Below are positions 1 to 64,000 of a stretch of DNA of 64,000 nt, one piece after another (positions within the stretch are counted from its first letter, which is position 1; every line of letters begins with the position of its first letter). The DNA is from Lutibacter sp. B2 (GTDB taxonomy: Bacteria; Bacillota; Clostridia; Peptostreptococcales; Thermotaleaceae): the NCBI GenBank assembly GCA_015686845.1, contig JADPRS010000003.1, positions 62,001 to 126,000 on the forward strand. The letters run 5' to 3'. The notes beneath the pieces are model-generated. The model ran no database searches and was not told the DNA's origin. It saw nothing but the letters and a program-made list of their open reading frames with translations. The translations under genes were made by a program, and so were the position numbers.

Positions 1-71
1 AAGATAATTCTAGTAATCCTAAATACATTCTAACTAAAAGAGGTGTGGGATACTATTTTAGGGGGATATAA
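1..71 (+). CDS. walR: WalR (YycF) response regulator, C-terminal end only
   Basis: The reading frame starting at base 3 runs open from the left edge to a TAA at 69-71 and gives about 22 residues ending in TKRGVGYYFRGI. This is the typical end of an OmpR-type winged-helix DNA-binding domain (the RGVGY wing). The start lies outside the window. The stop is only 4 bases before the walK start, so the two are cotranscribed. Identity as WalR rests on the neighbours walK, yycH, yycI and walJ rather than on the short peptide itself. Confidence 0.8.
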   Translation, partial: DNSSNPKYILTKRGVGYYFRGI

Positions 72-75
72 TAAG

Positions 76-1866
76 ATGTTTAAAAGTATAAGGTGGAAAT
101 TTGTTGCCATATACTTCTTGCCCGTATATATTGCAATGATGATTGTTAGTGTGTTTATTGTACAGCAGTTTCAAGAATATCATTTAAATATGGTAAGCGA
201 GAATTTGAATAATTTGGGAAGAAGAGAGGGTCTCATTCAGGCTATAGCAAATTTTGAAAATTTAGAGGAAAATAAGAATGAAATACAAAAAAACATAGAT
301 CAGTGGCCAACGGGGTTAAAAGAAGAAATTTTTATTGTAAGTAGAGATTTTCAAATTATTGCTAGAAGTAGAAATAGTGGGACAAATAGTAATGCCATTG
401 ATGTACTTGATTATAAATTATTAACAAATGCACGTAATGGGGAAATCGTAGAGGAGGATATTTTTACAGAATCAAGAAATATTACTACTAAAAATATGGT
501 GTTTCCCATTCAAGAGAAAGGAAAGTCTGTAAAGGGAATTTTGTATATAAGAGCAGACCTTTCAGATGTATATAAAACACTAGATAAATCAAAATGGATT
601 TTAACAGAGGCTACCTTATTAGCACTTGTTATTACCATTGTATTGAGCTTTTTAATTGCGAGAAGTATTACTGAGCCAATTATTGATATGACTAAAAAAG
701 CTGCTAGGATGGCAAAGGGAGATTTTAATCAAGTGGTTGAAGTGAAGTCTGATGATGAAATTGGTCAGCTTGGAGTCATGTTTAATTATGTAAGAGAGAA
801 GTTAAACATTACGCTCTCTGAAATATCTAGTGAAAAAAGCAAGCTTGAGACGATTTTAAGCTATATGGCAGATGGGATTATAGCTGTAAATAATCAAGGG
901 GAAATTATTCATGCAAACCCTACTGCTATGAATATGCTGCATTTATCAGAAGTAGAAATAAAAAATAAATCATATGATGAGATCATAGAAGGATTAAATA
1001 AGAATTTGACACTGTCTTTTATAGAAGAAAATCATCCGGATTTTGTTGGACGTGAAACAATTAAACTGAATGATAATATATTTTATACTAAATATGCTCC
1101 TTTTAAAGATGAAAAAGGAGATAAATCGGGTATCGTTATGGTATTACAAGACATTACAGAAAGACAAAAACTAGATAATATGAGAAAAGAATTTGTAGCC
1201 AACGTATCTCATGAATTAAAAACGCCACTTACAAGTATAAAGAGTTATACAGAAACGCTGTTAGATGGAGCGTTGGATGACAGAGAAATTGCGGAGAGTT
1301 TTCTCGAAGTAGTAAATAGTGAAGCGGATAGAATGAACAGATTGGTAAGAGATTTACTTCAGCTATCGAGGCTGGATTACCAAAAGGTTAATTGGAATAA
1401 AGAAAAGAATGATTTGGTAGAAATAGCAGAAAATGCTGTTTTTAAGATGCAAATAAATGCAAAAAATAAAAATCATAAATTATCTATTAAATCACATGAA
1501 GATTATTTGGTATCCATAATAGATCAAGATAAAATAGAACAGGTTATTATAAATATAATAAGCAATGCCATTAAATATACACCTGATGGTGGGGAGATAG
1601 AAGTTTTAGTATATAAAGAAAAAGATAAAGGCATTATAAGTATAATAGATAATGGAATTGGAATCCCTGAAAAGGATATTTCACGACTATTTGAAAGATT
1701 CTATAGAGTAGACAAAGCAAGGTCTAGAGACATGGGCGGAACAGGGCTAGGACTTTCAATTGCTAAACAGATTATACAAGCCCATGATGGAGACATTAGT
1801 GTAGAAAGTGAAGAAGGAAAAGGAACAAACTTTTCTATAAAATTGCCACTTGAAAATATTATGTAA
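76..1866 (+). CDS. walK: WalK (VicK/YycG) sensor histidine kinase
   Basis: Membrane histidine kinase that controls cell-wall hydrolase genes through WalR. The 596-residue protein has TM1 near residues 10-30, an extracytoplasmic domain to about 185, TM2 near 190-210, then HAMP, a PAS domain (about 265-370), HisKA with the phosphoacceptor in NVSHELKTP, and HATPase_c with NAIKYTPDGG and GTGLGLSIAKQ. This is the full WalK domain order. I chose ATG 76, which follows an AGGGGG run and sits 4 bases after walR; an in-frame upstream ATG at 43 lies inside walR. YycH and YycI, which modulate WalK at the membrane, are encoded downstream. Domain assignment is seen; regulon is family knowledge. Confidence 0.95.
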   Translation: MFKSIRWKFVAIYFLPVYIAMMIVSVFIVQQFQEYHLNMVSENLNNLGRREGLIQAIANFENLEENKNEIQKNIDQWPTGLKEEIFIVSRDFQIIARSRNSGTNSNAIDVLDYKLLTNARNGEIVEEDIFTESRNITTKNMVFPIQEKGKSVKGILYIRADLSDVYKTLDKSKWILTEATLLALVITIVLSFLIARSITEPIIDMTKKAARMAKGDFNQVVEVKSDDEIGQLGVMFNYVREKLNITLSEISSEKSKLETILSYMADGIIAVNNQGEIIHANPTAMNMLHLSEVEIKNKSYDEIIEGLNKNLTLSFIEENHPDFVGRETIKLNDNIFYTKYAPFKDEKGDKSGIVMVLQDITERQKLDNMRKEFVANVSHELKTPLTSIKSYTETLLDGALDDREIAESFLEVVNSEADRMNRLVRDLLQLSRLDYQKVNWNKEKNDLVEIAENAVFKMQINAKNKNHKLSIKSHEDYLVSIIDQDKIEQVIINIISNAIKYTPDGGEIEVLVYKEKDKGIISIIDNGIGIPEKDISRLFERFYRVDKARSRDMGGTGLGLSIAKQIIQAHDGDISVESEEGKGTNFSIKLPLENIM

Positions 1867-1898
1867 TCTTATCTTAAAATAAGTGTAATATGATTGTA

Positions 1899-1940
1899 AT
1901 AATAATAAGTTATAATGTGAGTGTTATAACTTATTATTAT
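1899..1940 (+). terminator. 17-bp perfect hairpin after walK
   Basis: A perfect A+T-rich inverted repeat (arms 1899-1915 and 1924-1940, 8-base loop) lies between walK and the next gene. No U-run follows it, so it may be an RNA processing or stability element or a weak terminator, not a classic intrinsic terminator. Confidence 0.4.
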
Positions 1941-2052
1941 ATAAAGATAAGGATAAAAATAGTTGAATGATATCCTATAAAATATAACAAATAGAATATG
2001 AAAGGAGTTGAAAAGTCCGTTAAATAGGGGGAGCTTATGTAACGGAAGGACA

Positions 2053-2580
2053 ATGAAAAGAAAAATAGTCGTAAGTGCATTGGTGTTAATGATGATCGGA
2101 TCATCCGCTTTAACAAGTAATGCTTACTATAAAATACCAGACGCAAGTCCTGCATATGTGAAAAATGTCATTGTAGATCCTATAAAGATTATCAGCCCAA
2201 AACAAGATATTATTGTTCAAGATAGTCTTTTGATTTCAGTGCAAATAGAAGAAGATGTGTCTGTAACTTTAAGTGTATATAAAGAAAATAAAGATACTTC
2301 AAAAGGTAAATTTTCTAAAAAACAACAAATACTTAGTCCAGAAAAGATAGAAGTAGGAAAAGCTTTGAAATGCTATAATAAGCAATTAAAAAATTTAGCA
2401 CCTGGCAAATACCGAATGGTATTTAATATACAGGATAAAAATGGTAAAGAACTGAAACCAATTACAAAATGCTTTACCATAAAAGAAAAAGAAGAGGAAA
2501 TAAGTGAATCTTTAGAGCTAATATCACATACAAAAGTAACGAATGTGTTAAGCGATATAAGCGAAAGACTGGAACAGTAG
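2053..2580 (+). CDS. Secreted protein of unknown function inserted in the wal operon
   Basis: I do not recognise a family. The 175-residue product starts with a clear signal peptide (MKRKIVVSALVLMMIGSS, cleavage likely near SNA-YY) and continues as a beta-rich segment of about 100 residues that looks like one Ig-like/fibronectin-like domain, then a charged Glu/Lys tail. ATG 2053 follows GGAAGG and begins exactly at the signal peptide; a TTG at 2008 behind AAAGGAG would add 15 residues that would spoil it. It lies between walK and yycH with 3 bases to yycH, so a role at the cell surface linked to WalK signalling is a reasonable inference, but there is no direct evidence. Confidence 0.75.
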   Translation: MKRKIVVSALVLMMIGSSALTSNAYYKIPDASPAYVKNVIVDPIKIISPKQDIIVQDSLLISVQIEEDVSVTLSVYKENKDTSKGKFSKKQQILSPEKIEVGKALKCYNKQLKNLAPGKYRMVFNIQDKNGKELKPITKCFTIKEKEEEISESLELISHTKVTNVLSDISERLEQ

Positions 2581-2583
2581 AAT

Positions 2584-4068
2584 ATGGATACTACGCAAAA
2601 CAAAAAAAAAGAAGGATTTAAAACAGGTCTGATCGCTGGACTTTTCATACTTAGTCTTGCATTGAATCAACAAGCATGGTTTAATACATCATTTGATAAA
2701 ATGATCCCATTAATGAAGAGATTCTCAACCATAGAAGAGAAGATTAATACCATAGCCAAAGAAGATATGGCAGATATTGTAAACCCCCAAAGCTTTTCTA
2801 TCAACTTTGGGGGTGGCCTGCATACGGTACTTTATGCTGAACCTTATGATGTGTGGAAGAAAACAATCGATATTCTAAAAACAAAACATTCAGAAAATAA
2901 AATTTCAGTACATGAGGTTGAAAAAGATGAATGGCAAGAGGCAAGTAAATTCCGATCTATTACGATGGATTTTGGGTATGATATTTCCAGAGATCTATTA
3001 ATGGAGATTTTAGAAATAAAAGAAGCAGCAATTTTTAAGAAGACTTCTGATATTGATAGTATCGTCATCTCTCTAATGGAAGATATGAGTATTTATATGG
3101 GCAATAAAAAAGATCAGTCCTATTATCGTATAGATGGGATAGATCATGAATATAGTTTTTCTAAAATTATTAAGGATATAGAAGATAGTAAGTATGAAGT
3201 TTATTATCCTATGAATGATATTTATGGCGTTGAGAATGATACGCTGATGCAAATGAGTACAAGTGATAATGTGCATCAATTAGAAGTAGAACAAGAGATT
3301 ATTCCAACAAATGAAGGGCAAGCGGAGTCTTTTGCAGGAACATTTTTTGGAGATAATTTAGATTTCATTAGAAAAATAAAAGAAGCGTCAGGGTCGGTTA
3401 TTTATATGTATGGTTATGGGCAAAAAGTATTAAGACTTGAAGAAACAGGTGTATTAGAATATATAGAAGAAATGGATACTCAAAAACCGGAGATAAATAC
3501 TTCATTAGTAGAAGCATTAAAAATAGCACGGAAGTTTGTTAGAGAGCATGGAAGTTGGTCAAATATTGATGCCCATTTAAGGGGAATCAATGTAATCAAA
3601 AATGGTAAAGGATATGAATTTTTATTTGGATATAGATTAAATGGAATTCCTATTTATATGGATGAAGAGGGGAAGAAAGAAGAAATAGTTGAACCTATCG
3701 AAGTACAAGTAGTGGGTAAACAAGTGATCTATTATAAAAGAATACTAAAAAGAGAAAAAAACACCATTAGCTTTTTAGACGCTGAAGAAGATCTAAATAT
3801 AATTCCATCATCGGAAATTATAGATATTAATTTTAATGCAATAAAGGATGATTATTTGGCAGAGGATTCTCACAAAAACCAAAAAATAGATGAAAAAGAT
3901 ATTTCTCAGCAAGTACTTCGGGAGATTACATCTGTAGAAATAGGATATCTAGATTATATTAATAAAGAGAGCGAGAAGTTGATGCCCATATGGATTATAA
4001 AAACAAATAAAAAAGTTTATTATTTTGATGCATATAGTGGCGAAATGATAAATGGATTTGAAAGGTGA
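2584..4068 (+). CDS. yycH: YycH-family WalK regulator
   Basis: Membrane-anchored extracytoplasmic protein that, with YycI, contacts WalK and tunes its activity in other Firmicutes. The 494-residue protein has a short cytoplasmic N-terminus, one membrane segment (about residues 15-28, GLIAGLFILSLALNQ) and a long external part. Length, topology and the walK-yycH-yycI-walJ order support the call; overall sequence conservation in this family is low. It follows the secreted gene by 3 bases and runs up to the yycI start without a terminator. Confidence 0.85.
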   Translation: MDTTQNKKKEGFKTGLIAGLFILSLALNQQAWFNTSFDKMIPLMKRFSTIEEKINTIAKEDMADIVNPQSFSINFGGGLHTVLYAEPYDVWKKTIDILKTKHSENKISVHEVEKDEWQEASKFRSITMDFGYDISRDLLMEILEIKEAAIFKKTSDIDSIVISLMEDMSIYMGNKKDQSYYRIDGIDHEYSFSKIIKDIEDSKYEVYYPMNDIYGVENDTLMQMSTSDNVHQLEVEQEIIPTNEGQAESFAGTFFGDNLDFIRKIKEASGSVIYMYGYGQKVLRLEETGVLEYIEEMDTQKPEINTSLVEALKIARKFVREHGSWSNIDAHLRGINVIKNGKGYEFLFGYRLNGIPIYMDEEGKKEEIVEPIEVQVVGKQVIYYKRILKREKNTISFLDAEEDLNIIPSSEIIDINFNAIKDDYLAEDSHKNQKIDEKDISQQVLREITSVEIGYLDYINKESEKLMPIWIIKTNKKVYYFDAYSGEMINGFER

Positions 4069-4072
4069 TCAC

Positions 4073-4894
4073 ATGGATTGGTCAAAAGCAAAAAATATTT
4101 TGATTGTTGCGTTTATTATCACCAATGCATTTTTAATCTATAATATAGAGCAGGATTTATATAAAAAAAACAGCGTTGTAATGATTAACGACAAGATCAT
4201 AAAAGATACAGTAGAAATTTTAAATGAAAAGAATATTCAGGTAGATGCAGAGGTTCCTAAAAAAATAATAGCCCTTCCCGTACTGAATGTAGAGTATGAA
4301 ACGTATGACAAGTATGAAATATTAAAAATAATCAAACCAAAAGAGAATGAAAAGATATCATTAGATATAGAAAATAATAAAGTAATACAGTATAAAAAAG
4401 AAAGTAGCCCAATAGTCTATACGGATATGAATGCTAAAAAAGCAAAAAATATGGCAGAAGCATTCATAGATCAGCTTGGGTTTATGAAACGGGATACTGT
4501 TTATTGGGACACTAAAAAAGTGGATGATAAATATAATATTATGTTTAAGCAAGTATATAAAGAAGATTTTTTAGAATGTAGTTATATGAACGTGGTTGTT
4601 TCATTAAATGGAATAGAGGAATTTGAGAGAATGTGGCTAAAGCCTAGCAAAAGTGATAGTAGTAAAAAAGAAATTATTCCTGCTACGAAAGCGTTGCTTA
4701 AATATATGCAAGACGTAGAGGAAAGTTATGAACCTGTAGTAATCAAGGATATTAGCTTAGGGTATTGGTTTGACCCCTCTCAAATTAGTTTTGCAAATGC
4801 AGAAAATATTAAATCAGGAACTGCAGTGCCAGCATGGAGAATTGTGTTAAATGATAAAACTACAAAATTTATTGTAGCATATGATAGTTATTAA
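4073..4894 (+). CDS. yycI: YycI-family WalK regulator
   Basis: 273-residue protein with the family's characteristic start MDWSKAKNILIV and a single N-terminal membrane segment (about residues 8-24) followed by an extracytoplasmic YycI domain. It is the partner of YycH in the WalK control complex. I chose ATG 4073 because AAAGGTGATC precedes it by a good distance and the MDWSK start is conserved; a frame-open start at 4052 lies inside yycH. A strong terminator begins inside its stop codon, so the wal operon proper ends here and murA has its own promoter. Confidence 0.9.
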   Translation: MDWSKAKNILIVAFIITNAFLIYNIEQDLYKKNSVVMINDKIIKDTVEILNEKNIQVDAEVPKKIIALPVLNVEYETYDKYEILKIIKPKENEKISLDIENNKVIQYKKESSPIVYTDMNAKKAKNMAEAFIDQLGFMKRDTVYWDTKKVDDKYNIMFKQVYKEDFLECSYMNVVVSLNGIEEFERMWLKPSKSDSSKKEIIPATKALLKYMQDVEESYEPVVIKDISLGYWFDPSQISFANAENIKSGTAVPAWRIVLNDKTTKFIVAYDSY

Positions 4895-4921
4895 AAAAGC
4901 AGATAAGCAATCTGCTTTTTT
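4893..4921 (+). terminator. Intrinsic terminator after yycI
   Basis: The inverted repeat AAAAAGCAGAT/ATCTGCTTTTT with a 5-base loop ends in a T-run. It overlaps the yycI stop codon. Confidence 0.9.
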
Positions 4922-5065
4922 AATATGTAGGGGTTGGAAAACTTTTATACTTATCAAATGAACTAATTGATGATATAATGGTGTGGAGTGTATACAAGAT
5001 ATTGTAAAAAAATGGTTATCGCAAATAGACTATATGTCTCTATTGAAAGGACTGGAAATATAAAA

Positions 5066-6319
5066 ATGAGCAAACTTTTAATTGAGGGTGGATATAAACT
5101 AAAAGGAAAAGTAAATATAGGTGGATTCAAAAATGCGGCAGTAGCAATTATTCCTGCTGCTATTATAGCTGGAGATAAATGTATAATAGAAAATTTACCA
5201 AATATAGATGATGTGCATGCATTAGAAAATATATTACAACAAATGGGGACAGATGCGAAATTTGATCCTGATAAAAAGACTATGTTTATTGATTCAAGTA
5301 AGATTGAAAGTTGTCATGCTAATTATGATGTGGCAAAGGAGTTAAGAGCATCTTACTATTTATTAGGAGCGGGATTAGGTAGATTTAAAAAAGCGAAGGT
5401 AGCTTTTCCAGGAGGATGTGATATAGGGTCAAGACCTATTGATCAGCACATAAAAGGGTTTGAAGCATTAGGCGCTAAAGTTAAAATTAATCATGGAATT
5501 ATTGAAGTTGAAGCAGAAGAATTAATAGGAACAGAGATCTATTTAGATGTGGCAAGTGTAGGAGCAACTATTAATATTATGATGGCAGCGGTTCGTGCGA
5601 AGGGAAAAACCATTATTGAAAATGCAGCTAAAGAGCCTCATATTGTGGATGTAGCTAATTTTTTAAACTCAATGGGTGCAGATATAAAGGGTGCTGGAAC
5701 GGACGTAATCAGAATTTACGGTGTAGAAAAAATGAAAGGCTCTACGTATAGTGTGATTCCTGATCAAATAGAAGCTGGAACCTATATGGTAATGACGGCA
5801 GCAACAGGCGGAGATGTAATAATTGATAATGTAATACCAAAGCATCTTGAGCCTATTACAGCAAAGCTTAAAGAAATGGGTGTTAAAATTAAGGAATATG
5901 GAGAGTCTTTAAGAGTAGTAGCGGACAGTCCATTAAAAAAAGTAAATATAAAAACGTTGGTATATCCAGGGTTCCCTACTGATTTACAACAACCGATAGC
6001 GGCTCTTTTGACAATTGCAAAGGGGACAAGCATCGTTACAGAAACCATATATGAGGGAAGATTTAAACACGTAGATGAATTGAAGCGAATGGGTGCAAAA
6101 ATCAAAGTAGATGGAAGAATAGCTGTAATTGAAGGTGTAGAAGGTTTATCTGGAGCAAAGGTAAAGGCTACAGATTTAAGAGCAGGAGCAGCGCTGGTGG
6201 TTGCTGCACTTATAGCAGATGGTACCACAGAAATATCTAATGTTCATTATATTGATAGAGGATATGAAATTATTGAGGAAAAATTATTAGGGTTAGGTGC
6301 AAAGATTAAGAGAGAATAA
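5066..6319 (+). CDS. murA: MurA, UDP-GlcNAc 1-carboxyvinyltransferase
   Basis: First committed enzyme of peptidoglycan synthesis: transfers enolpyruvate from PEP to UDP-N-acetylglucosamine in the cytoplasm. The 418-residue protein has the family length, the K22-N23 pair (GGFKNAAVA) and the catalytic cysteine Cys118 in [11 protein letters not shown], which is also the residue fosfomycin attacks. ATG 5066 follows GAAAGGACTGG and gives the conserved N-terminus MSKLLIEGG; an upstream in-frame start at 4988 would add 26 unconserved residues. Clostridia often have two murA paralogues; this copy is the one linked to walJ. It is bracketed by terminators, so it appears monocistronic. Confidence 0.95.
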
Positions 6320-6327
6320 TGATATTA

Positions 6328-6353
6328 GGTAGGTCATAAAAGGCCTGCCTTTT
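6328..6353 (+). terminator. Terminator after murA
   Basis: Eight-bp stem GGTAGGTC/GGCCTGCC (two G-T pairs), six-base loop, then TTTT. Confidence 0.7.
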
Positions 6354-6385
6354 ATTGAAAATTGTTTGCAAAAAGGAGGAAAAAT

Positions 6386-7210
6386 ATGGCATTCACCTTT
6401 TGTTCACTAGCCAGTGGGAGTAGTGGAAATTGTCAATATTTAGCTACGGAAGAAACACAAATTTTAATAGATGTAGGCTTATCTGGAAAAAAAGTTGAAG
6501 GATACATGGATGAAATAGGGAAAAACATACAAAAGGTCAATGCTATTTTAGTAACACATGAACATAGTGATCACATAAAAGGAATTGGAATTTTATCAAG
6601 ACGGTTTAATATTCCGATTTATGCAAATAATAATACATGGAAAGAGTTTCATGATAAAATAGGAAAAATCCATCCTGAGAACATTCGATATTTTAAAACA
6701 GGAACAGAATTTTTTATAGAAGATATAAAAATTAAGTCTTATTCTATTTCACATGATGCTGTTGAACCCGTTGCATTTTCTTTCTTTAAAAATGATGCAA
6801 AAGTAAGTATTGCAACAGATCTTGGACATGTTCCTAAAGAAATCAAAGAGGAAATTAAAAATTCGGATTTACTGATGCTAGAAGCAAATCATGATGTTGA
6901 GATGCTTAAGATGGGCAGTTATCCATGGTATCTAAAAAAGAGAGTAATGAGTGATCGGGGTCATATTTCTAATGAAATTGCTGGAGAAGTAATTGCAGAG
7001 ATGATGACAGAAGAAAATCCAGTTAGCCAAGTACTTTTAGGTCATTTAAGTAAAGAAAATAATTTTCCTGAGCTTTCTTACGAAACCGTTAAAAATGTAC
7101 TGACTGAAAAAAATATAAAAATAGGAAAAGATTTAAAAGTGGATTTGACCTATAGAGATCAAGTAAGTAAGGTATATTATGTTAAAAAATCTCATGTAGA
7201 AGGAAAGTGA
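6386..7210 (+). CDS. walJ: WalJ (YycJ/VicX) metallo-beta-lactamase-fold hydrolase
   Basis: 274-residue MBL-fold protein with the metal-binding motif HEHSDH at residues 58-63 and further His/Asp ligands downstream (YSISHDAVEP, LGHLSKENN). Family members are exonuclease-like enzymes tied to coordination of cell division and DNA or wall metabolism and are almost always encoded in the wal locus. ATG 6386 follows AAAAGGAGG; a frame-open start at 6362 lies upstream of that site. The following htrA starts 4 bases after its stop, so they form one operon. Confidence 0.92.
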   Translation: MAFTFCSLASGSSGNCQYLATEETQILIDVGLSGKKVEGYMDEIGKNIQKVNAILVTHEHSDHIKGIGILSRRFNIPIYANNNTWKEFHDKIGKIHPENIRYFKTGTEFFIEDIKIKSYSISHDAVEPVAFSFFKNDAKVSIATDLGHVPKEIKEEIKNSDLLMLEANHDVEMLKMGSYPWYLKKRVMSDRGHISNEIAGEVIAEMMTEENPVSQVLLGHLSKENNFPELSYETVKNVLTEKNIKIGKDLKVDLTYRDQVSKVYYVKKSHVEGK

Positions 7211-7214
7211 TCGT

Positions 7215-8384
7215 GTGTCTTTTGATGATGAAAATCGAAACAATGAGGATGATCATAAAAAAGAATCACAAAAAAGCAAAACCCCTTTTTTTACAATTAT
7301 TTTAGTATCCATCATTTCAGCACTCATAGGTGGCATGATGATGGCAATCATTGCACCCACATTTTTATATGGAAAATATATACCCTATCCTAATGAGATG
7401 AAGGATGAAAATAAATCGCAAATTGAAATTGTTGCGAAATCACAGGAAGTAAATGTTATACCTGTTGTTGCAAAGAAAGCAATGCCTTCAGTAGTTGGCA
7501 TTACCACCATTACCGTTGAAAAAGATTTTTTCTCTGGTGTTAGAAGAGATCAAGGAGTTGGAACTGGAGTTATTATAGATAATAGAGGCTATATACTAAC
7601 CAATTCACATGTGGTGAATGATGGAAAAAATGAAGAGGTAAACGTTCTTTTTCATGATGGGAAAAATTTGAAAGCAGAGGTATTATGGAATGATTCTGTA
7701 TTAGACTTAGCCATCGTGAAAGTAGATGCACAAAACTTGCCTACTGCAGACTTGGGAAATTCGGAAGAACTAGAAGTAGGAGACTTAGCAATTGCAATAG
7801 GAAATCCTCTAGGCCTTGCATTTGAAAGAACCGTTACAGCAGGAATTATTAGTGGATTAAATAGAAGTATTGAGATTGGTGAATTTGAAAGTATAGAAGA
7901 ATTGATTCAAACGGATGCGTCTATTAATCCTGGGAATAGTGGTGGGCCACTTCTTAACAAAAAAGGTGAAGTGATCGGAATTAATACAGCAAAAATTCAA
8001 TCTGGAGAAGGATTGGGTTTTGCCATACCCATTAATATTGCAAAGCCTATAGTGGATGAGTTTATAGAAAAAGGCGAATTTAGAAAAGTATATTTAGGAA
8101 TTTCAGGAATAAATGTGGCACAATATATAAGAATGTATGCAGATGATTTAGGAACGGAAAAAGGGATTTTTGTTAAAGTATTTCCAAATTCACCTGTAGA
8201 AAAGGCAGGAATGAAGGACGGAGATGTAATCGTATCCATAGACGGTAAAGAAATAGAGACCATGAGACAATTGGTTAGAGATTTATATAAGTATAGACCA
8301 AATGATAAAATTACTATTGAGGTATTAAGAAACAGAAAAAAAGTACAGCTAGAAGTTATTTTAGAAGAACGGCAAAACAAATAA
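7215..8384 (+). CDS. htrA: HtrA/DegP-type membrane serine protease with PDZ domain
   Basis: Extracytoplasmic quality-control protease (S1C family). The 389-residue protein has an acidic/basic cytoplasmic tail, one membrane anchor (about residues 25-50), a trypsin-like domain with the triad His132 (TNSHVV), Asp164 (LDLAIV) and Ser242 (NPGNSGGPL), and a C-terminal PDZ domain (about 290-380). It starts at GTG 7215, preceded by AAGGAAAGTGA. Position directly after walJ is the standard Firmicutes arrangement. Confidence 0.95.
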   Translation: MSFDDENRNNEDDHKKESQKSKTPFFTIILVSIISALIGGMMMAIIAPTFLYGKYIPYPNEMKDENKSQIEIVAKSQEVNVIPVVAKKAMPSVVGITTITVEKDFFSGVRRDQGVGTGVIIDNRGYILTNSHVVNDGKNEEVNVLFHDGKNLKAEVLWNDSVLDLAIVKVDAQNLPTADLGNSEELEVGDLAIAIGNPLGLAFERTVTAGIISGLNRSIEIGEFESIEELIQTDASINPGNSGGPLLNKKGEVIGINTAKIQSGEGLGFAIPINIAKPIVDEFIEKGEFRKVYLGISGINVAQYIRMYADDLGTEKGIFVKVFPNSPVEKAGMKDGDVIVSIDGKEIETMRQLVRDLYKYRPNDKITIEVLRNRKKVQLEVILEERQNK

Positions 8385-8407
8385 TAAATAGATTTGGAGT
8401 GAAAAAT

Positions 8408-8575
8408 ATGTATGTAGTGTGCGAAGAACATTTATCTAGAGCGATAGATGAATTTGTTGAAGTATATGAACAATCACCAGACCTTTATGAATTAGACAAA
8501 GTTTCTTTTACGGATTGGAGTAGTCCTCATACATGTGATTTTTGTGAAGATCCTCCTAAATATTTAGTAGTATAA
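8408..8575 (+). CDS. CxxH/CxxC small protein (BA_5709 family)
   Basis: A 55-residue protein starting MYVVCEEHLSRAIDEF and carrying the paired motifs CEEH near the start and CDFC near residue 43. This is the pattern of the CxxH/CxxC protein family (TIGR04129-type), commonly encoded between htrA and rlmH in Bacilli and Clostridia. The four ligands suggest a metal (probably zinc) site; function unknown. ATG 8408 is preceded by GGAGTG. An in-frame GTG at 8399 is possible but lacks a ribosome site. A strong terminator follows by two bases. Confidence 0.88.
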   Translation: MYVVCEEHLSRAIDEFVEVYEQSPDLYELDKVSFTDWSSPHTCDFCEDPPKYLVV

Positions 8576-8576
8576 A

Positions 8577-8606
8577 GACGAGGGTTCCCTCGTCTAATTT
8601 TTTTTA
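8577..8606 (+). terminator. Intrinsic terminator before rlmH
   Basis: Perfect 8-bp stem GACGAGGG/CCCTCGTC, 2-base loop, followed by TAATTTTTTTT. It separates the wal-linked genes from rlmH by 16 bases. Confidence 0.9.
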
Positions 8607-8622
8607 TACAGGAGTGTAGGAT

Positions 8623-9102
8623 ATGAATATAAGTGTAATAGGTGTTGGAAAAATAAAAGAAAAGTATTTTGTAGGTGCGATTAATGAGTATAAAAAGAGG
8701 TTGAGTAGATATTGTAAATTAAATATAGTAGAGGTTTCTGATGAAAAGGCACCAGAGAATTTAAGTGACAAAGAGATGGTTATGATCAAGGATGCAGAGG
8801 GCGAGAAGATCTTAAAGCATGTAAAAGATGGGATGTATGTCATTGTACTAGATATCCAAGGGAAGATGTTGTCTTCTGAGGATTTGTCTAAGAAGATTGA
8901 AAGCTTGGGTGTTGAAGGAAATAGTAATATTGCTTTTATTATTGGGGGTTCGCTTGGATTGTCTGATGAGTTGAAAAAAAGAGCGGATTACAAGCTTTCT
9001 TTTTCTCCTATGACTTTTCCGCATCAGCTAATGAGGGTTGTTTTGCTGGAACAGATTTATAGAGGATTTAGGATTATGAAGGGTGAACCGTATCACAAAT
9101 AG
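8623..9102 (+). CDS. rlmH: RlmH, 23S rRNA m3-pseudouridine-1915 methyltransferase
   Basis: 159-residue SPOUT-class methyltransferase that N3-methylates pseudouridine 1915 in helix 69 of 23S rRNA, using SAM. The family's SAM-binding knot ([13 protein letters not shown]), [22 protein letters not shown] and the C-terminal KGEPYHK are all present. The last codons are the classic insertion point of SCC elements in staphylococci (orfX); near copies of this 3' end occur twice downstream (10353 and 18445), marking an accessory island. Confidence 0.97.
9085..9102 (+). other. Candidate att site 1: 3' end of rlmH
   Basis: The 18 bp GAACCGTATCACAAATAG encode the EPYHK-stop end of RlmH. They correspond in position and sequence to the SCC attachment core of orfX. 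Two further copies (10353-10370, 16 of 18 identical; 18445-18462) lie downstream in the same orientation. Confidence 0.6.
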
Positions 9103-9163
9103 GAAAGTATATACTTTTTATAATAATTTCATTACAACCTATAAAAATATAATAAAACTGATT

Positions 9164-9203
9164 ATTGTATAGTAATTTCTTAAGAGTTGCTATACAATTT
9201 TTA
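9164..9203 (+). terminator. Terminator downstream of rlmH
   Basis: Arms ATTGTATAG and CTATACAAT with a 17-base loop, followed by TTTTTA. The loop contains CTTAAGAGTTGC, which recurs at about 10392 just after the second att-like copy. Confidence 0.6.
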
Positions 9204-9308
9204 TATAGATAATTTTAGAAAAAGTTCATTGAACTAGAGACGAAAGTAAGACATCTATTGTGATAGTGTGAAATATATCTAAATAGGAGTATTAAGGGAG
9301 GTTGCCTG

Positions 9309-9527
9309 ATGGATGAAAAGGTATTAGAATTTGCTATTTTTTGTATTGAGAGCTTAGCTGAACAACTGAAAATGAGTGCAAAAGAGACTTATAAATTAGT
9401 TAATGAAGATACAGATATTTTGCAAAGCTATATCATCCCTTGTTATGAACCACTACATTCTCAAAGCAAGCATTATATTGTAGAAGACTTGATAGAGATA
9501 CTTAAAGAGAGAGGAGCATTAAAATGA
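9309..9527 (+). CDS. DUF3791 small protein (antitoxin-like partner)
   Basis: 72-residue acidic, helical protein with the DUF3791 pattern (YIIPCYEPLHSQSKHYIVEDL). It is preceded by AAGGGAGG and overlaps the next gene by 4 bases (ATGA), so translation is coupled. DUF3791 genes are commonly paired with DUF3990, and the pairing looks like an antitoxin with an ADP-ribosyltransferase-like toxin; that role is an inference from gene pairing. It is the first gene of the segment inserted behind rlmH. Confidence 0.75.
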   Translation: MDEKVLEFAIFCIESLAEQLKMSAKETYKLVNEDTDILQSYIIPCYEPLHSQSKHYIVEDLIEILKERGALK

Positions 9528-10003
9528 TAGTATATCATGGTTCTTATTGTTTAGTTGATAATCCTCATGTATCTTTTTCAAGGGATGCTTTAGATTTTGG
9601 AAAAGGATTTTATGTAACCGGAATTGAAGAACAAGCAATTAATTGGACAAGTAAGTTTAAGAGAAGAGGAAAAAAAGGCTATTTAAATATATACACATTA
9701 CCAATAGAGAGAATTAAAGAGGATTATAAAGTTAAAGAATTTTCAACTTATAATATTGAGTGGTTAGATTTCATATTAGAGTGTAGAGAGGAAAGCAACA
9801 TTTATTTGGAATATGACATGATTATAGGTGGTATAGCTGATGATAGAGTATATAACACAATAGAACTTTATAAAGACCAGCTAATTGGTAAAGATGAAGC
9901 CCTTAGAAGATTACAGTACTATAAGCCGAATCATCAAATTTGCATTAGCAATCAAGAAATTATAAATAGATATTTAAAGTATGAAGAAAGTAAGGAAGTG
10001 TAA
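9524..10003 (+). CDS. DUF3990 protein, ADP-ribosyltransferase-fold toxin candidate
   Basis: 159-residue protein of the DUF3990 family, which belongs to the ADP-ribosyltransferase superfamily by fold. Visible features are YHGS at residues 4-7, GKGFYVT at 26-32 and YDMIIGGIADD at 97-107, the three conserved blocks of the family. Whether it modifies protein, RNA, DNA or a small molecule cannot be told. It sits between two small DUF3791-like genes, overlapping the first by 4 bases and separated from the second by 2, a compact three-gene cassette typical of toxin/antitoxin modules on mobile elements. Confidence 0.75.
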   Translation: MIVYHGSYCLVDNPHVSFSRDALDFGKGFYVTGIEEQAINWTSKFKRRGKKGYLNIYTLPIERIKEDYKVKEFSTYNIEWLDFILECREESNIYLEYDMIIGGIADDRVYNTIELYKDQLIGKDEALRRLQYYKPNHQICISNQEIINRYLKYEESKEV

Positions 10004-10005
10004 GC

Positions 10006-10248
10006 ATGAAAGCAAATAAAATATTACTACAATCTTTATATAAAGATATAATACTTGAATTTTCAAAAGAAACGGGTAAGGGATTAGATGAAAGTATGGA
10101 GTATTTTTATACATCTGAAACTTATGAATTAATTAGTAAAGGAGTAGGAGACTTACATTGTAGAGGATTTAAATATTTAGCACAGGAGTTAATGTTAGAG
10201 TATGGGATTATGAAACATAAAAGCTATCCAAAGGATTTTGTGCATTAG
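10006..10248 (+). CDS. Second DUF3791-like small protein
   Basis: 80-residue helical protein that I read as a divergent DUF3791-type partner, from the pattern ETYELISKGVGDLHCRGFKYL and its place right after DUF3990. AAGGAAGTG precedes ATG 10006. Together with the gene at 9309 it flanks the ADP-ribosyltransferase-like protein. It may help neutralise it or act in its targeting; no direct evidence. A terminator follows immediately. Confidence 0.65.
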   Translation: MKANKILLQSLYKDIILEFSKETGKGLDESMEYFYTSETYELISKGVGDLHCRGFKYLAQELMLEYGIMKHKSYPKDFVH

Positions 10249-10280
10249 AAAAGACCTACTTCTGCGGCAGGTCTTTATGT
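10249..10280 (+). terminator. Terminator of the DUF3990 cassette
   Basis: Arms AAGACCT (10251-10257) and AGGTCTT (10269-10275) close directly behind the last cassette gene; the trailing T-run is short. Confidence 0.75.
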
Positions 10281-10352
10281 ATGTACTTTAATATTAGATA
10301 ATAATTTTAATTTTATGCTCAAAATTCACTTTGTTATTTGATGATATTCGCT

Positions 10353-10370
10353 GAACCGTATCATAAGTGA
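10353..10370 (+). other. Candidate att site 2: duplicated rlmH 3' end
   Basis: GAACCGTATCATAAGTGA matches the rlmH terminus at 16 of 18 positions. Read in frame from GCT at 10350 it still encodes A-E-P-Y-H-K-stop, so it looks like the end of another rlmH allele left behind by site-specific insertion. It closes a 1.27-kb segment carrying the DUF3990 cassette. Confidence 0.6.
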
Positions 10371-10429
10371 TAATAAAAAACTTTTAAAAGCCTTAAGAGT
10401 TGCAGTAAAATTTTTTAGGCAAAAATTAA

Positions 10430-10468
10430 GGAATGACACCCAGTAAATACCATGCTGGGTGCCATTCC
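10430..10468 (+). repeat. 14-bp imperfect palindrome (hairpin) of unknown origin
   Basis: Arms GGAATGACACCCAG (10430-10443) and CTGGGTGCCATTCC (10455-10468) pair with one mismatch around an 11-base loop. There is no T-run, so it is not a simple terminator. It is more G+C-rich than its surroundings and could be the end of a small mobile palindrome. No second copy was noticed in the window. Confidence 0.55.
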
Positions 10469-10529
10469 TATCCACATAAAATCTCCGTATAATGTAATTA
10501 CCACAACAACATTGAAAGGAGTGTTTTAT

Positions 10530-11223
10530 ATGGATAATACTATTTTAACCAATGAAATCATAAATTTCAACGATGTTGAAAAGGAAGTTTTTGGATTTAC
10601 TTGTAACCTAGGGGTTACAATGATTAAAGAGATGTTAGAAAAATTAAATGAAGAACTCTGTAATCAAAGAAATAAACGAGAATATAGATATAAATTCAAG
10701 ACAGAAAAAACAATACGATAATGTTTTAGAAAAAGTAAAAGAACTTATGGAGAAAGCGGAAGATGAAAAAATAAAAGAAAATTTATCAGAACTATACAAC
10801 TACTATAAAAATAATTATGAAGCATTAACAAGATACACAGATAGAGAAGAAGTTAATCTACCAAAGCCACCCGATGGAGTGCAGTACAAAGGTCTTGGAA
10901 CAATGAAAGGAAGCATACGAAATGTTTTAGCAAATAGAATGAAAAATAATGGTATGAGTTGGTCTATAAATGGTGCAGATCATATGAGTAAAGTATTATA
11001 TTTTAAACATTCAAAAGCTATTAAGAAAACGCTTAAAGCACTTTATAACGATGCTAAGGCAACCGTAAATAGAGAAGTAAAAAAAGCAATAAAAGCAATG
11101 AAAAGTAAGAAAAAACATAAATGTAGAGAAAGTAATATGGTATATGCATTTGGAAAAGTTACAAGAACTAGCAATATATTAAAAAAATTATCGAGTTGCA
11201 AATTAATAAGCAGCTTGATATAA
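10530..11223 (+). pseudogene. ISLre2-family (UPF0236) transposase remnant
   Basis: Two parts of an ISLre2/UPF0236 transposase joined by a large internal deletion and a frame change. 10530-10700 encodes the N-terminus (starts MDNTILTNEI, includes MIKEMLEKLNEELCN and REYRYK) behind a good GAAAGGAGTG ribosome site. From about 10710, in another frame, comes the C-terminal part with NNGMSWSINGADHMSKVLY, matching the conserved GWSxxGADxMAxL region. The family's normal length is roughly 450-500 residues; the catalytic middle is missing, so this copy is dead. It lies at the left edge of the second island segment. Confidence 0.7.
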
Positions 11224-11609
11224 ACTTCAGAATTTTTTAAAAGATAAGCTGGTTTTTATAGGGAGTTCATGCGCAAAAATAAAAAGGAAGAAAATTCATT
11301 ATTATGAATATTTTTCGACATAAATATTTTGACAGTGTCGGCAGTATCAAAGGCAATTTATTTTTAGTAAAAGAATGTTATACTAATATTAATTAAAGAA
11401 ATAAAAAAGGAAATACAATATATTTAGTTATAGAGTGTATTTTTCAATTTGATCTTTATTATATCAAGAGCGAAGAAATTCTTACTTTTAGCTGGGAAAG
11501 AGGGTCTTTTTAATTTCTCTAATATGTAACTAGCAGCTATAAATTAGTCTTTCTAAGAGGTCTTATGAAGATTTGATATATAATGGATATATGTAGAAGG
11601 AGCAGAATT
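11224..11609 (+). other. Intergenic stretch before the Bce-type regulator
   Basis: A 386-base A+T-rich region without a supportable gene. It contains a TTATACTAA-like -10 near 11380 that might belong to the response-regulator promoter, and the right end of the dead transposase. No terminator, riboswitch or clear repeat was recognised. Confidence 0.5.
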
Positions 11610-12281
11610 ATGGAAAAGATTATGATAATAGAAGATTCTAAAGTTATAAGAGATGAATTAAAAACACTATTAATTAGATATGGATATCAAATTGATGCAC
11701 CAGAAAGTTTTAACAATATATTAGAGCATGTACAAAATGAAGCGCCAAATCTAATATTATTAGATATAAATTTACCAGTATTTGATGGATTTTATATATG
11801 TAGGGAAATAAGAAAAACATCTAATATACCAATAATAATAGTAACAAGTAGAGATAGTGAAGTAGATGAGCTTATGAGTATGAACTTGGGAGCTGATGAT
11901 TTTGTAACAAAGCCTTATAATACTCAAATATTGCTAGCACGAATAAGCTCGGTGCTTAAAAGAGTTTATAGTAATATGCAAAATATAGACATAACTATTT
12001 ATAAAGATTTAAAACTTAATTTATCTAACGGAACAATAGAGAATTCTGGAAAAACATTAGAGCTAAGTAAAAATGAACTTAAAATTTTATCTTATCTTAT
12101 CAAAAATAAAGGGAATATAGTATCTAGAGAAAAAATAATGAACTATATGTGGAACTCAGATGCTTTTGTAGATGATAATACATTATCTGTAAATATAAAT
12201 AGACTAAGAAAAAAACTAGAGGAAATAGGACTAAATGATTATATAGAAACTAAAAGAGGGCTAGGGTATATAATGAAATGA
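11610..12281 (+). CDS. BceR-type response regulator
   Basis: 223-residue OmpR-family regulator: receiver domain with the acidic pair in IIEDSK, phosphoacceptor Asp in LLLDINLPVFDG and Lys in TKPYNT, then a winged helix ending KRGLGYIMK. Partner kinase (overlapping 4 bases) and downstream BceAB-type transporter identify it as the regulator of an antimicrobial-peptide detoxification module. ATG 11610 follows GAAGGAG; the frame-open start at 11583 is upstream of that site. Probable binding sites (TNACA-N4-TGTAA) lie at 13355 and 14589. Codon use is richer in ATA and AGA than in the flanking core genes, consistent with acquisition. Confidence 0.85.
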   Translation: MEKIMIIEDSKVIRDELKTLLIRYGYQIDAPESFNNILEHVQNEAPNLILLDINLPVFDGFYICREIRKTSNIPIIIVTSRDSEVDELMSMNLGADDFVTKPYNTQILLARISSVLKRVYSNMQNIDITIYKDLKLNLSNGTIENSGKTLELSKNELKILSYLIKNKGNIVSREKIMNYMWNSDAFVDDNTLSVNINRLRKKLEEIGLNDYIETKRGLGYIMK

Positions 12282-13291
12282 GAATAATAGAGTATTTAAA
12301 AGAGAGAACTCTTTTTTTTATAGTAAATATAATAGTATTTTTAATATTAGGAAGTACGCTGCTCCTTATTGATGTAGCTCCCGTAATTATATTTGAAATT
12401 TTTATTTTGTGGTTTAGTCCTCTTATTGTATACATATTTTTAGAAATGATAAAACATAAAAAATATTATGATGAAATAATATCAATTAGTGATAATTTGG
12501 ATAAAAAGTATTTACTATCAGAAGTAATAAGAAAGCCAGAGTTTACAGAAGGAAAAGTAATATATGATATATTAAAAAAAAGCAATCGTAATATGCAGGA
12601 ACATGTAAAATACTTTAAAAATATACAAAGTGAATATCAAGAATATATAGAGACATGGGTACATGAAATAAAAACGCCTATTGCATCCTTAATGTTAATA
12701 ATTGAAAATAATGAAGATAAAATTCCTATAAGTATGAAATATGAAATAAAAAAGATAGAGGATTATATAGATCAAGTTTTATATTATTCAAGAAGCAATA
12801 ATGTGAGTAAAGACTATATAATAAAAAGTTTTAACTTAGAAAAAATAGTAAGAGGTGCTATAAGGAAGAGTGCTAGTGATTTTATAAATAAAAAGATTTC
12901 TGTAGATATAAAAAATTTAAGCCATGAAGTTTATAGTGATACTAAGTGGATTGAATTTATACTAAATCAGATTATTAGTAATTCAATAAAATATTCAAAA
13001 GAAGAAATAGGAAAAGTAACTATAAATTCAATACTAAATGAAAACAATGTAATCTTAAGCATAAAAGACAATGGTGTTGGAATTAGTGAAAAGGATATAA
13101 ATAGAGTTTTTGAAAAGGGATTCACTGGTAAGAATGGAAGAATATTTGGAAAGTCAACTGGGATAGGTTTATATTTATGTAAGCAGCTTTGTGATAAATT
13201 GGGACTAGGATTAAATTTAATTTCTAAAGAAAATGAGGGAACAGAAGTAAGAATAATATTTCCAATAGGTAAAGCAACTATAATAAACTAA
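12278..13291 (+). CDS. BceS-type intramembrane-sensing histidine kinase
   Basis: 337-residue kinase with two adjacent N-terminal membrane helices (about residues 12-30 and 36-55) joined by a very short external loop, no HAMP or PAS domain, HisKA with WVHEIKTP, and HATPase_c (NSIKYSKEE, STGIGLYLCKQL). This layout is diagnostic for BceS kinases, which sense peptide antibiotics through their ABC transporter and have no sensor domain of their own. It overlaps the regulator gene by 4 bases and ends at a strong terminator. Confidence 0.88.
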   Translation: MRIIEYLKERTLFFIVNIIVFLILGSTLLLIDVAPVIIFEIFILWFSPLIVYIFLEMIKHKKYYDEIISISDNLDKKYLLSEVIRKPEFTEGKVIYDILKKSNRNMQEHVKYFKNIQSEYQEYIETWVHEIKTPIASLMLIIENNEDKIPISMKYEIKKIEDYIDQVLYYSRSNNVSKDYIIKSFNLEKIVRGAIRKSASDFINKKISVDIKNLSHEVYSDTKWIEFILNQIISNSIKYSKEEIGKVTINSILNENNVILSIKDNGVGISEKDINRVFEKGFTGKNGRIFGKSTGIGLYLCKQLCDKLGLGLNLISKENEGTEVRIIFPIGKATIIN

Positions 13292-13340
13292 ATAAAAATG
13301 ATCATATGCAAATAAATTTTGTGTATGGTCATTTTTATTT
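13290..13340 (+). terminator. Terminator after the kinase gene
   Basis: Long A+T-rich stem formed by AAATAAAAATGATCA and TGGTCATTTTTATTT with a 21-base spacer, ending in a T-rich run. Confidence 0.75.
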
Positions 13341-13479
13341 AGTTTATTATAATCTTACGAAAATGTAACTTAAATGAAAGATAAATAAATATGTAGATTT
13401 GATTATGTAGGATAAAATATACAGTATAAGAAGCAAGCAAAAAAATGAAAAGTATATTAAATGTAGAGAAAAAAATATT
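13324..13479 (+). repeat. Left copy of a duplicated ABC-transporter promoter region
   Basis: From TATGGTCATTTTTA through ATATGTAGATTTGATTATG to ATTAAATGTAGAGAAAA this stretch repeats the region at 14526-14713. The left copy even includes the first nine codons of the ATPase gene (MKSILNVEK) at 13445, which then run into unrelated sequence. It marks the lipoprotein gene between the copies as an insertion or tandem-duplication product. Confidence 0.75.
13355..13368 (+). promoter_or_regulatory. BceR-type operator, left copy
   Basis: TTACG-AAAA-TGTAA matches the BceR-family consensus TNACA-N4-TGTAA with one mismatch. It lies upstream of the lipoprotein gene, which is therefore likely induced with the transporter. 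Confidence 0.5.
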
Positions 13480-13537
13480 TAATATACATTTTCCAGATGT
13501 CAACGAGATAAATATTATAAAAAAGGAGAGAAATGAT

Positions 13538-14266
13538 ATGAAATTTAAAAGAACATTATTGGCAGGTTTACTTGGGTTGGTAGTGGTTACAGGATGTACG
13601 GAGGCTGCTACAATGACAAAGAATACGGTAACTAAAGAAAGCCAGATAAAAACAGAAAAAACTCAAAAAACAAATGAATATGAGGTAAGAAAAGAACTTG
13701 GAACAATATTTGAGGACAATCTAAAGGTAGATGATTCAAAGGTAAAAATAAAGCAGAAAGAAGCAGAAAAGATTGCACTGGATGCAGTTAAAAAATATTT
13801 TAATGAAGAAGTGAATATTGAGGACTTAGTACCACAGATGTATTTATTTAATGATGAGGTATGGAATGTAAATTGGATTTATGCGGATGATTTCAAAGGA
13901 GGAAGTACAATTATACAGTATGGAGCTGGTATGGATGCTACAACAGGTGAACTATTATCAGTTACAGCAGGAGATATAGATTTAAGTAAAAAACCTCAAA
14001 AAGTAGATGATAAAGAATTAAGAAAAATAGCACTGAATTTTATTGAGGAAAATAAACTTACGGATAACATCAAAGATTTAGAGTATATTGGAGCAAAAGG
14101 TGTATCTGAGAGAAAAGACCTATGTAGAGAATTGATGTTTAGAGATAAAAATCAAAAAGGTATATTTATCTCAATCGATTTAGTAAATCAAAAAGTAGAT
14201 AGATTCTCATATAGAAAGAATTTTGATGATCAACAAGTGAAATGGGAATTGAATGAACAAGGTTAA
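13538..14266 (+). CDS. Lipoprotein inserted in the Bce-type module
   Basis: 242-residue predicted lipoprotein: signal peptide MKFKRTLLAGLLGLVVVTGC with lipobox VTGC, then a Lys/Glu-rich linker and two similar alpha/beta units (KQKEAEKIALDAVKKYF... and DDKELRKIALNFIEENK...), each resembling PepSY/YcdB-like repeats. ATG 13538 follows AAAAGGAGAG. The long frame opening at 13445 begins with a truncated copy of the ATPase start, not with this gene. It sits between two copies of the transporter promoter region, so it probably shares BceR-type control. Function unknown; ligand binding at the surface is a guess. Confidence 0.75.
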   Translation: MKFKRTLLAGLLGLVVVTGCTEAATMTKNTVTKESQIKTEKTQKTNEYEVRKELGTIFEDNLKVDDSKVKIKQKEAEKIALDAVKKYFNEEVNIEDLVPQMYLFNDEVWNVNWIYADDFKGGSTIIQYGAGMDATTGELLSVTAGDIDLSKKPQKVDDKELRKIALNFIEENKLTDNIKDLEYIGAKGVSERKDLCRELMFRDKNQKGIFISIDLVNQKVDRFSYRKNFDDQQVKWELNEQG

Positions 14267-14302
14267 TTTTAAGTGGTGTATATTAAGATAAAAAAGGAGT
14301 CG

Positions 14303-14413
14303 AGAGTGTAAATTATGTAAACCTCTTAAATGGTGTAAATAATTACAACCAAATAGGAGGTTTTTACTCTGGCAAACAGAAAAATTGATCCAGAAAGGAA
14401 AATAACTAATTAA
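14303..14413 (+). mobile_element. Possible IS 5'-end remnant
   Basis: An IS-end-like stretch beginning AGTGTAAATTATG is followed by AGGAGG (14355-14360) and a 14-codon frame from CTG 14369 (ANRKIDPERK..., stop at 14413). It looks like the start of a transposase gene, perhaps IS256-like, whose ATG has become CTG and whose body is gone. The assignment is weak. Confidence 0.25.
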
Positions 14414-14525
14414 ACTGAGCTGTTCTTGATAAACTGAACACTCTATAGTTAGATTTTCTCGCCATATCTTATACTTGTTTTGATTTTTATTTTCTACGTA
14501 AATCCCCCAAATGGGGTATACGTCA

Positions 14526-14713
14526 TATGGTCATTTTTAAAATTATAAGGAAATTGCAAATTTACATCCTTAATGACATAGTAGAATCTAACAAAAATGT
14601 AACGCAAATGAAAGATAAATATGTAGATTTGATTATGTAGGATAAAATATAGAGTATAAGAAACAATGGAGGAAAATAAAAAATGAAAAATATATTAAAT
14701 GTAGAGAAAATAG
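14526..14713 (+). repeat. Right copy of the duplicated promoter region
   Basis: Matches 13324-13479 with small gaps and substitutions and continues into the intact ATPase gene. It carries the better of the two operator copies and a GGAGG ribosome site that the left copy lacks. Confidence 0.75.
14589..14602 (+). promoter_or_regulatory. BceR-type operator of the ABC transporter
   Basis: TAACA-AAAA-TGTAA fits the BceR consensus TNACA-N4-TGTAA exactly, about 80 bases upstream of the ATPase start. Downstream GATAAAATAT may serve as the -10 region. Confidence 0.6.
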
Positions 14714-15450
14714 AAAAATATTATGGAAATAAAGAAAACATAACAAAAGCAATAGACAATATAAGCTTTAGAGTAGAGAAAGGAGAATTTGTTGGGATAA
14801 TGGGAGCATCTGGTAGTGGTAAAACAACATTATTAAATTGCATATCAACAATAGACACTATATCTACTGGAAAGATAATAATAAATGGACAAGATATTAC
14901 GCAATTAAAATCAAAATCGTTAGATAAGTTTAGACAAAATGAATTAGGCTTTATATTTCAAGATTTCAATTTGCTAGATACATTAACTGCTTATGAAAAT
15001 ATAGCGTTAGCTTTAACAATACAAGAAAGAAATCCAAAGGAAATTGACGGTTTAATTAAAAGTGTTGCAGAAACACTGGATATTTCATCAGTTTTAAATA
15101 AATATCCTTATGAAATGTCAGGAGGACAGAAACAAAGAGTAGCTTGTTGTAGAGCAATAGTCACTAACCCATCATTAATATTAGCGGATGAACCTACAGG
15201 GGCATTAGACTCTAAATCCTCAAGATTACTACTAGAGTCTTTTGAAAAATTTAATAAAGAGCTAGAGGCAACTATACTTATGGTAACTCATGATGTTTTT
15301 ACTGCAAGTTATGCGCATAGAATTTTATTTATAAAAGATGGGAAGATATTTACTGAATTAGTTAGAGGAAATGATAGTAGAAAGGATTTTTTCAATAGAA
15401 TTATAGAAGTTATTACTCTTCTTGGTGGTGACGATAACGATGTATTCTAA
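14683..15450 (+). CDS. BceA-type ABC transporter ATPase
   Basis: 255-residue ATPase of the MacB/BceA class with Walker A GASGSGKTT (about residue 41), signature MSGGQKQRVA (about 146) and Walker B ILADEPTGALD (about 166). It energises the FtsX-fold permease encoded next; such pairs free lipid II-cycle intermediates from peptide antibiotics and signal to the BceS kinase. GGAGG precedes the ATG. The gene overlaps the permease start by 11 bases. Confidence 0.88.
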   Translation: MKNILNVEKIEKYYGNKENITKAIDNISFRVEKGEFVGIMGASGSGKTTLLNCISTIDTISTGKIIINGQDITQLKSKSLDKFRQNELGFIFQDFNLLDTLTAYENIALALTIQERNPKEIDGLIKSVAETLDISSVLNKYPYEMSGGQKQRVACCRAIVTNPSLILADEPTGALDSKSSRLLLESFEKFNKELEATILMVTHDVFTASYAHRILFIKDGKIFTELVRGNDSRKDFFNRIIEVITLLGGDDNDVF

Positions 15451-17449
15451 GATTGCTTTAGGTAATGTAAAAAAGAGTGTTAAGGACTATACGATATACT
15501 TTTTGACATTAACATTAGCTGTATGTATTTTCTATAGTTTTAACTCAATAGAATCTCAAAAATCTGTTATTGAAGCAAGTTCTGGAAAAGATGATTTTAA
15601 TATATTAACAACAGTTATATCATTTATATCAGTATTTGTTTCACTAATAGTAGGAGGACTAATATTATATGCTAGTAATTTCTTAATAAGAAAGCGTAAA
15701 AAAGAATTTGGAATATATATGACTTTAGGGATGAGTAAAAGAAAAATATCTAAAATATTAGTTTTAGAAACATTTTCTGTAGGAGCGTTATCATTAATTA
15801 GTGGATTGATATTAGGAGTTGTATTATCCCAGGGGTTATCTATAGTCACAGCAAAACTGTTTTTGGTAGATATGAGTAAATATAAATTTATAATTTCAAC
15901 TAGTGCAATAGGTAAAACAATACTGTACTTTGGAATAATATTTATGATTATTATGATATTTAATACAGCAGTAATGTCTAAGTACAAAATAATAGATTTA
16001 TTAACAGCTGGAAGAAAGAATGAAAATGTAAAAATAAAAAATCCGTTTATATACGTATTAACATTTATATTATGCGTAATATCTTTAGGGTTTTCATATT
16101 ACTTAGTATTAAAAGTAGGATTAAAAATAAAAGATTCTTTATTTCATATAGCTATAGTATTAGGCGTATTAGGTACTTTATTGTTTTTCTTTAGTTTAGC
16201 AGGGTTTGGTTTATATATAACTAAAAAAAGTAAAAAAGTGTACTTTAAAGGTTTAAATATATTTATATTAAAGCAGATAAATAGCAAGGTAAATACTAAC
16301 TTTTTATCAATGTCTGTAATATGCTTAATGCTATTTTTAACTATGGGAATGCTTTCAACAGGGGTTGGTTTTAAAACTACTGTTGAATCACTAATTAAAG
16401 CTGCAACACCATTTGATGCAACAGCTAAAGCCTATAGTGGTAAAGATGGTAAAGTTGATTCTATAGAGAAAACACTGAAAAGCATTGATTTTAAATTTGA
16501 TAAGTCAGAAAAGTATGTAGAATATAGTGAATATATAATCAATGAAAATATAAATGAAGTATTAAAGTTAGATGATAAGCAAAAGAAAGAACTGTCTAAA
16601 CTCAGAGATTGGAATCCTAGAGTTATAAAAATATCAGAGTACAATGATTTAAGAAAGTTACAAAATAAACCGTCAATAAAATTAAAAGATGATGAAGTTT
16701 TAATTACGGCTAATAGTGATGATACAGTAGAAGTTATTAATAAATTTTTATCTAATAACAAAAGTGTATATATTAAAGGAACCAATTATAAAGTGAAAAA
16801 TCATAAGCTAATAACGGATGCTACTCGTACTACTGGTGAGCTTAAGGATAATATATTAACACTAGTAGTAAATGATGATTTTATTAAAGATTTAAAGTTA
16901 AACGCTAAGTATCTTAATGTAAACTTTACAGAAGAAAATAAAGAAGAATCAGAGAAAAAATTCTTAAAATTATTAGAGGATTTTAGAGATGTATATATAA
17001 ATGATAGTAAAATTGATTATATGATTGTGAATACAAAAAAGCAAGAATATGTTGAAAGTAGAGCTTCGACAATATTGGTATTATTCGTAGTTATATACCT
17101 AGGAATAGTATTTTTAATAGCTAGCATGGCAGCACTTGCAATACAACAATTATCAGAAGCTAGTAATAGTATAGATAGATATAAATCGTTAAAAAGAATA
17201 GGTGCTAATGACAAGATGATAAATAAGACAATATTTGTTCAAACACTAATATACTTTACCCTACCAGTAGGGCTAGCGTTTATACATTCAATTGTTTGTA
17301 TAAAGGTAATTAATGATTATATATCTATGTTTGCTAAACCCAATATAGGAGTAGGTTCATTGATAGTAGTTCTAGCATTTATATTAGTGTATATGGGATA
17401 CTTTTGTGCAACATATACAGGATATAAAAATATTGTGAAAAATTCGTAG
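15440..17449 (+). CDS. BceB-type ABC permease with large extracellular domain
   Basis: 669-residue permease with about ten membrane helices: one near residues 17-40, a group to about 300, then a large external domain of roughly 200 residues (about 320-530) and the last helices. Two FtsX-type regions and the placement of the external domain are diagnostic of BceB. ATG 15440 gives the family start MYSKIALGNVK; the frame-open start at 15422 lies within the ATPase gene. The external domain, which recognises the peptide or its target complex, resembles the product of the gene at 17560. Confidence 0.88.
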   Translation: MYSKIALGNVKKSVKDYTIYFLTLTLAVCIFYSFNSIESQKSVIEASSGKDDFNILTTVISFISVFVSLIVGGLILYASNFLIRKRKKEFGIYMTLGMSKRKISKILVLETFSVGALSLISGLILGVVLSQGLSIVTAKLFLVDMSKYKFIISTSAIGKTILYFGIIFMIIMIFNTAVMSKYKIIDLLTAGRKNENVKIKNPFIYVLTFILCVISLGFSYYLVLKVGLKIKDSLFHIAIVLGVLGTLLFFFSLAGFGLYITKKSKKVYFKGLNIFILKQINSKVNTNFLSMSVICLMLFLTMGMLSTGVGFKTTVESLIKAATPFDATAKAYSGKDGKVDSIEKTLKSIDFKFDKSEKYVEYSEYIINENINEVLKLDDKQKKELSKLRDWNPRVIKISEYNDLRKLQNKPSIKLKDDEVLITANSDDTVEVINKFLSNNKSVYIKGTNYKVKNHKLITDATRTTGELKDNILTLVVNDDFIKDLKLNAKYLNVNFTEENKEESEKKFLKLLEDFRDVYINDSKIDYMIVNTKKQEYVESRASTILVLFVVIYLGIVFLIASMAALAIQQLSEASNSIDRYKSLKRIGANDKMINKTIFVQTLIYFTLPVGLAFIHSIVCIKVINDYISMFAKPNIGVGSLIVVLAFILVYMGYFCATYTGYKNIVKNS

Positions 17450-17473
17450 GATTTAAGAAATATCCAATTAGAA

Positions 17474-17542
17474 ATGCTAATTATAACAGTGATCATAACA
17501 TTGCTAACTGGATGTATTTTTTCAATTTATAATAAAGATTAA
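17474..17542 (+). CDS. Possible 22-residue lipoprotein-like micro-ORF
   Basis: ATG 17474 opens a 22-codon frame with hydrophobic run LIITVIITLLTGC and a lipobox-like LTGC, ending in TAA just before the ribosome site of the next gene. No ribosome site of its own is evident. It may be a lipoprotein relic or chance. Confidence 0.2.
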   Translation: MLIITVIITLLTGCIFSIYNKD

Positions 17543-17559
17543 ATAAGGAGGATATAAAA

Positions 17560-18240
17560 ATGAAATTTAAACAGTCAAAATTAATACTAATACTTGTAGT
17601 GATTGCATTAATTATAGGAGGAATACTTTATAAGGTTGTATTTTATGAGAATTATACTTATAACTACACTTATATAAGTGCTGAAAATAATAAAATAGAG
17701 AAAGAACAAATAAATGCGATAGAAACTATGCTAAAGGATAATGGATGTAATTATGAAAAAACACAATTTGACATGCTTAGTGTGGATGATAAGAAAAATT
17801 TTGTTATTAGAAATTCTGAGTATAATAAATTAGCTAAAAGTATAAAATTAGAAAAAGTAAAGCTAAAAGAAAATGAAGCTTTTCTTATTCCTGGATATGA
17901 TTTAGGAATAAGAAAATTCGGTTATACGAAAGAAATAAAAGGATTAAAAAAAATCAAGGTTACAGATAAAGAGTTAGATGTAGTAGGTGTATCTAATAAA
18001 AGAATACCTGCAACAGGAAGAATGGTTTTAACAAGTTTGTTTAAAAGTCAAGTTGTTGTATCAGATAACCTATATGAAAAACTACAAAAAAATAGTGAAA
18101 GTAAGATAGTTAAAGTTTATGGATACAATTTTAGTGATGAGAGAAAAGCTCAAGATATGACTAGAAAATTAGAAGAAAATAAATTGTTCAAATACGATAG
18201 CGAAAATAAAGGGAAATTTCACCTTTTAGAAAAGGAGTAA
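17560..18240 (+). CDS. Membrane-anchored stand-alone copy of a BceB-type extracellular domain
   Basis: 226-residue protein with one N-terminal membrane helix (about residues 7-27) and an external region of about 195 residues. Its external part parallels that of the permease encoded just upstream: VIRNSEYNKLAKSIKLEKVK versus VIKISEYNDLRKLQNKPSIK in the permease, followed in both by a K-E/D-rich LxxxE-A/V-LI strand and a similar C-terminal order. I infer it is a detached ligand-binding domain, perhaps an accessory or decoy for the transporter. AAGGAGG precedes ATG 17560. No established name known to me. Confidence 0.7.
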   Translation: MKFKQSKLILILVVIALIIGGILYKVVFYENYTYNYTYISAENNKIEKEQINAIETMLKDNGCNYEKTQFDMLSVDDKKNFVIRNSEYNKLAKSIKLEKVKLKENEAFLIPGYDLGIRKFGYTKEIKGLKKIKVTDKELDVVGVSNKRIPATGRMVLTSLFKSQVVVSDNLYEKLQKNSESKIVKVYGYNFSDERKAQDMTRKLEENKLFKYDSENKGKFHLLEKE

Positions 18241-18300
18241 TATAATAATCAATAAATTTAAAGAGGCTATAATTAAGAATATTTCCCTGTAAAGTAAATA

Positions 18301-18420
18301 TTCATAAAAAGCACTTTGTACGGCATGAGTTCGGTATTTAACTGGATTCATGCCATTTTTAATTTGTATATGTTCGGGATTATAAAAATAAATATATCCA
18401 TTAATAAGTTTATCTATAAA
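18301..18420 (-). pseudogene. IS3-family (IS150-type) transposase C-terminal remnant
   Basis: Read on the minus strand from 18420, the frame gives INGYIYFYNPEHIQ and later MNPVKYRTHAV, matching the YxxYYNxxRxxxxLxxxSPxxYR end of IS3-group integrases. Everything upstream of this end is absent. It abuts the third att-like site at the right border of the island. Confidence 0.6.
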
Positions 18421-18444
18421 AAACCGTAGTTAGAGCTAAACGGT

Positions 18445-18462
18445 TAACCGTACCATAAGTAA
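18445..18462 (+). other. Candidate att site 3 (degenerate) at the island's right border
   Basis: TTAACCGTACCATAAGTAA-type sequence aligns with the copy at 10353 at 15 of 18 positions, in the same orientation. It is overlapped by a perfect 12-bp palindrome ACGGTTAACCGT (18440-18451) and preceded by inverted AACCGT/ACGGTT arms. Core-type sequence (DUF1846) resumes 127 bases later. Confidence 0.45.
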
Positions 18463-18588
18463 TGGCTGTTTTTTTGATTTTAAACAAATTTATTTAGGAA
18501 AAATAAAAAATATTTATAGTAGCTATTATAATTAACTTGATTTGATGGTAAAATAGTTAAAGAATAATAAAGAAGAGTGAGGGTAATT

Positions 18589-20097
18589 ATGAAAATAGGA
18601 TTTGATCATAAAAAATACTTAGAAGAACAATCAAAGTTCATACTTGAAAGAGTGAATGATTACGACAAACTTTATTTAGAGTTTGGAGGAAAGCTTTTAT
18701 TTGACTTACATGCAAAAAGAGTGCTTCCAGGTTTCGATGAAAATGCAAAGATTAAGTTACTTCATAAGTTAAAGGAAAAGGTTGAGGTTGTTATTTGTGT
18801 TTATGCTGGGGATATTGAAAGAAACAAAATTCGTGGCGATTTTGGTATAACTTACGATATGGATGTTTTAAGATTGATCGACGATCTTAGATCATATGAA
18901 TTAGATGTGAATAGTGTTGTAATTACTAGATATGATAATCAACCTGCAACGACAGTATTTATGAATAAACTAGAGCGAAGAGGAATTAAAGTACATACCC
19001 ATCGTTCAACAAAGGGATATCCTACAGATGTGGATATTATTGTTAGTGATGAGGGCTATGGAAAGAATCCGTACATTGAAACTACAAAGCCTATTGTAGT
19101 TGTAACTGCGCCAGGACCAGGTAGTGGTAAACTTGCCACTTGTTTAAGTCAGCTATACCATGAGCATAAGAGAGGCCGTGTGGCAGGATATTCGAAGTTT
19201 GAAACGTTCCCCGTTTGGAATGTACCAATTAAGCATCCTTTAAATATTGCATATGAGTCCGCAACAGTAGATCTAAAGGATGTTAATATGATTGACTCTT
19301 TCCATTTGGATGCTTACAATGAGATTACAGTAAATTATAATCGTGATATTGAAACATTCCCTGTACTAAGAAGAATTATTGAAAAAATCACAGGGGAAGA
19401 ATCTGTTTATAAGTCACCTACGGATATGGGTGTTAATCGTGTTGGATTTGGTATTATTGATGATGAGGTTGTTAAAGAAGCTTCTAGACAAGAGATTATT
19501 AGAAGATATTTTAAAACTGGGTGTGAGTACAAAAAGGGCTATGTTGATTTAGAGACTTTCCATAGAGCAAAGCTGATCATGGAAGAGCTTAATCTTAAAG
19601 CTGAGGATCGTAAGGTAGTTATACCAGCTAGAGAAAGAAACGTTAAGTTACAGGAAGAATTGTGTAAAACAGAAAAATGTCCTGTAGTAGCTCTTGAACT
19701 TCATGATGGCACAATTTTGACTGGTAAAAATTCAAGCACAATGGATTCAGCAGCAGCAGTGACTTTAAATGCGATTAAACATTTTGCTAATATTACAGAT
19801 GAGATGCATTTAATTTCACCAGTAATCCTTGAACCAATCATTAAGCTTAAATCAAAAACATTTGATAGCAAGAGTACAGCTCTAACATGCGAAGAAATTT
19901 TAATTGCACTAAGTATCAGTGCTGCAACCAATCCTATGGCCCAAGTAGCGATGGAAAAACTATCTATGCTTAAGGGTTGTCAGGCACATTCTACGACTAT
20001 TTTAAACACAAACGATGAACAGACATTCAGAAAACTAGGTATCGATGTTACTTGTGATCCTGAGTATCCTTCAGATAGTTTGTATTACAATAATTAA
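18589..20097 (+). CDS. DUF1846 family protein
   Basis: 502-residue cytoplasmic protein of the DUF1846 family, widespread in Firmicutes; structures exist but the function is unknown. Recognisable are the N-terminus [14 protein letters not shown], the glycine-rich [20 protein letters not shown] (about residue 175) that resembles a nucleotide or phosphate site, and the conserved C-terminal region. ATG 18589 follows GAGTGAGG; the frame-open start at 18577 is too close to that site. It is the first intact core gene after the island and has its own terminator. Confidence 0.9.
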
Positions 20098-20115
20098 TAA
20101 AACTTTTTAATTAAG

Positions 20116-20171
20116 AACCTATATCAGAACTTAGTAGCCCCGTGGGTGAAGAGTGAGATATAGGTTTTTTT
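20116..20171 (+). terminator. Terminator after the DUF1846 gene
   Basis: Arms AACCTATATC and GATATAGGTT, with a 31-base loop that itself contains a small CCC/GGG hairpin, then TTTTTT. Confidence 0.85.
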
Positions 20172-20427
20172 ATATCAAAAATTTTAGTATTTTAGGCACT
20201 TTTTAAAAATAATTCAACATCAGGAATATGTCTGTGATTTAAAAAAGATAGATTTAATATAGTAGATTCAAAATTAAAAGGTACAACTGTTCTAGTATCT
20301 TTTCCTCTTTTTTAAAAAGTTTACACTTTGGAAACAACTTTATATATTTTAGAAATATTTATTTTGTATGATAAGTTTAGTTCATAAAAAATGTAATTAT
20401 AAAATAATAGGAAAGAGGTAGAGAAGT
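20172..20427 (-). other. Intergenic stretch with a degraded minus-strand reading frame
   Basis: Minus-strand bases 20313-20192 give an open frame (KRGKDTRTVVPFNFES..., HRHIPDVELFLKSA, then stop) that looks like the tail of a lost gene, possibly a transposase. I cannot name the family. The rest shows only the promoter area of the next lipoprotein gene. Confidence 0.3.
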
Positions 20428-21009
20428 ATGAAAAAAATAATAATGGTACTCATTGCTTTATTACTAGGGATATCCATGATAGGGTGCACAAATGAACAGG
20501 ATACGTCAAGTGCAGAGGCATCTCAAGAAGAAAAAGTGATTAAAGAAGAAGGTAGCGCAGCACAAGAAGAAATAAAACAACAAGGCACATCAGGTTCAGA
20601 GGTATACCAAGAAGTAAAAAACACAAAAAAAGATGAGAAAAACGCTTTTGAAAAGTATACAAAGTTAATTGGTTTGAGTAAGGAAGAAATTATTAAAGCC
20701 ATGGGAGAAGAACCTAGTTCTGCTGATGAAGGCGGATTAGATTTTTCAAATGGTGGTATAAGAGTTTGGTTTGGAAACGGTGGAAAAACCGCAAATGAAG
20801 TTTTTATGGATAGCAGTGATATTGATTTCAATGGAGCAAGGATTGGTGAAAAGATAGGAGAATTCAAAAATGTTTTTGGAAAAATAGTGGTAGAGGATAC
20901 TGGATCGGCATACAGTAACTTTGATTATGAAGGGTTAGTTATACATGTACAATATGATCCTAGTACAGAGAAAGTAGTTGCTGTATACATAATGAAGGAA
21001 TGGAAATAG
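20428..21009 (+). CDS. Predicted lipoprotein of unknown function
   Basis: 193-residue lipoprotein: signal peptide MKKIIMVLIALLLGISMIGC with lipobox MIGC, a 55-residue low-complexity Glu/Gln/Lys linker, and a C-terminal domain of about 120 residues. The domain contains LIGLSKEEIIKAMGEEP followed by strand-rich sequence, similar in outline to the small SmpA/DUF4309-like beta domains of Gram-positive lipoproteins. GAAAGAGG precedes ATG 20428. It is monocistronic with its own terminator. Confidence 0.75.
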   Translation: MKKIIMVLIALLLGISMIGCTNEQDTSSAEASQEEKVIKEEGSAAQEEIKQQGTSGSEVYQEVKNTKKDEKNAFEKYTKLIGLSKEEIIKAMGEEPSSADEGGLDFSNGGIRVWFGNGGKTANEVFMDSSDIDFNGARIGEKIGEFKNVFGKIVVEDTGSAYSNFDYEGLVIHVQYDPSTEKVVAVYIMKEWK

Positions 21010-21039
21010 GAGAGTATTTCCTTTGAAATGGAATTAGTA

Positions 21040-21075
21040 AAAAAGATGTTGATTTAAAAATCATCATCTTTTTTT
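21040..21075 (+). terminator. Terminator after the lipoprotein gene
   Basis: AAAAAGATG...CATCTTTTT with inner TGATT/ATCA pairing and a T-run. Confidence 0.8.
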
Positions 21076-21368
21076 AGTTGTAGTAACTTAAAGGAGGATT
21101 AAGACTTAGTAAATTTTCTTGTAATTATTCACATAAGAAAATATGTAAAACAATAGGAAACATAACACAAGGAAAAATTGCTAGTCTATGTCTTAGAGGT
21201 TTTGAATTGATTTTTAGTGATGTAGTAAAAAATTAAATATCAACAGACGAGAATCTGGGTTTATGTGTAAATGCAGATTATTTGTGTTGCTTAAAAATGA
21301 AAAAACTCACACTTTCCATATTATAAGCATATTTATAAACTAGAAAATGAAAAGAGGTGAAGAACAAA
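21076..21368 (+). other. Intergenic stretch with a possible decayed frame
   Basis: Plus-strand bases 21136-21235 form a frame (KKICKTIGNITQGKI..., ending FSDVVKN-stop) without a start or ribosome site, probably a relic. The remainder is A+T-rich and holds the promoter of the LysM gene. No other structure seen. Confidence 0.3.
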
Positions 21369-21899
21369 ATGTATATGAGACAATGTCCTAGAGGAACAAT
21401 GCAATACAGTATAAAACCTGGTGACACCTTGTATAAGATAGCATTAAATCACAATACCAATCTTCAAAGATTAATACTTTTAAATCCTTTTGTTAATCCG
21501 TATAATCTAATGATTGGGCAAATAATATGTGTTCCACAGGCAACAAAACCACCTATGAGATGTCCTAATGGTAAACTTTATGTAGTACAAGAAGGAGATA
21601 CCCTATATACTTTAGCAGTTAAATATGATGTATCTTATAATGCATTAGTAAAAGCAAATCCTAATTTAGATATAAATAACCTAAAACCAGGGGATGAACT
21701 TTGTATTCCTCGCTATCAACCAAGTAAACCTTGTCCAACAGGGAAAACCTATACGATTAAAGAAGGCGATACGTTAAGTAGCATCGCGGAAAATTTTATG
21801 GTTTCCGCTACGGATTTATTAAAATATAACCCACATATGGCACCAAGTGAGTTTACAACAGGAAACTGTATTTGTATCCCACCAGAAGTAGAAGTATAA
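21369..21899 (+). CDS. Triple-LysM protein, probably spore- or wall-associated
   Basis: 176-residue protein made of three LysM domains (about residues 11-54, 70-112, 122-166), each opening with Y-x-I/V-K/Q-x-GDTL and closing with a CIP/CVP. Linkers carry CPRG, CPNG and CPTG. LysM binds N-acetylglucosamine polymers such as peptidoglycan. There is no signal peptide, which together with the paired cysteines is common in spore-coat or cortex proteins made inside the mother cell. ATG 21369 is placed 9 bases after AGAGGTG; a GTG at 21357 lies inside that ribosome site. Confidence 0.8.
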   Translation: MYMRQCPRGTMQYSIKPGDTLYKIALNHNTNLQRLILLNPFVNPYNLMIGQIICVPQATKPPMRCPNGKLYVVQEGDTLYTLAVKYDVSYNALVKANPNLDINNLKPGDELCIPRYQPSKPCPTGKTYTIKEGDTLSSIAENFMVSATDLLKYNPHMAPSEFTTGNCICIPPEVEV

Positions 21900-21920
21900 T
21901 ATAAAAAATATTCCCTTAGA

Positions 21921-21960
21921 AACTTGCATTTGGATTATTTATCTAAATGCAAGTTCTTTA
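21921..21960 (+). terminator. Hairpin after the LysM gene
   Basis: Perfect 11-bp arms AACTTGCATTT/AAATGCAAGTT with a 13-base loop, followed by a modest T-run. Confidence 0.7.
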
Positions 21961-22127
21961 ATATATCAAGTATTTCAATTCATCCACTTATTTTTAGGAT
22001 AAGTTAAAATAATTTTTGACCAGATAGTAAAAACTGAATATGTATACTGCTAAAAATGCACATAGATTTTATATGAAATTCGTGATATCATTATAGTTTA
22101 TGACATTAAACGAACGGGAGGAAATTC

Positions 22128-23660
22128 ATGAAATCGAAAGAACGAAACACGGAAAAAATCAATATAAAAAATGAAATATTATCTGGACTTACAGTTGCGC
22201 TAGCCTTGGTACCAGAGGCAGTAGCCTTTGCTTTGGTAGCAGGAGTGGATCCATTAGTAGGATTGTATGCAGCTTTCTTAATTGGATTGATCACTTCAAT
22301 TTTTGGAGGAAGACCAGGAATGATTTCTGGAGCAACGGGTGCATTAGCAGTGGTTATGGTAGATCTTGTAAGTGAACATGGCGTACAATATTTATTTGCA
22401 GCTGTAATCCTAATGGGAATGATACAAATCTGTATTGGATTATTGAAACTAGGTAAATTCATAAGAATCGTACCTCATCCTGTAATGTTAGGATTTGTAA
22501 ATGGACTTGCCATCGTAATCTTTTTAGCTCAATTAGGTCAATTCAAAGTACATAATTCAGATGGAACTTTGCGTTGGATGAGCGGATCTCAACTGGGGAT
22601 TATGGTAGGCTTGGTAGTAGCAACTATGGCAATTATTTATTTGCTACCTAAGATTACTAAAGCCATTCCATCATCATTATGTGCAATTGTTACACTATCT
22701 GTATTAGTAAATGTTCTTGGGATCGATACAAGAACTGTAGGAGACATTGCAAAAGTTGGAGGCGGTTTGCCTCAAATGAATATACCGAATATACCAGTTA
22801 GTTTTGAAACCCTTAGAATCATATTTCCTTATGCCGCAATTTTTGCCGCAATAGGGCTAATAGAATCATTAATGACATTAACATTAATCGATGAAATGAC
22901 GGATACAAGAGGCAGAGGAAATAAAGAGTGTATAGGACAAGGATTTGCCAATATAGTCACTGGATTATTTGGTGGAATAGGCGGTTGTGCTATGATTGGT
23001 CAAAGTATGATTAATATAAATTCTGGAGGACGAAAAAGATTATCTGGAATTTCAGCAGCATTAGCTTTATTAGGATTTATACTATTTGGTGCAGAATTGA
23101 TAGAAAAAATTCCTTTAGCAGTATTGGTAGGGGTAATGTTTACAGTAGTTATAGCAACATTTGAATGGGCAAGCTTTAGAATTATGAGAAATATTCCAAA
23201 GTCAGATATGTTTATTATTATATTGGTTTCAGGTGTTACTGTATTCTCTGATTTAGCCATTGCAGTAGGGGTAGGAGTCGTTGTAGCATCTCTAACATTT
23301 GCATGGGAAAAAGGAAAAAGAATTGAAATAAATGCATCTATAGATGAAAAGGGAACGAAAATATATTACGTAAGAGGCGCTCTGTTTTTTGCATCTTGCC
23401 GTAATTTTGTAGAAGCTTTTGATGTGAAAAATGATCTTAAAGATGTTGTGATAGATTTTATGCATGCAAGGATCTTTGATCATTCAGGGATAGAAAGTAT
23501 AAATACTTTATCAGAAAAGTATAAAAGCGTAGGAAAAACAATCCATTTAAGACACTTGAGTAAAGAGTGTTGTGAGGTTATTAAAGATTCAAAAGAAATT
23601 GTAGAAGTGAATATTATTGAAGATCCTGAATATCATATTGCTTTAGATGAATTAGCATAA
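22128..23660 (+). CDS. SulP-family anion transporter with STAS domain
   Basis: 510-residue membrane transporter of the SulP/SLC26 family: about 10-14 helices starting LSGLTVALALVPEAVAFALVAG (residues about 19-40) and a C-terminal STAS domain from about residue 405 (VRGALFFASCRNFVEAF, VIDFMHARIFDHSG). Family substrates are sulfate, bicarbonate or other anions; the sequence does not tell which. GGGAGG precedes ATG 22128. It is convergent with the permease gene that follows and shares a bidirectional terminator with it. Confidence 0.9.
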   Translation: MKSKERNTEKINIKNEILSGLTVALALVPEAVAFALVAGVDPLVGLYAAFLIGLITSIFGGRPGMISGATGALAVVMVDLVSEHGVQYLFAAVILMGMIQICIGLLKLGKFIRIVPHPVMLGFVNGLAIVIFLAQLGQFKVHNSDGTLRWMSGSQLGIMVGLVVATMAIIYLLPKITKAIPSSLCAIVTLSVLVNVLGIDTRTVGDIAKVGGGLPQMNIPNIPVSFETLRIIFPYAAIFAAIGLIESLMTLTLIDEMTDTRGRGNKECIGQGFANIVTGLFGGIGGCAMIGQSMININSGGRKRLSGISAALALLGFILFGAELIEKIPLAVLVGVMFTVVIATFEWASFRIMRNIPKSDMFIIILVSGVTVFSDLAIAVGVGVVVASLTFAWEKGKRIEINASIDEKGTKIYYVRGALFFASCRNFVEAFDVKNDLKDVVIDFMHARIFDHSGIESINTLSEKYKSVGKTIHLRHLSKECCEVIKDSKEIVEVNIIEDPEYHIALDELA

Positions 23661-23663
23661 ATG

Positions 23664-23711
23664 AAAGATAGGCATATTATCATTAAAAAAATGATAATAT
23701 GCCTATTTTAT
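23664..23711. terminator. Bidirectional terminator between sulP and the APC permease
   Basis: Perfect 16-bp arms ATAGGCATATTATCAT (23668-23683) and its complement (23691-23706), 7-base loop, T-runs on both strands. Confidence 0.9.
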
Positions 23712-25039
23712 TTATTTTTAGAATGCTTTGAGATCATATAGCAAACGGAATAAAATGCTATAAATATCAAACCTGCTACTAATCCACTACCTTGTCCTGG
23801 AATCAAGGGCATACTTACTATAATAGCGATTAGTGCACAGATTGCTATAAATGAAGTATAAGGAAAACCACGAAGTTGACAATGATCCTTTGCTGGAGAG
23901 CCTTTGCGTCTTCTAAATACATGATGAGTAGCAAGAATTACTAAGTAGGTAAATAAAAGAGAAAAACCACCTGAGCTAAGTAAAAATAGATAAACTTTTT
24001 TTGGCAAAAAGAATGAAAGGGATAATCCCAATAACATAGCTACACCTGAAAAGATAATTCCCTTGTATGGAACATCAGTATTATCTTTTACAAATGAGGG
24101 TGCACAGCCTTCTTCTGCTAGGGAACGCATCATTCTGCCTAAACCAAAGGTTGCTGCCAACATAGTAGATAAAATAGCAGTAACTAAAACGATATTGATT
24201 GCATCAGCAGCCCAGCCGATTCCATTTGATTCTAAAGCGGCTACAAATGGACTAACATCTTCAGTAAGATTATTTGTAGGAATTAAAGGAAGCAATACTG
24301 TAATGGATAGGGTATATAAAACCACTAAAGTACAAACCGTGTAATTAATTGCCTTTGGAACAATATGGTGTGGATCAGCAGTTTCTGATGCGGCGAGTCC
24401 AATAATTTCAAAACCGGCGTATGTAAACATTACAATAAGCATACTTCCGGCAAATCCTGAAATGCCTTCAGGCATTAAAGGTTCATTATTTAATGCACCA
24501 ATACCTATAGAAGATGTATGTGGCATAGCACCTGATATTAATCCTAGTGCTAATACGATAAATCCTACAATTGCTAAAAGCTTTATGGCTGCTAATCCGC
24601 TTTCTAATTTACTTAAACGCTTAGCACCTAAAAGGTTTAATAAGGTAACCGCAACAATAATAATAGAACCTAAAATAGGCAATGATATTCGTGGAAACCA
24701 TAGACGGAAAAATAATGCTACAGCGGTTGCTTCGCTAGACATAGCTAATATAAGACCTGTCCAGTATACCCATCCTACAACGAAGCCAACGCCAGGGCCA
24801 AAAGCTTCTTGTGCAAATGTTCGAAATGAACCTGGAGCTGGATCAGCAACAGTCATTTCAGAGAGGGCAAAAAGAATGAAATAAACGATTCCGCCTCCTA
24901 ATATATAGGCCATAACGACAGAAGGACCTGAAGCTTTAATAGCAATCGCTGATCCTAAAAAGAATGACCCACCAACCACTGTACCAAGTGCCATCATAGT
25001 AAGTCCTAATGCAGATAGACCTTTACCTTCATGATTCAT
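23708..25039 (-). CDS. APC-superfamily amino-acid permease
   Basis: 443-residue, about 12-helix permease of the amino acid-polyamine-organocation superfamily. The N-terminal GLTMMALGTVVGGSFFLG is the family's substrate-binding GxG signature in TM1, and SEMTVADPAPGSFRTFAQEAFGP follows TM2. Substrate cannot be assigned; overall look is of an amino-acid/proton symporter or exchanger. AAGGAGG lies upstream of its ATG (minus strand). Confidence 0.88.
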   Translation of the reverse strand: MNHEGKGLSALGLTMMALGTVVGGSFFLGSAIAIKASGPSVVMAYILGGGIVYFILFALSEMTVADPAPGSFRTFAQEAFGPGVGFVVGWVYWTGLILAMSSEATAVALFFRLWFPRISLPILGSIIIVAVTLLNLLGAKRLSKLESGLAAIKLLAIVGFIVLALGLISGAMPHTSSIGIGALNNEPLMPEGISGFAGSMLIVMFTYAGFEIIGLAASETADPHHIVPKAINYTVCTLVVLYTLSITVLLPLIPTNNLTEDVSPFVAALESNGIGWAADAINIVLVTAILSTMLAATFGLGRMMRSLAEEGCAPSFVKDNTDVPYKGIIFSGVAMLLGLSLSFFLPKKVYLFLLSSGGFSLLFTYLVILATHHVFRRRKGSPAKDHCQLRGFPYTSFIAICALIAIIVSMPLIPGQGSGLVAGLIFIAFYSVCYMISKHSKNK

Positions 25040-25303
25040 AAGAAAACCTCCTTAAAAAAATAGTTAATAGATGTACTTAGTATGAGCATTTTTAAGATTA
25101 TATATTAGATATGTAAAAAACAACGAATCCAAAGGATATTTATTCATAGTATGGAATTATATTTTACTGAAGAATATGTAGAAAAATGTCGAAATACATT
25201 GTAATAGAAGCATAATAAATAAAGTAAATTATCCAGTATTTATAATACGCTCATTTCTTAAAGTGGGGGATAGGGAACTTTTACAAGGAGGAGAATATTG
25301 TAG

Positions 25304-27319
25304 ATGAAAAAGAGTAGAAAAATGAAAATGGGCATGAGTACAAAATTGACGATAGTGTTTATTTTGCTTGTAACGATTCCGTTAATGGCATTGGGAATTA
25401 ATTCCTATATGAAAGCATCTAAAATTATTGAGATGAATTTAAAAAGTTCTTATCTTGAGGTACTTAATGAAACAGAACATTCAATTGATAACTTTTTGAT
25501 AGGGATTGAAGAAAGTGTGGCACAAATGTCCTATGAAGCAAATGTACAGCAAATTGTATCTCGTGAAGAATCTTTAGAATGGATGATGAAAAATTTTAAA
25601 AGCTTTATGAAAGGGCATGAAGATGCTGGATCTATTTACATAGGTACAAAAAATAAAGATATGTATTTATATCCTAACGATGAATTGCCAGAGGGGTATG
25701 ATCCTACTCAAAGACCTTGGTATAAGGAAGCGGTTAGTAAAAACAGTCTAATATGGACAGATCCTTATGTGGATTCATTTACAGGAAAATTAGTAGTTAC
25801 AGCAGCTATTCCTGTTTATAATGAGTTTAATTCAAATGAGTTTGCCGGTGTTTTAGCGGTAGATATTTACTTAGATGGTTTATCAGATAAGATCAATTCA
25901 ATCAAAATAGGGAAAAATGGGTACCCTATTATTTTAGATAAAGAATTAAATGTAATGACCCATAAAGAACATGAATTCATAGGAAAACCACTACCTATTG
26001 AAGAAATAAATAAAGAGATAGCTACAAAAGATGAAGGGTATGTAGATTATAAGTCAGAAGAAGATGGAAAGACGAAAAATAAATTTGGCGTATTTAATAA
26101 AATAGATAAATTAGGATGGACGATTATTGCGAACATGTACGTAGATGAAATCGCAGATGATACAAGAGCTTTGTTTAATAATATCCTTATTATAGGAGGA
26201 ATTTCGTTAATAATAGCTGGCTTAGTTTCCCATCTATTTTCTAAAGGAATCACCAAGCATATAAAAATTCTTTTAGAAGACATGGAAAGAATCAAAGAGG
26301 GAGATTTTTCATCCTCTTCTAAGATAGAATCAAGCGATGAAATAGGACAACTTGGAGAAGGATTCAATATTATGGTTGACGAGATTGGAAAACTTGTTGG
26401 AAATATTAAACATGTAGCTACGGATATTACTGCATCTGCTGAAAATTTAGCAGCAACAGCAGAACAAGCCAGTGCATCTGCAGAAGAAGTGGCTAGAACG
26501 GTTGAAGAAATTGCAAATGGAGCTTCCGAACAAGCAAATGATGCAGAAAAAGGAGCTGTACTTGCATCTAACCTTGCGGATAAGTTTATAGAGCTTATTA
26601 ATAATACGGATGACATGCTAACTTCTACGAATGAAGCTATGGAGGCGAACACAAAGGGCGTTAAAGCTGTAGATGATTTGAAGAATAAGACAGAATTAAA
26701 CAATACAGCTACTGAAAAAATTGAAGGGGCAATCATAGAACTAGATAATAAAACAAAATATATAGGAAGTATATTAGATACCATTGCTTCCATTTCAGAA
26801 CAAACCAATTTACTTGCGTTAAATGCATCTATAGAAGCAGCAAGAGCAGGTGAACATGGGCGAGGATTTGCAGTAGTTGCGGATGAAATAAGAAAGCTAG
26901 CTGAAGGATCCAGGGAAGCAGCTGGAGAAATAAAGGAAATTGTTATAAATGTTCAAAATGATAGTAACTATACAGTAGAAATCATGAAGGAAGTAAAGGA
27001 ACACGCGAAAGAACAATCTTATGCAGTTATGAATGTTACTAATTCCTTTAGTACAATATCTAAATCCATAGATAGCATTGCAGAAAAAATTGAATCAATA
27101 AGTGGATTTGTGGGTCAGTTGAATGATGATAAAGATGATATCGTATCATCTATAGGAAATATATCAGCTGTATCAGAAGAAACAGCAGCAGCATCAGAGG
27201 AAGTAAGTGCATCTATGCAGCAGCAATCTATGGCAGTAGAAGAAGTTGCAAGAGCAGCAGATAAACTAAACGAGCTTTCTGTAATATTGAATAAAGCAAT
27301 GGATAGATTTAAAATATAA
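25304..27319 (+). CDS. Methyl-accepting chemotaxis protein with dCache sensor (first of tandem pair)
   Basis: 671-residue transmembrane chemoreceptor. TM1 spans about residues 12-33, the periplasm-side dCache_1 domain about 40-285 (motifs [25 protein letters not shown]), TM2 about 293-313, HAMP to about 370, and the cytoplasmic signalling domain with the conserved tip [19 protein letters not shown]. dCache receptors usually bind small ligands such as amino acids. AAGGAGGAG precedes ATG 25304. The last 507 bp of coding sequence are identical to the next receptor gene, while the sensor halves are clearly diverged. Confidence 0.95.
26796..27302 (+). repeat. 507-bp identical tract, copy 1 (receptor 3' end)
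   Basis: Base for base identical to 28994-29500 at a constant offset of 2198 bases. Immediately upstream the two genes differ at many synonymous sites, so this looks like recent gene conversion. Confidence 0.9.
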
Positions 27320-27340
27320 TAAAAATTTTAATAAAAAAGA

Positions 27341-27373
27341 GCGGTTAATAAAAATTAATTAACCGCCTTTTTG
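27341..27373 (+). terminator. Terminator between the two receptor genes
   Basis: GCGGTTAAT/ATTAACCGC stem with 8-base loop and CTTTTTG tail. Confidence 0.88.
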
Positions 27374-27426
27374 TATGTAATTAATTTATAGAAAAAAAAG
27401 GAAATCGAAGATAAATGCCGAAACTA

Positions 27427-27454
27427 TAAAATTATAGCATAAAAATGTCGAATA
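27427..27454 (+). promoter_or_regulatory. Possible sigma-D (flagellar-type) promoter of the second receptor
   Basis: TAAA, 16 bases, then GTCGAATA resembles the sigma-28 pattern TAAA-N15-GCCGATAA. A similar AAAAATGTCGAAATA occurs at 25183 upstream of the first receptor but without a good -35. Both sites are suggestive only. Confidence 0.3.
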
Positions 27455-27501
27455 TAAACGAAAGTAATATGCATTAATTTATATAGGGAGGACTTATTTA
27501 T

Positions 27502-29517
27502 ATGAAAATCAGTAAAAAAATAAAAATGGGAATAAGAGCTAAATTGACGATAATGTTTATTTTGCTCATAGGAATTCCTTTATCCATAGTAGGAATTAGT
27601 TCCTATGAGAAATCAGTTGAAATTATGGAGATGAATTTGAAAAACTCTTATATTGAAGTACTGAATGAAACAGAAGCTTCAATTAATAACTTTTTAATAG
27701 GCTATGAAGAAAGTGTTGTACAAATGTCCTATGAACCAAATGTTCAGCAAATTATAGATCATAAAGAGTATTCAAATTGGATGATGAAAAACTTTGAAGG
27801 CTTTATAAGAGGACATGAAAATGCTGGATCTATTTATTTAGTAACTAAGGATAAGGATACATATATTTACCCTGTCATTGAATTGCCACCGGGGTTTGAT
27901 GCTACTCAGAGACCTTGGTATAAGAAAGCTGTTAGTCAAAATAGGCTAATATGGACAGATCCTTATATAGATACAGATACGGGGAAAACAGTAATTACAG
28001 TAGCTAGGCCTGTTTATAATGAATTTAACTCAAAGGAATTTGTAGGGGTTTTAGGTATAGATATTTCTTTAGAAATTCTATCAGAAAGGATCAATTCAAT
28101 TAAAATCGGAAAAAATGGTTATCCTATTATTTTAGACAAAGAGTTAAATATAATGACTCATAAGGATCATAAGTTCATAGGAAAACCTGTTCCTGTTAAA
28201 GAAATAAACAAAGCAATAAATGAAAATGATGAAGGGTATGTAGACTATGAATTTGAAGAAGATGGAGAGTATAAAGAGAAATTCTCAATATTTAACAAAA
28301 TAGATAAATTAGGATGGACCATTATGGCAAGTATGTACGTAGATGAAATAGCTGATGATACAAGAACTTTGTTGGATAATATGCTGATGATAGGAGCAGT
28401 TTCATTACTAATAGCTTTATTAATTGCATATTTATTTTCTAAAGGGATAACAAAGAATATAAAAATTCTTCTGGATGATATGGAAAGAATAAAAGAGGGA
28501 GATTTTTCATCTAGCATTAAGATAGAATCAAATGATGAAATCGGAAAACTTGGAGAAGGTTTTAATGTTATGATTGAAGAGGTTGGAAAATTAGTTAAAA
28601 ATGTTCAGACTGTAGCTATGGATATTACGGCATCTGCTGAAACGCTAGCAGCAACATCAGAGGAAACCAGTGCATCAGCAGAAGAAGTATCTAGGACGGT
28701 TGAAGAAATTGCAAATGGGGCTTCTGAACAAGCTTCTGACGCAGAAAAAGGAGCTGCACTTGCATCTAACCTTGCGGATAAGTTTGTAGAGCTTATTCAT
28801 AATACGGATGATATGCTGACTTCTACAAATGAAGCTATGGAAGCAAACGTAGACGGCGTAAAAGCTGTAGATGATTTGAAGAATAAGACAGAATTAAACA
28901 ATGAAGCGACTGAAAAAATCGAAAGGGCAATCCTGGAATTAGATAATAAAACAAAATATATAGGAAGTATATTGGATACCATTGCGTCAATCTCAGAACA
29001 AACCAATTTACTTGCGTTAAATGCATCTATAGAAGCAGCAAGAGCAGGTGAACATGGGCGAGGATTTGCAGTAGTTGCGGATGAAATAAGAAAGCTAGCT
29101 GAAGGATCCAGGGAAGCAGCTGGAGAAATAAAGGAAATTGTTATAAATGTTCAAAATGATAGTAACTATACAGTAGAAATCATGAAGGAAGTAAAGGAAC
29201 ACGCGAAAGAACAATCTTATGCAGTTATGAATGTTACTAATTCCTTTAGTACAATATCTAAATCCATAGATAGCATTGCAGAAAAAATTGAATCAATAAG
29301 TGGATTTGTGGGTCAGTTGAATGATGATAAAGATGATATCGTATCATCTATAGGAAATATATCAGCTGTATCAGAAGAAACAGCAGCAGCATCAGAGGAA
29401 GTAAGTGCATCTATGCAGCAGCAATCTATGGCAGTAGAAGAAGTTGCAAGAGCAGCAGATAAACTAAACGAGCTTTCTGTAATATTGAATAAAGCAATGG
29501 CTAGATTTAAAGTATAA
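27502..29517 (+). CDS. Methyl-accepting chemotaxis protein with dCache sensor (second of tandem pair)
   Basis: 671 residues, same domain order as its neighbour at 25304: TM1 (about 12-33), dCache_1 (about 40-285; [25 protein letters not shown]), TM2, HAMP and signalling domain. It arose by tandem duplication; the sensor part has diverged while the signalling end was homogenised, so the two receptors probably detect different ligands but feed identical signals to the CheA complex. GGGAGG precedes ATG 27502. Confidence 0.95.
28994..29500 (+). repeat. 507-bp identical tract, copy 2
   Basis: Partner of 26796-27302; identity stops one codon-base before the differing A/C in the codon that gives MDRFKI versus MARFKV. 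Confidence 0.9.
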
Positions 29518-29550
29518 TAAATTTAAAGAGTAAACTAAATCGTTTATTCA

Positions 29551-29608
29551 AAAACTATGATCATCCTCTTATGATATTTATGTAAAGGAAGATCATAGTT
29601 TTTTATTT
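29551..29608 (+). terminator. Terminator after the second receptor gene
   Basis: Arms AAAACTATGATC and GATCATAGTTTT with TTTATT tail; the loop has extra partial pairing (TCCTCTT/AAGGA). Confidence 0.85.
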
Positions 29609-29669
29609 AATAGATCGATTTAGTAGAAGCGTATATGATATACTACACTAGATATTAAGGGAAGGGTGT

Positions 29670-30914
29670 ATGGAAATGAATGCAAATTATGACCGTATAA
29701 AAAAAGATATTGAAGAGTTTAGAAAGTACACATCTACACCGGATAGAGGTTGCACTCGATTTCCTTATACGAAAGAGGATTTTGATGCTAGAAATTATAT
29801 TATAAATGAAATGAAAAAAATAGGATTAAATATTCACATAGATGCTATAGGAAATATTCGAGCTAGACTTGATGGAAAAGATGCAAATGCACCAGTAGTT
29901 ATGACGGGTTCTCATTTAGACACGGTGTTTCAAGGTGGTATTTTTGATGGCATAGCAGGTGTAGTTTGCGGGCTTGAAGCAATGAGAATATTTGTTGAAA
30001 ATAATATAGAAACAAATAATCCTGTAGAATTAGTTGTATTTGTAGGAGAAGAAGGTTGTGATTTTGATTCTCCATATATAGGAAGCAAAGTAATGACAGG
30101 AAGATTGGGTATAGAGGATTTAAAAAATATAAAAAACAAAGACGGAAATTCTGTATACGATGCTGCAGTTGATTTCGGGTTAAATCCTGAAGAATTATCA
30201 AAAGATGTAATTTCTTCAACTGATATCAAAGCCATGATTGAATTGCACGTAGAACAAAGTCTTGTTTTAGATTATGAAAATATTCCTATAGGGATTGTAA
30301 AAGGAATTGCGGGATTGAAAAGATTAGAAATTGAGTTAGAGGGGGTTGCCAATCATTCGGGCGCTACACCTATGCATTTAAGGCAAGATCCTATGGTAAC
30401 AGCAGCAGAAATAATTTGTTTTGTTAATAATATTGTAGGGCAAGAAGGCAGCACTTCAACAGTAGGAACCGTTGGGAGAATTGAATGTATTCCAAATTTA
30501 GTGAATGCTATTGCAGGAAAAGTAACTTTTACCATTGATATTAGAGATATAGATGAAGAAGTTATTGAAAGAGTTACAAAATTAATAATAAAAAAGATTA
30601 AAGAAGTTTCTAAATTTCACAATGTAAAAAGTGAAATACATAATATTGGTTCAGGAACACCTATGAAATTATCTAATTCAATTATAAAAACCATTGAGCA
30701 AGTGGCCATATCTAAAAATATAAAAACAAAATTAATGAACAGTGGAGCAGGTCATGATGCATGTATGTTTAAAGATGTTACAGATGTAGGTATGATCTTT
30801 GTACCTAGTGTAAATGGAAGAAGTCATGTTCCAGAGGAATTTACAAGATACGAAGATTTGCAATTAGGATGTGAAGTATTATTTGAAACCATTGTAAAAC
30901 TAGCAAAGCAATAA
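29670..30914 (+). CDS. M20-family amidohydrolase (N-carbamoyl-amino-acid hydrolase/allantoate amidohydrolase type)
   Basis: 414-residue metal-dependent amidase of the hydantoinase/carbamoylase (AmaB/AllC) branch of M20. Metal-binding motifs are GSHLDTVFQGGIFDG (about residue 80-95) and GEEGCDFDSPYIGS (about 130); the dimerisation lid follows (NHSGATPMHLRQDPM) and HDACMF near the C-terminus supplies another ligand. The family splits N-carbamoyl or ureido groups from amino-acid-like substrates. No purine or hydantoin genes flank it, so the exact substrate stays open. GGGAAGGG precedes ATG 29670. Confidence 0.88.
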   Translation: MEMNANYDRIKKDIEEFRKYTSTPDRGCTRFPYTKEDFDARNYIINEMKKIGLNIHIDAIGNIRARLDGKDANAPVVMTGSHLDTVFQGGIFDGIAGVVCGLEAMRIFVENNIETNNPVELVVFVGEEGCDFDSPYIGSKVMTGRLGIEDLKNIKNKDGNSVYDAAVDFGLNPEELSKDVISSTDIKAMIELHVEQSLVLDYENIPIGIVKGIAGLKRLEIELEGVANHSGATPMHLRQDPMVTAAEIICFVNNIVGQEGSTSTVGTVGRIECIPNLVNAIAGKVTFTIDIRDIDEEVIERVTKLIIKKIKEVSKFHNVKSEIHNIGSGTPMKLSNSIIKTIEQVAISKNIKTKLMNSGAGHDACMFKDVTDVGMIFVPSVNGRSHVPEEFTRYEDLQLGCEVLFETIVKLAKQ

Positions 30915-30928
30915 ATTTTTAGTTAGAA

Positions 30929-30968
30929 GGACGGTCAATCTAGTTTGATTAACCGTCCATTTTTTTTT
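30929..30968. terminator. Bidirectional terminator between amidohydrolase and NSS genes
   Basis: GGACGGT/ACCGTCC arms with inner AATC/GATT pairing and T/A-runs on both sides; it reaches the stop codon of the convergent transporter gene. Confidence 0.85.
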
Positions 30969-32280
30969 AACCAATTCCTCCATAAACTGCACCAAGTACT
31001 ACAATTAAAATAGCGATAAAGATATATAAATATTTTCCTAAAATAAGAAACGAACTTCCTAATGGTTTTTTAGCACCAATATTGATTGCATCTAAAGCTT
31101 TATTAGAACCAAAAATCCAGTAGAAAACAAATGCTGAAATACTTGCTCCAATAGGGGCTAAATAAACACTCATAAAATCTGCCCATTGTCCAAATAAATT
31201 CATATTTGTACTTAAAACAAGTGAAAAGCATAAGCAAGCTATACCTGTTAAAATAGTTGATTTTTTTCTAGTTAATTTAAATTCTCCCATAAGAGCCTCA
31301 ATAGGGGCCTCCATCATATTGATCGCAGAAGAAATAGCTGCAAAAACAATACTTAAAAAGAATATGATTGAGAAAATATAGCCACCCGTCATTTGTGTAA
31401 ATATCTTAGGAACAGTAATAAATAAAAGGGGTGGACCAGCAGCAGGATCAAGTCCAAATGCAAATGCTGCAGGGATAATTATAAAGGCTGCCATGAGTGC
31501 TGCCAATGTATCAAAAAACACGATGCTAAGTGCAGATGAAGGAATATCAACATCTTTTCCTAGATAACTTCCATAAACAACCATTCCAGCCCCACTAAGG
31601 GAAACAGAAAAGAATGCTTGCCCTAGTGCCATTACCCAAGTAATTGGCTTTAATAGATGAGAGAAGTCAGGTGTAACAAGATATTTTACACCCTCCATTG
31701 CACCAGGAAGTGTTAATGATCTTATCAATAAAATAATAAATAAAACAAATAATCCAGGCATAATGACTTTATTCATTTTTTCTATTCCAGTACTGATGCC
31801 CATGCATAAGATAAAGACAGTAACGACCATGGCAAGAATTGTCCAAGGAATCGTTTGTGTAGTTCCTGCAAAGCTTCCGAAATAAGTTGGGATATCTACT
31901 TTGTTAAAAATTCCACTGAATGAAGCGAAAAAGTATCTAAAAATCCATCCAACAACCACAATATAGAAAACAAAAATTCCTGTCATAGCCAATAAAGGGA
32001 TACTTCCTAATAAATTACCAAGCTTTGATTTTTTGCTTTCAAGTACTTCTTTGATTGCACCTAATGCACCTTTTTCATATTTTCTACCAAAAGCAATTTC
32101 AGTAATTAATCCAGTAGAACCTAAAAAATAGACAAATATAAAATAAGGAATTAAAAATGCTGCTCCGCCATATTCACCTAATCTCCAAGAAAACATCCAC
32201 ACATTCCCAAGTCCTATTGCAGCGCCTGCACAAGATAATATGAATCCTAGTTGTCCTGAAAAATTTTCTCTTTTTTCCAT
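30967..32280 (-). CDS. NSS-family Na+-coupled amino-acid symporter, probably for leucine
   Basis: 437-residue, about 11-helix transporter of the neurotransmitter:sodium symporter (LeuT) family. TM1 carries the unwound Na+/substrate site CAGAAIGLGNVWMFSW, and RKYEKGALGAIKEV and GLDPAAGPPLLFIT are further family blocks. A leucine-type T-box leader lies directly upstream on the same strand, so I infer induction by uncharged tRNA-Leu and leucine (or branched-chain) uptake. Bacterial NSS proteins with 11 rather than 12 helices are common. AAAGGAGTG precedes its ATG. Confidence 0.92.
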   Translation of the reverse strand: MEKRENFSGQLGFILSCAGAAIGLGNVWMFSWRLGEYGGAAFLIPYFIFVYFLGSTGLITEIAFGRKYEKGALGAIKEVLESKKSKLGNLLGSIPLLAMTGIFVFYIVVVGWIFRYFFASFSGIFNKVDIPTYFGSFAGTTQTIPWTILAMVVTVFILCMGISTGIEKMNKVIMPGLFVLFIILLIRSLTLPGAMEGVKYLVTPDFSHLLKPITWVMALGQAFFSVSLSGAGMVVYGSYLGKDVDIPSSALSIVFFDTLAALMAAFIIIPAAFAFGLDPAAGPPLLFITVPKIFTQMTGGYIFSIIFFLSIVFAAISSAINMMEAPIEALMGEFKLTRKKSTILTGIACLCFSLVLSTNMNLFGQWADFMSVYLAPIGASISAFVFYWIFGSNKALDAINIGAKKPLGSSFLILGKYLYIFIAILIVVLGAVYGGIG

Positions 32281-32306
32281 TCGTATTCACTCCTTTTTTT
32301 GAAATT

Positions 32307-32575
32307 AAAAAAGTCCTCTATATGCTTATAGTATAAGCATATAGAGGACGAATAATCGTGGTACCACCTCATATTAGGAAATAAAAAAATTCCTCTTCTT
32401 CAGATACGGGATATAAATCCGATAGCCTATCTCTATAACGGGAGAAACCCGTGTCGCCTACTAAAAGTTCAGCTTCCACTCATAAGTCCATTCCAAATCT
32501 TCTCAAATATCAAGGTTCCACCAATCCTTGACTCTCTATAATTCTTAAAGAAATGTACTACTCTTAATCTTAGCT
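32307..32575 (-). promoter_or_regulatory. T-box riboswitch with CUG (Leu) specifier upstream of the NSS transporter
   Basis: On the minus strand: stem I with UAAGAGU (32566-32560) and the AGUA S-turn (32559-32556), the specifier-side block GAAG-CUG-A (CUG at 32472-32470) followed by the closing ACUUUUA, the T-box core GGUGGUACCACG (about 32368-32357), and an 18-bp terminator stem starting GTCCTCTATATGC (32349-32313) ending in TTTTTT (32312-32307). I read the specifier by aligning with the well-known glyQS layout GAAA-GGC-A. Uncharged tRNA-Leu should stabilise the antiterminator and switch the transporter gene on. Confidence 0.85.
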
Positions 32576-32600
32576 TTATATTATTTACTTGTTAAAAGCA

Positions 32601-32629
32601 ATTATAAATAAAATATATACATTTGTCAA
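32601..32629 (-). promoter_or_regulatory. Sigma-A promoter of the T-box leader
   Basis: TTGACA (32629-32624), 17-base spacer, TATAAT (32606-32601) on the minus strand, a perfect consensus, placing the transcript start just ahead of stem I. Confidence 0.8.
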
Positions 32630-32715
32630 ATGAAATTTTCAAAAAATTATAGAAATATAAATAATAAATACATGGTAAAATAAATGAATTAAAAGGTATT
32701 TAGGAGGTATTTGTT

Positions 32716-33318
32716 TTGAGACTAGGAACAGATGTTTATAAGCAAGATGGAATTAAATTAGCAAAAGATTTACTAGGAAAAATTCTTGTTAGAAAAATAG
32801 ATGATCGATTAATTAAGTGTAAAATTGTTGAAACAGAAAGCTATATAGGCCCTGAGGATAAGGGCTGTCATGCTTATAAGAATAAAAGAACCAAAAGAAC
32901 GGAAGTTATGTTTTGGGAAGGTGGACATGCATATATTTATTTAATATATGGAATGTACAACTGCTTAAATATTGTAGCAAATTGTAAAGATAAACCAGAA
33001 GCAGTACTTATAAGAGGGGTGGAGCCTTTAAGTGAAATTGAAACTTTGAAGGAAAAAAGAAATATAAAATCTAACAAAATAGAAGATTTAACCAATGGAC
33101 CGGGGAAGCTTTGCAAAGCGCTAGAGATCACTAAGGAATTAAATGGATATGACCTAATTCATGGAGATGAATTATATATAGTAGAGAATGATGAAGAATT
33201 TGAAATAGTAGAGGCGAAAAGAATAAACATAGATTATGCACAAGAATATAAAGACAAACTTTGGCGGTTTTATATAAAAAACAATAAGTTTGTATCTAAA
33301 AAATCATCTACAGATTAG
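32716..33318 (+). CDS. mpg: Mpg/AAG-type 3-methyladenine DNA glycosylase
   Basis: 200-residue base-excision-repair enzyme that removes alkylated purines. Family motifs are DLLGKILVRK, VETESYIGPEDKGCHAYKNKRTKRTEVMF and AYIYLIYGMYNCLNIVA, with the catalytic Glu in ETESY and the conserved ending ELNGYDL. It starts with TTG 32716 behind TAGGAGG. The terminator is built into the 3' end of the coding sequence. Confidence 0.93.
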   Translation: MRLGTDVYKQDGIKLAKDLLGKILVRKIDDRLIKCKIVETESYIGPEDKGCHAYKNKRTKRTEVMFWEGGHAYIYLIYGMYNCLNIVANCKDKPEAVLIRGVEPLSEIETLKEKRNIKSNKIEDLTNGPGKLCKALEITKELNGYDLIHGDELYIVENDEEFEIVEAKRINIDYAQEYKDKLWRFYIKNNKFVSKKSSTD

Positions 33319-33331
33319 TAGCTGATTTTTT
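33298..33331 (+). terminator. Terminator overlapping the mpg stop codon
   Basis: AAAAAATCA-t-CTAC / GTAG-c-TGATTTTTT; the TAG stop (33316-33318) lies at the loop/stem border, so the coding end doubles as the terminator stem. Confidence 0.8.
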
Positions 33332-33508
33332 GTTTTCCTCCTTAAAATAGTTTGTACAATACATTCTATTATGAGACAAGCATAGCTATTATTTTTTAAT
33401 GTTAAAATAAAGTTTGAAAATATAGATAATAAGATAGTACAAGTTAGCATATATTTACTATAAAGAGGGGTGGGCCTTGTAAGAAGAAACATTGTGAGGT
33501 GAAAGAGA

Positions 33509-34633
33509 ATGAAAATTTGTTTTGATGGAATAGGGATTAGCCATCTCAAGGAAAGCGACTTGTATAATTATACGTATGGATTAATAGCAAATCTGATTAA
33601 TATATATCCTCAAGCAAAATATGAGGTTGTAATGAATAAAGGAAGAGAGGTTGATCTATGGGCAAAAAATGAAAATATAAAGTTAGAGTATATGGATTTA
33701 AATAGAAATAAAAATGATTACAGCATACTGCTGGATCATATAAAAAGTAATAATATAAACATTTATCATTCTGTAAATAATGGATTTAGTATCCCTAAAG
33801 AAAAAGGATGTAAATATATTATGTCAGTCCATGATTTATTGTCTGTTAGTAAGAATGAATATGTAGATCCTAAATACTCAAATAAATTTATGACTGTTTT
33901 TCCAAACGCTTTAGAAAAATCAGATGAAATTATTGCTGTATCAGATTTTATTAAAAATGAGATTATTCAGCGTTACAAAGTTTCAAAAGATAAGATAAAA
34001 GTTATATATCCAGTTTGTTCAAAACAGTTTAAGCCTATAGACATAGAAAAAAGCAAGTATAAAATTAAGCATAAATATAAGATAGAAGGAGATTATTTAT
34101 TGTTTGCAGGGGATATTCATATAAGAAAAAACTTACCCCTTATATTTAGAGCATTCAAAGAAGTGTTAAAGGCATATCAAGACTTAAAGTTGGTGATTAT
34201 AGGAAACTGTGAAGGTAAAAGAGAAGTATATTATTTGAAACTTAAAGAATATGCTAGAACATTAAATATAGATAATAATATTTTGTTTGTAGGTTCTGTT
34301 CCCTATGAAGATAGGCCATATTTTTATAATGGTGCAAAATGTATCATTGATCTGTCCGAATATGAAGGATTTCCATTATCGGTCGTTGAAGCGATGGCTT
34401 GTAATATTCCGATTATTTGCAGTCAATCATCGTCCTTTAAAGAAGTATTAGGTTCAGCCGCAGCTTTTGTAGAGTCTAAAGAACTAAATGAAATAAAGGA
34501 TATTATTTCAGAAGTACTATATAATAAGGCTTTTAGATTGAATCTTATAGAAAAAGGCAAGAAGCAGATATTAAAATATCAATCAGATGAACCCATAAAA
34601 CAAATGGTTCGTTTATATGAATCAATGGTATAA
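33509..34633 (+). CDS. GT4-family glycosyltransferase
   Basis: 374-residue GT-B fold transferase. The N-terminal half carries YHSVNNGFSIP and the C-terminal Glycos_transf_1 domain has LLFAGDIHIRKNL (about 200), FVGSVPYEDRPYFYNGA and the donor-site motif EYEGFPLSVVEAMACNIPII (about 285-305). Acceptor and sugar are unknown. It stands alone rather than in a polysaccharide cluster, so it may act in envelope glycolipid or spore-polysaccharide synthesis. AGGTGAAAGAG precedes ATG 33509. Confidence 0.85.
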   Translation: MKICFDGIGISHLKESDLYNYTYGLIANLINIYPQAKYEVVMNKGREVDLWAKNENIKLEYMDLNRNKNDYSILLDHIKSNNINIYHSVNNGFSIPKEKGCKYIMSVHDLLSVSKNEYVDPKYSNKFMTVFPNALEKSDEIIAVSDFIKNEIIQRYKVSKDKIKVIYPVCSKQFKPIDIEKSKYKIKHKYKIEGDYLLFAGDIHIRKNLPLIFRAFKEVLKAYQDLKLVIIGNCEGKREVYYLKLKEYARTLNIDNNILFVGSVPYEDRPYFYNGAKCIIDLSEYEGFPLSVVEAMACNIPIICSQSSSFKEVLGSAAAFVESKELNEIKDIISEVLYNKAFRLNLIEKGKKQILKYQSDEPIKQMVRLYESMV

Positions 34634-34669
34634 AATAAAAGTTTTTTCTACATTGTCACAATTTTACTA

Positions 34670-34698
34670 TTGACTTTTTTATTTTTAAATGTTATAAT
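34670..34698 (+). promoter_or_regulatory. Sigma-A promoter of the leader/ABC-importer transcript
   Basis: TTGACT (34670-34675), 17-base spacer, TATAAT (34693-34698). It starts a leader of about 290 bases ahead of the permease gene. Confidence 0.8.
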
Positions 34699-34729
34699 AA
34701 TACAAACAATTTTAAAGGAGAGATTTAAG

Positions 34730-34786
34730 ATGAAAAACTTATTAAGTAAATCAGCACAAATTATTTTTATTAGCCAATTTAGATAG
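34730..34786 (+). CDS. 18-residue leader peptide of the ABC-importer attenuator
   Basis: ATG 34730 behind a near-ideal AAAGGAGAG ribosome site encodes MKNLLSKSAQIIFISQFR, then TAG at 34784-34786. The stop codon overlaps the first base of the first pairing segment of the downstream RNA fold, so a ribosome ending translation would cover that segment. Such placement is typical of ribosome-controlled attenuators. The peptide contains no Trp and no run of one amino acid; it is not a classical biosynthetic leader. Confidence 0.6.
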   Translation: MKNLLSKSAQIIFISQFR

Positions 34787-34965
34787 GGTTTGTACTTATG
34801 TTTAGACATGGATACAAACCCCCTAAGAAGTATGTAAATTTAGGGTTTGTATCTATGTCGGCTGATATATAAGTTTTTTATTCTAATATATTAGGGAAGC
34901 CACATAGATAATGTCTATGTGGCTTCTTCGTATTTTGCCACATGGAAAAATCATGTGGTTTTTTT
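34786..34965 (+). promoter_or_regulatory. Chain-pairing transcription attenuator upstream of the ABC importer
   Basis: Seven segments can pair alternately. S1 34786-34794 with S2 34813-34821 (9 bp); S2 34805-34821 with S3 34843-34859 (17 bp, one G-U); S3 34850-34863 with S4a 34898-34910 (13 bp, one bulged C); S4a 34896-34908 with S4b 34914-34926 (13 bp perfect); S4b 34915-34923 with S5a 34937-34945 (9 bp, one G-U); S5a 34938-34944 with S5b 34952-34958 plus T7, an intrinsic terminator. Pairing of S1-S2, S3-S4a and S4b-S5a would be the read-through state; S2-S3, S4a-S4b and S5a-S5b the terminated state. No T-box or known riboswitch motif was recognised. Confidence 0.65.
34938..34965 (+). terminator. 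Intrinsic terminator in front of the ABC-importer genes
   Basis: CCACATG/CATGTGG with a 7-base loop and seven T's, 28 bases before the permease ATG. Its 5' arm can instead pair with the upstream hairpin arm at 34915-34923. Confidence 0.85.
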
Positions 34966-34993
34966 AATACAAAAAAAGGAAGGGGATATATAT

Positions 34994-35890
34994 ATGGATG
35001 CTATAACAGCTGTAATTACGCAAAGTCTAATTTTAGGAATCATGGTTTTAGGAGTATATATTAGTTATAAGATTTTAGACTTCCCAGATATGTCAGCAGA
35101 TGGAAGTTTTACTTTAGGAGGAGCGATTATTGCTATTTCATTAAAGGCTGGATTATCTTGTATAACGGGATCATTACTAGCTTTGGTGGCAGGATTATTA
35201 GCAGGACTTTTAACAGGGATTTTGAATGTGAAAGTAAAGATTTCAAACTTACTTTCTGGAATTTTAGTAATGGGTATTTTGTACTCTGTTAATTTAAGAA
35301 TTATGGGAAAAGCAAATATTCCATTATTTAATGAAAATCATTTATTTAAGACTAATTTTTCGCCACTTATGATTTCGTTGATACTTTTATTATTATTTAA
35401 ATTCTCCCTAGATTTATTTCTGAAAACAGGAATGGGCTATACCTTAAAGGCTGTAGGCGATAATACTCAAATGGCAAAATCTTTAGGAATAGAAGTGGGA
35501 AAAATAAAAATATTAGGACTTATGTTATCCAATGGACTCATTAGTTTTTCTGGAAGTATTATGGCTCAGTATCAAGGATTCTCAGATATATCCATGGGAA
35601 TAGGAACCCTTGTTTTAGGCATTGCTTCAATTATCGTAGGAAGAGTTTTTATAAATAAAATAAAGCATTTAAAAGAAACGAGCATGATTATAATAGGAAC
35701 AATCATTTACCAAGTTACGATCTATATAGCAATTAATATAGGCATGGCTGCAACGGATTTAAAAATGATTACTTCACTTGTAATTATTATATTCCTAGGG
35801 GCAGGTAATTTAAAAGGCACTTGTAAAACAAATTGGCTAAGGAGGGATTTACATGTTAAACATTCAAAACCTATCAAAGAGCTTTCCTAA
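34994..35890 (+). CDS. ABC importer permease, TrpY-like (COG4120)
   Basis: 298-residue integral membrane protein with about 8-9 helices (ITQSLILGIMVLGVYISYKI at the start; FPDMSADGSFTLGGAIIA is a family block; GVDN-like AVGDNTQMAKSLGIEV is the ATPase-coupling loop). It belongs to the branched-chain-permease-like COG4120 group, which works with COG1101 ATPases and COG2984 binding proteins. ATG 34994 follows AGGAAGGGG; the frame-open start at 34919 lies inside the terminator. Overlaps the ATPase gene by 38 bases. In streptococci such importers (TrpXYZ) are tryptophan-linked; here the substrate is open. Confidence 0.88.
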   Translation: MDAITAVITQSLILGIMVLGVYISYKILDFPDMSADGSFTLGGAIIAISLKAGLSCITGSLLALVAGLLAGLLTGILNVKVKISNLLSGILVMGILYSVNLRIMGKANIPLFNENHLFKTNFSPLMISLILLLLFKFSLDLFLKTGMGYTLKAVGDNTQMAKSLGIEVGKIKILGLMLSNGLISFSGSIMAQYQGFSDISMGIGTLVLGIASIIVGRVFINKIKHLKETSMIIIGTIIYQVTIYIAINIGMAATDLKMITSLVIIIFLGAGNLKGTCKTNWLRRDLHVKHSKPIKELS

Positions 35891-36608
35891 TCCTTATGGA
35901 CCTGAAAATAAATTATTTGAGAATCTATCATTAAAGATCAATAAAGGAGAGTTTGTTAGTATTATTGGAAGCAATGGTACTGGAAAATCTACACTTTTAA
36001 ATATTATTTCGGGCGTTATAAAAGAAACATCAGGAAATGTTTATTTAGAAGATTTAGACTTAACATCACTACCAGAGCATAAAAGAACACAAATAATAAG
36101 CAGAGTTTTTCAAAATCCTTCTCATGGAAGTTGTCCTTCCATGACTGTTAGAGAAAATTTATCCCTTGCTTTAAATAAAGGAAAACTATTAAATTTAAAA
36201 AAATGTCTTCGTCATAAAACAGAAAGGCTTGAAGATTTATTAAAGGATATATCCCTAGATTTAAAAAAGCACTTAGATGTACAGGTAAAATATCTATCAG
36301 GGGGACAAAGGCAAGCACTTTCTCTTGTAATGGCAGGGGTATCAAAACCAGAGGTATTACTCTTAGATGAGCATACCGCAGCCCTTGACCCTAAGACATC
36401 GAATGAAGTTATGGAGCTGACAAACAAGATTGTATGTGAAAACAATATGACTACTTTAATGGTTACCCATAATTTAAAACATGCACTTGAATATGGAAAC
36501 CGACTGATTATGCTTCATAAGGGTGAAATTGTATTGGATGTAGATGAAGATACAAAGAAAAGATTGACGATTGATAATATACTGAAAAAATTTGAGTACG
36601 CAGTGTAA
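35853..36608 (+). CDS. ABC importer ATPase, TrpZ-like (COG1101)
   Basis: 251-residue ATPase with Walker A GSNGTGKST (about residue 39), signature LSGGQRQALSL (about 149) and Walker B VLLLDEHTAALDP (about 168). The DEHTAALDP variant is typical of the COG1101 group. GGAGGG precedes ATG 35853, within the end of the permease gene, so translation is probably coupled. Confidence 0.9.
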   Translation: MLNIQNLSKSFPNPYGPENKLFENLSLKINKGEFVSIIGSNGTGKSTLLNIISGVIKETSGNVYLEDLDLTSLPEHKRTQIISRVFQNPSHGSCPSMTVRENLSLALNKGKLLNLKKCLRHKTERLEDLLKDISLDLKKHLDVQVKYLSGGQRQALSLVMAGVSKPEVLLLDEHTAALDPKTSNEVMELTNKIVCENNMTTLMVTHNLKHALEYGNRLIMLHKGEIVLDVDEDTKKRLTIDNILKKFEYAV

Positions 36609-36663
36609 TTGATAGGGACGGATAATAAATTTATAAACTTTATATAAAAAAGGAGAGGTCAAA

Positions 36664-37641
36664 ATGTCAAAGATGAAAATGATGAAAAAATTAATGGTGG
36701 TAGGATTAATCGGTATAAGTCTTTTAGCTGGATGTAGTAAGGCAGATGAAGGGAAAAAAGTTACGGAGATTGGAATTAGTCAAATCGTAGAATATAGTGC
36801 ATTAGATGAAAACAGAGAGGGCTTTGTAAAAGCATTAGAGGAGAATGGATATAAAGATGGGGAAAATGTAAAGATAGATTATCAAAATGCGCAAGGGGAT
36901 ATAGCTACTGCTCAAACCATTGCCAAGCAATTCGCATCTCAAAAAAAGGATTTGATTTTTGCTATTGCAACTCCTTCGGCTCAAGCAGCATACAATGCTA
37001 CGAAGAAAACGCCTATTATGATTAGTGCAGTAACAGATCCTGTAGCTGCTGGATTGGTTGAGTCTTTAGAGGCACCAAACACAAATGTATCTGGAACTTC
37101 AGATTATATTCCAATAGATAAGCAGCTAGATTTAATTAAAAAATTAGTTCCAAAGGCTAAAAAAATAGGCGTTTTATATAATACAAGTGAAGTAAATTCA
37201 GAGGTTCAAATAAATCAATTAAAAGAAGCTGCAAAAGATTATGAAATCATTACTGTAGGGGTTACTAGTACCAATGAAGTAAACCAAGCAATGAGCAGTT
37301 TAGTAGAAAAAATAGATGTATTATATGCACCTACAGACCAATTAGTTGTATCGGCTATGCCAATTATAGCGAAGAAAACTTTAGAAAAGAAAATTCCAAT
37401 TATAGCTTCTGAAAAGGGATCTGTAGAATTAGGCGCGTTAGCTACACAAGGAATTAATTATTATAAACTAGGACATAAAACTGGAGAAATGGCAGTTCGT
37501 GTACTAAAAGGAGAAGATATTTCTAAAATGCCAATTACGATTTCTGATGAAACAGATATTATTGTAAATGAAGACAGCTTAAAAGCTTTAGGTATAGAAA
37601 AACTAGATATAGAAAATGTAGTTTATGTAAAGACAAAATAA
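36664..37641 (+). CDS. ABC importer substrate-binding lipoprotein, TrpX-like (COG2984)
   Basis: 325-residue lipoprotein: signal peptide with lipobox LLAGC near residue 25 and a periplasmic-binding-protein type I fold (IGISQIVEYSALDENREGFVKALEENG, then IATPSAQAAYNATKKTPIMISAVTDPVAAGLV). These blocks are typical of the ABC_sub_bind (COG2984) family. It is the third gene of the importer operon; AAGGAGAGG precedes its ATG. Here it is placed last, whereas many such operons have it first. Confidence 0.92.
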   Translation: MSKMKMMKKLMVVGLIGISLLAGCSKADEGKKVTEIGISQIVEYSALDENREGFVKALEENGYKDGENVKIDYQNAQGDIATAQTIAKQFASQKKDLIFAIATPSAQAAYNATKKTPIMISAVTDPVAAGLVESLEAPNTNVSGTSDYIPIDKQLDLIKKLVPKAKKIGVLYNTSEVNSEVQINQLKEAAKDYEIITVGVTSTNEVNQAMSSLVEKIDVLYAPTDQLVVSAMPIIAKKTLEKKIPIIASEKGSVELGALATQGINYYKLGHKTGEMAVRVLKGEDISKMPITISDETDIIVNEDSLKALGIEKLDIENVVYVKTK

Positions 37642-37719
37642 AAGATTTCGCATTTGTAAGATTGAAAATTATGATAAAATAGGTTGTATAAGGAAAGAAA
37701 TACACGAGGAGGATGAAAA

Positions 37720-38289
37720 ATGGAAATAAAAAGAGAAAATGCACTTGAACTATTGAAAGAACACGTAGAGTCAGATAGTCTTATAAAGCACTGTCTTGCA
37801 GTAGAAGCTTCTATGAGGGGATATGCTAAGAAATTTGGAGAAGATGTAGAAAGATGGGGCGCTTGTGGGTTATTACATGATGTGGATTTTGAAAAGTATC
37901 CAGACACCCATCCGTTAGAAGGGGTAGAAATTTTAAAAGAAAAGGGATATGATGATGAATTTGTAATGGCTGTAAAAGGACACTCAAATAGTACAAATAC
38001 GCCTAGAGAAACAAATTTAGCAAAGGCATTATATGCGGTTGATGAATTATCTGGATTTGTAATTGCTTGTGTATTAGTACGTCCTGATAAATTTGAAGGA
38101 TTACAGATCAAATCTATTAAAAAGAAACTTAAGGATAAGGCCTTTGCAAAAGCCATAAATAGAGATCAAATAAAGACCAGTGCAGAAGAATTAGGAATGG
38201 ATTTAACAGAACATATACAAACGGTAGTAGATGCAGTGGTTTTAAGAGAGCAAGAGCTGAATGAAATGGGCCTTAGTTTAATAGAATAA
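37720..38289 (+). CDS. HD-domain phosphohydrolase-like protein
   Basis: 189-residue cytoplasmic protein of the HDIG/HD superfamily. H-x(n)-HD-x(n)-D ligands are seen as IKHCLAVE, LLHDVDFEKYPDTHP and VKGHS, DELSG. Members hydrolyse nucleotides or phosphate esters with a metal; the substrate here is not evident. GAGGAGG precedes ATG 37720. It follows the importer without a visible terminator, so read-through from that operon is possible. Confidence 0.85.
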   Translation: MEIKRENALELLKEHVESDSLIKHCLAVEASMRGYAKKFGEDVERWGACGLLHDVDFEKYPDTHPLEGVEILKEKGYDDEFVMAVKGHSNSTNTPRETNLAKALYAVDELSGFVIACVLVRPDKFEGLQIKSIKKKLKDKAFAKAINRDQIKTSAEELGMDLTEHIQTVVDAVVLREQELNEMGLSLIE

Positions 38290-38320
38290 TATAGTTTATG
38301 TAAACACAAAATAGAGAATA

Positions 38321-38354
38321 AAATGGATGGTTATTAAATAACCATCCATTTTTA
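38321..38354 (+). terminator. Terminator after the HD gene
   Basis: AAATGGATGGTTAT/ATAACCATCCATTT stem, 3-base loop, T-run. Confidence 0.88.
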
Positions 38355-38474
38355 AATATATAAAAAAATATTTAGGAAAATTATAAAAAGGCTTTTATAT
38401 ACATATAAAATGGGTAATTAAATAATATTATATATGAGTTGTAATTTTGTTAAACATAAAAGGGAGGAACAAAC

Positions 38475-38981
38475 ATGTTATCTGAAAAATTGTTAAATGC
38501 TTTAAATGATCAAGTGAATTATGAATTTGAATCTGCTCATTATTATTTGGCATTAGCTGCTTATTGTGCAGATCAAGACCTCGATGGATTTGCAACTTTT
38601 TTTGTAGTACAAGCAGAGGAAGAGAGATTTCATGCTATGAAATTTTATAACTATATAAATGAAATGGATGGAAGAGTACTACTTACTACTATGAAAGAGC
38701 CAAAGAATGAATTTGACTCTGTAGTAGATGTATTTGAATATGCTCTGAATCATGAAAAATCAGTAACAAAGAGAATCTATAACCTAATGGATTTAGCAAA
38801 TGAAGAAAGAGAGCATGCTACAATTAGTGTTTTAAAATGGTTCATAGATGAACAAGTAGAAGAAGAAGCGAGTATGAAGAGTATTATCAAGAAGTTAAAG
38901 AGACTAGGGGATAATAGTCACGGAATATTTATGTTAGATCAAGAGTTGGGTCAAAGAACTTTTACGCCACCGGTTAAATAA
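38475..38981 (+). CDS. ftnA: Ferritin (FtnA-type iron storage protein)
   Basis: 168-residue four-helix-bundle ferritin. Ferroxidase ligands are visible in NYEFESAHYYLALAAYC (Glu17-type), QAEEERFHAMKFYNY and NEEREHATISVLKWF. The protein stores iron as ferric mineral and also limits oxidative damage. AGGGAGGAAC precedes ATG 38475. It lies next to the oxygen-defence operon but has its own terminator. Confidence 0.93.
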   Translation: MLSEKLLNALNDQVNYEFESAHYYLALAAYCADQDLDGFATFFVVQAEEERFHAMKFYNYINEMDGRVLLTTMKEPKNEFDSVVDVFEYALNHEKSVTKRIYNLMDLANEEREHATISVLKWFIDEQVEEEASMKSIIKKLKRLGDNSHGIFMLDQELGQRTFTPPVK

Positions 38982-38986
38982 AGATG

Positions 38987-39014
38987 AAGATGGGTATTGA
39001 ATACCCATCTTTTA
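38987..39014 (+). terminator. Terminator after the ferritin gene
   Basis: AAGATGGGTAT/ATACCCATCTT with a 3-base loop and T-run. Confidence 0.88.
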
Positions 39015-39028
39015 TATTATTAAATTTC

Positions 39029-39076
39029 TTGACAGAAAAGGAAAAATATAATAATATAAAATTGTAATCATTACAA
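39029..39076 (+). promoter_or_regulatory. Promoter and PerR-type operator of the dfx operon
   Basis: TTGACA (39029-39034), 17 bases, TAATAT (39052-39057), then TTGTAATCATTACAA at 39062-39076. The last is a perfect palindrome that matches the PerR box TTATAATNATTATAA at 13 of 15 positions and sits over the expected start of transcription, a repressor position. A second possible promoter (TTGTTT 39105, TATAAT 39129) lies downstream. Confidence 0.65.
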
Positions 39077-39191
39077 AATAAAAATAATAACAATTTCTAA
39101 AAATTTGTTTAAAGAAAAAATAAAAGTGTATAATATTATAGGTAGATAAAAATTAAAAAATAAATTACAAATATAAAATGGAGGGGTTAAT

Positions 39192-39578
39192 ATGCCTAAG
39201 CAAATGGAAATTTATAAATGTGAACACTGTGGAAATATGGTAGAAGTTTTTCAAGGAGGCGGAGCACCATTAGTTTGTTGCGGAAAGAATATGTCTTTAT
39301 TAGAGGAACAAACAGATAGTTCTACAACAGAAAAACATGTACCATTCATTGAGGAATTAGAAGATGGTTATAGAGTGAAGGTAGGCGAAAATCAAAATCA
39401 TCCTATGATGGAAAAACATTATATTCAGTGGATTGAATTGATTGTAGGAAATAAGGTGTATAGACAAGAACTTATGCCAGAAGATGCACCAGAGGCTACT
39501 TTTAAAGTTGTAAAATCAAATAATGTGATTGCAAGAGAACATTGTAATGTACACGGACTTTGGAAAAGTAATTTATAA
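39192..39578 (+). CDS. dfx: Desulfoferrodoxin (superoxide reductase)
   Basis: 128-residue two-iron protein that reduces superoxide to hydrogen peroxide. The desulforedoxin centre uses Cys10, Cys13, Cys29 and Cys30; the catalytic Fe(His)4Cys centre uses His49, His70, His76, His121 and Cys118, all present. Electrons normally come from rubredoxin, encoded next. GGAGGGG precedes ATG 39192. The PerR-like box upstream predicts induction by peroxide or air. Confidence 0.96.
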
Positions 39579-39595
39579 GATAGGAGGAATAGATC

Positions 39596-39754
39596 ATGAA
39601 AAAATATGTATGTACAGTATGTGGATATGAATATGACCCAGCAGTGGGAGATCCAGATAACGGCGTTGCGCCAGGAACTGCATTTGCAGATATTCCAGGT
39701 ACGTGGGAATGTCCACTTTGCGGCGTAAGCAAGGAGTCTTTTGAGGAGGCATAA
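39596..39754 (+). CDS. rub: Rubredoxin
   Basis: 52-residue electron carrier with one Fe(Cys)4 site: [10 protein letters not shown] and CPLCG carry the two CxxC pairs, with the conserved aromatic residues and GVAPGT between them. It very likely feeds electrons to desulfoferrodoxin upstream and the flavodiiron protein downstream. TAGGAGG precedes ATG 39596; the next gene begins 2 bases after its stop. Confidence 0.96.
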
Positions 39755-39756
39755 AA

Positions 39757-40917
39757 ATGAGACCTATAGAGTTGAAAAAAGATATTTATTGGGTGGGTGC
39801 AGTTGATTGGGATTTGAGAAATTTTCATGGATACTTGACACAAAGAGGATCTAGCTACAATGCATACTTAATCATAGACGAAAAAATAACCCTTATAGAT
39901 ACTGTAAAAGAACATTTTGCAGATGAATTATTAGAGCGAGTATCTAAAATAATTGATCCTAGTAAGATTGATTATATCGTATCAAACCATGTGGAGATGG
40001 ATCATTCAGGTGCACTTCCTAAAATACTAGAGGTTGCTAAAAATGCAACGGTTATAACCAGTCCTAATGGGGCTAAAGGACTTAAGGCCCACTATAAAGA
40101 GGATTGGAAAGTTAGAGTGATCAAAGGTGGAGAACGTTTAGAATTAGGAAAAAGAAGTTTAGAATTTATGCTTACACCAATGGTTCACTGGCCAGATAAT
40201 ATGGTTGGTTATATGCCAGAGGAAAAAATATTATTTTCAAATGATGCATTTGGTCAGCATATTGCTTCTACTGAGAGATGTGATGATGAGTATTCCTTTG
40301 AAGCAGTAATGGAAGAAGCGAGAAAATATTATGCAAATATTGTTCTTCCTTACGGTCCACAAGTTCAAAAGGTATTAGCATCTGTATCAGGGTTAGATAT
40401 AGAAATGATTGCTTCAAGTCATGGTCTCATTTGGAGAAGTAATGTTTCAAAAATAGTAGAAGAATATTCTAAATGGGCATCCAATGAAACAGAAAAGAAA
40501 GCCGTAATCGTATATGATACCATGTGGAGCTCAACGAAAAAAATGGCCCATGCTATTCAAGAAGCATTTGAACAAAAAGGGTATAAAACAGTGTTAAAAA
40601 ATCTTCAAACCAATCATATTTCAGATATTATGACAGAGATTATTACTTCTGAATATGTATGTGTAGGTTCTCCTACTTTAAATAATAATATGATGCCAAA
40701 CGCAGCTGGTTTTCTTACTTATTTAAAAGGATTGGCACCAAAGAACAGAAAAGCCATTGCGTTCGGTTCTTATGGCTGGGGAGGCCAAAGCATAAAACAA
40801 GTAGCTGATTCTTTAACAGAAGCAGGTTTTGAAGTGAAAGATAGTATTAGAATGAATTATATACCAAGCAAAGAAGATTTAGATAAAATGATTGAGGAAG
40901 TAAAAGAAAAGATATAA
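39757..40917 (+). CDS. fprA: Flavodiiron protein (rubredoxin:oxygen/NO oxidoreductase)
   Basis: 386-residue FprA-type enzyme: N-terminal MBL-like diiron domain with the ligand set HVEMDH (about residues 80-85) plus later His/Asp residues, and C-terminal flavodoxin domain from about residue 250 (VIVYDTMWSSTKKMAHAI, GSYGWGG). It reduces O2 to water (or NO) in anaerobes. GAGGAGG lies within the rubredoxin gene end, so the three genes form one operon for oxygen and superoxide removal. Confidence 0.95.
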   Translation: MRPIELKKDIYWVGAVDWDLRNFHGYLTQRGSSYNAYLIIDEKITLIDTVKEHFADELLERVSKIIDPSKIDYIVSNHVEMDHSGALPKILEVAKNATVITSPNGAKGLKAHYKEDWKVRVIKGGERLELGKRSLEFMLTPMVHWPDNMVGYMPEEKILFSNDAFGQHIASTERCDDEYSFEAVMEEARKYYANIVLPYGPQVQKVLASVSGLDIEMIASSHGLIWRSNVSKIVEEYSKWASNETEKKAVIVYDTMWSSTKKMAHAIQEAFEQKGYKTVLKNLQTNHISDIMTEIITSEYVCVGSPTLNNNMMPNAAGFLTYLKGLAPKNRKAIAFGSYGWGGQSIKQVADSLTEAGFEVKDSIRMNYIPSKEDLDKMIEEVKEKI

Positions 40918-40926
40918 CAGAGTATG

Positions 40927-40963
40927 AAAGAGAATTCTTTATCAAAAAGGATTCTCTTTTTTC
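40927..40963 (+). terminator. Terminator of the dfx operon
   Basis: AAAGAGAATTCTTT pairs with AAAGGATTCTCTTT, followed by a T-run. Confidence 0.85.
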
Positions 40964-41093
40964 TTTGAAAAAAACGGTAAATAATGACTAAAATTGTAAT
41001 ATGACGCAAAAAAAGACAAAAAAACCTGTAAAAATATTGTAAAATTATAAGGGCTCAAAAAAGGTTAATCATTTAGACGAAGGAGGAAATGCA

Positions 41094-43421
41094 GTGAAAA
41101 CTTCAAACAACGATCTTTGTCTTGAAGATCCAAAAATAATTGGTGGAAAATATAAGTTTGATGGAGAAAACTTACAAACTTATAATTATTTTATTTCACA
41201 ACTGTTAAAAAAATATGAGGATTATTTTCATGATATAGATGAAGATATGCTACCTCATAGGGATAAAGAAGTATTAATGAAATTATTTAACTATCATATT
41301 AACAATGTAGGAAATCCAGATGGGCAATGTAAATATGGATTAGAAACAAGAGGGGTTGAGTTAAAGTTATTAAATAAAATATTTGAATATCTACATATGA
41401 ATCCTTATGGAGGTGAAGATACAAATACGTTTGGTTACTTTACACTAGGGCATAAAGAAGCATCTATTTTTTCTCTTAAAGCAGCAAAGACAAGATTTCA
41501 AAAAGAAGAATTAGAAACGGTGTTAATCAGTCATGGGAAAATTCCATTAGGTGTTTATGAATCAGCAGTTTTATTAAATATAGAAGAACAAATAATCATA
41601 GAAGATCAGGTCGAACAAATGGATACATATTTTAAAAGCAAAAATGAAGATTTGAAGAACAAAGGTATTTTCTTCACAATTTCATTACCAAATCAGTGTA
41701 CAAAAGAGGAATTAAACAAAATAAAAAATATCATTGTAGCAGCAAGACGTTATTTTACAAATTGCTATATTCATTTAATGGTCAATTCTATCAATGATCT
41801 AAAGATACTTTCAGAAGGGATGAATATACTAAAGCCAGATGAATCTCATATGTATGTGGATGTAGTATCTATCAGCTGTACTTGTGTAAAGTCATCTTAT
41901 TTAACAGGATTGTTAATAACAAGTGTAAATGTGCAAAAAGACTTTAATGATGCCACTGTTCAGTATATAGGTGCAGAAGATAGCACTGTTGTTGGTTCTA
42001 GGAATGGAAACTTTCTTTTTTTGGATGATTATTTTTTTAATAGATTTAAATTAGATGAAAAAGGAAAGTTGAAAAATTTAAATGAACAAGAATTGAGTAG
42101 TACTTTTGTTAAAAGTCAATTACCAGAAAAAGAGTATCGTATGTATAAAGAATTTATGGAAAAATTAGAAAGACTAAAACCTGTATCAATGGGTTACCCC
42201 ATTAACCAACTTTGGGATAATAGCCAAGTAAGCAAATTATTTGAAATGTTGATAAAAGCAAGTATTATGTATAATACTTGCAATGGTATTTTTTCATCAT
42301 ACGCAAGTGTAGATACTATAAAAGACCCTGTAAAGGATATTTTTTATATAGATGAATTTAATGATAAGATTATTAATTTTTATAAAAAAATATTTTTCCA
42401 TGAAGATGTTCAAGAAGAATTTACAGGATACGTTACAACAGGAGGAACAGAAGGAAATTATATAGGGCTACTTACGGCAAAAAGAAAATTTAAAAACAAT
42501 GCAGTGTTATTTTTTACTGCAGAATCTCATTATAGTTTGTCAAAAGGAGCAGCTATATTTGATATAAAAACAGAAAAAGTTGAACATCATCCTGTATTAG
42601 GAGAAATGGATTATAATTCATTAAAAGAAAAAATTATATTCAATCAAAAATTGAATCCAAACTTAGGCGTTATCATAAATATCAATTTGGGGACAACTAT
42701 GAAAGGCTCTATTGATAAGATAAAAAAAGTAGAAGAAGTTTTACGGGAATGTGAAATACCTCAAGAACAAGTATATGTTCATTGTGATGGGGCATTACAT
42801 GGACATATTCTACCTTTTTTAAATACATACAAAGAAATATTACCTTTTAAATTAGCACCAGAAGATGAAAACTATATCCCTATAGATTCTATTGCTGTAA
42901 GCGGACATAAGTTTTTAGGAGCCCCTTTTCCATGTGGTATAGGTATTTTTAGAAAAAGCAATGTAGATAGTATGGTCAATGAAATACAATCAAATTTTAA
43001 AGATATTATTACAAATAGTAAAAATGTATATACGGATGAAGAAGTGCAAAAATATTTTGAGCAACACGGAACAATCATTACAGGGTCTAGGAATTCATAT
43101 ATGTCCGTTGTAATTTGGAAAAGAATATGTGAGTTAGGAGAAAAAGGATTAGGAGAGTTTGCACAAAATACCATAGGAATAAGTAAATATGCAGAGCAAA
43201 AGCTAAAGGAAGTAGAAAAACAGACGAATATTACAGCTTTTAGAAATAAAAGCTCCAATATTATTATTTTAAAACCCTCTCCTAAAGGGGAGATTCTCGA
43301 CAAGTGGGGAATGCCTCAGGAAATAGATGAAAATAACAATGTAGTATCTCATCTTGATATTATGCCCCATGTTTCAACAGATATGATTGATGAGTTTGTA
43401 AATGACTTATTGATAAAATAA
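41094..43421 (+). CDS. Histidine-decarboxylase-like PLP enzyme with a degenerate N-terminal copy
   Basis: 775-residue protein, about twice the usual length of PLP histidine decarboxylases. The C-terminal half (about 385-775) has the group II decarboxylase blocks GYVTTGGTEGN, HCDGALHG, PLP lysine Lys606 in SGHKFLGAPFPCG, and TGSRNSYM, with an ending close to known PLP histidine decarboxylases. The N-terminal half repeats the order in decayed form: GYFTLGHKEAS, then SCTCVKSSYLTG where the lysine motif should be, then VGSRNGNF. I infer an internal duplication with one catalytically dead half. It starts at GTG 41094 behind GGAGG and is followed after 18 bases by a chemoreceptor gene. The exact amino-acid substrate is unproven. 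Confidence 0.8.
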   Translation: MKTSNNDLCLEDPKIIGGKYKFDGENLQTYNYFISQLLKKYEDYFHDIDEDMLPHRDKEVLMKLFNYHINNVGNPDGQCKYGLETRGVELKLLNKIFEYLHMNPYGGEDTNTFGYFTLGHKEASIFSLKAAKTRFQKEELETVLISHGKIPLGVYESAVLLNIEEQIIIEDQVEQMDTYFKSKNEDLKNKGIFFTISLPNQCTKEELNKIKNIIVAARRYFTNCYIHLMVNSINDLKILSEGMNILKPDESHMYVDVVSISCTCVKSSYLTGLLITSVNVQKDFNDATVQYIGAEDSTVVGSRNGNFLFLDDYFFNRFKLDEKGKLKNLNEQELSSTFVKSQLPEKEYRMYKEFMEKLERLKPVSMGYPINQLWDNSQVSKLFEMLIKASIMYNTCNGIFSSYASVDTIKDPVKDIFYIDEFNDKIINFYKKIFFHEDVQEEFTGYVTTGGTEGNYIGLLTAKRKFKNNAVLFFTAESHYSLSKGAAIFDIKTEKVEHHPVLGEMDYNSLKEKIIFNQKLNPNLGVIININLGTTMKGSIDKIKKVEEVLRECEIPQEQVYVHCDGALHGHILPFLNTYKEILPFKLAPEDENYIPIDSIAVSGHKFLGAPFPCGIGIFRKSNVDSMVNEIQSNFKDIITNSKNVYTDEEVQKYFEQHGTIITGSRNSYMSVVIWKRICELGEKGLGEFAQNTIGISKYAEQKLKEVEKQTNITAFRNKSSNIIILKPSPKGEILDKWGMPQEIDENNNVVSHLDIMPHVSTDMIDEFVNDLLIK

Positions 43422-43439
43422 CAATAGGAGGTTATAAGC

Positions 43440-45506
43440 ATGAAAAAGATATCTTATAAAATCGCTTTGGCAATTATCATGTGTACGGTGCTAGTATCTT
43501 TTGCAATAAGTTCTGTGAGCTATGTAAAGTGCAGTAAGATTATTGGGGATGAAGCTAATGATAAAATGCTTTTAACGGTACAAAATAAAGCAAATGAGTT
43601 TGATAAAATGATGAATTCTCTTGAAGGTTCAGTAGATAATCTAGGAAATAGTATTGCAGGAATATACAATAAGGATCGATTAAGTGAGGCAAATTATATG
43701 GATACTTTTATTGAAAGTATTCATCCGTTAGTTTATAATGCAGCAAAAAGTGCAAATGGAAATATTGATGCGTATTTTGCATTTAATCCAGAACTAATTC
43801 ATGCAGATAAGCTTTATCAATCCGTATATTTTAAAAATGAAAAGGATGATTATGAAAATGTTCCAAATGCTACACCCCTTGAAGATTTAACTGGTTCAAA
43901 TGAGAGTGCTGCGTGGTATTTCAGACCTATTAATAAAGGACATAGCGTATGGAGTGATCCTTACTACGACAAAAATTTAAAGGGGAATATGATTACATAT
44001 TCAACACCAATATATAAGGGAGATCAGTTAATCGGGGTTGTTGGTATGGATATAGATTTTTCAATGATTGAAAAAAATATTCTTTCTATGAAATTATATA
44101 ACACTGGATATACTTTTTTATTAAATTCAGATTATAATATCATTGTACATCCTACAATAAAAGAGCATACGAACATAAAAGACCTAGGGGATGATGGGTT
44201 AGCCAAATTGAAAGATATTATAGAGCAAAACCCCTTAGGTATTCAAGAAACAAAATTTGGAGGGGTAGAAAAAATAACTAGTTTTTCAAAAATGGATAAT
44301 GGTTTTACCATTATTGGAACAGCGCCTGAGCGTGAAATTTTATCACAAGCACATGACATGTTAATTTTTCAAATGATGATGATGGTATTTGGCGTGATTA
44401 TTTCTATTGTTGTTGCATATTTTATGAGTAAAATTATCACAAAGCCTATCCATAATTTAATCAATTTAATGGCATGTGCTGAAAAAGGAGACTTCACAGT
44501 TCGGTCAAATAGTAAAAGTATAGATGAGTTTGGAAAACTTACGGATAGCTTTGAGAATATGGTACAGGGACAGCAGAATATGATGATCGAAATAAGAGAT
44601 GTGTCAGCACAGGTTTCTCATGATACAAGAAAATTAAATGAAGCAGCCGAAAAAATTAATTACTCATACGATGAAGTTGCAAGCTCTGTAAGTGATGTTG
44701 CACAAGGAACCAATTCTCAAGCGGAAGATTTAACAGAGATCACCCAAGAACTAATAAGCTTTGGAGATGAAATGGATAATGTTGTTACTCTTATTTCAGA
44801 AGTAAATAATAAGACAAATTCAATTAACTCAAAAGCAAATGTAAGCAACAAACAGTTAGAAGAACTAGTATTATCTATAGAGGTTATGAATCAAGCTTCT
44901 ACAAGTGTAAAAGAAAATATTTCAACATTAAGTAAAAATATTAACCAAGTAACCCAAATTACGGAAGTGATTAATAGTGTCTCAGAACAAACTAATCTTT
45001 TAGCATTAAATGCAGCCATTGAAGCGGCAAGGGCGGGTGAAGCTGGTAAAGGATTTGCAGTTGTAGCAGATGAAATAAGAGGATTGGCTGAACAGGTAAA
45101 ACAATCTTCTCATAATATTAATGAATTAATTAATAGTATTTCAAATGATGCTGAAACGGCAGTGAGTACTGCAGATCATGTAAATACACAATTGATGGAA
45201 CAAGAAAAAATTGTGAAAGAGTCAATAAAATCTTTTAAAGATATTATTGATGAAGTAGGAGAAATCATTCCTAAAGTTGCAAATATTGATGTTTCTGCAT
45301 CAGCAGTCAATGAAAAAAAAGAGAAAATTATTAAAAGTGTACAATCTGCATCGGCAGTATCTGAAGAAGTGTCAGCTGCAACGCAGCAAATTGCTGCTAC
45401 AACACAGGTAGTAAGTGAAGCTACAAGAGAGATTTTAAATACAAGTAAGGAATTGAGAGAACGTTCGAATGCCATGCAAGGACATATTGAACAATTTAAA
45501 CTTTAA
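43440..45506 (+). CDS. Methyl-accepting chemotaxis protein with dCache sensor
   Basis: 688-residue transmembrane chemoreceptor: TM1 about 7-27, dCache_1 domain about 35-295 ([30 protein letters not shown]), TM2 about 303-325, HAMP and signalling domain with [24 protein letters not shown]. It differs from the tandem pair at 25304 and 27502. The gene follows the decarboxylase-like gene by 18 bases with no terminator between them, so sensing may relate to that enzyme's substrate or amine product; this is inference. AGGAGG precedes ATG 43440. Confidence 0.93.
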
Positions 45507-45541
45507 GTTACAGGAAATAAATTTAATAAATTATTAAATAG

Positions 45542-45586
45542 AAAAACACCTCTAGAGGAAGTATAAACTCTAGAGGTGTTTTTTTG
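45542..45586 (+). terminator. Terminator after the receptor gene
   Basis: Perfect 16-bp arms AAAAACACCTCTAGAG/CTCTAGAGGTGTTTTT with a 10-base loop. Confidence 0.92.
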
Positions 45587-45683
45587 ATTTATATAACGTA
45601 TAAATAAAGAACGATCAACTTGAAAAATATAATAACCAATGCTATACTTTATACCAAAATCAAAAGAATCGAGGGACTTTAAA

Positions 45684-46871
45684 ATGCTTTCAGGAAAAAA
45701 TGTTGTTTTAGGTGTAAGTGGTGGAATTGCTGTATATAAAGCATGTGATATAGTAAGTAGATTAAAAAAGGTGAATGCAAATGTAAATGTGATCATGACA
45801 AAATCTGCTTCAGAATTTGTATCCCCCCTTACATTTCAGAGCTTGAGTCAAAATCATGTAGTATCAGATATGTTTGAAGAACCAAAAACATGGGATATAG
45901 AGCATATTGCACTTGCGCAAAAGGCTGATATCTTTGTCATAGCACCAGCTACTGCTAATATCATTGGAAAAATGGCAAATGGAATTGCAGATGATATGTT
46001 ATCAACCACTGTGATAGCAACAAAAGCACCTGTATTAATAGCACCCGCAATGAATACAAATATGTATCAAAATAAAATTGTCCAAATGAATATAGAAAAA
46101 TTAAAGAATCTAGACTATAAATTTGTAGCTCCTGAGTCTGGACGATTGGCATGTGGGGATATTGGAGAAGGAAAGCTTGCAACTCCAGAAACAATAGTAG
46201 AAGCTATAAAAGCTGTTCTTATTAAAAATAAAGACTTAGAAGGACAAAGAATTTTAATTACAGCAGGGCCTACTCGTGAAGCCATTGATCCAGTTCGATT
46301 TATTACAAATCATTCTACGGGCAAAATGGGGTATGCTATTGCAAAGACAGCCATAGAAAGAGGTGCTGATGTAACTTTAATCTCAGGACCTGTAAATATT
46401 CAAAAACCAGCTGGACTTAAAAAATTTATAGCTGTTCAGTCAGCTGCTGAAATGTTTCATGCAGTAATGGAAAATATAGATGAAAATAATATTATTATAA
46501 AATCTGCTGCTGTTGCTGATTATAAGCCAAAGCACCAATCAGACAAAAAGATTAAAAAAACAGATGATGACCTTTCTATAGAACTTGAACGAAATAAAGA
46601 TATTCTAAAAGAGATAGGAAAAGCAAAAGGAGATAAGACACTTATAGGTTTTGCAGCTGAGACAAATGATCTTATTAAAAATGCAAAAGCAAAGATTACG
46701 AAGAAGAATCTGGATTTCATCGTTTTAAATGATATTACACAAAAGGGAGCAGGTTTTGGAACCGACTCTAATATCGTTAAAATTATAAATAAAAATGGAG
46801 ATATAAAAGAGTACCCTAAAATGAGTAAATTACACTTGTCAGATATCATTCTAGATATGATAAATGGGTAA
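45684..46871 (+). CDS. coaBC: CoaBC, phosphopantothenoylcysteine synthetase/decarboxylase
   Basis: 395-residue bifunctional coenzyme A enzyme. The N-terminal flavoprotein decarboxylase (CoaC, about 1-180) has GVSGGIAVYKA, the catalytic His in WDIEHIALAQ, PAMNTNMY and the Cys of GRLACGDIGEGKL. The C-terminal ligase (CoaB, about 185-395) has ITAGPTREAIDPVRFITNHSTGKMG and a late KKNLDFIVLND. ATG 45684 follows GAGGGAC; the frame-open start at 45639 adds residues not in the family. It is clustered with a pantothenate transporter-like gene and coaX. Confidence 0.95.
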   Translation: MLSGKNVVLGVSGGIAVYKACDIVSRLKKVNANVNVIMTKSASEFVSPLTFQSLSQNHVVSDMFEEPKTWDIEHIALAQKADIFVIAPATANIIGKMANGIADDMLSTTVIATKAPVLIAPAMNTNMYQNKIVQMNIEKLKNLDYKFVAPESGRLACGDIGEGKLATPETIVEAIKAVLIKNKDLEGQRILITAGPTREAIDPVRFITNHSTGKMGYAIAKTAIERGADVTLISGPVNIQKPAGLKKFIAVQSAAEMFHAVMENIDENNIIIKSAAVADYKPKHQSDKKIKKTDDDLSIELERNKDILKEIGKAKGDKTLIGFAAETNDLIKNAKAKITKKNLDFIVLNDITQKGAGFGTDSNIVKIINKNGDIKEYPKMSKLHLSDIILDMING

Positions 46872-46910
46872 GGTTATTAAATAATTACCTCTATTTCTAT
46901 ATATTTTGTC

Positions 46911-46938
46911 TTGATTTTTTTAAATTATTTGTTATAAT
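46911..46938 (+). promoter_or_regulatory. Promoter of the panT-like gene
   Basis: TTGATT (46911-46916), 16 bases, TATAAT (46933-46938), 57 bases before the gene. Confidence 0.55.
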
Positions 46939-46995
46939 CAAAGTGATTTAAAAATACATCTTGTATCTGAAAAGAACGAGAATGGAGGGAACAAA

Positions 46996-47592
46996 ATGAA
47001 TATCGTAGCGCAAAAAAGTAAAGTAGCAACTAGAACATTAGCATTAGTTGGTATGATGGTAGCCATTACTGTTTTATTGGATTACACCATAGGGGTAATA
47101 CCACTACCAATGGTAAGTGCGACAATTGTTCACATTCCTACTGTTATTGCAGGAATTGTAGCAGGACCAGTAGTAGGAGCGGTAGTAGGAACATGTATGG
47201 GAATTTTGTCATTGATTCATTCTGCCACAAGACCATCTAGCCCATTATCTGTACTTTTTATTAACCCATTTATATCTATTCTTCCAAGGATCTTTATTGG
47301 GGTTATGTCTTATTATAGCTATAAGGCATGTACACAAATATTAGGAAAAAGCAAAATGGGTGAAAATACAAGTGTTTTTATAGGTGCAGCTATTGGAAGT
47401 ATGACAAATACAATTGGTGTATTGTCGATGATGTATTTTGTATATGCACAAAAGATCGAGATGATTTTACAAAGCACAACTGCAAAATCATTGGTTATAA
47501 CCGTGGCTTCTACCAGTGGCGTAGCAGAACTGATCGTATCAGGAATAATAAGTGTTCCAATTGTAGTAGCGATTAAAAAGGTTTATAGATAA
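46996..47592 (+). CDS. panT: ECF transporter S component, PanT-like (pantothenate)
   Basis: 198-residue protein with about six helices and the S-component pattern: an N-terminal RTLALVGMMVAITVLLDYT helix with small residues for docking the ECF module, then repeated glycine-rich GPVVGAVVGTCMGILS. Its place between coaBC and coaX supports pantothenate as substrate. The energising ATPases and T component are not in this window and would be shared. GGAGGGAAC precedes ATG 46996. Confidence 0.82.
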   Translation: MNIVAQKSKVATRTLALVGMMVAITVLLDYTIGVIPLPMVSATIVHIPTVIAGIVAGPVVGAVVGTCMGILSLIHSATRPSSPLSVLFINPFISILPRIFIGVMSYYSYKACTQILGKSKMGENTSVFIGAAIGSMTNTIGVLSMMYFVYAQKIEMILQSTTAKSLVITVASTSGVAELIVSGIISVPIVVAIKKVYR

Positions 47593-47596
47593 TTCA

Positions 47597-47626
47597 AGCA
47601 GGCGCAATTAATTGTGCCTGCTTTTC
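47597..47626 (+). terminator. Terminator after the panT-like gene
   Basis: AAGCAGGC-g-CAATT / AATTG-t-GCCTGCTT stem with TTTTC tail. Confidence 0.88.
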
Positions 47627-47665
47627 AAATAATTATCGATGCTTATTCGAAAGAGAGGGAAAAAA

Positions 47666-48433
47666 ATGCTATTAGTTATAGATGTAGGAAATACAAACAT
47701 TGTATTAGGTGTACTTGAAGGAGACGAACTAATTGAAAGTTGGAGAATTACTACGACTAGTAAAAGAACTTCTGATGAATTTGGAATGCTTGTATATTCA
47801 ATGATTGAGCATAAAGGATTGAAATTAGAAGATATTGAGCATGTAATTATATCTTCTGTTGTTCCAGATATCATGTATTCACTTACAAATGGAATTAGAA
47901 AATATTTTGATATTGAACCATTGATTGTAGGACCTGGAATTAAAACAGGCGTTAATATAAAAACAGACAATCCAAGGGAAGTAGGATCAGATCGTATTGT
48001 GAATGTAGTTGCTGCATATCATATATATGGTGGACCCGCTATCGCCATCGATTTTGGAACTGCAACAACGTATGATATAATCAACGAAAAAGGAGAATTT
48101 ATAGCAGGAATTACTTCGCCAGGTATAAGGATTTCAGCAGATGCTCTTTGGCAAAAGGCTGCAAAGCTTCCTAACATAGCAATTAAAAAGCCAGACAGTA
48201 TAATGGCTAAGAATACGATTACAAGTATGCAGGCAGGACTTGTTTATGGTTATATTGGGCAAGTAGAGTATATTGTAAATAAAATAAAAGAAGAAATGAA
48301 CAATCCTAATATAAAAGTTATTGCAACAGGGGGATTAGCAAAGATTATTGAAGCAGAAACAGAGGTTATAGATATTTATGAGCCTTTATTAACGCTAAAA
48401 GGATTACAAATTATATATGAGAAGAATAAATAA
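47666..48433 (+). CDS. coaX: CoaX, type III pantothenate kinase
   Basis: 255-residue kinase that phosphorylates pantothenate in the first step of CoA synthesis. ASKHA-fold signatures: [16 protein letters not shown] (phosphate 1), [25 protein letters not shown] (phosphate 2) and the C-terminal TGGLAKII. Type III enzymes are insensitive to CoA feedback. ATG 47666 follows AGAGGG; the frame-open start at 47639 is upstream of that site. Confidence 0.95.
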
Positions 48434-48460
48434 GGCGAAAGACATCTTTCGTCTTTTTTT
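48434..48460 (+). terminator. Terminator after coaX
   Basis: GGCGAAAG/CTTTCGTC stem (one G-T) starting right at the stop codon, then TTTTTTT. Confidence 0.85.
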
Positions 48461-48558
48461 GTACAAATATAAGAGGAGTTTAGGGAAAAATGAAGAAGTA
48501 TAGTCATGAATAGTAAAAAAAATATTGCAGAATATAAATGTGTTGGGAGTGGATAGTT

Positions 48559-49377
48559 ATGAATAAATACTTGGAAAAATATGTTCACATAAGTGAATAT
48601 ATTAATGATTTTACGAAGGACGATTTATCAGTAGTAGTAACAGATAGAGAAAAAATATTAAAATATATGCCAGGAGCAACTTTGAATTTTCATATAAAAG
48701 AGGGATCTAAAGTAGATAGTCAAACTGTCATGTTTCAAGCAATGAAGGAAGGAAAAAAAATTACGAGAGTAATACCCAAAGAAAAATTTGGAACATGTGT
48801 AGCTGCAACTGCAACACCCATTAGAGATGAAAATGGACAAATTGTAGGTGCTATTAGTACTGCTAAAAATGTAAGTGATCAGAAGGAACTTTCAAACATA
48901 ATTGAAATATTGGCGAACTCTTTAGATGAAATGGGTATGTCTACTACTCAAATTTCTTCCAATGCCCAAGAAATAGCATGTTCTAGTGAGGGTATGATTG
49001 ATACGGTTAATCGCCTGTTAATAAGAGTAAAAGAGACAGATCAAGTGGTTAACTTTGTAAAACAAATTTCAACCCAAACAAATTTATTAGGATTAAATGC
49101 ATCCATAGAAGCAGCTAGAGCTGGAGAATCAGGTAGAGGATTTTCTGTTGTAGCTGAGGAGATAAGAAAACTGGCTATTTCAAGTAATGAATCTGTGGGT
49201 AAGATTTCAGATGTATTAAAGGATATTAAAGAGGGCGTTACAAAAATATTGGAAATGGTAGAAAAAAGTGGACAATTGACACAAGAACAAGCAGGAGGGA
49301 CCCAGGAAATTACTGCGAAAATAAATGAATTATCTGATTTGGCAGATCATCTAAATGATTTTGCACATAGAATATAG
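48559..49377 (+). CDS. Short soluble chemoreceptor (cytoplasmic MCP)
   Basis: 272-residue protein without membrane segments. The first 110 residues form a small sensory domain ([37 protein letters not shown]) that looks PAS/Cache-like, and the rest is a shortened MCP signalling domain with the tip [20 protein letters not shown]. Such short receptors usually act in the cytosol, sometimes on regulators other than the flagellar CheA. ATG 48559 follows GGGAGTGG; a TTG-frame start at 48538 is less likely. Confidence 0.85.
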
Positions 49378-49400
49378 GAGCAATATGTTAGTAGAGTAAT

Positions 49401-49448
49401 AAAAAACCTATGGTCATCCTTTAAACAAGGAAAGATCATAGGTTTTTA
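49401..49448. terminator. Bidirectional terminator between the short MCP and the CDR fusion gene
   Basis: AAAAACCTATGGTC pairs with GATCATAGGTTTTT, with inner TCCTT/AAGGA pairing and T/A runs on both sides. Confidence 0.85.
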
Positions 49449-49466
49449 ATAAATTGTATTCGTTTT

Positions 49467-51893
49467 TTAAATAAATAGATTTAAATTAGATTCTTCTGTT
49501 TTTCCTAAATAAGAAGCGACTCCACCAATTTCAACACCATCTATTAGTTCTTCTTCTTTGATTCCCATAACATCTAGAGACATAGCACATGCTACCATTT
49601 TAACGCCTAGAGCCTGAGCATTTTTAATTAAAGTTTCTAAGCTATCTACATTTTTCTTGTTCATAACATGGCTGATCATTTTAGAACCCATACCACCCAT
49701 ATTCATATTTGAGATAGGTAATTTTTTAGTTCCTCGAGGCATCATAATACCAAATGCCTTTTCTAAAACATCCTTTGCAACCTTAGGAGGATTATCCTTT
49801 CTTAAAATATTAAGCCCCCAGAATGTAAAGAACATAGTCACTTCCTTATTCATAGAAGCAGCACCAGTAGCTATTATAAAGGATGCAATGGCTTTATCCA
49901 TATCTTGACTAAAAACAACTAAAGTTGCTCCTGTTTTATCAGTAGATAATGCTACTTCCTTATTACAACTTTTTTGATTGGTACCTTTTTGAATATAAGC
50001 TTTAAAAGTTTTATTTTCAAATTTTACATTAAGCAAAGTATTTTTGGTTTTTTCACACCAAGTACTAATATCTTTAGAAAATCCCGGATCTGTAACAGAT
50101 ATTTCTAATACTTCACCGTCTTTCATTTCGTTTATGGCATGAAATACTTGCGTTATAGGGCCAGGGCATTGAAGACCACAAGCATTTACGCTTATATGTG
50201 CTTTGATTTCAGTATTGTTTGTTTCGGTCAAACAAGGATCTTTTAAAGGCGTTTGGGCATAGGAATAAGTTAAATATCCGCCATCTAAATTGATCACATT
50301 AAATCCATTTTGTTCAAGTATTCTAGTGGCTAAATATCCTCTAAGACCAACTTGACAAGTTACATAAATGTCTTGATCTTTAGGAAGTTCATTCATTTTA
50401 TTTCTAAGCTGACCTAAAGGAATATTAACAGAACCTTCTATATAGCCCATATCTACTTCTTGAGGATCTCTGACATCTACTAAAAGACCACCATTTTTTA
50501 TGATCTCATCTATTTCATAATATTGAACATTTTTTAATATGCCATCTGCAACATTACATGCTACATAACCTAGCATATTTACAGGATCTTTCGCTGAAGA
50601 ATAGGGAGGTGCATAAGCAAGCTCTAAATCCGCTAAATCATAAATAGAAAGATTTCCTTTAATAGCTGTAGCAACTACATCTATACGCTTCTCTACGCCA
50701 TCATAGCCTACTCCTTGAACCCCATAGATCTTTCCAGTAGTAGGATTGAAAGTCATTTTTAAAGAAACAGGGAAAGCGCCTGGATAGTATCCAGCATGAG
50801 ATTTAGGATGTATGTGAATTACATCATATTCTAAACCTAATCTTTTGAGTGTTTTTTCATTGTTTCCAGTTAAAGCTACGGTCATATCAAATACTTTTGC
50901 AACAGAAGTACCTAATGTTCCATTGTATTTTGTTTTTTTGCCGTAAATCGTATCTGCCACGATTCTTCCTTGTCTATTAGCAGGCCAAGCCAAAGGAATC
51001 ATAGTAGGAGTTCCATTTATATAATCCTTAACTTCTATGGCATCTCCAATCGCATATATATTTTCATCACTGGTTTGAAGGTATTCGTTTACTTTGATTG
51101 CACCTCTAAATCCGGTTTCTAAATGAGCATCTACGGCCAATTTGTTTTCAGGTTTAACACCGATACATAAAATCGTCATATCAGAATCTAGTTCTTTACC
51201 ACTTTGAAGAACTATTTTTTTACCATTTTCTTTAAAAGATTTAACGCCATTTTCTAATAGTAAATTAACGCCTTTATCTCTGATATGCGTATGAAGGATA
51301 GAAGCCATTTCATAATCAACAGGAGCCATTACTTGATTAAGCATTTCTACTATTGTTACGTTAAGACCTCTTGCATGAAGGTTTTCTGCCATTTCAAGTC
51401 CAATGAATCCACCACCAACAATGACTGCATTTTTTGGTTTATGATTGTCTACATACCCTTTTATAGCATCTGTGTCTGGAATATTTCTAAGGGTAAATAC
51501 ATTTTTCGCTTGATCTATTCCATCTATAGGAGGTTTTATAGGACTAGCTCCAGGAGATAGTATTAATTGATCATAAGATTCTTCATAAGATTCTCCTGTA
51601 TTTAAATTTTTGATGGAAACAGTTTTTTGATCTTTGTTTATTTTAACTACTTCACTTGTAACTCTAATATCTAAGTTGAATTTTTTAGACATTCCTTCTA
51701 CCGTTTGAACCAATAGTGCATCTCTTTCTGTGATGGTTTCTCCAATATAATAAGGAAGACCACAATTGGCAAAGGAAATATATTCTCCTCTTTCGAAAAT
51801 GATAATTTGAGAACTTTCATCTAATCTTCTAAGTCTGGCAGCTGCAGTCGCTCCTCCAGCTACACCACCTACTACTAATATTTTTTTATTCAT
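49467..51893 (-). CDS. CoA-disulfide-reductase-like flavoprotein fused to rhodanese, TusA and DsrE domains
   Basis: 808-residue sulfur-metabolism protein with four modules. Residues 1-440: FAD/NAD(P)H reductase with GGVAGGATAAARLRR, the active Cys44 in SFANCGLPYYIG and AIGDAIEV. About 455-545: rhodanese domain with Cys513 (VTCQVGLRG). About 565-640: TusA domain with CGLQCPGP (Cys572, Cys576). About 655-808: DsrE/DsrF-like domain. The chain can take, carry and reduce persulfide or polysulfide sulfur in one polypeptide. An ArsR-type gene lies just upstream on the same strand with a shared operator motif ahead of both. AAAGGAGG precedes its ATG. Confidence 0.9.
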   Translation of the reverse strand: MNKKILVVGGVAGGATAAARLRRLDESSQIIIFERGEYISFANCGLPYYIGETITERDALLVQTVEGMSKKFNLDIRVTSEVVKINKDQKTVSIKNLNTGESYEESYDQLILSPGASPIKPPIDGIDQAKNVFTLRNIPDTDAIKGYVDNHKPKNAVIVGGGFIGLEMAENLHARGLNVTIVEMLNQVMAPVDYEMASILHTHIRDKGVNLLLENGVKSFKENGKKIVLQSGKELDSDMTILCIGVKPENKLAVDAHLETGFRGAIKVNEYLQTSDENIYAIGDAIEVKDYINGTPTMIPLAWPANRQGRIVADTIYGKKTKYNGTLGTSVAKVFDMTVALTGNNEKTLKRLGLEYDVIHIHPKSHAGYYPGAFPVSLKMTFNPTTGKIYGVQGVGYDGVEKRIDVVATAIKGNLSIYDLADLELAYAPPYSSAKDPVNMLGYVACNVADGILKNVQYYEIDEIIKNGGLLVDVRDPQEVDMGYIEGSVNIPLGQLRNKMNELPKDQDIYVTCQVGLRGYLATRILEQNGFNVINLDGGYLTYSYAQTPLKDPCLTETNNTEIKAHISVNACGLQCPGPITQVFHAINEMKDGEVLEISVTDPGFSKDISTWCEKTKNTLLNVKFENKTFKAYIQKGTNQKSCNKEVALSTDKTGATLVVFSQDMDKAIASFIIATGAASMNKEVTMFFTFWGLNILRKDNPPKVAKDVLEKAFGIMMPRGTKKLPISNMNMGGMGSKMISHVMNKKNVDSLETLIKNAQALGVKMVACAMSLDVMGIKEEELIDGVEIGGVASYLGKTEESNLNLFI

Positions 51894-51920
51894 AGTATTT
51901 CCTCCTTTTAATGTTAAATC

Positions 51921-51944
51921 AATATATTGGGATATTACGATATA
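51921..51944 (-). promoter_or_regulatory. Candidate ArsR operator ahead of the sulfur fusion gene
   Basis: Contains TATATCGTAATATC on the minus strand; the 24-bp stretch matches the site at 52275-52298 at 19 positions. It lies in the 72-base gap between regulator and fusion gene. Confidence 0.5.
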
Positions 51945-51965
51945 TGAATTAAAAAAATAGAAATC

Positions 51966-52250
51966 CTAAAAAAGAGCTTCTATTATTTTTTTTACATCTT
52001 TATTATATACAGAATATATTATTTCTAGTCCGTTTCTAGTTCCTTTGATAATGCCAGCTGATTTTAGTTTAGAAACGTGTTGAGAAATAGTAGATTGAGG
52101 AAGGTTTAAACAATGACACATATTAGTAACATTGCTATTGCCTCTTTCTAATAATCCTTTTACAATACATAATCTGGCAGGATGGGATAATGCTTTTAAA
52201 ATTTCAGCTTTTTCAACAAATAAATCTGGATTGTTATGATAGGTCTCCAT
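51966..52250 (-). CDS. ArsR-family transcriptional repressor, thiol-sensor candidate
   Basis: 94-residue winged-helix regulator: ALSHPARLCIV (with Cys28), NVTNMCHCLNLPQSTISQHVSKLK is the recognition region carrying Cys45 and Cys47, then the wing GTRNGLEIIYSV. Cysteine pairs near the recognition helix are typical of ArsR members that sense metals or persulfides; next to a persulfide-handling enzyme the second is the better guess. I start at ATG 52250, 7 bases from GGAGG; the ATG at 52256 is too close to it. Confidence 0.88.
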   Translation of the reverse strand: METYHNNPDLFVEKAEILKALSHPARLCIVKGLLERGNSNVTNMCHCLNLPQSTISQHVSKLKSAGIIKGTRNGLEIIYSVYNKDVKKIIEALF

Positions 52251-52274
52251 ATACATTCCTCCAATTACAATAAC

Positions 52275-52298
52275 ACTATATTCAAATAATACGATATA
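52275..52298 (-). promoter_or_regulatory. Candidate ArsR autoregulatory operator
   Basis: Minus-strand TATATCGTATTATTTG...TATAG, the partner of the site at 51921-51944, directly upstream of the arsR-like gene. Confidence 0.5.
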
Positions 52299-52343
52299 AG
52301 TTCCAAAAAGTCAAATATAAAATTCACAAAAACAGCTAAAAGT

Positions 52344-52376
52344 TGTCACAAAGTTGTCACATAGAATGGATATACT
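52344..52376 (+). promoter_or_regulatory. Response-regulator box (TGTCAC-N5-TGTCAC) and -10 of the DUF2680-like gene
   Basis: Two TGTCAC half-sites (52344-52349 and 52355-52360) repeat every 11 bp, the spacing bound by OmpR-family regulators, followed after 10 bases by TATACT (52371-52376). No consensus -35 is present, as expected for an activator-dependent promoter. The regulator encoded at 52900 is the obvious candidate. Confidence 0.5.
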
Positions 52377-52426
52377 AAATGTATCAAAGGAAATCAAAAA
52401 AACATAAATAGAGGAGATGAGTTATT

Positions 52427-52807
52427 ATGAAAAAAAGAATCGTTAGTTTAGCTGTAGGAGCACTTTTAATAACAGCAAGTATGGGACTTACTTTTGCAGA
52501 TGAAGCAAATAACAAAGTAAATACAGCAGGAAATGGTATGAGAATTAACAGACAAAATATTTCTGCAGAAGATTTGTTAAAGCAAAAAATTGGAAGAATT
52601 GAACAATTGGTTAAAGATAATAAATTATCAAAAGAAGAAGGAGAAAATTATAAAAAAATCATGACAGAAAGAATGAAAGATTGTACAACTGTTGGAGAAA
52701 ATAGAGATCAGAATGAAAGATTAGGCATTGGTTTTGGCAAAGGGAATGGGCAAGGAAAAGGAAATGGTTGTGGAATGGGCTGTGGTAGAGCTTTAGAAAA
52801 TAAATAA
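52427..52807 (+). CDS. Small secreted DUF2680-like protein
   Basis: 126-residue exported protein: signal peptide MKKRIVSLAVGALLITASMG with cleavage near TFA-DE, a helical DLLKQKIGRIEQLVKDNKLSKEEGENYKKI segment as in DUF2680 proteins, and a Gly-rich tail with GFGKGNGQGKGNGCGMGCG containing the last cysteines. Function unknown. It sits directly upstream of a two-component system whose regulator may control it. GAGGAGATG-type site precedes ATG 52427. Confidence 0.75.
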   Translation: MKKRIVSLAVGALLITASMGLTFADEANNKVNTAGNGMRINRQNISAEDLLKQKIGRIEQLVKDNKLSKEEGENYKKIMTERMKDCTTVGENRDQNERLGIGFGKGNGQGKGNGCGMGCGRALENK

Positions 52808-52822
52808 TAGTGTATTTAAAAT

Positions 52823-52855
52823 AGTAGCAGATATTTTTTATCTGCTACTTTATTA
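52823..52855 (+). terminator. Terminator after the secreted gene
   Basis: AGTAGCAGATA/TATCTGCTACT with a 5-base T loop and T-rich tail; the two-component genes need their own promoter or read-through. Confidence 0.85.
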
Positions 52856-52899
52856 TATTATAGGTATAATAATAGTAGGAATGTTTTGGAGGTGAACAG

Positions 52900-53565
52900 A
52901 TGAATATACTTATTGTTGAAGATGAAAGTAGAATGAGAAGACTTATAGGGGATTATTTAAAAAGAGAAGGGTATCATGTAATAGAAGCAGTAGATGGAAA
53001 AGAAGGAATAGAATTATTTCATAATAAAGAGATTGATTTGGTAATCCTTGATATTATGCTACCCCAATATGATGGATGGACCGTTTGCAGAGAAATAAGA
53101 AAGGAATCTAAGATTCCCATTGTGATGCTCACTGCTAGAAGTGAAGAATCGGATGAATTATTTGGATTTGAATTAGGCGCAGATGAGTATATTACAAAAC
53201 CATTTAGTCCTAAAATTTTAATTGCAAGGATTAAAGTTTTGCTAAGAAAAGTAGAAGAAAATGAATCGAGTATATTATCTTTTGATGAACTTCAAATTGA
53301 TACTTCTGCTCATATGGTAATACTGAGTGGTGAAAAAATTGAAATGACCCATAAAGAATATGAATTATTGGTTTATATGTTTAAAAATGAAGGACAAGCA
53401 TTGACGAGAGAACAGATATTAAATGGTGTATGGGGATATGATTATTTTGGAGATTTAAGAACAGTAGATACCCATATAAAGCGATTAAGGTCAAAGTTAA
53501 AAGACAAAAGTGATTACATTCAAACCGTAAGAAGTGTGGGTTATAGATTCGAGGTGAAAAAATGA
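52900..53565 (+). CDS. OmpR-family response regulator
   Basis: 221-residue regulator: receiver with VEDESRMRRL, phosphoacceptor Asp in LVILDIMLPQYDGW and TKPFSP, then a winged helix with GQALTREQILNGVWG and RSVGYRFEVKK. Cognate kinase overlaps by 4 bases. GGAGGTG precedes ATG 52900. Likely target: the direct-repeat promoter of the secreted gene upstream. Confidence 0.92.
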   Translation: MNILIVEDESRMRRLIGDYLKREGYHVIEAVDGKEGIELFHNKEIDLVILDIMLPQYDGWTVCREIRKESKIPIVMLTARSEESDELFGFELGADEYITKPFSPKILIARIKVLLRKVEENESSILSFDELQIDTSAHMVILSGEKIEMTHKEYELLVYMFKNEGQALTREQILNGVWGYDYFGDLRTVDTHIKRLRSKLKDKSDYIQTVRSVGYRFEVKK

Positions 53566-55025
53566 AAAAATCTATAGGAATGAAATTGTTTATTGGAATT
53601 ACATGCTTTGTTGTTATTATTGTGAGTTTATCCTGGATATTAAATACGAAATATTTGGAAAAGTATTATATAAAAAAGAAGAGTGACAACTTGATTCAAT
53701 ATGGAGAAGAAATTAAGTCCGTATATAACAAAGATATAGATGATATGGATCTTGCGTTTATGAAAATAGAAAATCAGATAGGTGCAGATATAACTATCTT
53801 TTCAAAAAATGGACAGATCCAATATAGTTCAATATTTAATGAGCAAAAAATTGGCATGGGCAATGGGAAGATGGGAAGAAATGTTCATCTTATGAAAGAA
53901 GATCTAGAAAAGATTTTTAATGGTGAAAGGATTTTAAAAACCTATCAACACCCAAGAGTAGAGGCGAAATTTTTAGTATTATCATTCCTTCTTAAGAATG
54001 ATAACGTATTGGTATTAGAGACATCTGTGGCCTCTATTACAGAAAGTGTAGAAATTGCAAAGGATTTTTATATTTATATAGGCATTATATCTTTAATCCT
54101 GGGTGCCATTGTTGCATTTTTTTATTCAAGGCGGTTTACAAAACCAATAATAGAGCTAAATAATGTTGCTAAAAGCATGGCAAAATTGGATTTTAGTCAA
54201 AAATATGATGTGAAAACGGATGATGAAATTGGAGAACTTGGAAAAACTATAAATGACCTTTCAGAACAATTAAACCGAAAAATAATAGAATTAAATGAAG
54301 CGAATGAAAGGCTGAAAGAGGATATTGAGAAAGAAAAGAAAATTGATGCTATGAGAAAAGAATTTATTTCAAGTGTCTCACATGAACTTAAAACACCCAT
54401 ATCCTTGATACAAGGATATGCAGAAGGACTGAAAGACAATATTGTGACCGATGAAGAAAATAAAAATTTCTATTGTGATGTAATTACGGATGAAACGGCA
54501 AAAATGGAGAAATTAGTGAAAGGATTACTTGAACTATCCCAGATAGAGTCTAGATCCGTAAAACTTGAAAATAAAATTTTTAATATAGGTAGTTTAGTGG
54601 AGCAAATAGTAAATAAATATAAACCTATTTTAAAGGATAAAAATATAAATTTGATCATAGATCATGATGATAAAGAATTAAAGGTAAAAGCAGATATTTC
54701 AAAGATAGAACAGGTTTTAGTAAATTTTATTAATAATGCCATCAATCATATAGATGAAAATGGAAAATTAAAAATAAGTTTGAAGAATGATCAAGAGAAA
54801 ATACGTGTTGGTGTGTGCAATACGGGTAGCAATATTCCAAAAGAAGAAATGGATAGAATATGGGAGAGTTTTTATAAGATCGATAAATCTCGTGCTAGAG
54901 AATATGGGGGAACGGGTCTGGGGTTATCCATTGTAAAAGGGATACTAGAGCTTCATAATAATGACTTTGGAATTTTGAATAGAGATGAAGGCGTTGAATT
55001 TTGGTTTGAATTGAATAAAATATAA
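53562..55025 (+). CDS. Sensor histidine kinase (two TM, HAMP)
   Basis: 487-residue kinase: TM1 about 7-28, extracytoplasmic sensor of about 140 residues, TM2 about 170-190, HAMP, HisKA with SSVSHELKTPISLIQGYAEGLKDN and HATPase_c (NAINHIDENG, GGTGLGLSIVKGI). The QGYAEGLK context is common in Firmicutes kinases that monitor the envelope. The stimulus is unknown; the neighbouring secreted protein could be part of sensing or output. Confidence 0.92.
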   Translation: MKKSIGMKLFIGITCFVVIIVSLSWILNTKYLEKYYIKKKSDNLIQYGEEIKSVYNKDIDDMDLAFMKIENQIGADITIFSKNGQIQYSSIFNEQKIGMGNGKMGRNVHLMKEDLEKIFNGERILKTYQHPRVEAKFLVLSFLLKNDNVLVLETSVASITESVEIAKDFYIYIGIISLILGAIVAFFYSRRFTKPIIELNNVAKSMAKLDFSQKYDVKTDDEIGELGKTINDLSEQLNRKIIELNEANERLKEDIEKEKKIDAMRKEFISSVSHELKTPISLIQGYAEGLKDNIVTDEENKNFYCDVITDETAKMEKLVKGLLELSQIESRSVKLENKIFNIGSLVEQIVNKYKPILKDKNINLIIDHDDKELKVKADISKIEQVLVNFINNAINHIDENGKLKISLKNDQEKIRVGVCNTGSNIPKEEMDRIWESFYKIDKSRAREYGGTGLGLSIVKGILELHNNDFGILNRDEGVEFWFELNKI

Positions 55026-55082
55026 GATTATGAACATAATAGTAAATGTATTTTTAAAACCATTTATAAAGGAGAGATTTCT

Positions 55083-55556
55083 TTGAGCGTACAACTAACA
55101 CAAAAGGAAAAAATGCTTTTACAAGATCAAAAAAGTAGTGAGGAGCTTTGCGTTAAAAAGTATACAGAAGCTGCAAACAAAGCAAATGACCCACAATTGA
55201 AACAATTATTTAATGATATTGGGAGTCATGAACAACAACACTTAAATACAGTAAACCAAATGTTATCAGGTCAAGTTCCAACAATGAATCAAGCTCAGCA
55301 GGCACAACAATCAAATAATATGCAGGCGAATATGCAATCTTCTGTACAAGGAAATTATAATGAAAATGATGCTACTCTTTGTAATGATTTATTAATGTCA
55401 GAAAAATATATTTCATCCGTTTATAATACAAGTATTTTTGAGTTTACAAATACGGGTATGAGACAGGCCCTTAATCATATACAAAAAGAAGAACAAGAGC
55501 ATGGAGAAAAATTATTTAACTATATGAGTAGTCACGGTATGTATAATCCACAATAG
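55083..55556 (+). CDS. CotF-family spore coat protein
   Basis: 157-residue two-domain helical protein of the spore coat CotF family: LQDQKSSEELCVKKYTEAANKA and ENDATLCNDLLMSEKYISSVYN are two similar ferritin-like half-bundles joined by a Gln/Asn/Ala/Met linker. It starts at TTG 55083 behind GGAGAG. It indicates a spore former. Ends at a very long bidirectional terminator. Confidence 0.88.
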   Translation: MSVQLTQKEKMLLQDQKSSEELCVKKYTEAANKANDPQLKQLFNDIGSHEQQHLNTVNQMLSGQVPTMNQAQQAQQSNNMQANMQSSVQGNYNENDATLCNDLLMSEKYISSVYNTSIFEFTNTGMRQALNHIQKEEQEHGEKLFNYMSSHGMYNPQ

Positions 55557-55559
55557 GAA

Positions 55560-55605
55560 AAAAAGTAAAAAGAATTTGTATTTATACAAATTCTTTTTAC
55601 TTTTT
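55560..55605. terminator. 22-bp perfect bidirectional terminator
   Basis: Arms 55560-55581 and 55584-55605 are perfectly complementary with a 2-base loop; T-rich on both strands. The right arm runs into the stop end of the convergent transporter gene. Confidence 0.9.
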
Positions 55606-55941
55606 AAAAAATTCAGCAATACCCATGGCTAAAATAAAGACTGCAAAAATTTTCTTTAAAATAAAACCATCTATATTAACAGCAATCATGGACCCAGCAA
55701 TAGAACCTACAATTCCAGTGATAATTAAGTAGGGTAAAACCTCTTTTTGAATTTTATGATTCTTTATATGAATAATTACAGCAGTAATTGCAGTAGGGAT
55801 AAAGTAAATTAAATTGATTCCTTGTGCTACTTGTTGTGTCATTCCAAACAAAATTGTTAAAGCTGGAATAAGCAATATGCCGCCTCCAATACCCATTCCA
55901 CCAATAACGCCTGATAAAAAACCAACTATGATTAATTTCAT
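55597..55941 (-). CDS. TauE/SafE-type transporter, half protein 2
   Basis: 114-residue membrane protein with about four helices and the TauE/SafE glycine block GFLSGVIGGMGIGGGILLIPAL at its start. Normal family members have about 250 residues built from two such four-helix repeats. Here the repeats are separate genes: this one overlaps its partner by 4 bases (ATGA), so the two are translated together and probably form a heterodimeric exporter of sulfite or other small anions. I start at 55941; the longer frame from 56001 lies inside the partner gene. Confidence 0.82.
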   Translation of the reverse strand: MKLIIVGFLSGVIGGMGIGGGILLIPALTILFGMTQQVAQGINLIYFIPTAITAVIIHIKNHKIQKEVLPYLIITGIVGSIAGSMIAVNIDGFILKKIFAVFILAMGIAEFFKK

Positions 55942-56396
55942 GAAAAAACCATCCTTACACCTGTTATGATCATAACCAATCCAAATATTCGATGCAGCCA
56001 TTTAGAAGAAAATTTATTTAATAGTTTTGCACCGATAAACCCACCGATGACTCCTCCTATCGTAATATAACCTGTAGAAACCCATTCTATATTTTGATTT
56101 TTAATATAAATCATGGCACTTATAAAGGATATTGGAAATATGACGGCGATTGCAGTGGCATGGGCTTTATGTGTTTCTATTTTCAAAATTCTTTCCATTG
56201 TGGGAACAATGATGGTCCCGCCACCCGAACCTAATAAACCATTGATAAAGCCTGTAACTGTTCCAATTATGAACATTTTAATTTTATTTTTTTTCAAAGT
56301 TTTCCTCCTAAGGTATAGATCTATTAACATAATTACACTCATTGCTATGATGCCCACTATGAATTCTATGTATGTAATTTGCAGATTTATTTTCAC
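55938..56396 (-). CDS. TauE/SafE-type transporter, half protein 1
   Basis: 152-residue membrane protein with an extra N-terminal helix (about residues 8-28) and the repeat block GTVTGFINGLLGSGGGTIIVPTM (about 45-65), then three more helices. It is the other half of the split transporter. Start uncertain: GTG 56396 lacks a clear ribosome site; internal ATGs exist. Its first residues (ITYIEFIVGII) closely resemble the N-terminus of the unrelated ZIP transporter encoded at 59975. The promoter area overlaps the direct repeats at 56395. Confidence 0.8.
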   Translation of the reverse strand: MKINLQITYIEFIVGIIAMSVIMLIDLYLRRKTLKKNKIKMFIIGTVTGFINGLLGSGGGTIIVPTMERILKIETHKAHATAIAVIFPISFISAMIYIKNQNIEWVSTGYITIGGVIGGFIGAKLLNKFSSKWLHRIFGLVMIITGVRMVFS

Positions 56397-56434
56397 ATAC
56401 TTTTTACATACTTTTCACTTTTTAATGATACAAT
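56395..56434 (+). promoter_or_regulatory. Response-regulator box (ACATAC-N5-ACATAC) and -10 of the repeat-protein gene
   Basis: ACATAC at 56395-56400 and 56406-56411 repeat with an 11-bp period, 17 bases ahead of TACAAT (56429-56434). The layout equals that at 52344. It lies between the divergent transporter and repeat-protein genes; the regulator at 57221 is the likely binder. Confidence 0.45.
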
Positions 56435-56478
56435 TTTAAGTCATAATAATAACAAAGAGAGAAAAGGAGATGTTAAAT

Positions 56479-57096
56479 ATGAAAAAAATGGTAAGCAGTA
56501 TATTATTATGTGCTATGTTAGTTTTAGGTACAGGGAGTGCATTTGCAGGAAGTATACCTGAAAAAGCAGCGCAGCAAGCAGAAGCAGCAGTTAAATTTGA
56601 ACAAAGAGCACAAGAAAAAGGAATCACTGTGGATGAATTAAAAGCTAAAATAGAGGCTGAAAAACAAAAAGCAGAAGATATGGGTCTATCATGGAAAGAG
56701 TATAAAGCTAAGTTAAAGGCTGAAAGAGGAGATAAAAAAGAGGATAAAAAAGCAGAAAGACAAGCTAAACTTGAGGAAATAGCAAAAGAAAAAGGAATCA
56801 CAGTGGATGAGCTAAGAGCAGAAAGAAAAGCTAAAAGAGCCGAAAGAAGACAAAAAGCAGAAGAAATGGGCATTACATTGGAAGCGTATAGAGATCAGTT
56901 AAAGGCTGAAAGAGCAGATAAAAAAGAAGAAAGAGCAGTTAAACTTGAAGAAAGAGCACAAGAAAAAGGAATTACAGTAGAGGAGTTAAAAGCTAAAATA
57001 GAAGATAGAAAACAAAAAGCAGAAGATATGGGTATTTCAATGAAAGAATATAAAACTCAATTAAAGGCTGAAAAAGCAAGTAAGAAACAAGCATAA
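56479..57096 (+). CDS. Secreted highly charged protein with three ~58-residue repeats
   Basis: 205-residue exported protein: signal peptide MKKMVSSILLCAMLVLG... ending SAFA-GS, then three tandem repeats (about residues 38-93, 97-151, 154-203 of the mature numbering from ATG 56479). Each repeat has EKGITVDELKAK, a charged linker, QKAEDMGIS-xxEYK-xxLKAE. The composition is almost only Lys, Glu, Ala, Arg and Gln with helical propensity. Function unknown; a surface or envelope stress protein is possible. ATG 56479 follows AAAGGAGA; ATG 56470 is inside that site. It precedes a two-component system, like the gene at 52427. Confidence 0.8.
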   Translation: MKKMVSSILLCAMLVLGTGSAFAGSIPEKAAQQAEAAVKFEQRAQEKGITVDELKAKIEAEKQKAEDMGLSWKEYKAKLKAERGDKKEDKKAERQAKLEEIAKEKGITVDELRAERKAKRAERRQKAEEMGITLEAYRDQLKAERADKKEERAVKLEERAQEKGITVEELKAKIEDRKQKAEDMGISMKEYKTQLKAEKASKKQA

Positions 57097-57146
57097 TAAT
57101 AGACACATATTATCCTACGATAGATTTAAACGAATAAAAAAGAAAC

Positions 57147-57192
57147 AATAGAGTATCCATGAATTTTATATTTGGATACTCTATTATTTTTA
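57147..57192 (+). terminator. Terminator after the repeat-protein gene
   Basis: AATAGAGTATCC/GGATACTCTATT arms with a 15-base loop and T-run. Confidence 0.88.
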
Positions 57193-57220
57193 ATATATAA
57201 TAGTTTGTGGAGGTGATTTT

Positions 57221-57898
57221 TTGAAGCATATTTTTGTAGTAGATGATGAAGTAAATATCAGAGAGCTTATTAAAAAATATCTTGAAAAAGAAGGATATAA
57301 AGTTACCCTCTTTAGTAATGGGGAACAAGTATTTTCAGAATTAGAAAGATTGAAACCCCATTTAATTGTATTAGATATTATGATGCCAGGAATAGATGGA
57401 CTAGAATTGTGTAAAAAGATTAGAACAAAAAGTGATCTTCCAATTATTTTTGTTTCAGCAAGAGATGAAGAGTTTGATAAAATATTGGGGCTTGAATTGG
57501 GCGCAGATGATTATCTTTCAAAACCATTTAGCCCAAGGGAATTAGTGATTCGGATCAAGACAATCCTAAGAAGAGTAAGGTCTGAAAATAATCACCATGA
57601 TGAAAAAATTAGTGTAAAAGATATGAATTTATATTGTGATCGAAGATATATAGAAATAAAAGGAAATCCATTAAAACTTACAATAAAGGAATATGATTTG
57701 TTCGAAATGTTAATAAAAAATAAAAATATGCCCTTTACAAGAGAACAATTGTTAGAAAAAATATGGGGATATGATTATATAGGAGATAGTAGAGTGGTAG
57801 ATGATTTGGTAAAAAGAATCAGGAAAAAATTAAAAGAATTGGAGTCTGAAATTGAAATCATAACAGTTTGGGGATATGGGTACAGAATCGATGATTAA
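57221..57898 (+). CDS. OmpR-family response regulator
   Basis: 225-residue regulator starting at TTG 57221 behind GGAGGTG. Receiver: VDDEVNIREL, phosphoacceptor Asp in IVLDIMMPGIDG, SKPFSPREL; winged helix with MPFTREQLLEKIWG and VWGYGYRIDD. The kinase gene overlaps its end by 8 bases. Candidate target is the ACATAC repeat promoter upstream of the repeat-protein gene. Confidence 0.92.
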   Translation: MKHIFVVDDEVNIRELIKKYLEKEGYKVTLFSNGEQVFSELERLKPHLIVLDIMMPGIDGLELCKKIRTKSDLPIIFVSARDEEFDKILGLELGADDYLSKPFSPRELVIRIKTILRRVRSENNHHDEKISVKDMNLYCDRRYIEIKGNPLKLTIKEYDLFEMLIKNKNMPFTREQLLEKIWGYDYIGDSRVVDDLVKRIRKKLKELESEIEIITVWGYGYRIDD

Positions 57899-59240
57899 AT
57901 TTAAAACAATCGGAAGTAAATTATTGATCACCTATTTTATTATATTATTTGTAGCTTTTATTGTAATGATGTTATCTTATAATGTATTGTCTCAAAGATA
58001 TTTTATGAAAGAGGCAAAAAATCAAATGAGAATAGAAGGAATAACCATTGCAAGAACTTTAGAAAAAAGCAAACTTAAAAAAAATGGTATTGGTGAAAAA
58101 GTAGTAGTAAAAAAAGAATTAAAGGTTGCAGGTAGATTAATTACATCCAAAATTATTGTTTGTAATAAAGACAGAAAAATTATTTATACAAATTGGGAAT
58201 CTTTGAATAGAGAAGAATTGAGAAGAATTATAAGGACAAAGGATACGACCCTAGAAGGATATATTACCGAGAAAGTTCCAATGAAAACACCAAATGGGGA
58301 TATTAAAGGATATGTGTTTTTGATGATGGAATTGAAAGAATTAGAAGCAATGAATGAGATTATGAAAACCACAAGAATTCTAAGCTTTACTGTAGCTGGT
58401 TTTGTTGCAATTATCATAGGAATGGCATTTCAAAAGGGATTGACACGTTCAATTAAAGAACTTATGGAAACCATGACTACATTTTCGTTAAAGGATTTTC
58501 CAGAAGATTTTCAATTGAAAACAGGGGATGAAATTGAAGAACTTTCCCTATGCTTTTCTTCTCTTGTGAATAAGTTAAAACAATATGACAGCCAGCAGAA
58601 AATATTTTTACAAAATACATCCCATGAATTAAAAACACCCCTCATGTCTATACAAGGATATGCAGAAGCAATAAAAGATGGCATTGTAGAAGGACAAGAG
58701 ATGCAAGAGAGTTTAGACATTATTATGAATGAATGCCAGCGTATGAAAAAAACCGTAGAGGAAATCACGTATCTTACAAAACTTGAAAATTTCGAAGAAA
58801 TTTTTCAACTTGAAGAATACGCTATGATGGAGCTTATACAATCTGCACTAAAAAGCATAAAACCACTGGCAGATGAAAAAAAGATAAAAATAGAGTTAGA
58901 AGGGAAATTTGATTATAAAGGATTTTATGATGGGGATAAAATAAAACGAGGAATGATTAATATCCTAAGCAACGCCATTCGATATACAAAGAAGAATATT
59001 TTAATTCAATCATTCACACATCATAAATATTGTGAAATTTATATTATAGATGATGGGGAAGGATTTAAAGCTGGAGAGGAAAAGAAGATTTTTGATCGTT
59101 TTTATAAAGGAAACAAAGGAAATACAGGACTAGGACTCGCAATAACAAAAGCAATCATTGAAGGGCATAAGGGTGAAATTATTGCTTATAATCATGAAAG
59201 TAAGGGTGCTGTATTTAAAATAAAGGTACCAAGATCATAG
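57891..59240 (+). CDS. Sensor histidine kinase
   Basis: 449-residue kinase: TM1 about 9-30, external domain of about 125 residues, TM2 about 162-182, HAMP, HisKA with QNTSHELKTPLMSIQGYAEAIKDG and HATPase_c (NAIRYTKKN, NTGLGLAITKAI). ATG 57891 lies within the regulator's last codons; an ATG-frame start at 57876 is possible. Its 3' end overlaps the convergent ZIP gene by 6 bases, with no terminator space between. Confidence 0.9.
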   Translation: MIKFKTIGSKLLITYFIILFVAFIVMMLSYNVLSQRYFMKEAKNQMRIEGITIARTLEKSKLKKNGIGEKVVVKKELKVAGRLITSKIIVCNKDRKIIYTNWESLNREELRRIIRTKDTTLEGYITEKVPMKTPNGDIKGYVFLMMELKELEAMNEIMKTTRILSFTVAGFVAIIIGMAFQKGLTRSIKELMETMTTFSLKDFPEDFQLKTGDEIEELSLCFSSLVNKLKQYDSQQKIFLQNTSHELKTPLMSIQGYAEAIKDGIVEGQEMQESLDIIMNECQRMKKTVEEITYLTKLENFEEIFQLEEYAMMELIQSALKSIKPLADEKKIKIELEGKFDYKGFYDGDKIKRGMINILSNAIRYTKKNILIQSFTHHKYCEIYIIDDGEGFKAGEEKKIFDRFYKGNKGNTGLGLAITKAIIEGHKGEIIAYNHESKGAVFKIKVPRS

Positions 59241-59975
59241 ATTTTTTGACAGAATCACACCCATAATAAATCCGAAGAATACGCCATATATGGATATTTT
59301 TTTATAGGGCATATTTTGAGAACTGGGAATCAATTCGCCTAAGGTAATAAATAACATGCTTCCTGCGGCAAGAGAAAGACAAAATCCAATGAAATTTTTG
59401 GATATTTCACCTAAAAGAGCACCCATAAAAGTACCTATTCCAATGGGCAGTCCTGCTAACATGGTAAATAATAATGCTTTATAGGGATTCATGCCGCCTG
59501 CTTTCATGGGTCCTGCGATACATATTCCTTCTGGGATATTATGTAGTGCAATAATAATGGATATACCTATACCTAAACTATTAGTCGCTTGAAAAGAAGA
59601 ACCAATGGCTAATCCTTCAGGAAAGTTATGCAATGCTACGCCGATTGCAAGTAAAATTCCTGTTTTCATAAAACCTTTATTGGATGAAGTACTATGTAAG
59701 GATGTTTTTGGGCATAATTTTTCTCCTATATAAATCATCATAGCAATGCCTATGATCATACCAATTATATTTATATATAAATTTGTAAGTTTAAAAGCTT
59801 CTGGTAATAGATCAAAACATACAATAGAGAGCATAAGCCCACCTGAAAACCCAATAATAAAGTTAAAAGATTTTTTTTGTACATCGGATATAAAAAATGC
59901 AAGTAATCCTCCTAGACCCGTTCCTATAATTCCAACAATAAATCCTATGTATGTAATTTTAAATACAACTTCCAT
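59235..59975 (-). CDS. ZIP-family metal ion transporter
   Basis: 246-residue, eight-helix importer for divalent cations (zinc, iron or manganese). Metal-site motifs HNFPEGLAIG (TM4) and HNIPEGICIAGP (TM5) are intact. A short variable loop (PKTSLHSTSSNKG) stands in for the His-rich loop, which is reduced here. AAAGGAGATG precedes its ATG on the minus strand. The metal cannot be chosen from sequence alone. Confidence 0.92.
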   Translation of the reverse strand: MEVVFKITYIGFIVGIIGTGLGGLLAFFISDVQKKSFNFIIGFSGGLMLSIVCFDLLPEAFKLTNLYINIIGMIIGIAMMIYIGEKLCPKTSLHSTSSNKGFMKTGILLAIGVALHNFPEGLAIGSSFQATNSLGIGISIIIALHNIPEGICIAGPMKAGGMNPYKALLFTMLAGLPIGIGTFMGALLGEISKNFIGFCLSLAAGSMLFITLGELIPSSQNMPYKKISIYGVFFGFIMGVILSKNL

Positions 59976-60032
59976 ATCGTATCATCTCCTTTTTATATAT
60001 CTATGTGTTATTTATCATTCATAAGACTTGTA

Positions 60033-60076
60033 TAGAAAAAAATAATAGCTTATATTTTTAAAATATAAGCTATTAT
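60033..60076 (-). terminator. Terminator of the cotJ operon
   Basis: 16-bp stem ATAATAGCTTATATTT (minus reading) with its complement and a U-run on the minus strand, just after cotJC. Confidence 0.88.
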
Positions 60077-60082
60077 CTTTAA

Positions 60083-60655
60083 CTAATAAACTTTTTTATG
60101 ATCGTTATATTCTTCAACGATCCTTAATGTTTCACCAAATCTTTGGAAATGAACGACTTCTCTTTCTCTTAAAAATTTTAAAGTATCGGTCACGCCAGGA
60201 TCATCACTTAGTTTTATTAAAGCTTCATAGGTAGCTCTTGCTTTTTGTTCTGCTGCCATATTTTCATATAAATTTGCGATAGGGTCTTCTTTTGATTGGA
60301 TAAAGGTTGCAGTCCATGGAACACCTGATGCATCATGAGGAAATGGACTTCTACCATGAGATGCAAAGTGAGATTCAAATGGCGTTCCTTTTATTTTTGA
60401 TAAAGGAGCTTTTTCTACTAATTTCCAAACGATGGTTCCGACCATTTCCCAGTGTGCCAATTCCTCCGTTCCTATATCTGTTAAAATTCCTTTTGCTTCT
60501 TTTGTAGGCATAACATATCTTTGTGTTAAATATCTTATAGCTGCGCCTAATTCTCCATCTCCACCACCAAATTGTTCTAGAATCATGGCAGCTAGGGTAG
60601 GATTACATGTATCAACTTGAACAGGATATTGTAATTTTTTTTCATAAATCCACAT
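60083..60655 (-). CDS. cotJC: CotJC, manganese-catalase-like spore coat protein
   Basis: 190-residue protein of the CotJC/manganese-catalase family. Family blocks: MWIYEKKLQYPV at the start, EQFGGGDGELGAAIRYLTQRY, DIGTEELAHWEMVGTIVW with Glu/His metal ligands, and REREVVHFQRFGETL. It is incorporated in the spore coat and may destroy peroxide. AAGGAGGG precedes its ATG. Last gene of the cotJABC operon. Confidence 0.95.
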   Translation of the reverse strand: MWIYEKKLQYPVQVDTCNPTLAAMILEQFGGGDGELGAAIRYLTQRYVMPTKEAKGILTDIGTEELAHWEMVGTIVWKLVEKAPLSKIKGTPFESHFASHGRSPFPHDASGVPWTATFIQSKEDPIANLYENMAAEQKARATYEALIKLSDDPGVTDTLKFLREREVVHFQRFGETLRIVEEYNDHKKVY

Positions 60656-60670
60656 AACTTTCCCTCCTTG

Positions 60671-60931
60671 TTAACATTTAGGATAATCTATTTCCCAAGG
60701 CCATGGTTCATTAATGTACTCCCATGGATATTTACTAAGACTAGTAGATTTAATTGGGCCATATTCCATACTATATTGTTTTTCTAATTCTTGACATTGC
60801 AAAGCAAATGTATTGTGAAGTCTTAATGCTTTTTCATCATTTGGATGGGTATCTAAAAATAAAGTAATATCGAGCAGGCAAAAGCTTATCTCCATAAGCT
60901 CTTTTAACATTTTCATTTGGTTAGGACTCAT
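60671..60931 (-). CDS. cotJB: CotJB, spore coat peptide assembly protein
   Basis: 86-residue protein with the CotJB pattern: LMEISFCLLDITLFLDTHPND, QCQELEKQYSMEYGPI and the aromatic end YPWEYINEPWPWEIDYPKC. It acts with CotJA and CotJC in the spore coat. It lies 15 bases ahead of cotJC on the same strand. Confidence 0.93.
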   Translation of the reverse strand: MSPNQMKMLKELMEISFCLLDITLFLDTHPNDEKALRLHNTFALQCQELEKQYSMEYGPIKSTSLSKYPWEYINEPWPWEIDYPKC

Positions 60932-60953
60932 CTAAGCCACCTCCATTTAGAAA

Positions 60954-61091
60954 CTATTTTTTATGGTATTTACCAGGCATATATAATTCAGGAAATATAG
61001 TGCCTTTACAAAGAGCTTCTTTAGGGCTATAAAGCTTATCTAGCTTTTGAAAAGGAATATATGCATGAGCTAGTTTGTATTTTTGATCCAT
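60954..61091 (-). CDS. cotJA: CotJA, spore coat associated protein
   Basis: A 45-residue protein read on the minus strand from ATG 61091 behind GGAGG: MDQKYKLAHAYIPFQKLD and EALCKGTIFPELYMPGKY match the CotJA core (AYVPFQ...SPxEALxxGTxFPELxxPY). It is the first gene of the cotJ operon, 22 bases before cotJB. The operon is expressed in the mother cell (sigma-E) in Bacillus; I could not identify a convincing sigma-E promoter here. Confidence 0.9.
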   Translation of the reverse strand: MDQKYKLAHAYIPFQKLDKLYSPKEALCKGTIFPELYMPGKYHKK

Positions 61092-61266
61092 AAAAGTACC
61101 TCCTTCATAGTTAATGTAATACAATACATAATATGTATATCTATGGGGAATAGTGAATGGAAAATTTTTAGTAACACATTTTATATAGAGTACATATCTT
61201 ATATTAGAAAGTACAAATGATAGAGAAAAATAATAGTTACATAAGGATGGGGGGAGGTGTGCGAGT

Positions 61267-61380
61267 ATGGCTGAAAAAGCTGGTTTCTTTGGTGGAGATA
61301 ATAGCTCTTTATTATTTTTCTTCCTATTACTAGTAATATTGTTCTGTGGAGGATTTGGAGGATTGTTTGGAGGGTACTAA
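61267..61380 (+). CDS. YjcZ-like hydrophobic sporulation micro-protein
   Basis: A 37-residue protein starting MAEKAGFFGGDNSSLL, with one membrane-like segment (LLFFFLLLVILFC) and a Gly/Phe-rich end GGFGGLFGGY. Small Gly-rich hydrophobic proteins of this kind (YjcZ/YtzN-like) are found in spores. A strong GGGAGGTG site precedes ATG 61267 and a terminator follows the stop, so it is a true gene. Confidence 0.75.
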   Translation: MAEKAGFFGGDNSSLLFFFLLLVILFCGGFGGLFGGY

Positions 61381-61381
61381 G

Positions 61382-61413
61382 AAAAAAGTTGAGAATATTT
61401 CTCAACTTTTTTT
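61382..61413. terminator. Bidirectional terminator between the micro-protein and kinase genes
   Basis: AAAAAAGTTGAGAA/TTCTCAACTTTTTT with a 3-base loop. Confidence 0.9.
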
Positions 61414-61423
61414 AAAAAAATCA

Positions 61424-62833
61424 CTAATTATCATATTTAGGTAAACTAATTTTAAACACTGTCCCTTCATTTAGTTTGCTTTCAACTGTAATTCCCCCAT
61501 TATGCGCCGATACTATCGTTTTTGTTATAGTTAGTCCTATTCCCGATCCCCCTGTTTCTCTATTTCTTGACTTCTCTGTTCTATAAAATCTTTCAAATAT
61601 ATAAGGAAGATTCTCTTTAGATATACCTATACCATTATCTTTTACATTTATTTCTATATATTCTTTCAAATCATTTATTGTAAGTATTACCTTTCCACCA
61701 GATTGTGTATACTTTAGGGCATTTGATATAAGATTTATAATCATTTGTGTTATTTTATCTCTATCGGCAAAAATTACTTGTTTATAGCTTTTAAAAACTA
61801 CTTCAATATTTTTATTTACATATTCATTCTCAAAATTCATTAAAATATTTTTTATAAGTTCACTTATATCAAAGTTTGCTTTATTTAAAACTAAATTTTC
61901 ACTTTCGTATTTGGATAATTTCTCTAAATCACCTACGAGACGCTTTATTCTCAGTATTTCTTCATAGCAGCTTTGCACTCTTTCTATAGTTGGTTCCCAT
62001 ACACCGTCTATAATGGCTTCCATGTGACCCTGTAAAGTAGTTAAAGGTGTTCTCAATTCATGAGATACGTCAGCGGTAAGTCTTTTTTGTAATTTTTCAT
62101 GCTCCTCTAGATTATGAGCCAAATTATTTATTGTGGCTATAAGTCTATTTATTTCTTTGATATTAGATTTTTCACTGCTTCTTTCCTTATAATTTCCTTT
62201 AGAAATATTTTCTGCAGTATTCATAACCCTTGAAATAGATCTGCTTAATCCTTCAGCTATTATGATTCCAAGAATTAATGATAAACATAAGGAAATTATG
62301 CCAACACTTATAAAAATATTATTTAATGTATTTAAGAATATTAGGTCATTGTCGTCATAATAAAAAGGGCCATAATAGCCAATATCCACAACGCCAATCT
62401 TATTTAAGTTATAAGTTATAAAATATTGATTTTCTGTGTATCCACCTTGCCAATTGGGGTATCGTTTCGTCATGTTTTTTGACATATGAGTTATTAAGTT
62501 TTCACATTGTCCATGATTATAAATAGTAGCATCCCATATAATTTTTCCGGATAGATCTTTTACACTTATAATAAGTCCATTTTCAAGCGCATCTATCCCA
62601 ATGCTCTCAACTACTTTATAATTCCACTTTCCTTCCGAATTATAATGATTTTCAAGTGAAGAGACGATGTCTTTATTCTTATCTTTTCTGGTTTGTATCA
62701 CATAATTATTAAATTGCCTTTCTAAAAAAAAATTTGATAGGAAACTTATTAAAAAAACACAAATCAGCACAACCAATATGTATGAAAGCGATAGTTTTCT
62801 TCTCAAGCTTATTTCTATTTTAATCACCACCAA
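61424..62833 (-). CDS. Sensor histidine kinase, BaeS-like
   Basis: About 469 residues: TM1 near 16-38, external domain to about 165, TM2 about 172-195, HAMP, HisKA with TADVSHELRTPLTTLQGHMEAIIDGVWEPT and HATPase_c (NALKYTQSGGK, GGSGIGLTITKTI). The IDGVWEPT motif is typical of BaeS-like kinases. The start is unclear: TTG 62833, GTG 62830 or GTG 62827 all overlap the end of the regulator gene; translation is coupled. Divergent from an HMA-domain gene, so metal stress is a plausible signal. Confidence 0.9.
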   Translation of the reverse strand: MVVIKIEISLRRKLSLSYILVVLICVFLISFLSNFFLERQFNNYVIQTRKDKNKDIVSSLENHYNSEGKWNYKVVESIGIDALENGLIISVKDLSGKIIWDATIYNHGQCENLITHMSKNMTKRYPNWQGGYTENQYFITYNLNKIGVVDIGYYGPFYYDDNDLIFLNTLNNIFISVGIISLCLSLILGIIIAEGLSRSISRVMNTAENISKGNYKERSSEKSNIKEINRLIATINNLAHNLEEHEKLQKRLTADVSHELRTPLTTLQGHMEAIIDGVWEPTIERVQSCYEEILRIKRLVGDLEKLSKYESENLVLNKANFDISELIKNILMNFENEYVNKNIEVVFKSYKQVIFADRDKITQMIINLISNALKYTQSGGKVILTINDLKEYIEINVKDNGIGISKENLPYIFERFYRTEKSRNRETGGSGIGLTITKTIVSAHNGGITVESKLNEGTVFKISLPKYDN

Positions 62834-63518
62834 ATTTGTATCCTATTCCATGAACAGTAATTAAATACTGAGGGTTTTTAGGCGTATCTTCAATTTTTCG
62901 TCTAATATTTTTTATATGGGTATCAATCACTCTATCAAAGCCGTCATAGTCTTCTCCCAGTACTATACACACTAATTCTTCTCTTGTAAAAGCTTTTTGA
63001 CGATATTTAAACATAGTCAAAAGTAATTTATATTCTGTTGAAGTTAAGTTTATTATTTTTCCAGCTTTCTTAACCTGGTGTTTCATATCTTCTATAACTA
63101 AATCTTCCTCATGAAAGGACAATGTAGTTGAAACAAGACTTGATTCATTTTCACTTCTTCTTAGTAATGCTGTAACCCTGGCTATAAGCTGTCTCGGGCT
63201 GAAAGGTTTTGTAATATAATCATCTGCTCCAATATGAAAACCTTCTAAAATACTCTCTTCATCAATTTTTGCAGTGAGCATTATAATAGGTACCCTAGAT
63301 TTTTTTCTTACCACCTTGCAAACCTCTGTACCGGTCATATCTGGCATCATTAAATCTAAAACTATTAAAGAAGGATTTATTCTTTCAAACATTGCTACAG
63401 CATCTTTTCCATTATAAGCTTCATAAACTGTATATCCTTCTTTTTCAAGATATGATTTTACAACTTCAACAATCTTTTTCTCGTCATCAGCAACTAAAAT
63501 ATTTATTGAATTTCTCAT
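62820..63518 (-). CDS. OmpR-family response regulator
   Basis: 232-residue regulator: VADDEKKIVEVV, phosphoacceptor Asp in LIVLDLMMPDMTG, TKPFSPRQL, and a winged helix ending TVHGIGYKFGGD. Its kinase overlaps the 3' end. GAGGAG precedes the ATG. The 235-base gap to the divergent HMA gene should hold promoters for both directions; I saw no clear operator repeat in it. Confidence 0.92.
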   Translation of the reverse strand: MRNSINILVADDEKKIVEVVKSYLEKEGYTVYEAYNGKDAVAMFERINPSLIVLDLMMPDMTGTEVCKVVRKKSRVPIIMLTAKIDEESILEGFHIGADDYITKPFSPRQLIARVTALLRRSENESSLVSTTLSFHEEDLVIEDMKHQVKKAGKIINLTSTEYKLLLTMFKYRQKAFTREELVCIVLGEDYDGFDRVIDTHIKNIRRKIEDTPKNPQYLITVHGIGYKFGGD

Positions 63519-63753
63519 TTGAATCTCCTCTATAACATCTTTAAATTTATTATATTGTAATAAATCTTTTTTATTATAGTACTTATATATGTAGTTTTTA
63601 TGAAGAATTAAAAAACTATTCTAATTTTATTTAAATATAGTTCAACATTTAACTTTTACTAATATAGTATATATAAATTTCTTCATAAAATCTCCACATA
63701 TTTAACGTATACTCATAGATAAAATGATACATTTTTATAGGAGGATTATTTAT

Positions 63754-64000
63754 ATGCGTATGATGAAAGAAAAATTTATAGTTAATGACATGCACTGTGC
63801 ATCTTGTGAACAAAAACTTGAAAATGAGTTGCAAAAACTTGATGGCGTTATAAATGTAACAGCCATTTATAAAGAAACCTGTATATATGTAGAATATGAC
63901 GCTGATATTTGTAATTTTGATCATATGAAAAAAACACTAGACAAGGAAGGATATACTTTAAAACGGTACAAAAAAAATGCTTTAGAAATAAAAAATATTT
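63754..64000 (+). CDS. Heavy-metal-associated (HMA) domain protein, 5' part only
   Basis: Frame from ATG 63754 behind AGGAGG stays open to the window edge (82 codons seen). Residues about 5-72 form an HMA domain with the metal motif NDMHCASCEQKLENEL (CxxC) and the DGVINVTAIYKETCIYVEYD strand pattern. It could be a copper chaperone with extension, the N-terminus of a copper P-type ATPase, or an HMA-TauE/SafE fusion; the rest is needed to decide. The divergent two-component system probably controls it. Confidence 0.85.
   Translation, partial: MRMMKEKFIVNDMHCASCEQKLENELQKLDGVINVTAIYKETCIYVEYDADICNFDHMKKTLDKEGYTLKRYKKNALEIKNI

Follow-up and report, generated by a model that had tools for sequence, protein, structure and literature searches.

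The enterobacterial his attenuator is a chain of alternately pairing segments, A to F, and a Leu-rich attenuator is reportedly present in Staphylococcus aureus. His leaders have been reported in bacilli, in the part of the source accessible to us (PMC2965389). His attenuators have also been predicted in four Peptostreptococcaceae, a Lutispora and others, and RF00514, the enterobacterial his motif, was not found upstream of Firmicutes histidine genes according to the accessible text of that study (PMC9413887). The trpB motif (RF04312), which has been described upstream of amino-acid ABC transporters and of trpB, was ranked among the strong riboswitch candidates; over 900 copies were counted, and the available portion of the report did not rule out a classic attenuator (PMC11109978). 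sRNA_2410 (RF02863) is described, in the excerpt at hand, as an RNA of 195 nt that is produced in the form of two transcripts (PMC5593968). Among the papers listed by searches of the open-access literature, judged by title and opening of the abstract, we found no description of Tyr, Phe or Trp leaders on the scaffold presented here, nor of a leader ahead of CD0873.

Here we studied positions 34670-34993 of the window, the whole stretch of 64,000 nucleotides of Lutibacter sp. B2 DNA that was analysed. We are confident that this region is a ribosome-mediated transcription attenuator, probably a Phe-type member of a leader family with a shared scaffold and swapped codons. Its anatomy, conservation and covariation, the match of codons to genes across the family and, within limits, the dependence on ribosome position in a static folding model support this assignment. 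All features lie on the + strand. A sigma-70-type promoter (TTGACT-17-TATAAT with TG before the -10, 34670-34698) has 11 of 12 consensus matches, and a ribosome-binding site, AAAGGAGAG (34714-34722), which is purine-rich by eye, precedes an 18-codon leader peptide, MKNLLSKSAQIIFISQFR, with the stop codon TAG (34730-34786). Leaders occupy the same place in 15 other sequences. The window peptide has Phe codons at F13 (34766-34768) and F17 (34778-34780) and no Trp codon. An earlier sequence-only reading of this DNA had described a consensus promoter, a leader of 18 codons whose ribosome site was rated excellent, and a chain of pairing segments S1 to S5b; as an observation, this was confirmed as a whole.

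The chain begins at S1 (34786-34801), whose first base is the last G of the stop codon; the earlier reading had the stop codon touching S1. S1 pairs with S2 (34806-34826), which is the 3' arm of S1:S2 as well as the 5' arm of S2:S3, and lies at the place of P1 of RF04312. S3 (34840-34866) can pair with S2, with S0 through its 3' end, or with S4a (34898-34910) to form the antiterminator. S4a can alternatively pair with S4b (34913-34926), the 3' arm of terminator-like hairpin 1 (34896-34926), and S4b has S5a as its other partner. S5a:S5b (34937-34965) is an intrinsic terminator with a T run, located directly ahead of the operon. The chain itself agrees with the earlier description, and the lengths of its six pairings were revised from 9, 17, 13, 13, 9 and 7 bp to 15 (S1:S2), 19 (S2:S3), 13 (S3:S4a), 14 (S4a:S4b), 9 (S4b:S5a) and 9 bp (S5a:S5b), as laid out on the sequence. 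We identified two further helices that were absent from that description. S0, the leader codons AUUAGCC (34769-34775), pairs with the S3 3' end at 34860-34866, and S-1, the start-codon region (34730-34742), pairs with the linker S3'' (34869-34881). The folding energy of 34705-34967 was -82.4 kcal/mol, whereas shuffled versions averaged -47.7 kcal/mol (z -7.9) and 0 of 200 shuffles were as good. By layout, covariation and partner swap, the antiterminator and the intrinsic terminator are mutually exclusive at the window leader. A similarity search of plasmid and phage DNA gave no match spanning 80% of the query; a Paraclostridium plasmid match, 80% over 78 bases, lies upstream of a DUF3955 gene.

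We propose that a shortage of aminoacyl-tRNA for the codon being sensed would make the ribosome halt with F13 in the A site, where it would cover S0 and leave S1 free, so that S1:S2 could form as the RNA emerges. S3 would then pair with S4a, S4b would hold S5a, and the polymerase would enter the importer genes. With ample charged tRNA, the ribosome would instead reach the stop codon that abuts S1 and cover S1; S2:S3 would then form, and S4a:S4b and S5a:S5b would terminate transcription. If the leader is not translated, S-1:S3'', S0:S3' and S2:S3 would keep the RNA in the terminating state. Actual stalling and termination in vivo would be expected from this scheme. The same switch, in which a ribosome on S1 favours S2:S3 and termination and a free S1 favours S1:S2, S3:S4a, S4b:S5a and read-through, had been put forward in the sequence-only reading, and conservation, covariation and, to a limited extent, masked folding support it.

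Relatives were collected by a permease search in 98 genomes, including the window's own, and by a scan of named genomes with 80 loci, for 12 of which the upstream DNA was read. The leader stands ahead of the closest permeases, and 16 leaders were aligned (alignment A2), in which two Peptostreptococcus rows that look misaligned at S5a were kept. By eye, all 16 carry an ATG, a short frame and a purine-rich ribosome site. No leader was seen by eye at L059 and L060 (56 and 53% in the best segment), or at the relatives read at 51% or below, and many of the leaderless relatives seem by eye to have the gene of the solute-binding protein (SBP) directly upstream of the permease. Likewise, an importer paralogue in the window's own genome (G000:C40) has no leader by eye, and its SBP gene lies directly upstream.

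The 16 aligned leaders keep the chain, and compensatory changes are seen in it. In the read-through state (S1:S2, S3:S4a, S4b:S5a), 89.1% of cells were paired against 30-48% when the segments were slid; changes on both sides affected 11 cells (4.8 in shuffles) and 7 pairs (3.7 in shuffles), the number of pairs being reached by 11 of 500 shuffles. In the terminating state (S-1:S3'', S0:S3', S2:S3, S4a:S4b, S5a:S5b), 87.4% were paired against 34-52% slid, and changes on both sides affected 22 pairs and 52 cells, for which shuffles gave 13.3 and 20.4. Both new helices contribute to this state: S0:S3' was paired in 90.9% of cells with 3 of its 7 pairs changed on both sides, and S-1:S3'' had 5 of 13 pairs changed on both sides. 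We also exchanged partners among 62 members that were left after near-identical ones had been removed. Native partners were stronger for S1:S2, S2:S3, S3:S4a, S4a:S4b, S0:S3 and S4b with the next 70 bases, and depending on the pairing they exceeded the median swap in between 43 and 59 members (p 9e-5 or lower for the six pairings); the segments for S2:S3, S4a:S4b and S0:S3 came from a model that contains those pairs, and those for S1:S2, S3:S4a and S4b-downstream did not. At the stop codon itself, the L056 and L139 leaders have TTG where L057 has TAG, and their frame continues into S1 for three more codons, where it meets a new stop.

The effect of ribosome position was studied by masked folding, a static model in which everything up to the ribosome edge was masked. 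For a window transcript ending at 34911, placing the ribosome at F13 gave 10.4 S3:S4a pairs; the values were 2.3 for F17, 2.5 for the stop codon and 0.3 when no ribosome was present. This indicates that a ribosome at the first Phe codon favours the antiterminator, and that one at the stop codon, or none, favours the terminator. A stall at F17 gave the terminating fold in the model. The advantage of F13 needs the transcript to reach 34911: it was 3.6 against 2.6 at the stop for an end at 34909, and for ends at 34903-34907 the stop was higher. Once S4b was included, equilibrium favoured termination in every ribosome state, and read-through must therefore be kinetic, set during transcription. The comparison was extended to 97 members, a fixed rule picking the run codon in each, and the median number of S3:S4a pairs was 8.9 at the run, 3.1 at the stop and 0.2 without a ribosome. 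The run exceeded the stop in 72 members and fell below it in 25; it was higher in 36 of 49 Phe/Tyr, 17 of 18 Trp, 5 of 5 Leu and 14 of 25 His members, and the 25 His members showed no difference (medians 4.4 and 4.5). The window copy in this run gave 3.6 at the run and 2.6 at the stop.

Two models extended the family. At E 0.001, model R1 had matches in 48 of the 71 genomes in the family of G065 (a genome that we assign to C. difficile) and in 5 of the 16 in the window's own family. The broader model R2 was run at E 0.0001; at the level of the order 74 of 393 genomes had a match, and at that of the class 19 of 391. All R1 sense matches and most of the new R2 ones were read (the unread R2 matches being G105:C1:1565253, G120:C133, G202, G204, G214, G218 and G763:C22), and antisense matches of these near-palindromic models were left uncounted. 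The resulting 164 loci comprise 158 distinct stretches and 141 distinct leader peptides; as the loci are related, their codon-gene matches are not independent events. Leaders were chosen by ribosome-site score, blind to codons. The gene groups and class rules are our own and were set after seeing the data; the rules ask for HHH (His), two W (Trp), LLL (Leu), or two or more F/Y among the last ten codons (Phe/Tyr). Next genes were assigned at 156 loci, 3 were unassigned and 5 loci had no gene read; HisZ/HisS, SBP_bac_3, BrnQ and NSS were named via searches, and TrpB, AroE, TrpP, HisD and YfcC from sequence.

The leader codons matched the next gene at the family level. Ahead of hisZ/hisS-like genes, 38 of 39 leaders were of the His type and one had no run; SBP_bac_3 genes had seven His leaders and an HisD-like gene one. 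Phe/Tyr leaders stood ahead of all 35 CD0873-type permeases, all 19 BrnQ genes and all 14 members of NSS group A, and Leu leaders ahead of all seven of NSS group B. Where a TrpX-type SBP was the first gene, 21 of 28 leaders were of the Trp type and seven were called Phe/Tyr, one of which, L296, is really Trp (TGG CAA AGC TGG before the stop); this miscalled leader is tallied as Phe/Tyr in both the locus and the SBP counts. One TrpB and two TrpP-like genes had Trp leaders, and two AroE genes and one YfcC-like gene had Phe/Tyr leaders; those of L301 and L307, upstream of the AroE-like gene named from sequence, end in LYFSYYR and FYFSYYR. Five false or doubtful model matches are still counted within the 164: L185, L240 and L297, which lack a convincing leader or gene, L241, which lacks a run, and L272, with MNTLIRLNLIHQHF upstream of a hisS-like gene, which lacks one too. 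When the bases of the 141 peptides were shuffled, His runs were expected 0.0 times and seen 40 times, Trp 0.5 and 25, and Leu, modestly above shuffling, 2.3 and 6. The Phe/Tyr rule is loose, since shuffling alone places 51.0 of the 141 in that class against 68 seen; the mean number of F plus Y in the last ten codons of the class was 4.75 against 2.02 shuffled.

This gene context bears on the idea of a drug-inducible leader of the erm, bmrCD or msrD kind that senses ribosomes stalled by antibiotics or other translation inhibitors, which the sequence-only reading had hinted at. Attenuators of this kind in Bacillota are said to include BmrC/BmrD and MsrD. A multi-hairpin RNA with a short ORF fits it, as does a window leader without a codon run; such a leader would call for a resistance or efflux gene downstream, and none of the 156 assigned next genes is a resistance gene. 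By our grouping they belong to amino-acid transport or biosynthesis, and the codons of the homologues vary in step with them, which drug sensing does not need. We therefore rejected the antibiotic hint on gene context and regard drug induction as very improbable.

The attenuator reading, with charged tRNA as the signal, is also supported by changes between Phe and Tyr at fixed leader positions: the window has FISQFR, and others have FFSSQFS, FYYYSQFR, YYYYSQYL or YYYYYSHYF. TnaC halts the ribosome in response to free Trp, and the C-terminal xSQFR of Phe-type leaders might in the same way halt it on a free metabolite, since SQF, one residue and a stop are common to most aligned Phe-type leaders. 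The AGCCAA behind these residues doubles as the S0 pairing segment, so it is constrained as RNA, and the peptide is freely replaced in the family (YYYYYSHYF, HHHHHRLKGL, WQNWRR); we accordingly consider nascent-peptide arrest a poor candidate with very little chance of being right.

Under the preferred reading of a ribosome pausing at scarce codons, the identity of the signal at the window copy depends on the relatives. Its two F plus Y in the last ten codons equal the shuffling average, it has no codon run, and the codon-to-gene match holds for the family and not for this copy by itself, whose two Phe codons are no more than chance. The copy is probably of the Phe type, and Phe has a slightly better than even chance of being the signal. 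A second leader copy in the same genome, MNIKTNTFISQLNNLLLLANL (L250, G000:C67:34273-34427, - strand), is of the Leu type and lies upstream of an NSS transporter of 466 aa.

The operon behind the window leader encodes an importer of the TrpXYZ / CD0873 type: an ABC permease (PF02653, 34994-35890), an ABC ATPase (PF00005, 35853-36608) and a solute-binding lipoprotein (PF04392, 36664-37641), all on the + strand. Among solved structures, CD0873 is the best match of the lipoprotein by sequence (65.9% identical over the aligned chain). CD0873 binds tyrosine by crystallography and thermal shift, and residue 279 was tied to Trp binding and Glu263 to Tyr, in the part of that source available to us (PMC6816091). 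The window SBP keeps Glu263 and Tyr279, with Ser at 262 (CD0873 numbering); as Glu263 is said to favour tyrosine, the pocket does not back Phe. Among SBPs behind leaders called Phe/Tyr, 19 of 20 have Tyr at 279 and Glu at 263, the exception being L296, and all 21 behind Trp leaders have Gln at 279 and a residue other than Glu at 263. The two SBP groups are also two lineages, so this split may be one change. Residue 262 was tried as well and did not separate the leader types cleanly: the Trp set has Ser there, as do some members of the Phe/Tyr set, whose others have Ala, Cys or Thr.

In G065, tandem importer operons carry one FFSSQFS and one YYYYYSHYF leader, and the Tyr leader stands ahead of an SBP 98.0% identical to CD0873. 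The same two leader types were found on contigs L085 and L090 of C. difficile CD160. The second tandem operon of G065 (L048) has two consecutive SBP genes.

We then compared the locus with the described RNAs. At the gathering score, the sole Rfam family in the window is a T-box elsewhere, and the attenuator site scored 50.8 bits against RF04312 (E 2.1e-6; gathering score 59) and 33.4 bits against RF02863 (gathering score 61). The first hairpin of RF04312 falls on S2:S3 and the second on S4a:S4b of the window, and the core UUUGUAUCUAUG is common to both; the 107-position RF04312 model, published as a riboswitch candidate, differs in having no leader ORF, S0, S1 or S5. RF04312 is sparse in the phylum: among 398 evenly sampled genomes, three had a match at E 0.0001, including that of the window, and a single genome had one above the cut-off. 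Within the family of that one, 27 of 29 genomes had a match and 12 had one above the cut-off (34 matches, 4 of them unread). All 14 above-cut-off copies that were read have a two-Trp leader (WQ[NSTP]W) ending 18-24 nt before P1; 11 lie ahead of a TrpX-type SBP, one ahead of TrpB, and two had no gene read. R2, which was built without two-Trp leaders, was run on 18 Trp-type loci and matched every one (E 2.9e-9 to 9.3e-4), and nine of these beat the best antisense match (4.8e-6), so the link between R2 and the Trp loci is firm for the stronger half only. We conclude that the RF04312 copies are probably the Trp branch of the leader family.

A riboswitch of the sort suggested for the trpB motif, with the P1 (S2:S3) fold as the binding site of a small molecule related to an amino acid, would make the short ORF incidental. 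The motif's standing as a strong candidate, together with the window's own score against RF04312, speaks for such a sensor, and the authors themselves left a classic attenuator open in the accessible text (PMC11109978). Leader codons that change with gene identity, and a two-Trp leader at each of the 14 copies, argue against an incidental ORF, and we consider a riboswitch highly unlikely. A charged-tRNA signal read through a leader peptide would instead be the answer to what the more than 900 reported trpB motifs sense.

The Rfam consensus of RF02863 holds S0, S1, S2 and S3 in the same order, with a readable AGC UAC UUU AGA UAG at S0, and differs from the window in being annotated as an Enterococcus sRNA. 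It looks like an attenuated leader mRNA and not a free-standing sRNA, and the two transcripts noted in the partial source (PMC5593968) might fit a terminated leader. As for histidine, the predicted Peptostreptococcaceae attenuators share a leader, a terminator and an antiterminator with the window copy and differ in being described for histidine alone, against Phe codons and an importer here. Compared by description, from what is accessible of PMC9413887, they are very probably the His branch that R1 and R2 found upstream of hisZ, both in genomes of the C. difficile type and in others. The interpretation given by the sequence-only reading was partly supported: the attenuator and its switching logic have support, and the remark that the RNA may be undescribed held only in part, since it fell for the His type (predictions in PMC9413887) and the Trp branch (RF04312, PMC11109978), as far as these partial sources go.

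Its statements that the leader lacks Trp and the site lacks a T-box were both correct: by covariance model there is no T-box (RF00230) in 34670-34993, the sole match in the window being at 32341-32580 on the - strand. This T-box (116.9 bits) lies about 2.1 kb from the leader, just upstream of an NSS-type transporter ORF (30967-32280), and the triplet after GAA in its specifier region is UGG, which presumably makes it Trp-sensing. Transporters similar to that ORF elsewhere carry Tyr or Phe leaders of the attenuator family. T-boxes were present at 2 of the 20 importer loci scanned.

Altogether, we think it likely that one homologous Bacillota leader scaffold serves as a peptide-leader counterpart of the T-box, its codons swapped between Trp, Phe, Tyr, His and Leu and its pairing chain kept; the trpB candidate and sRNA_2410 would be branches of it, and CD0873-type tyrosine importers, with Tyr and Phe copies on tandem operons, would be among the genes it controls. 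This suggests how C. difficile-type tyrosine importers switch on, and bears on the tyrosine supply for p-cresol formation that the accessible text of PMC6816091 discusses. The leader codons could also serve as a cheap predictor of transporter substrate. The T-box senses tRNA charging ahead of amino-acid genes, as this scaffold would, and at 34670-34993 the sensor would be a ribosome on the leader ORF. The enterobacterial his attenuator likewise has a segment chain that responds to where a ribosome stands on codons for the amino acid it senses, and differs in serving His only, whereas the scaffold here serves several amino acids; classic leader-peptide attenuation would thereby become multi-specific in a phylum where T-boxes are the more familiar system. 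Control by leader-peptide attenuation is itself established; what looks new is a common scaffold whose specificity is swapped, together with the new assignment of the trpB motif.
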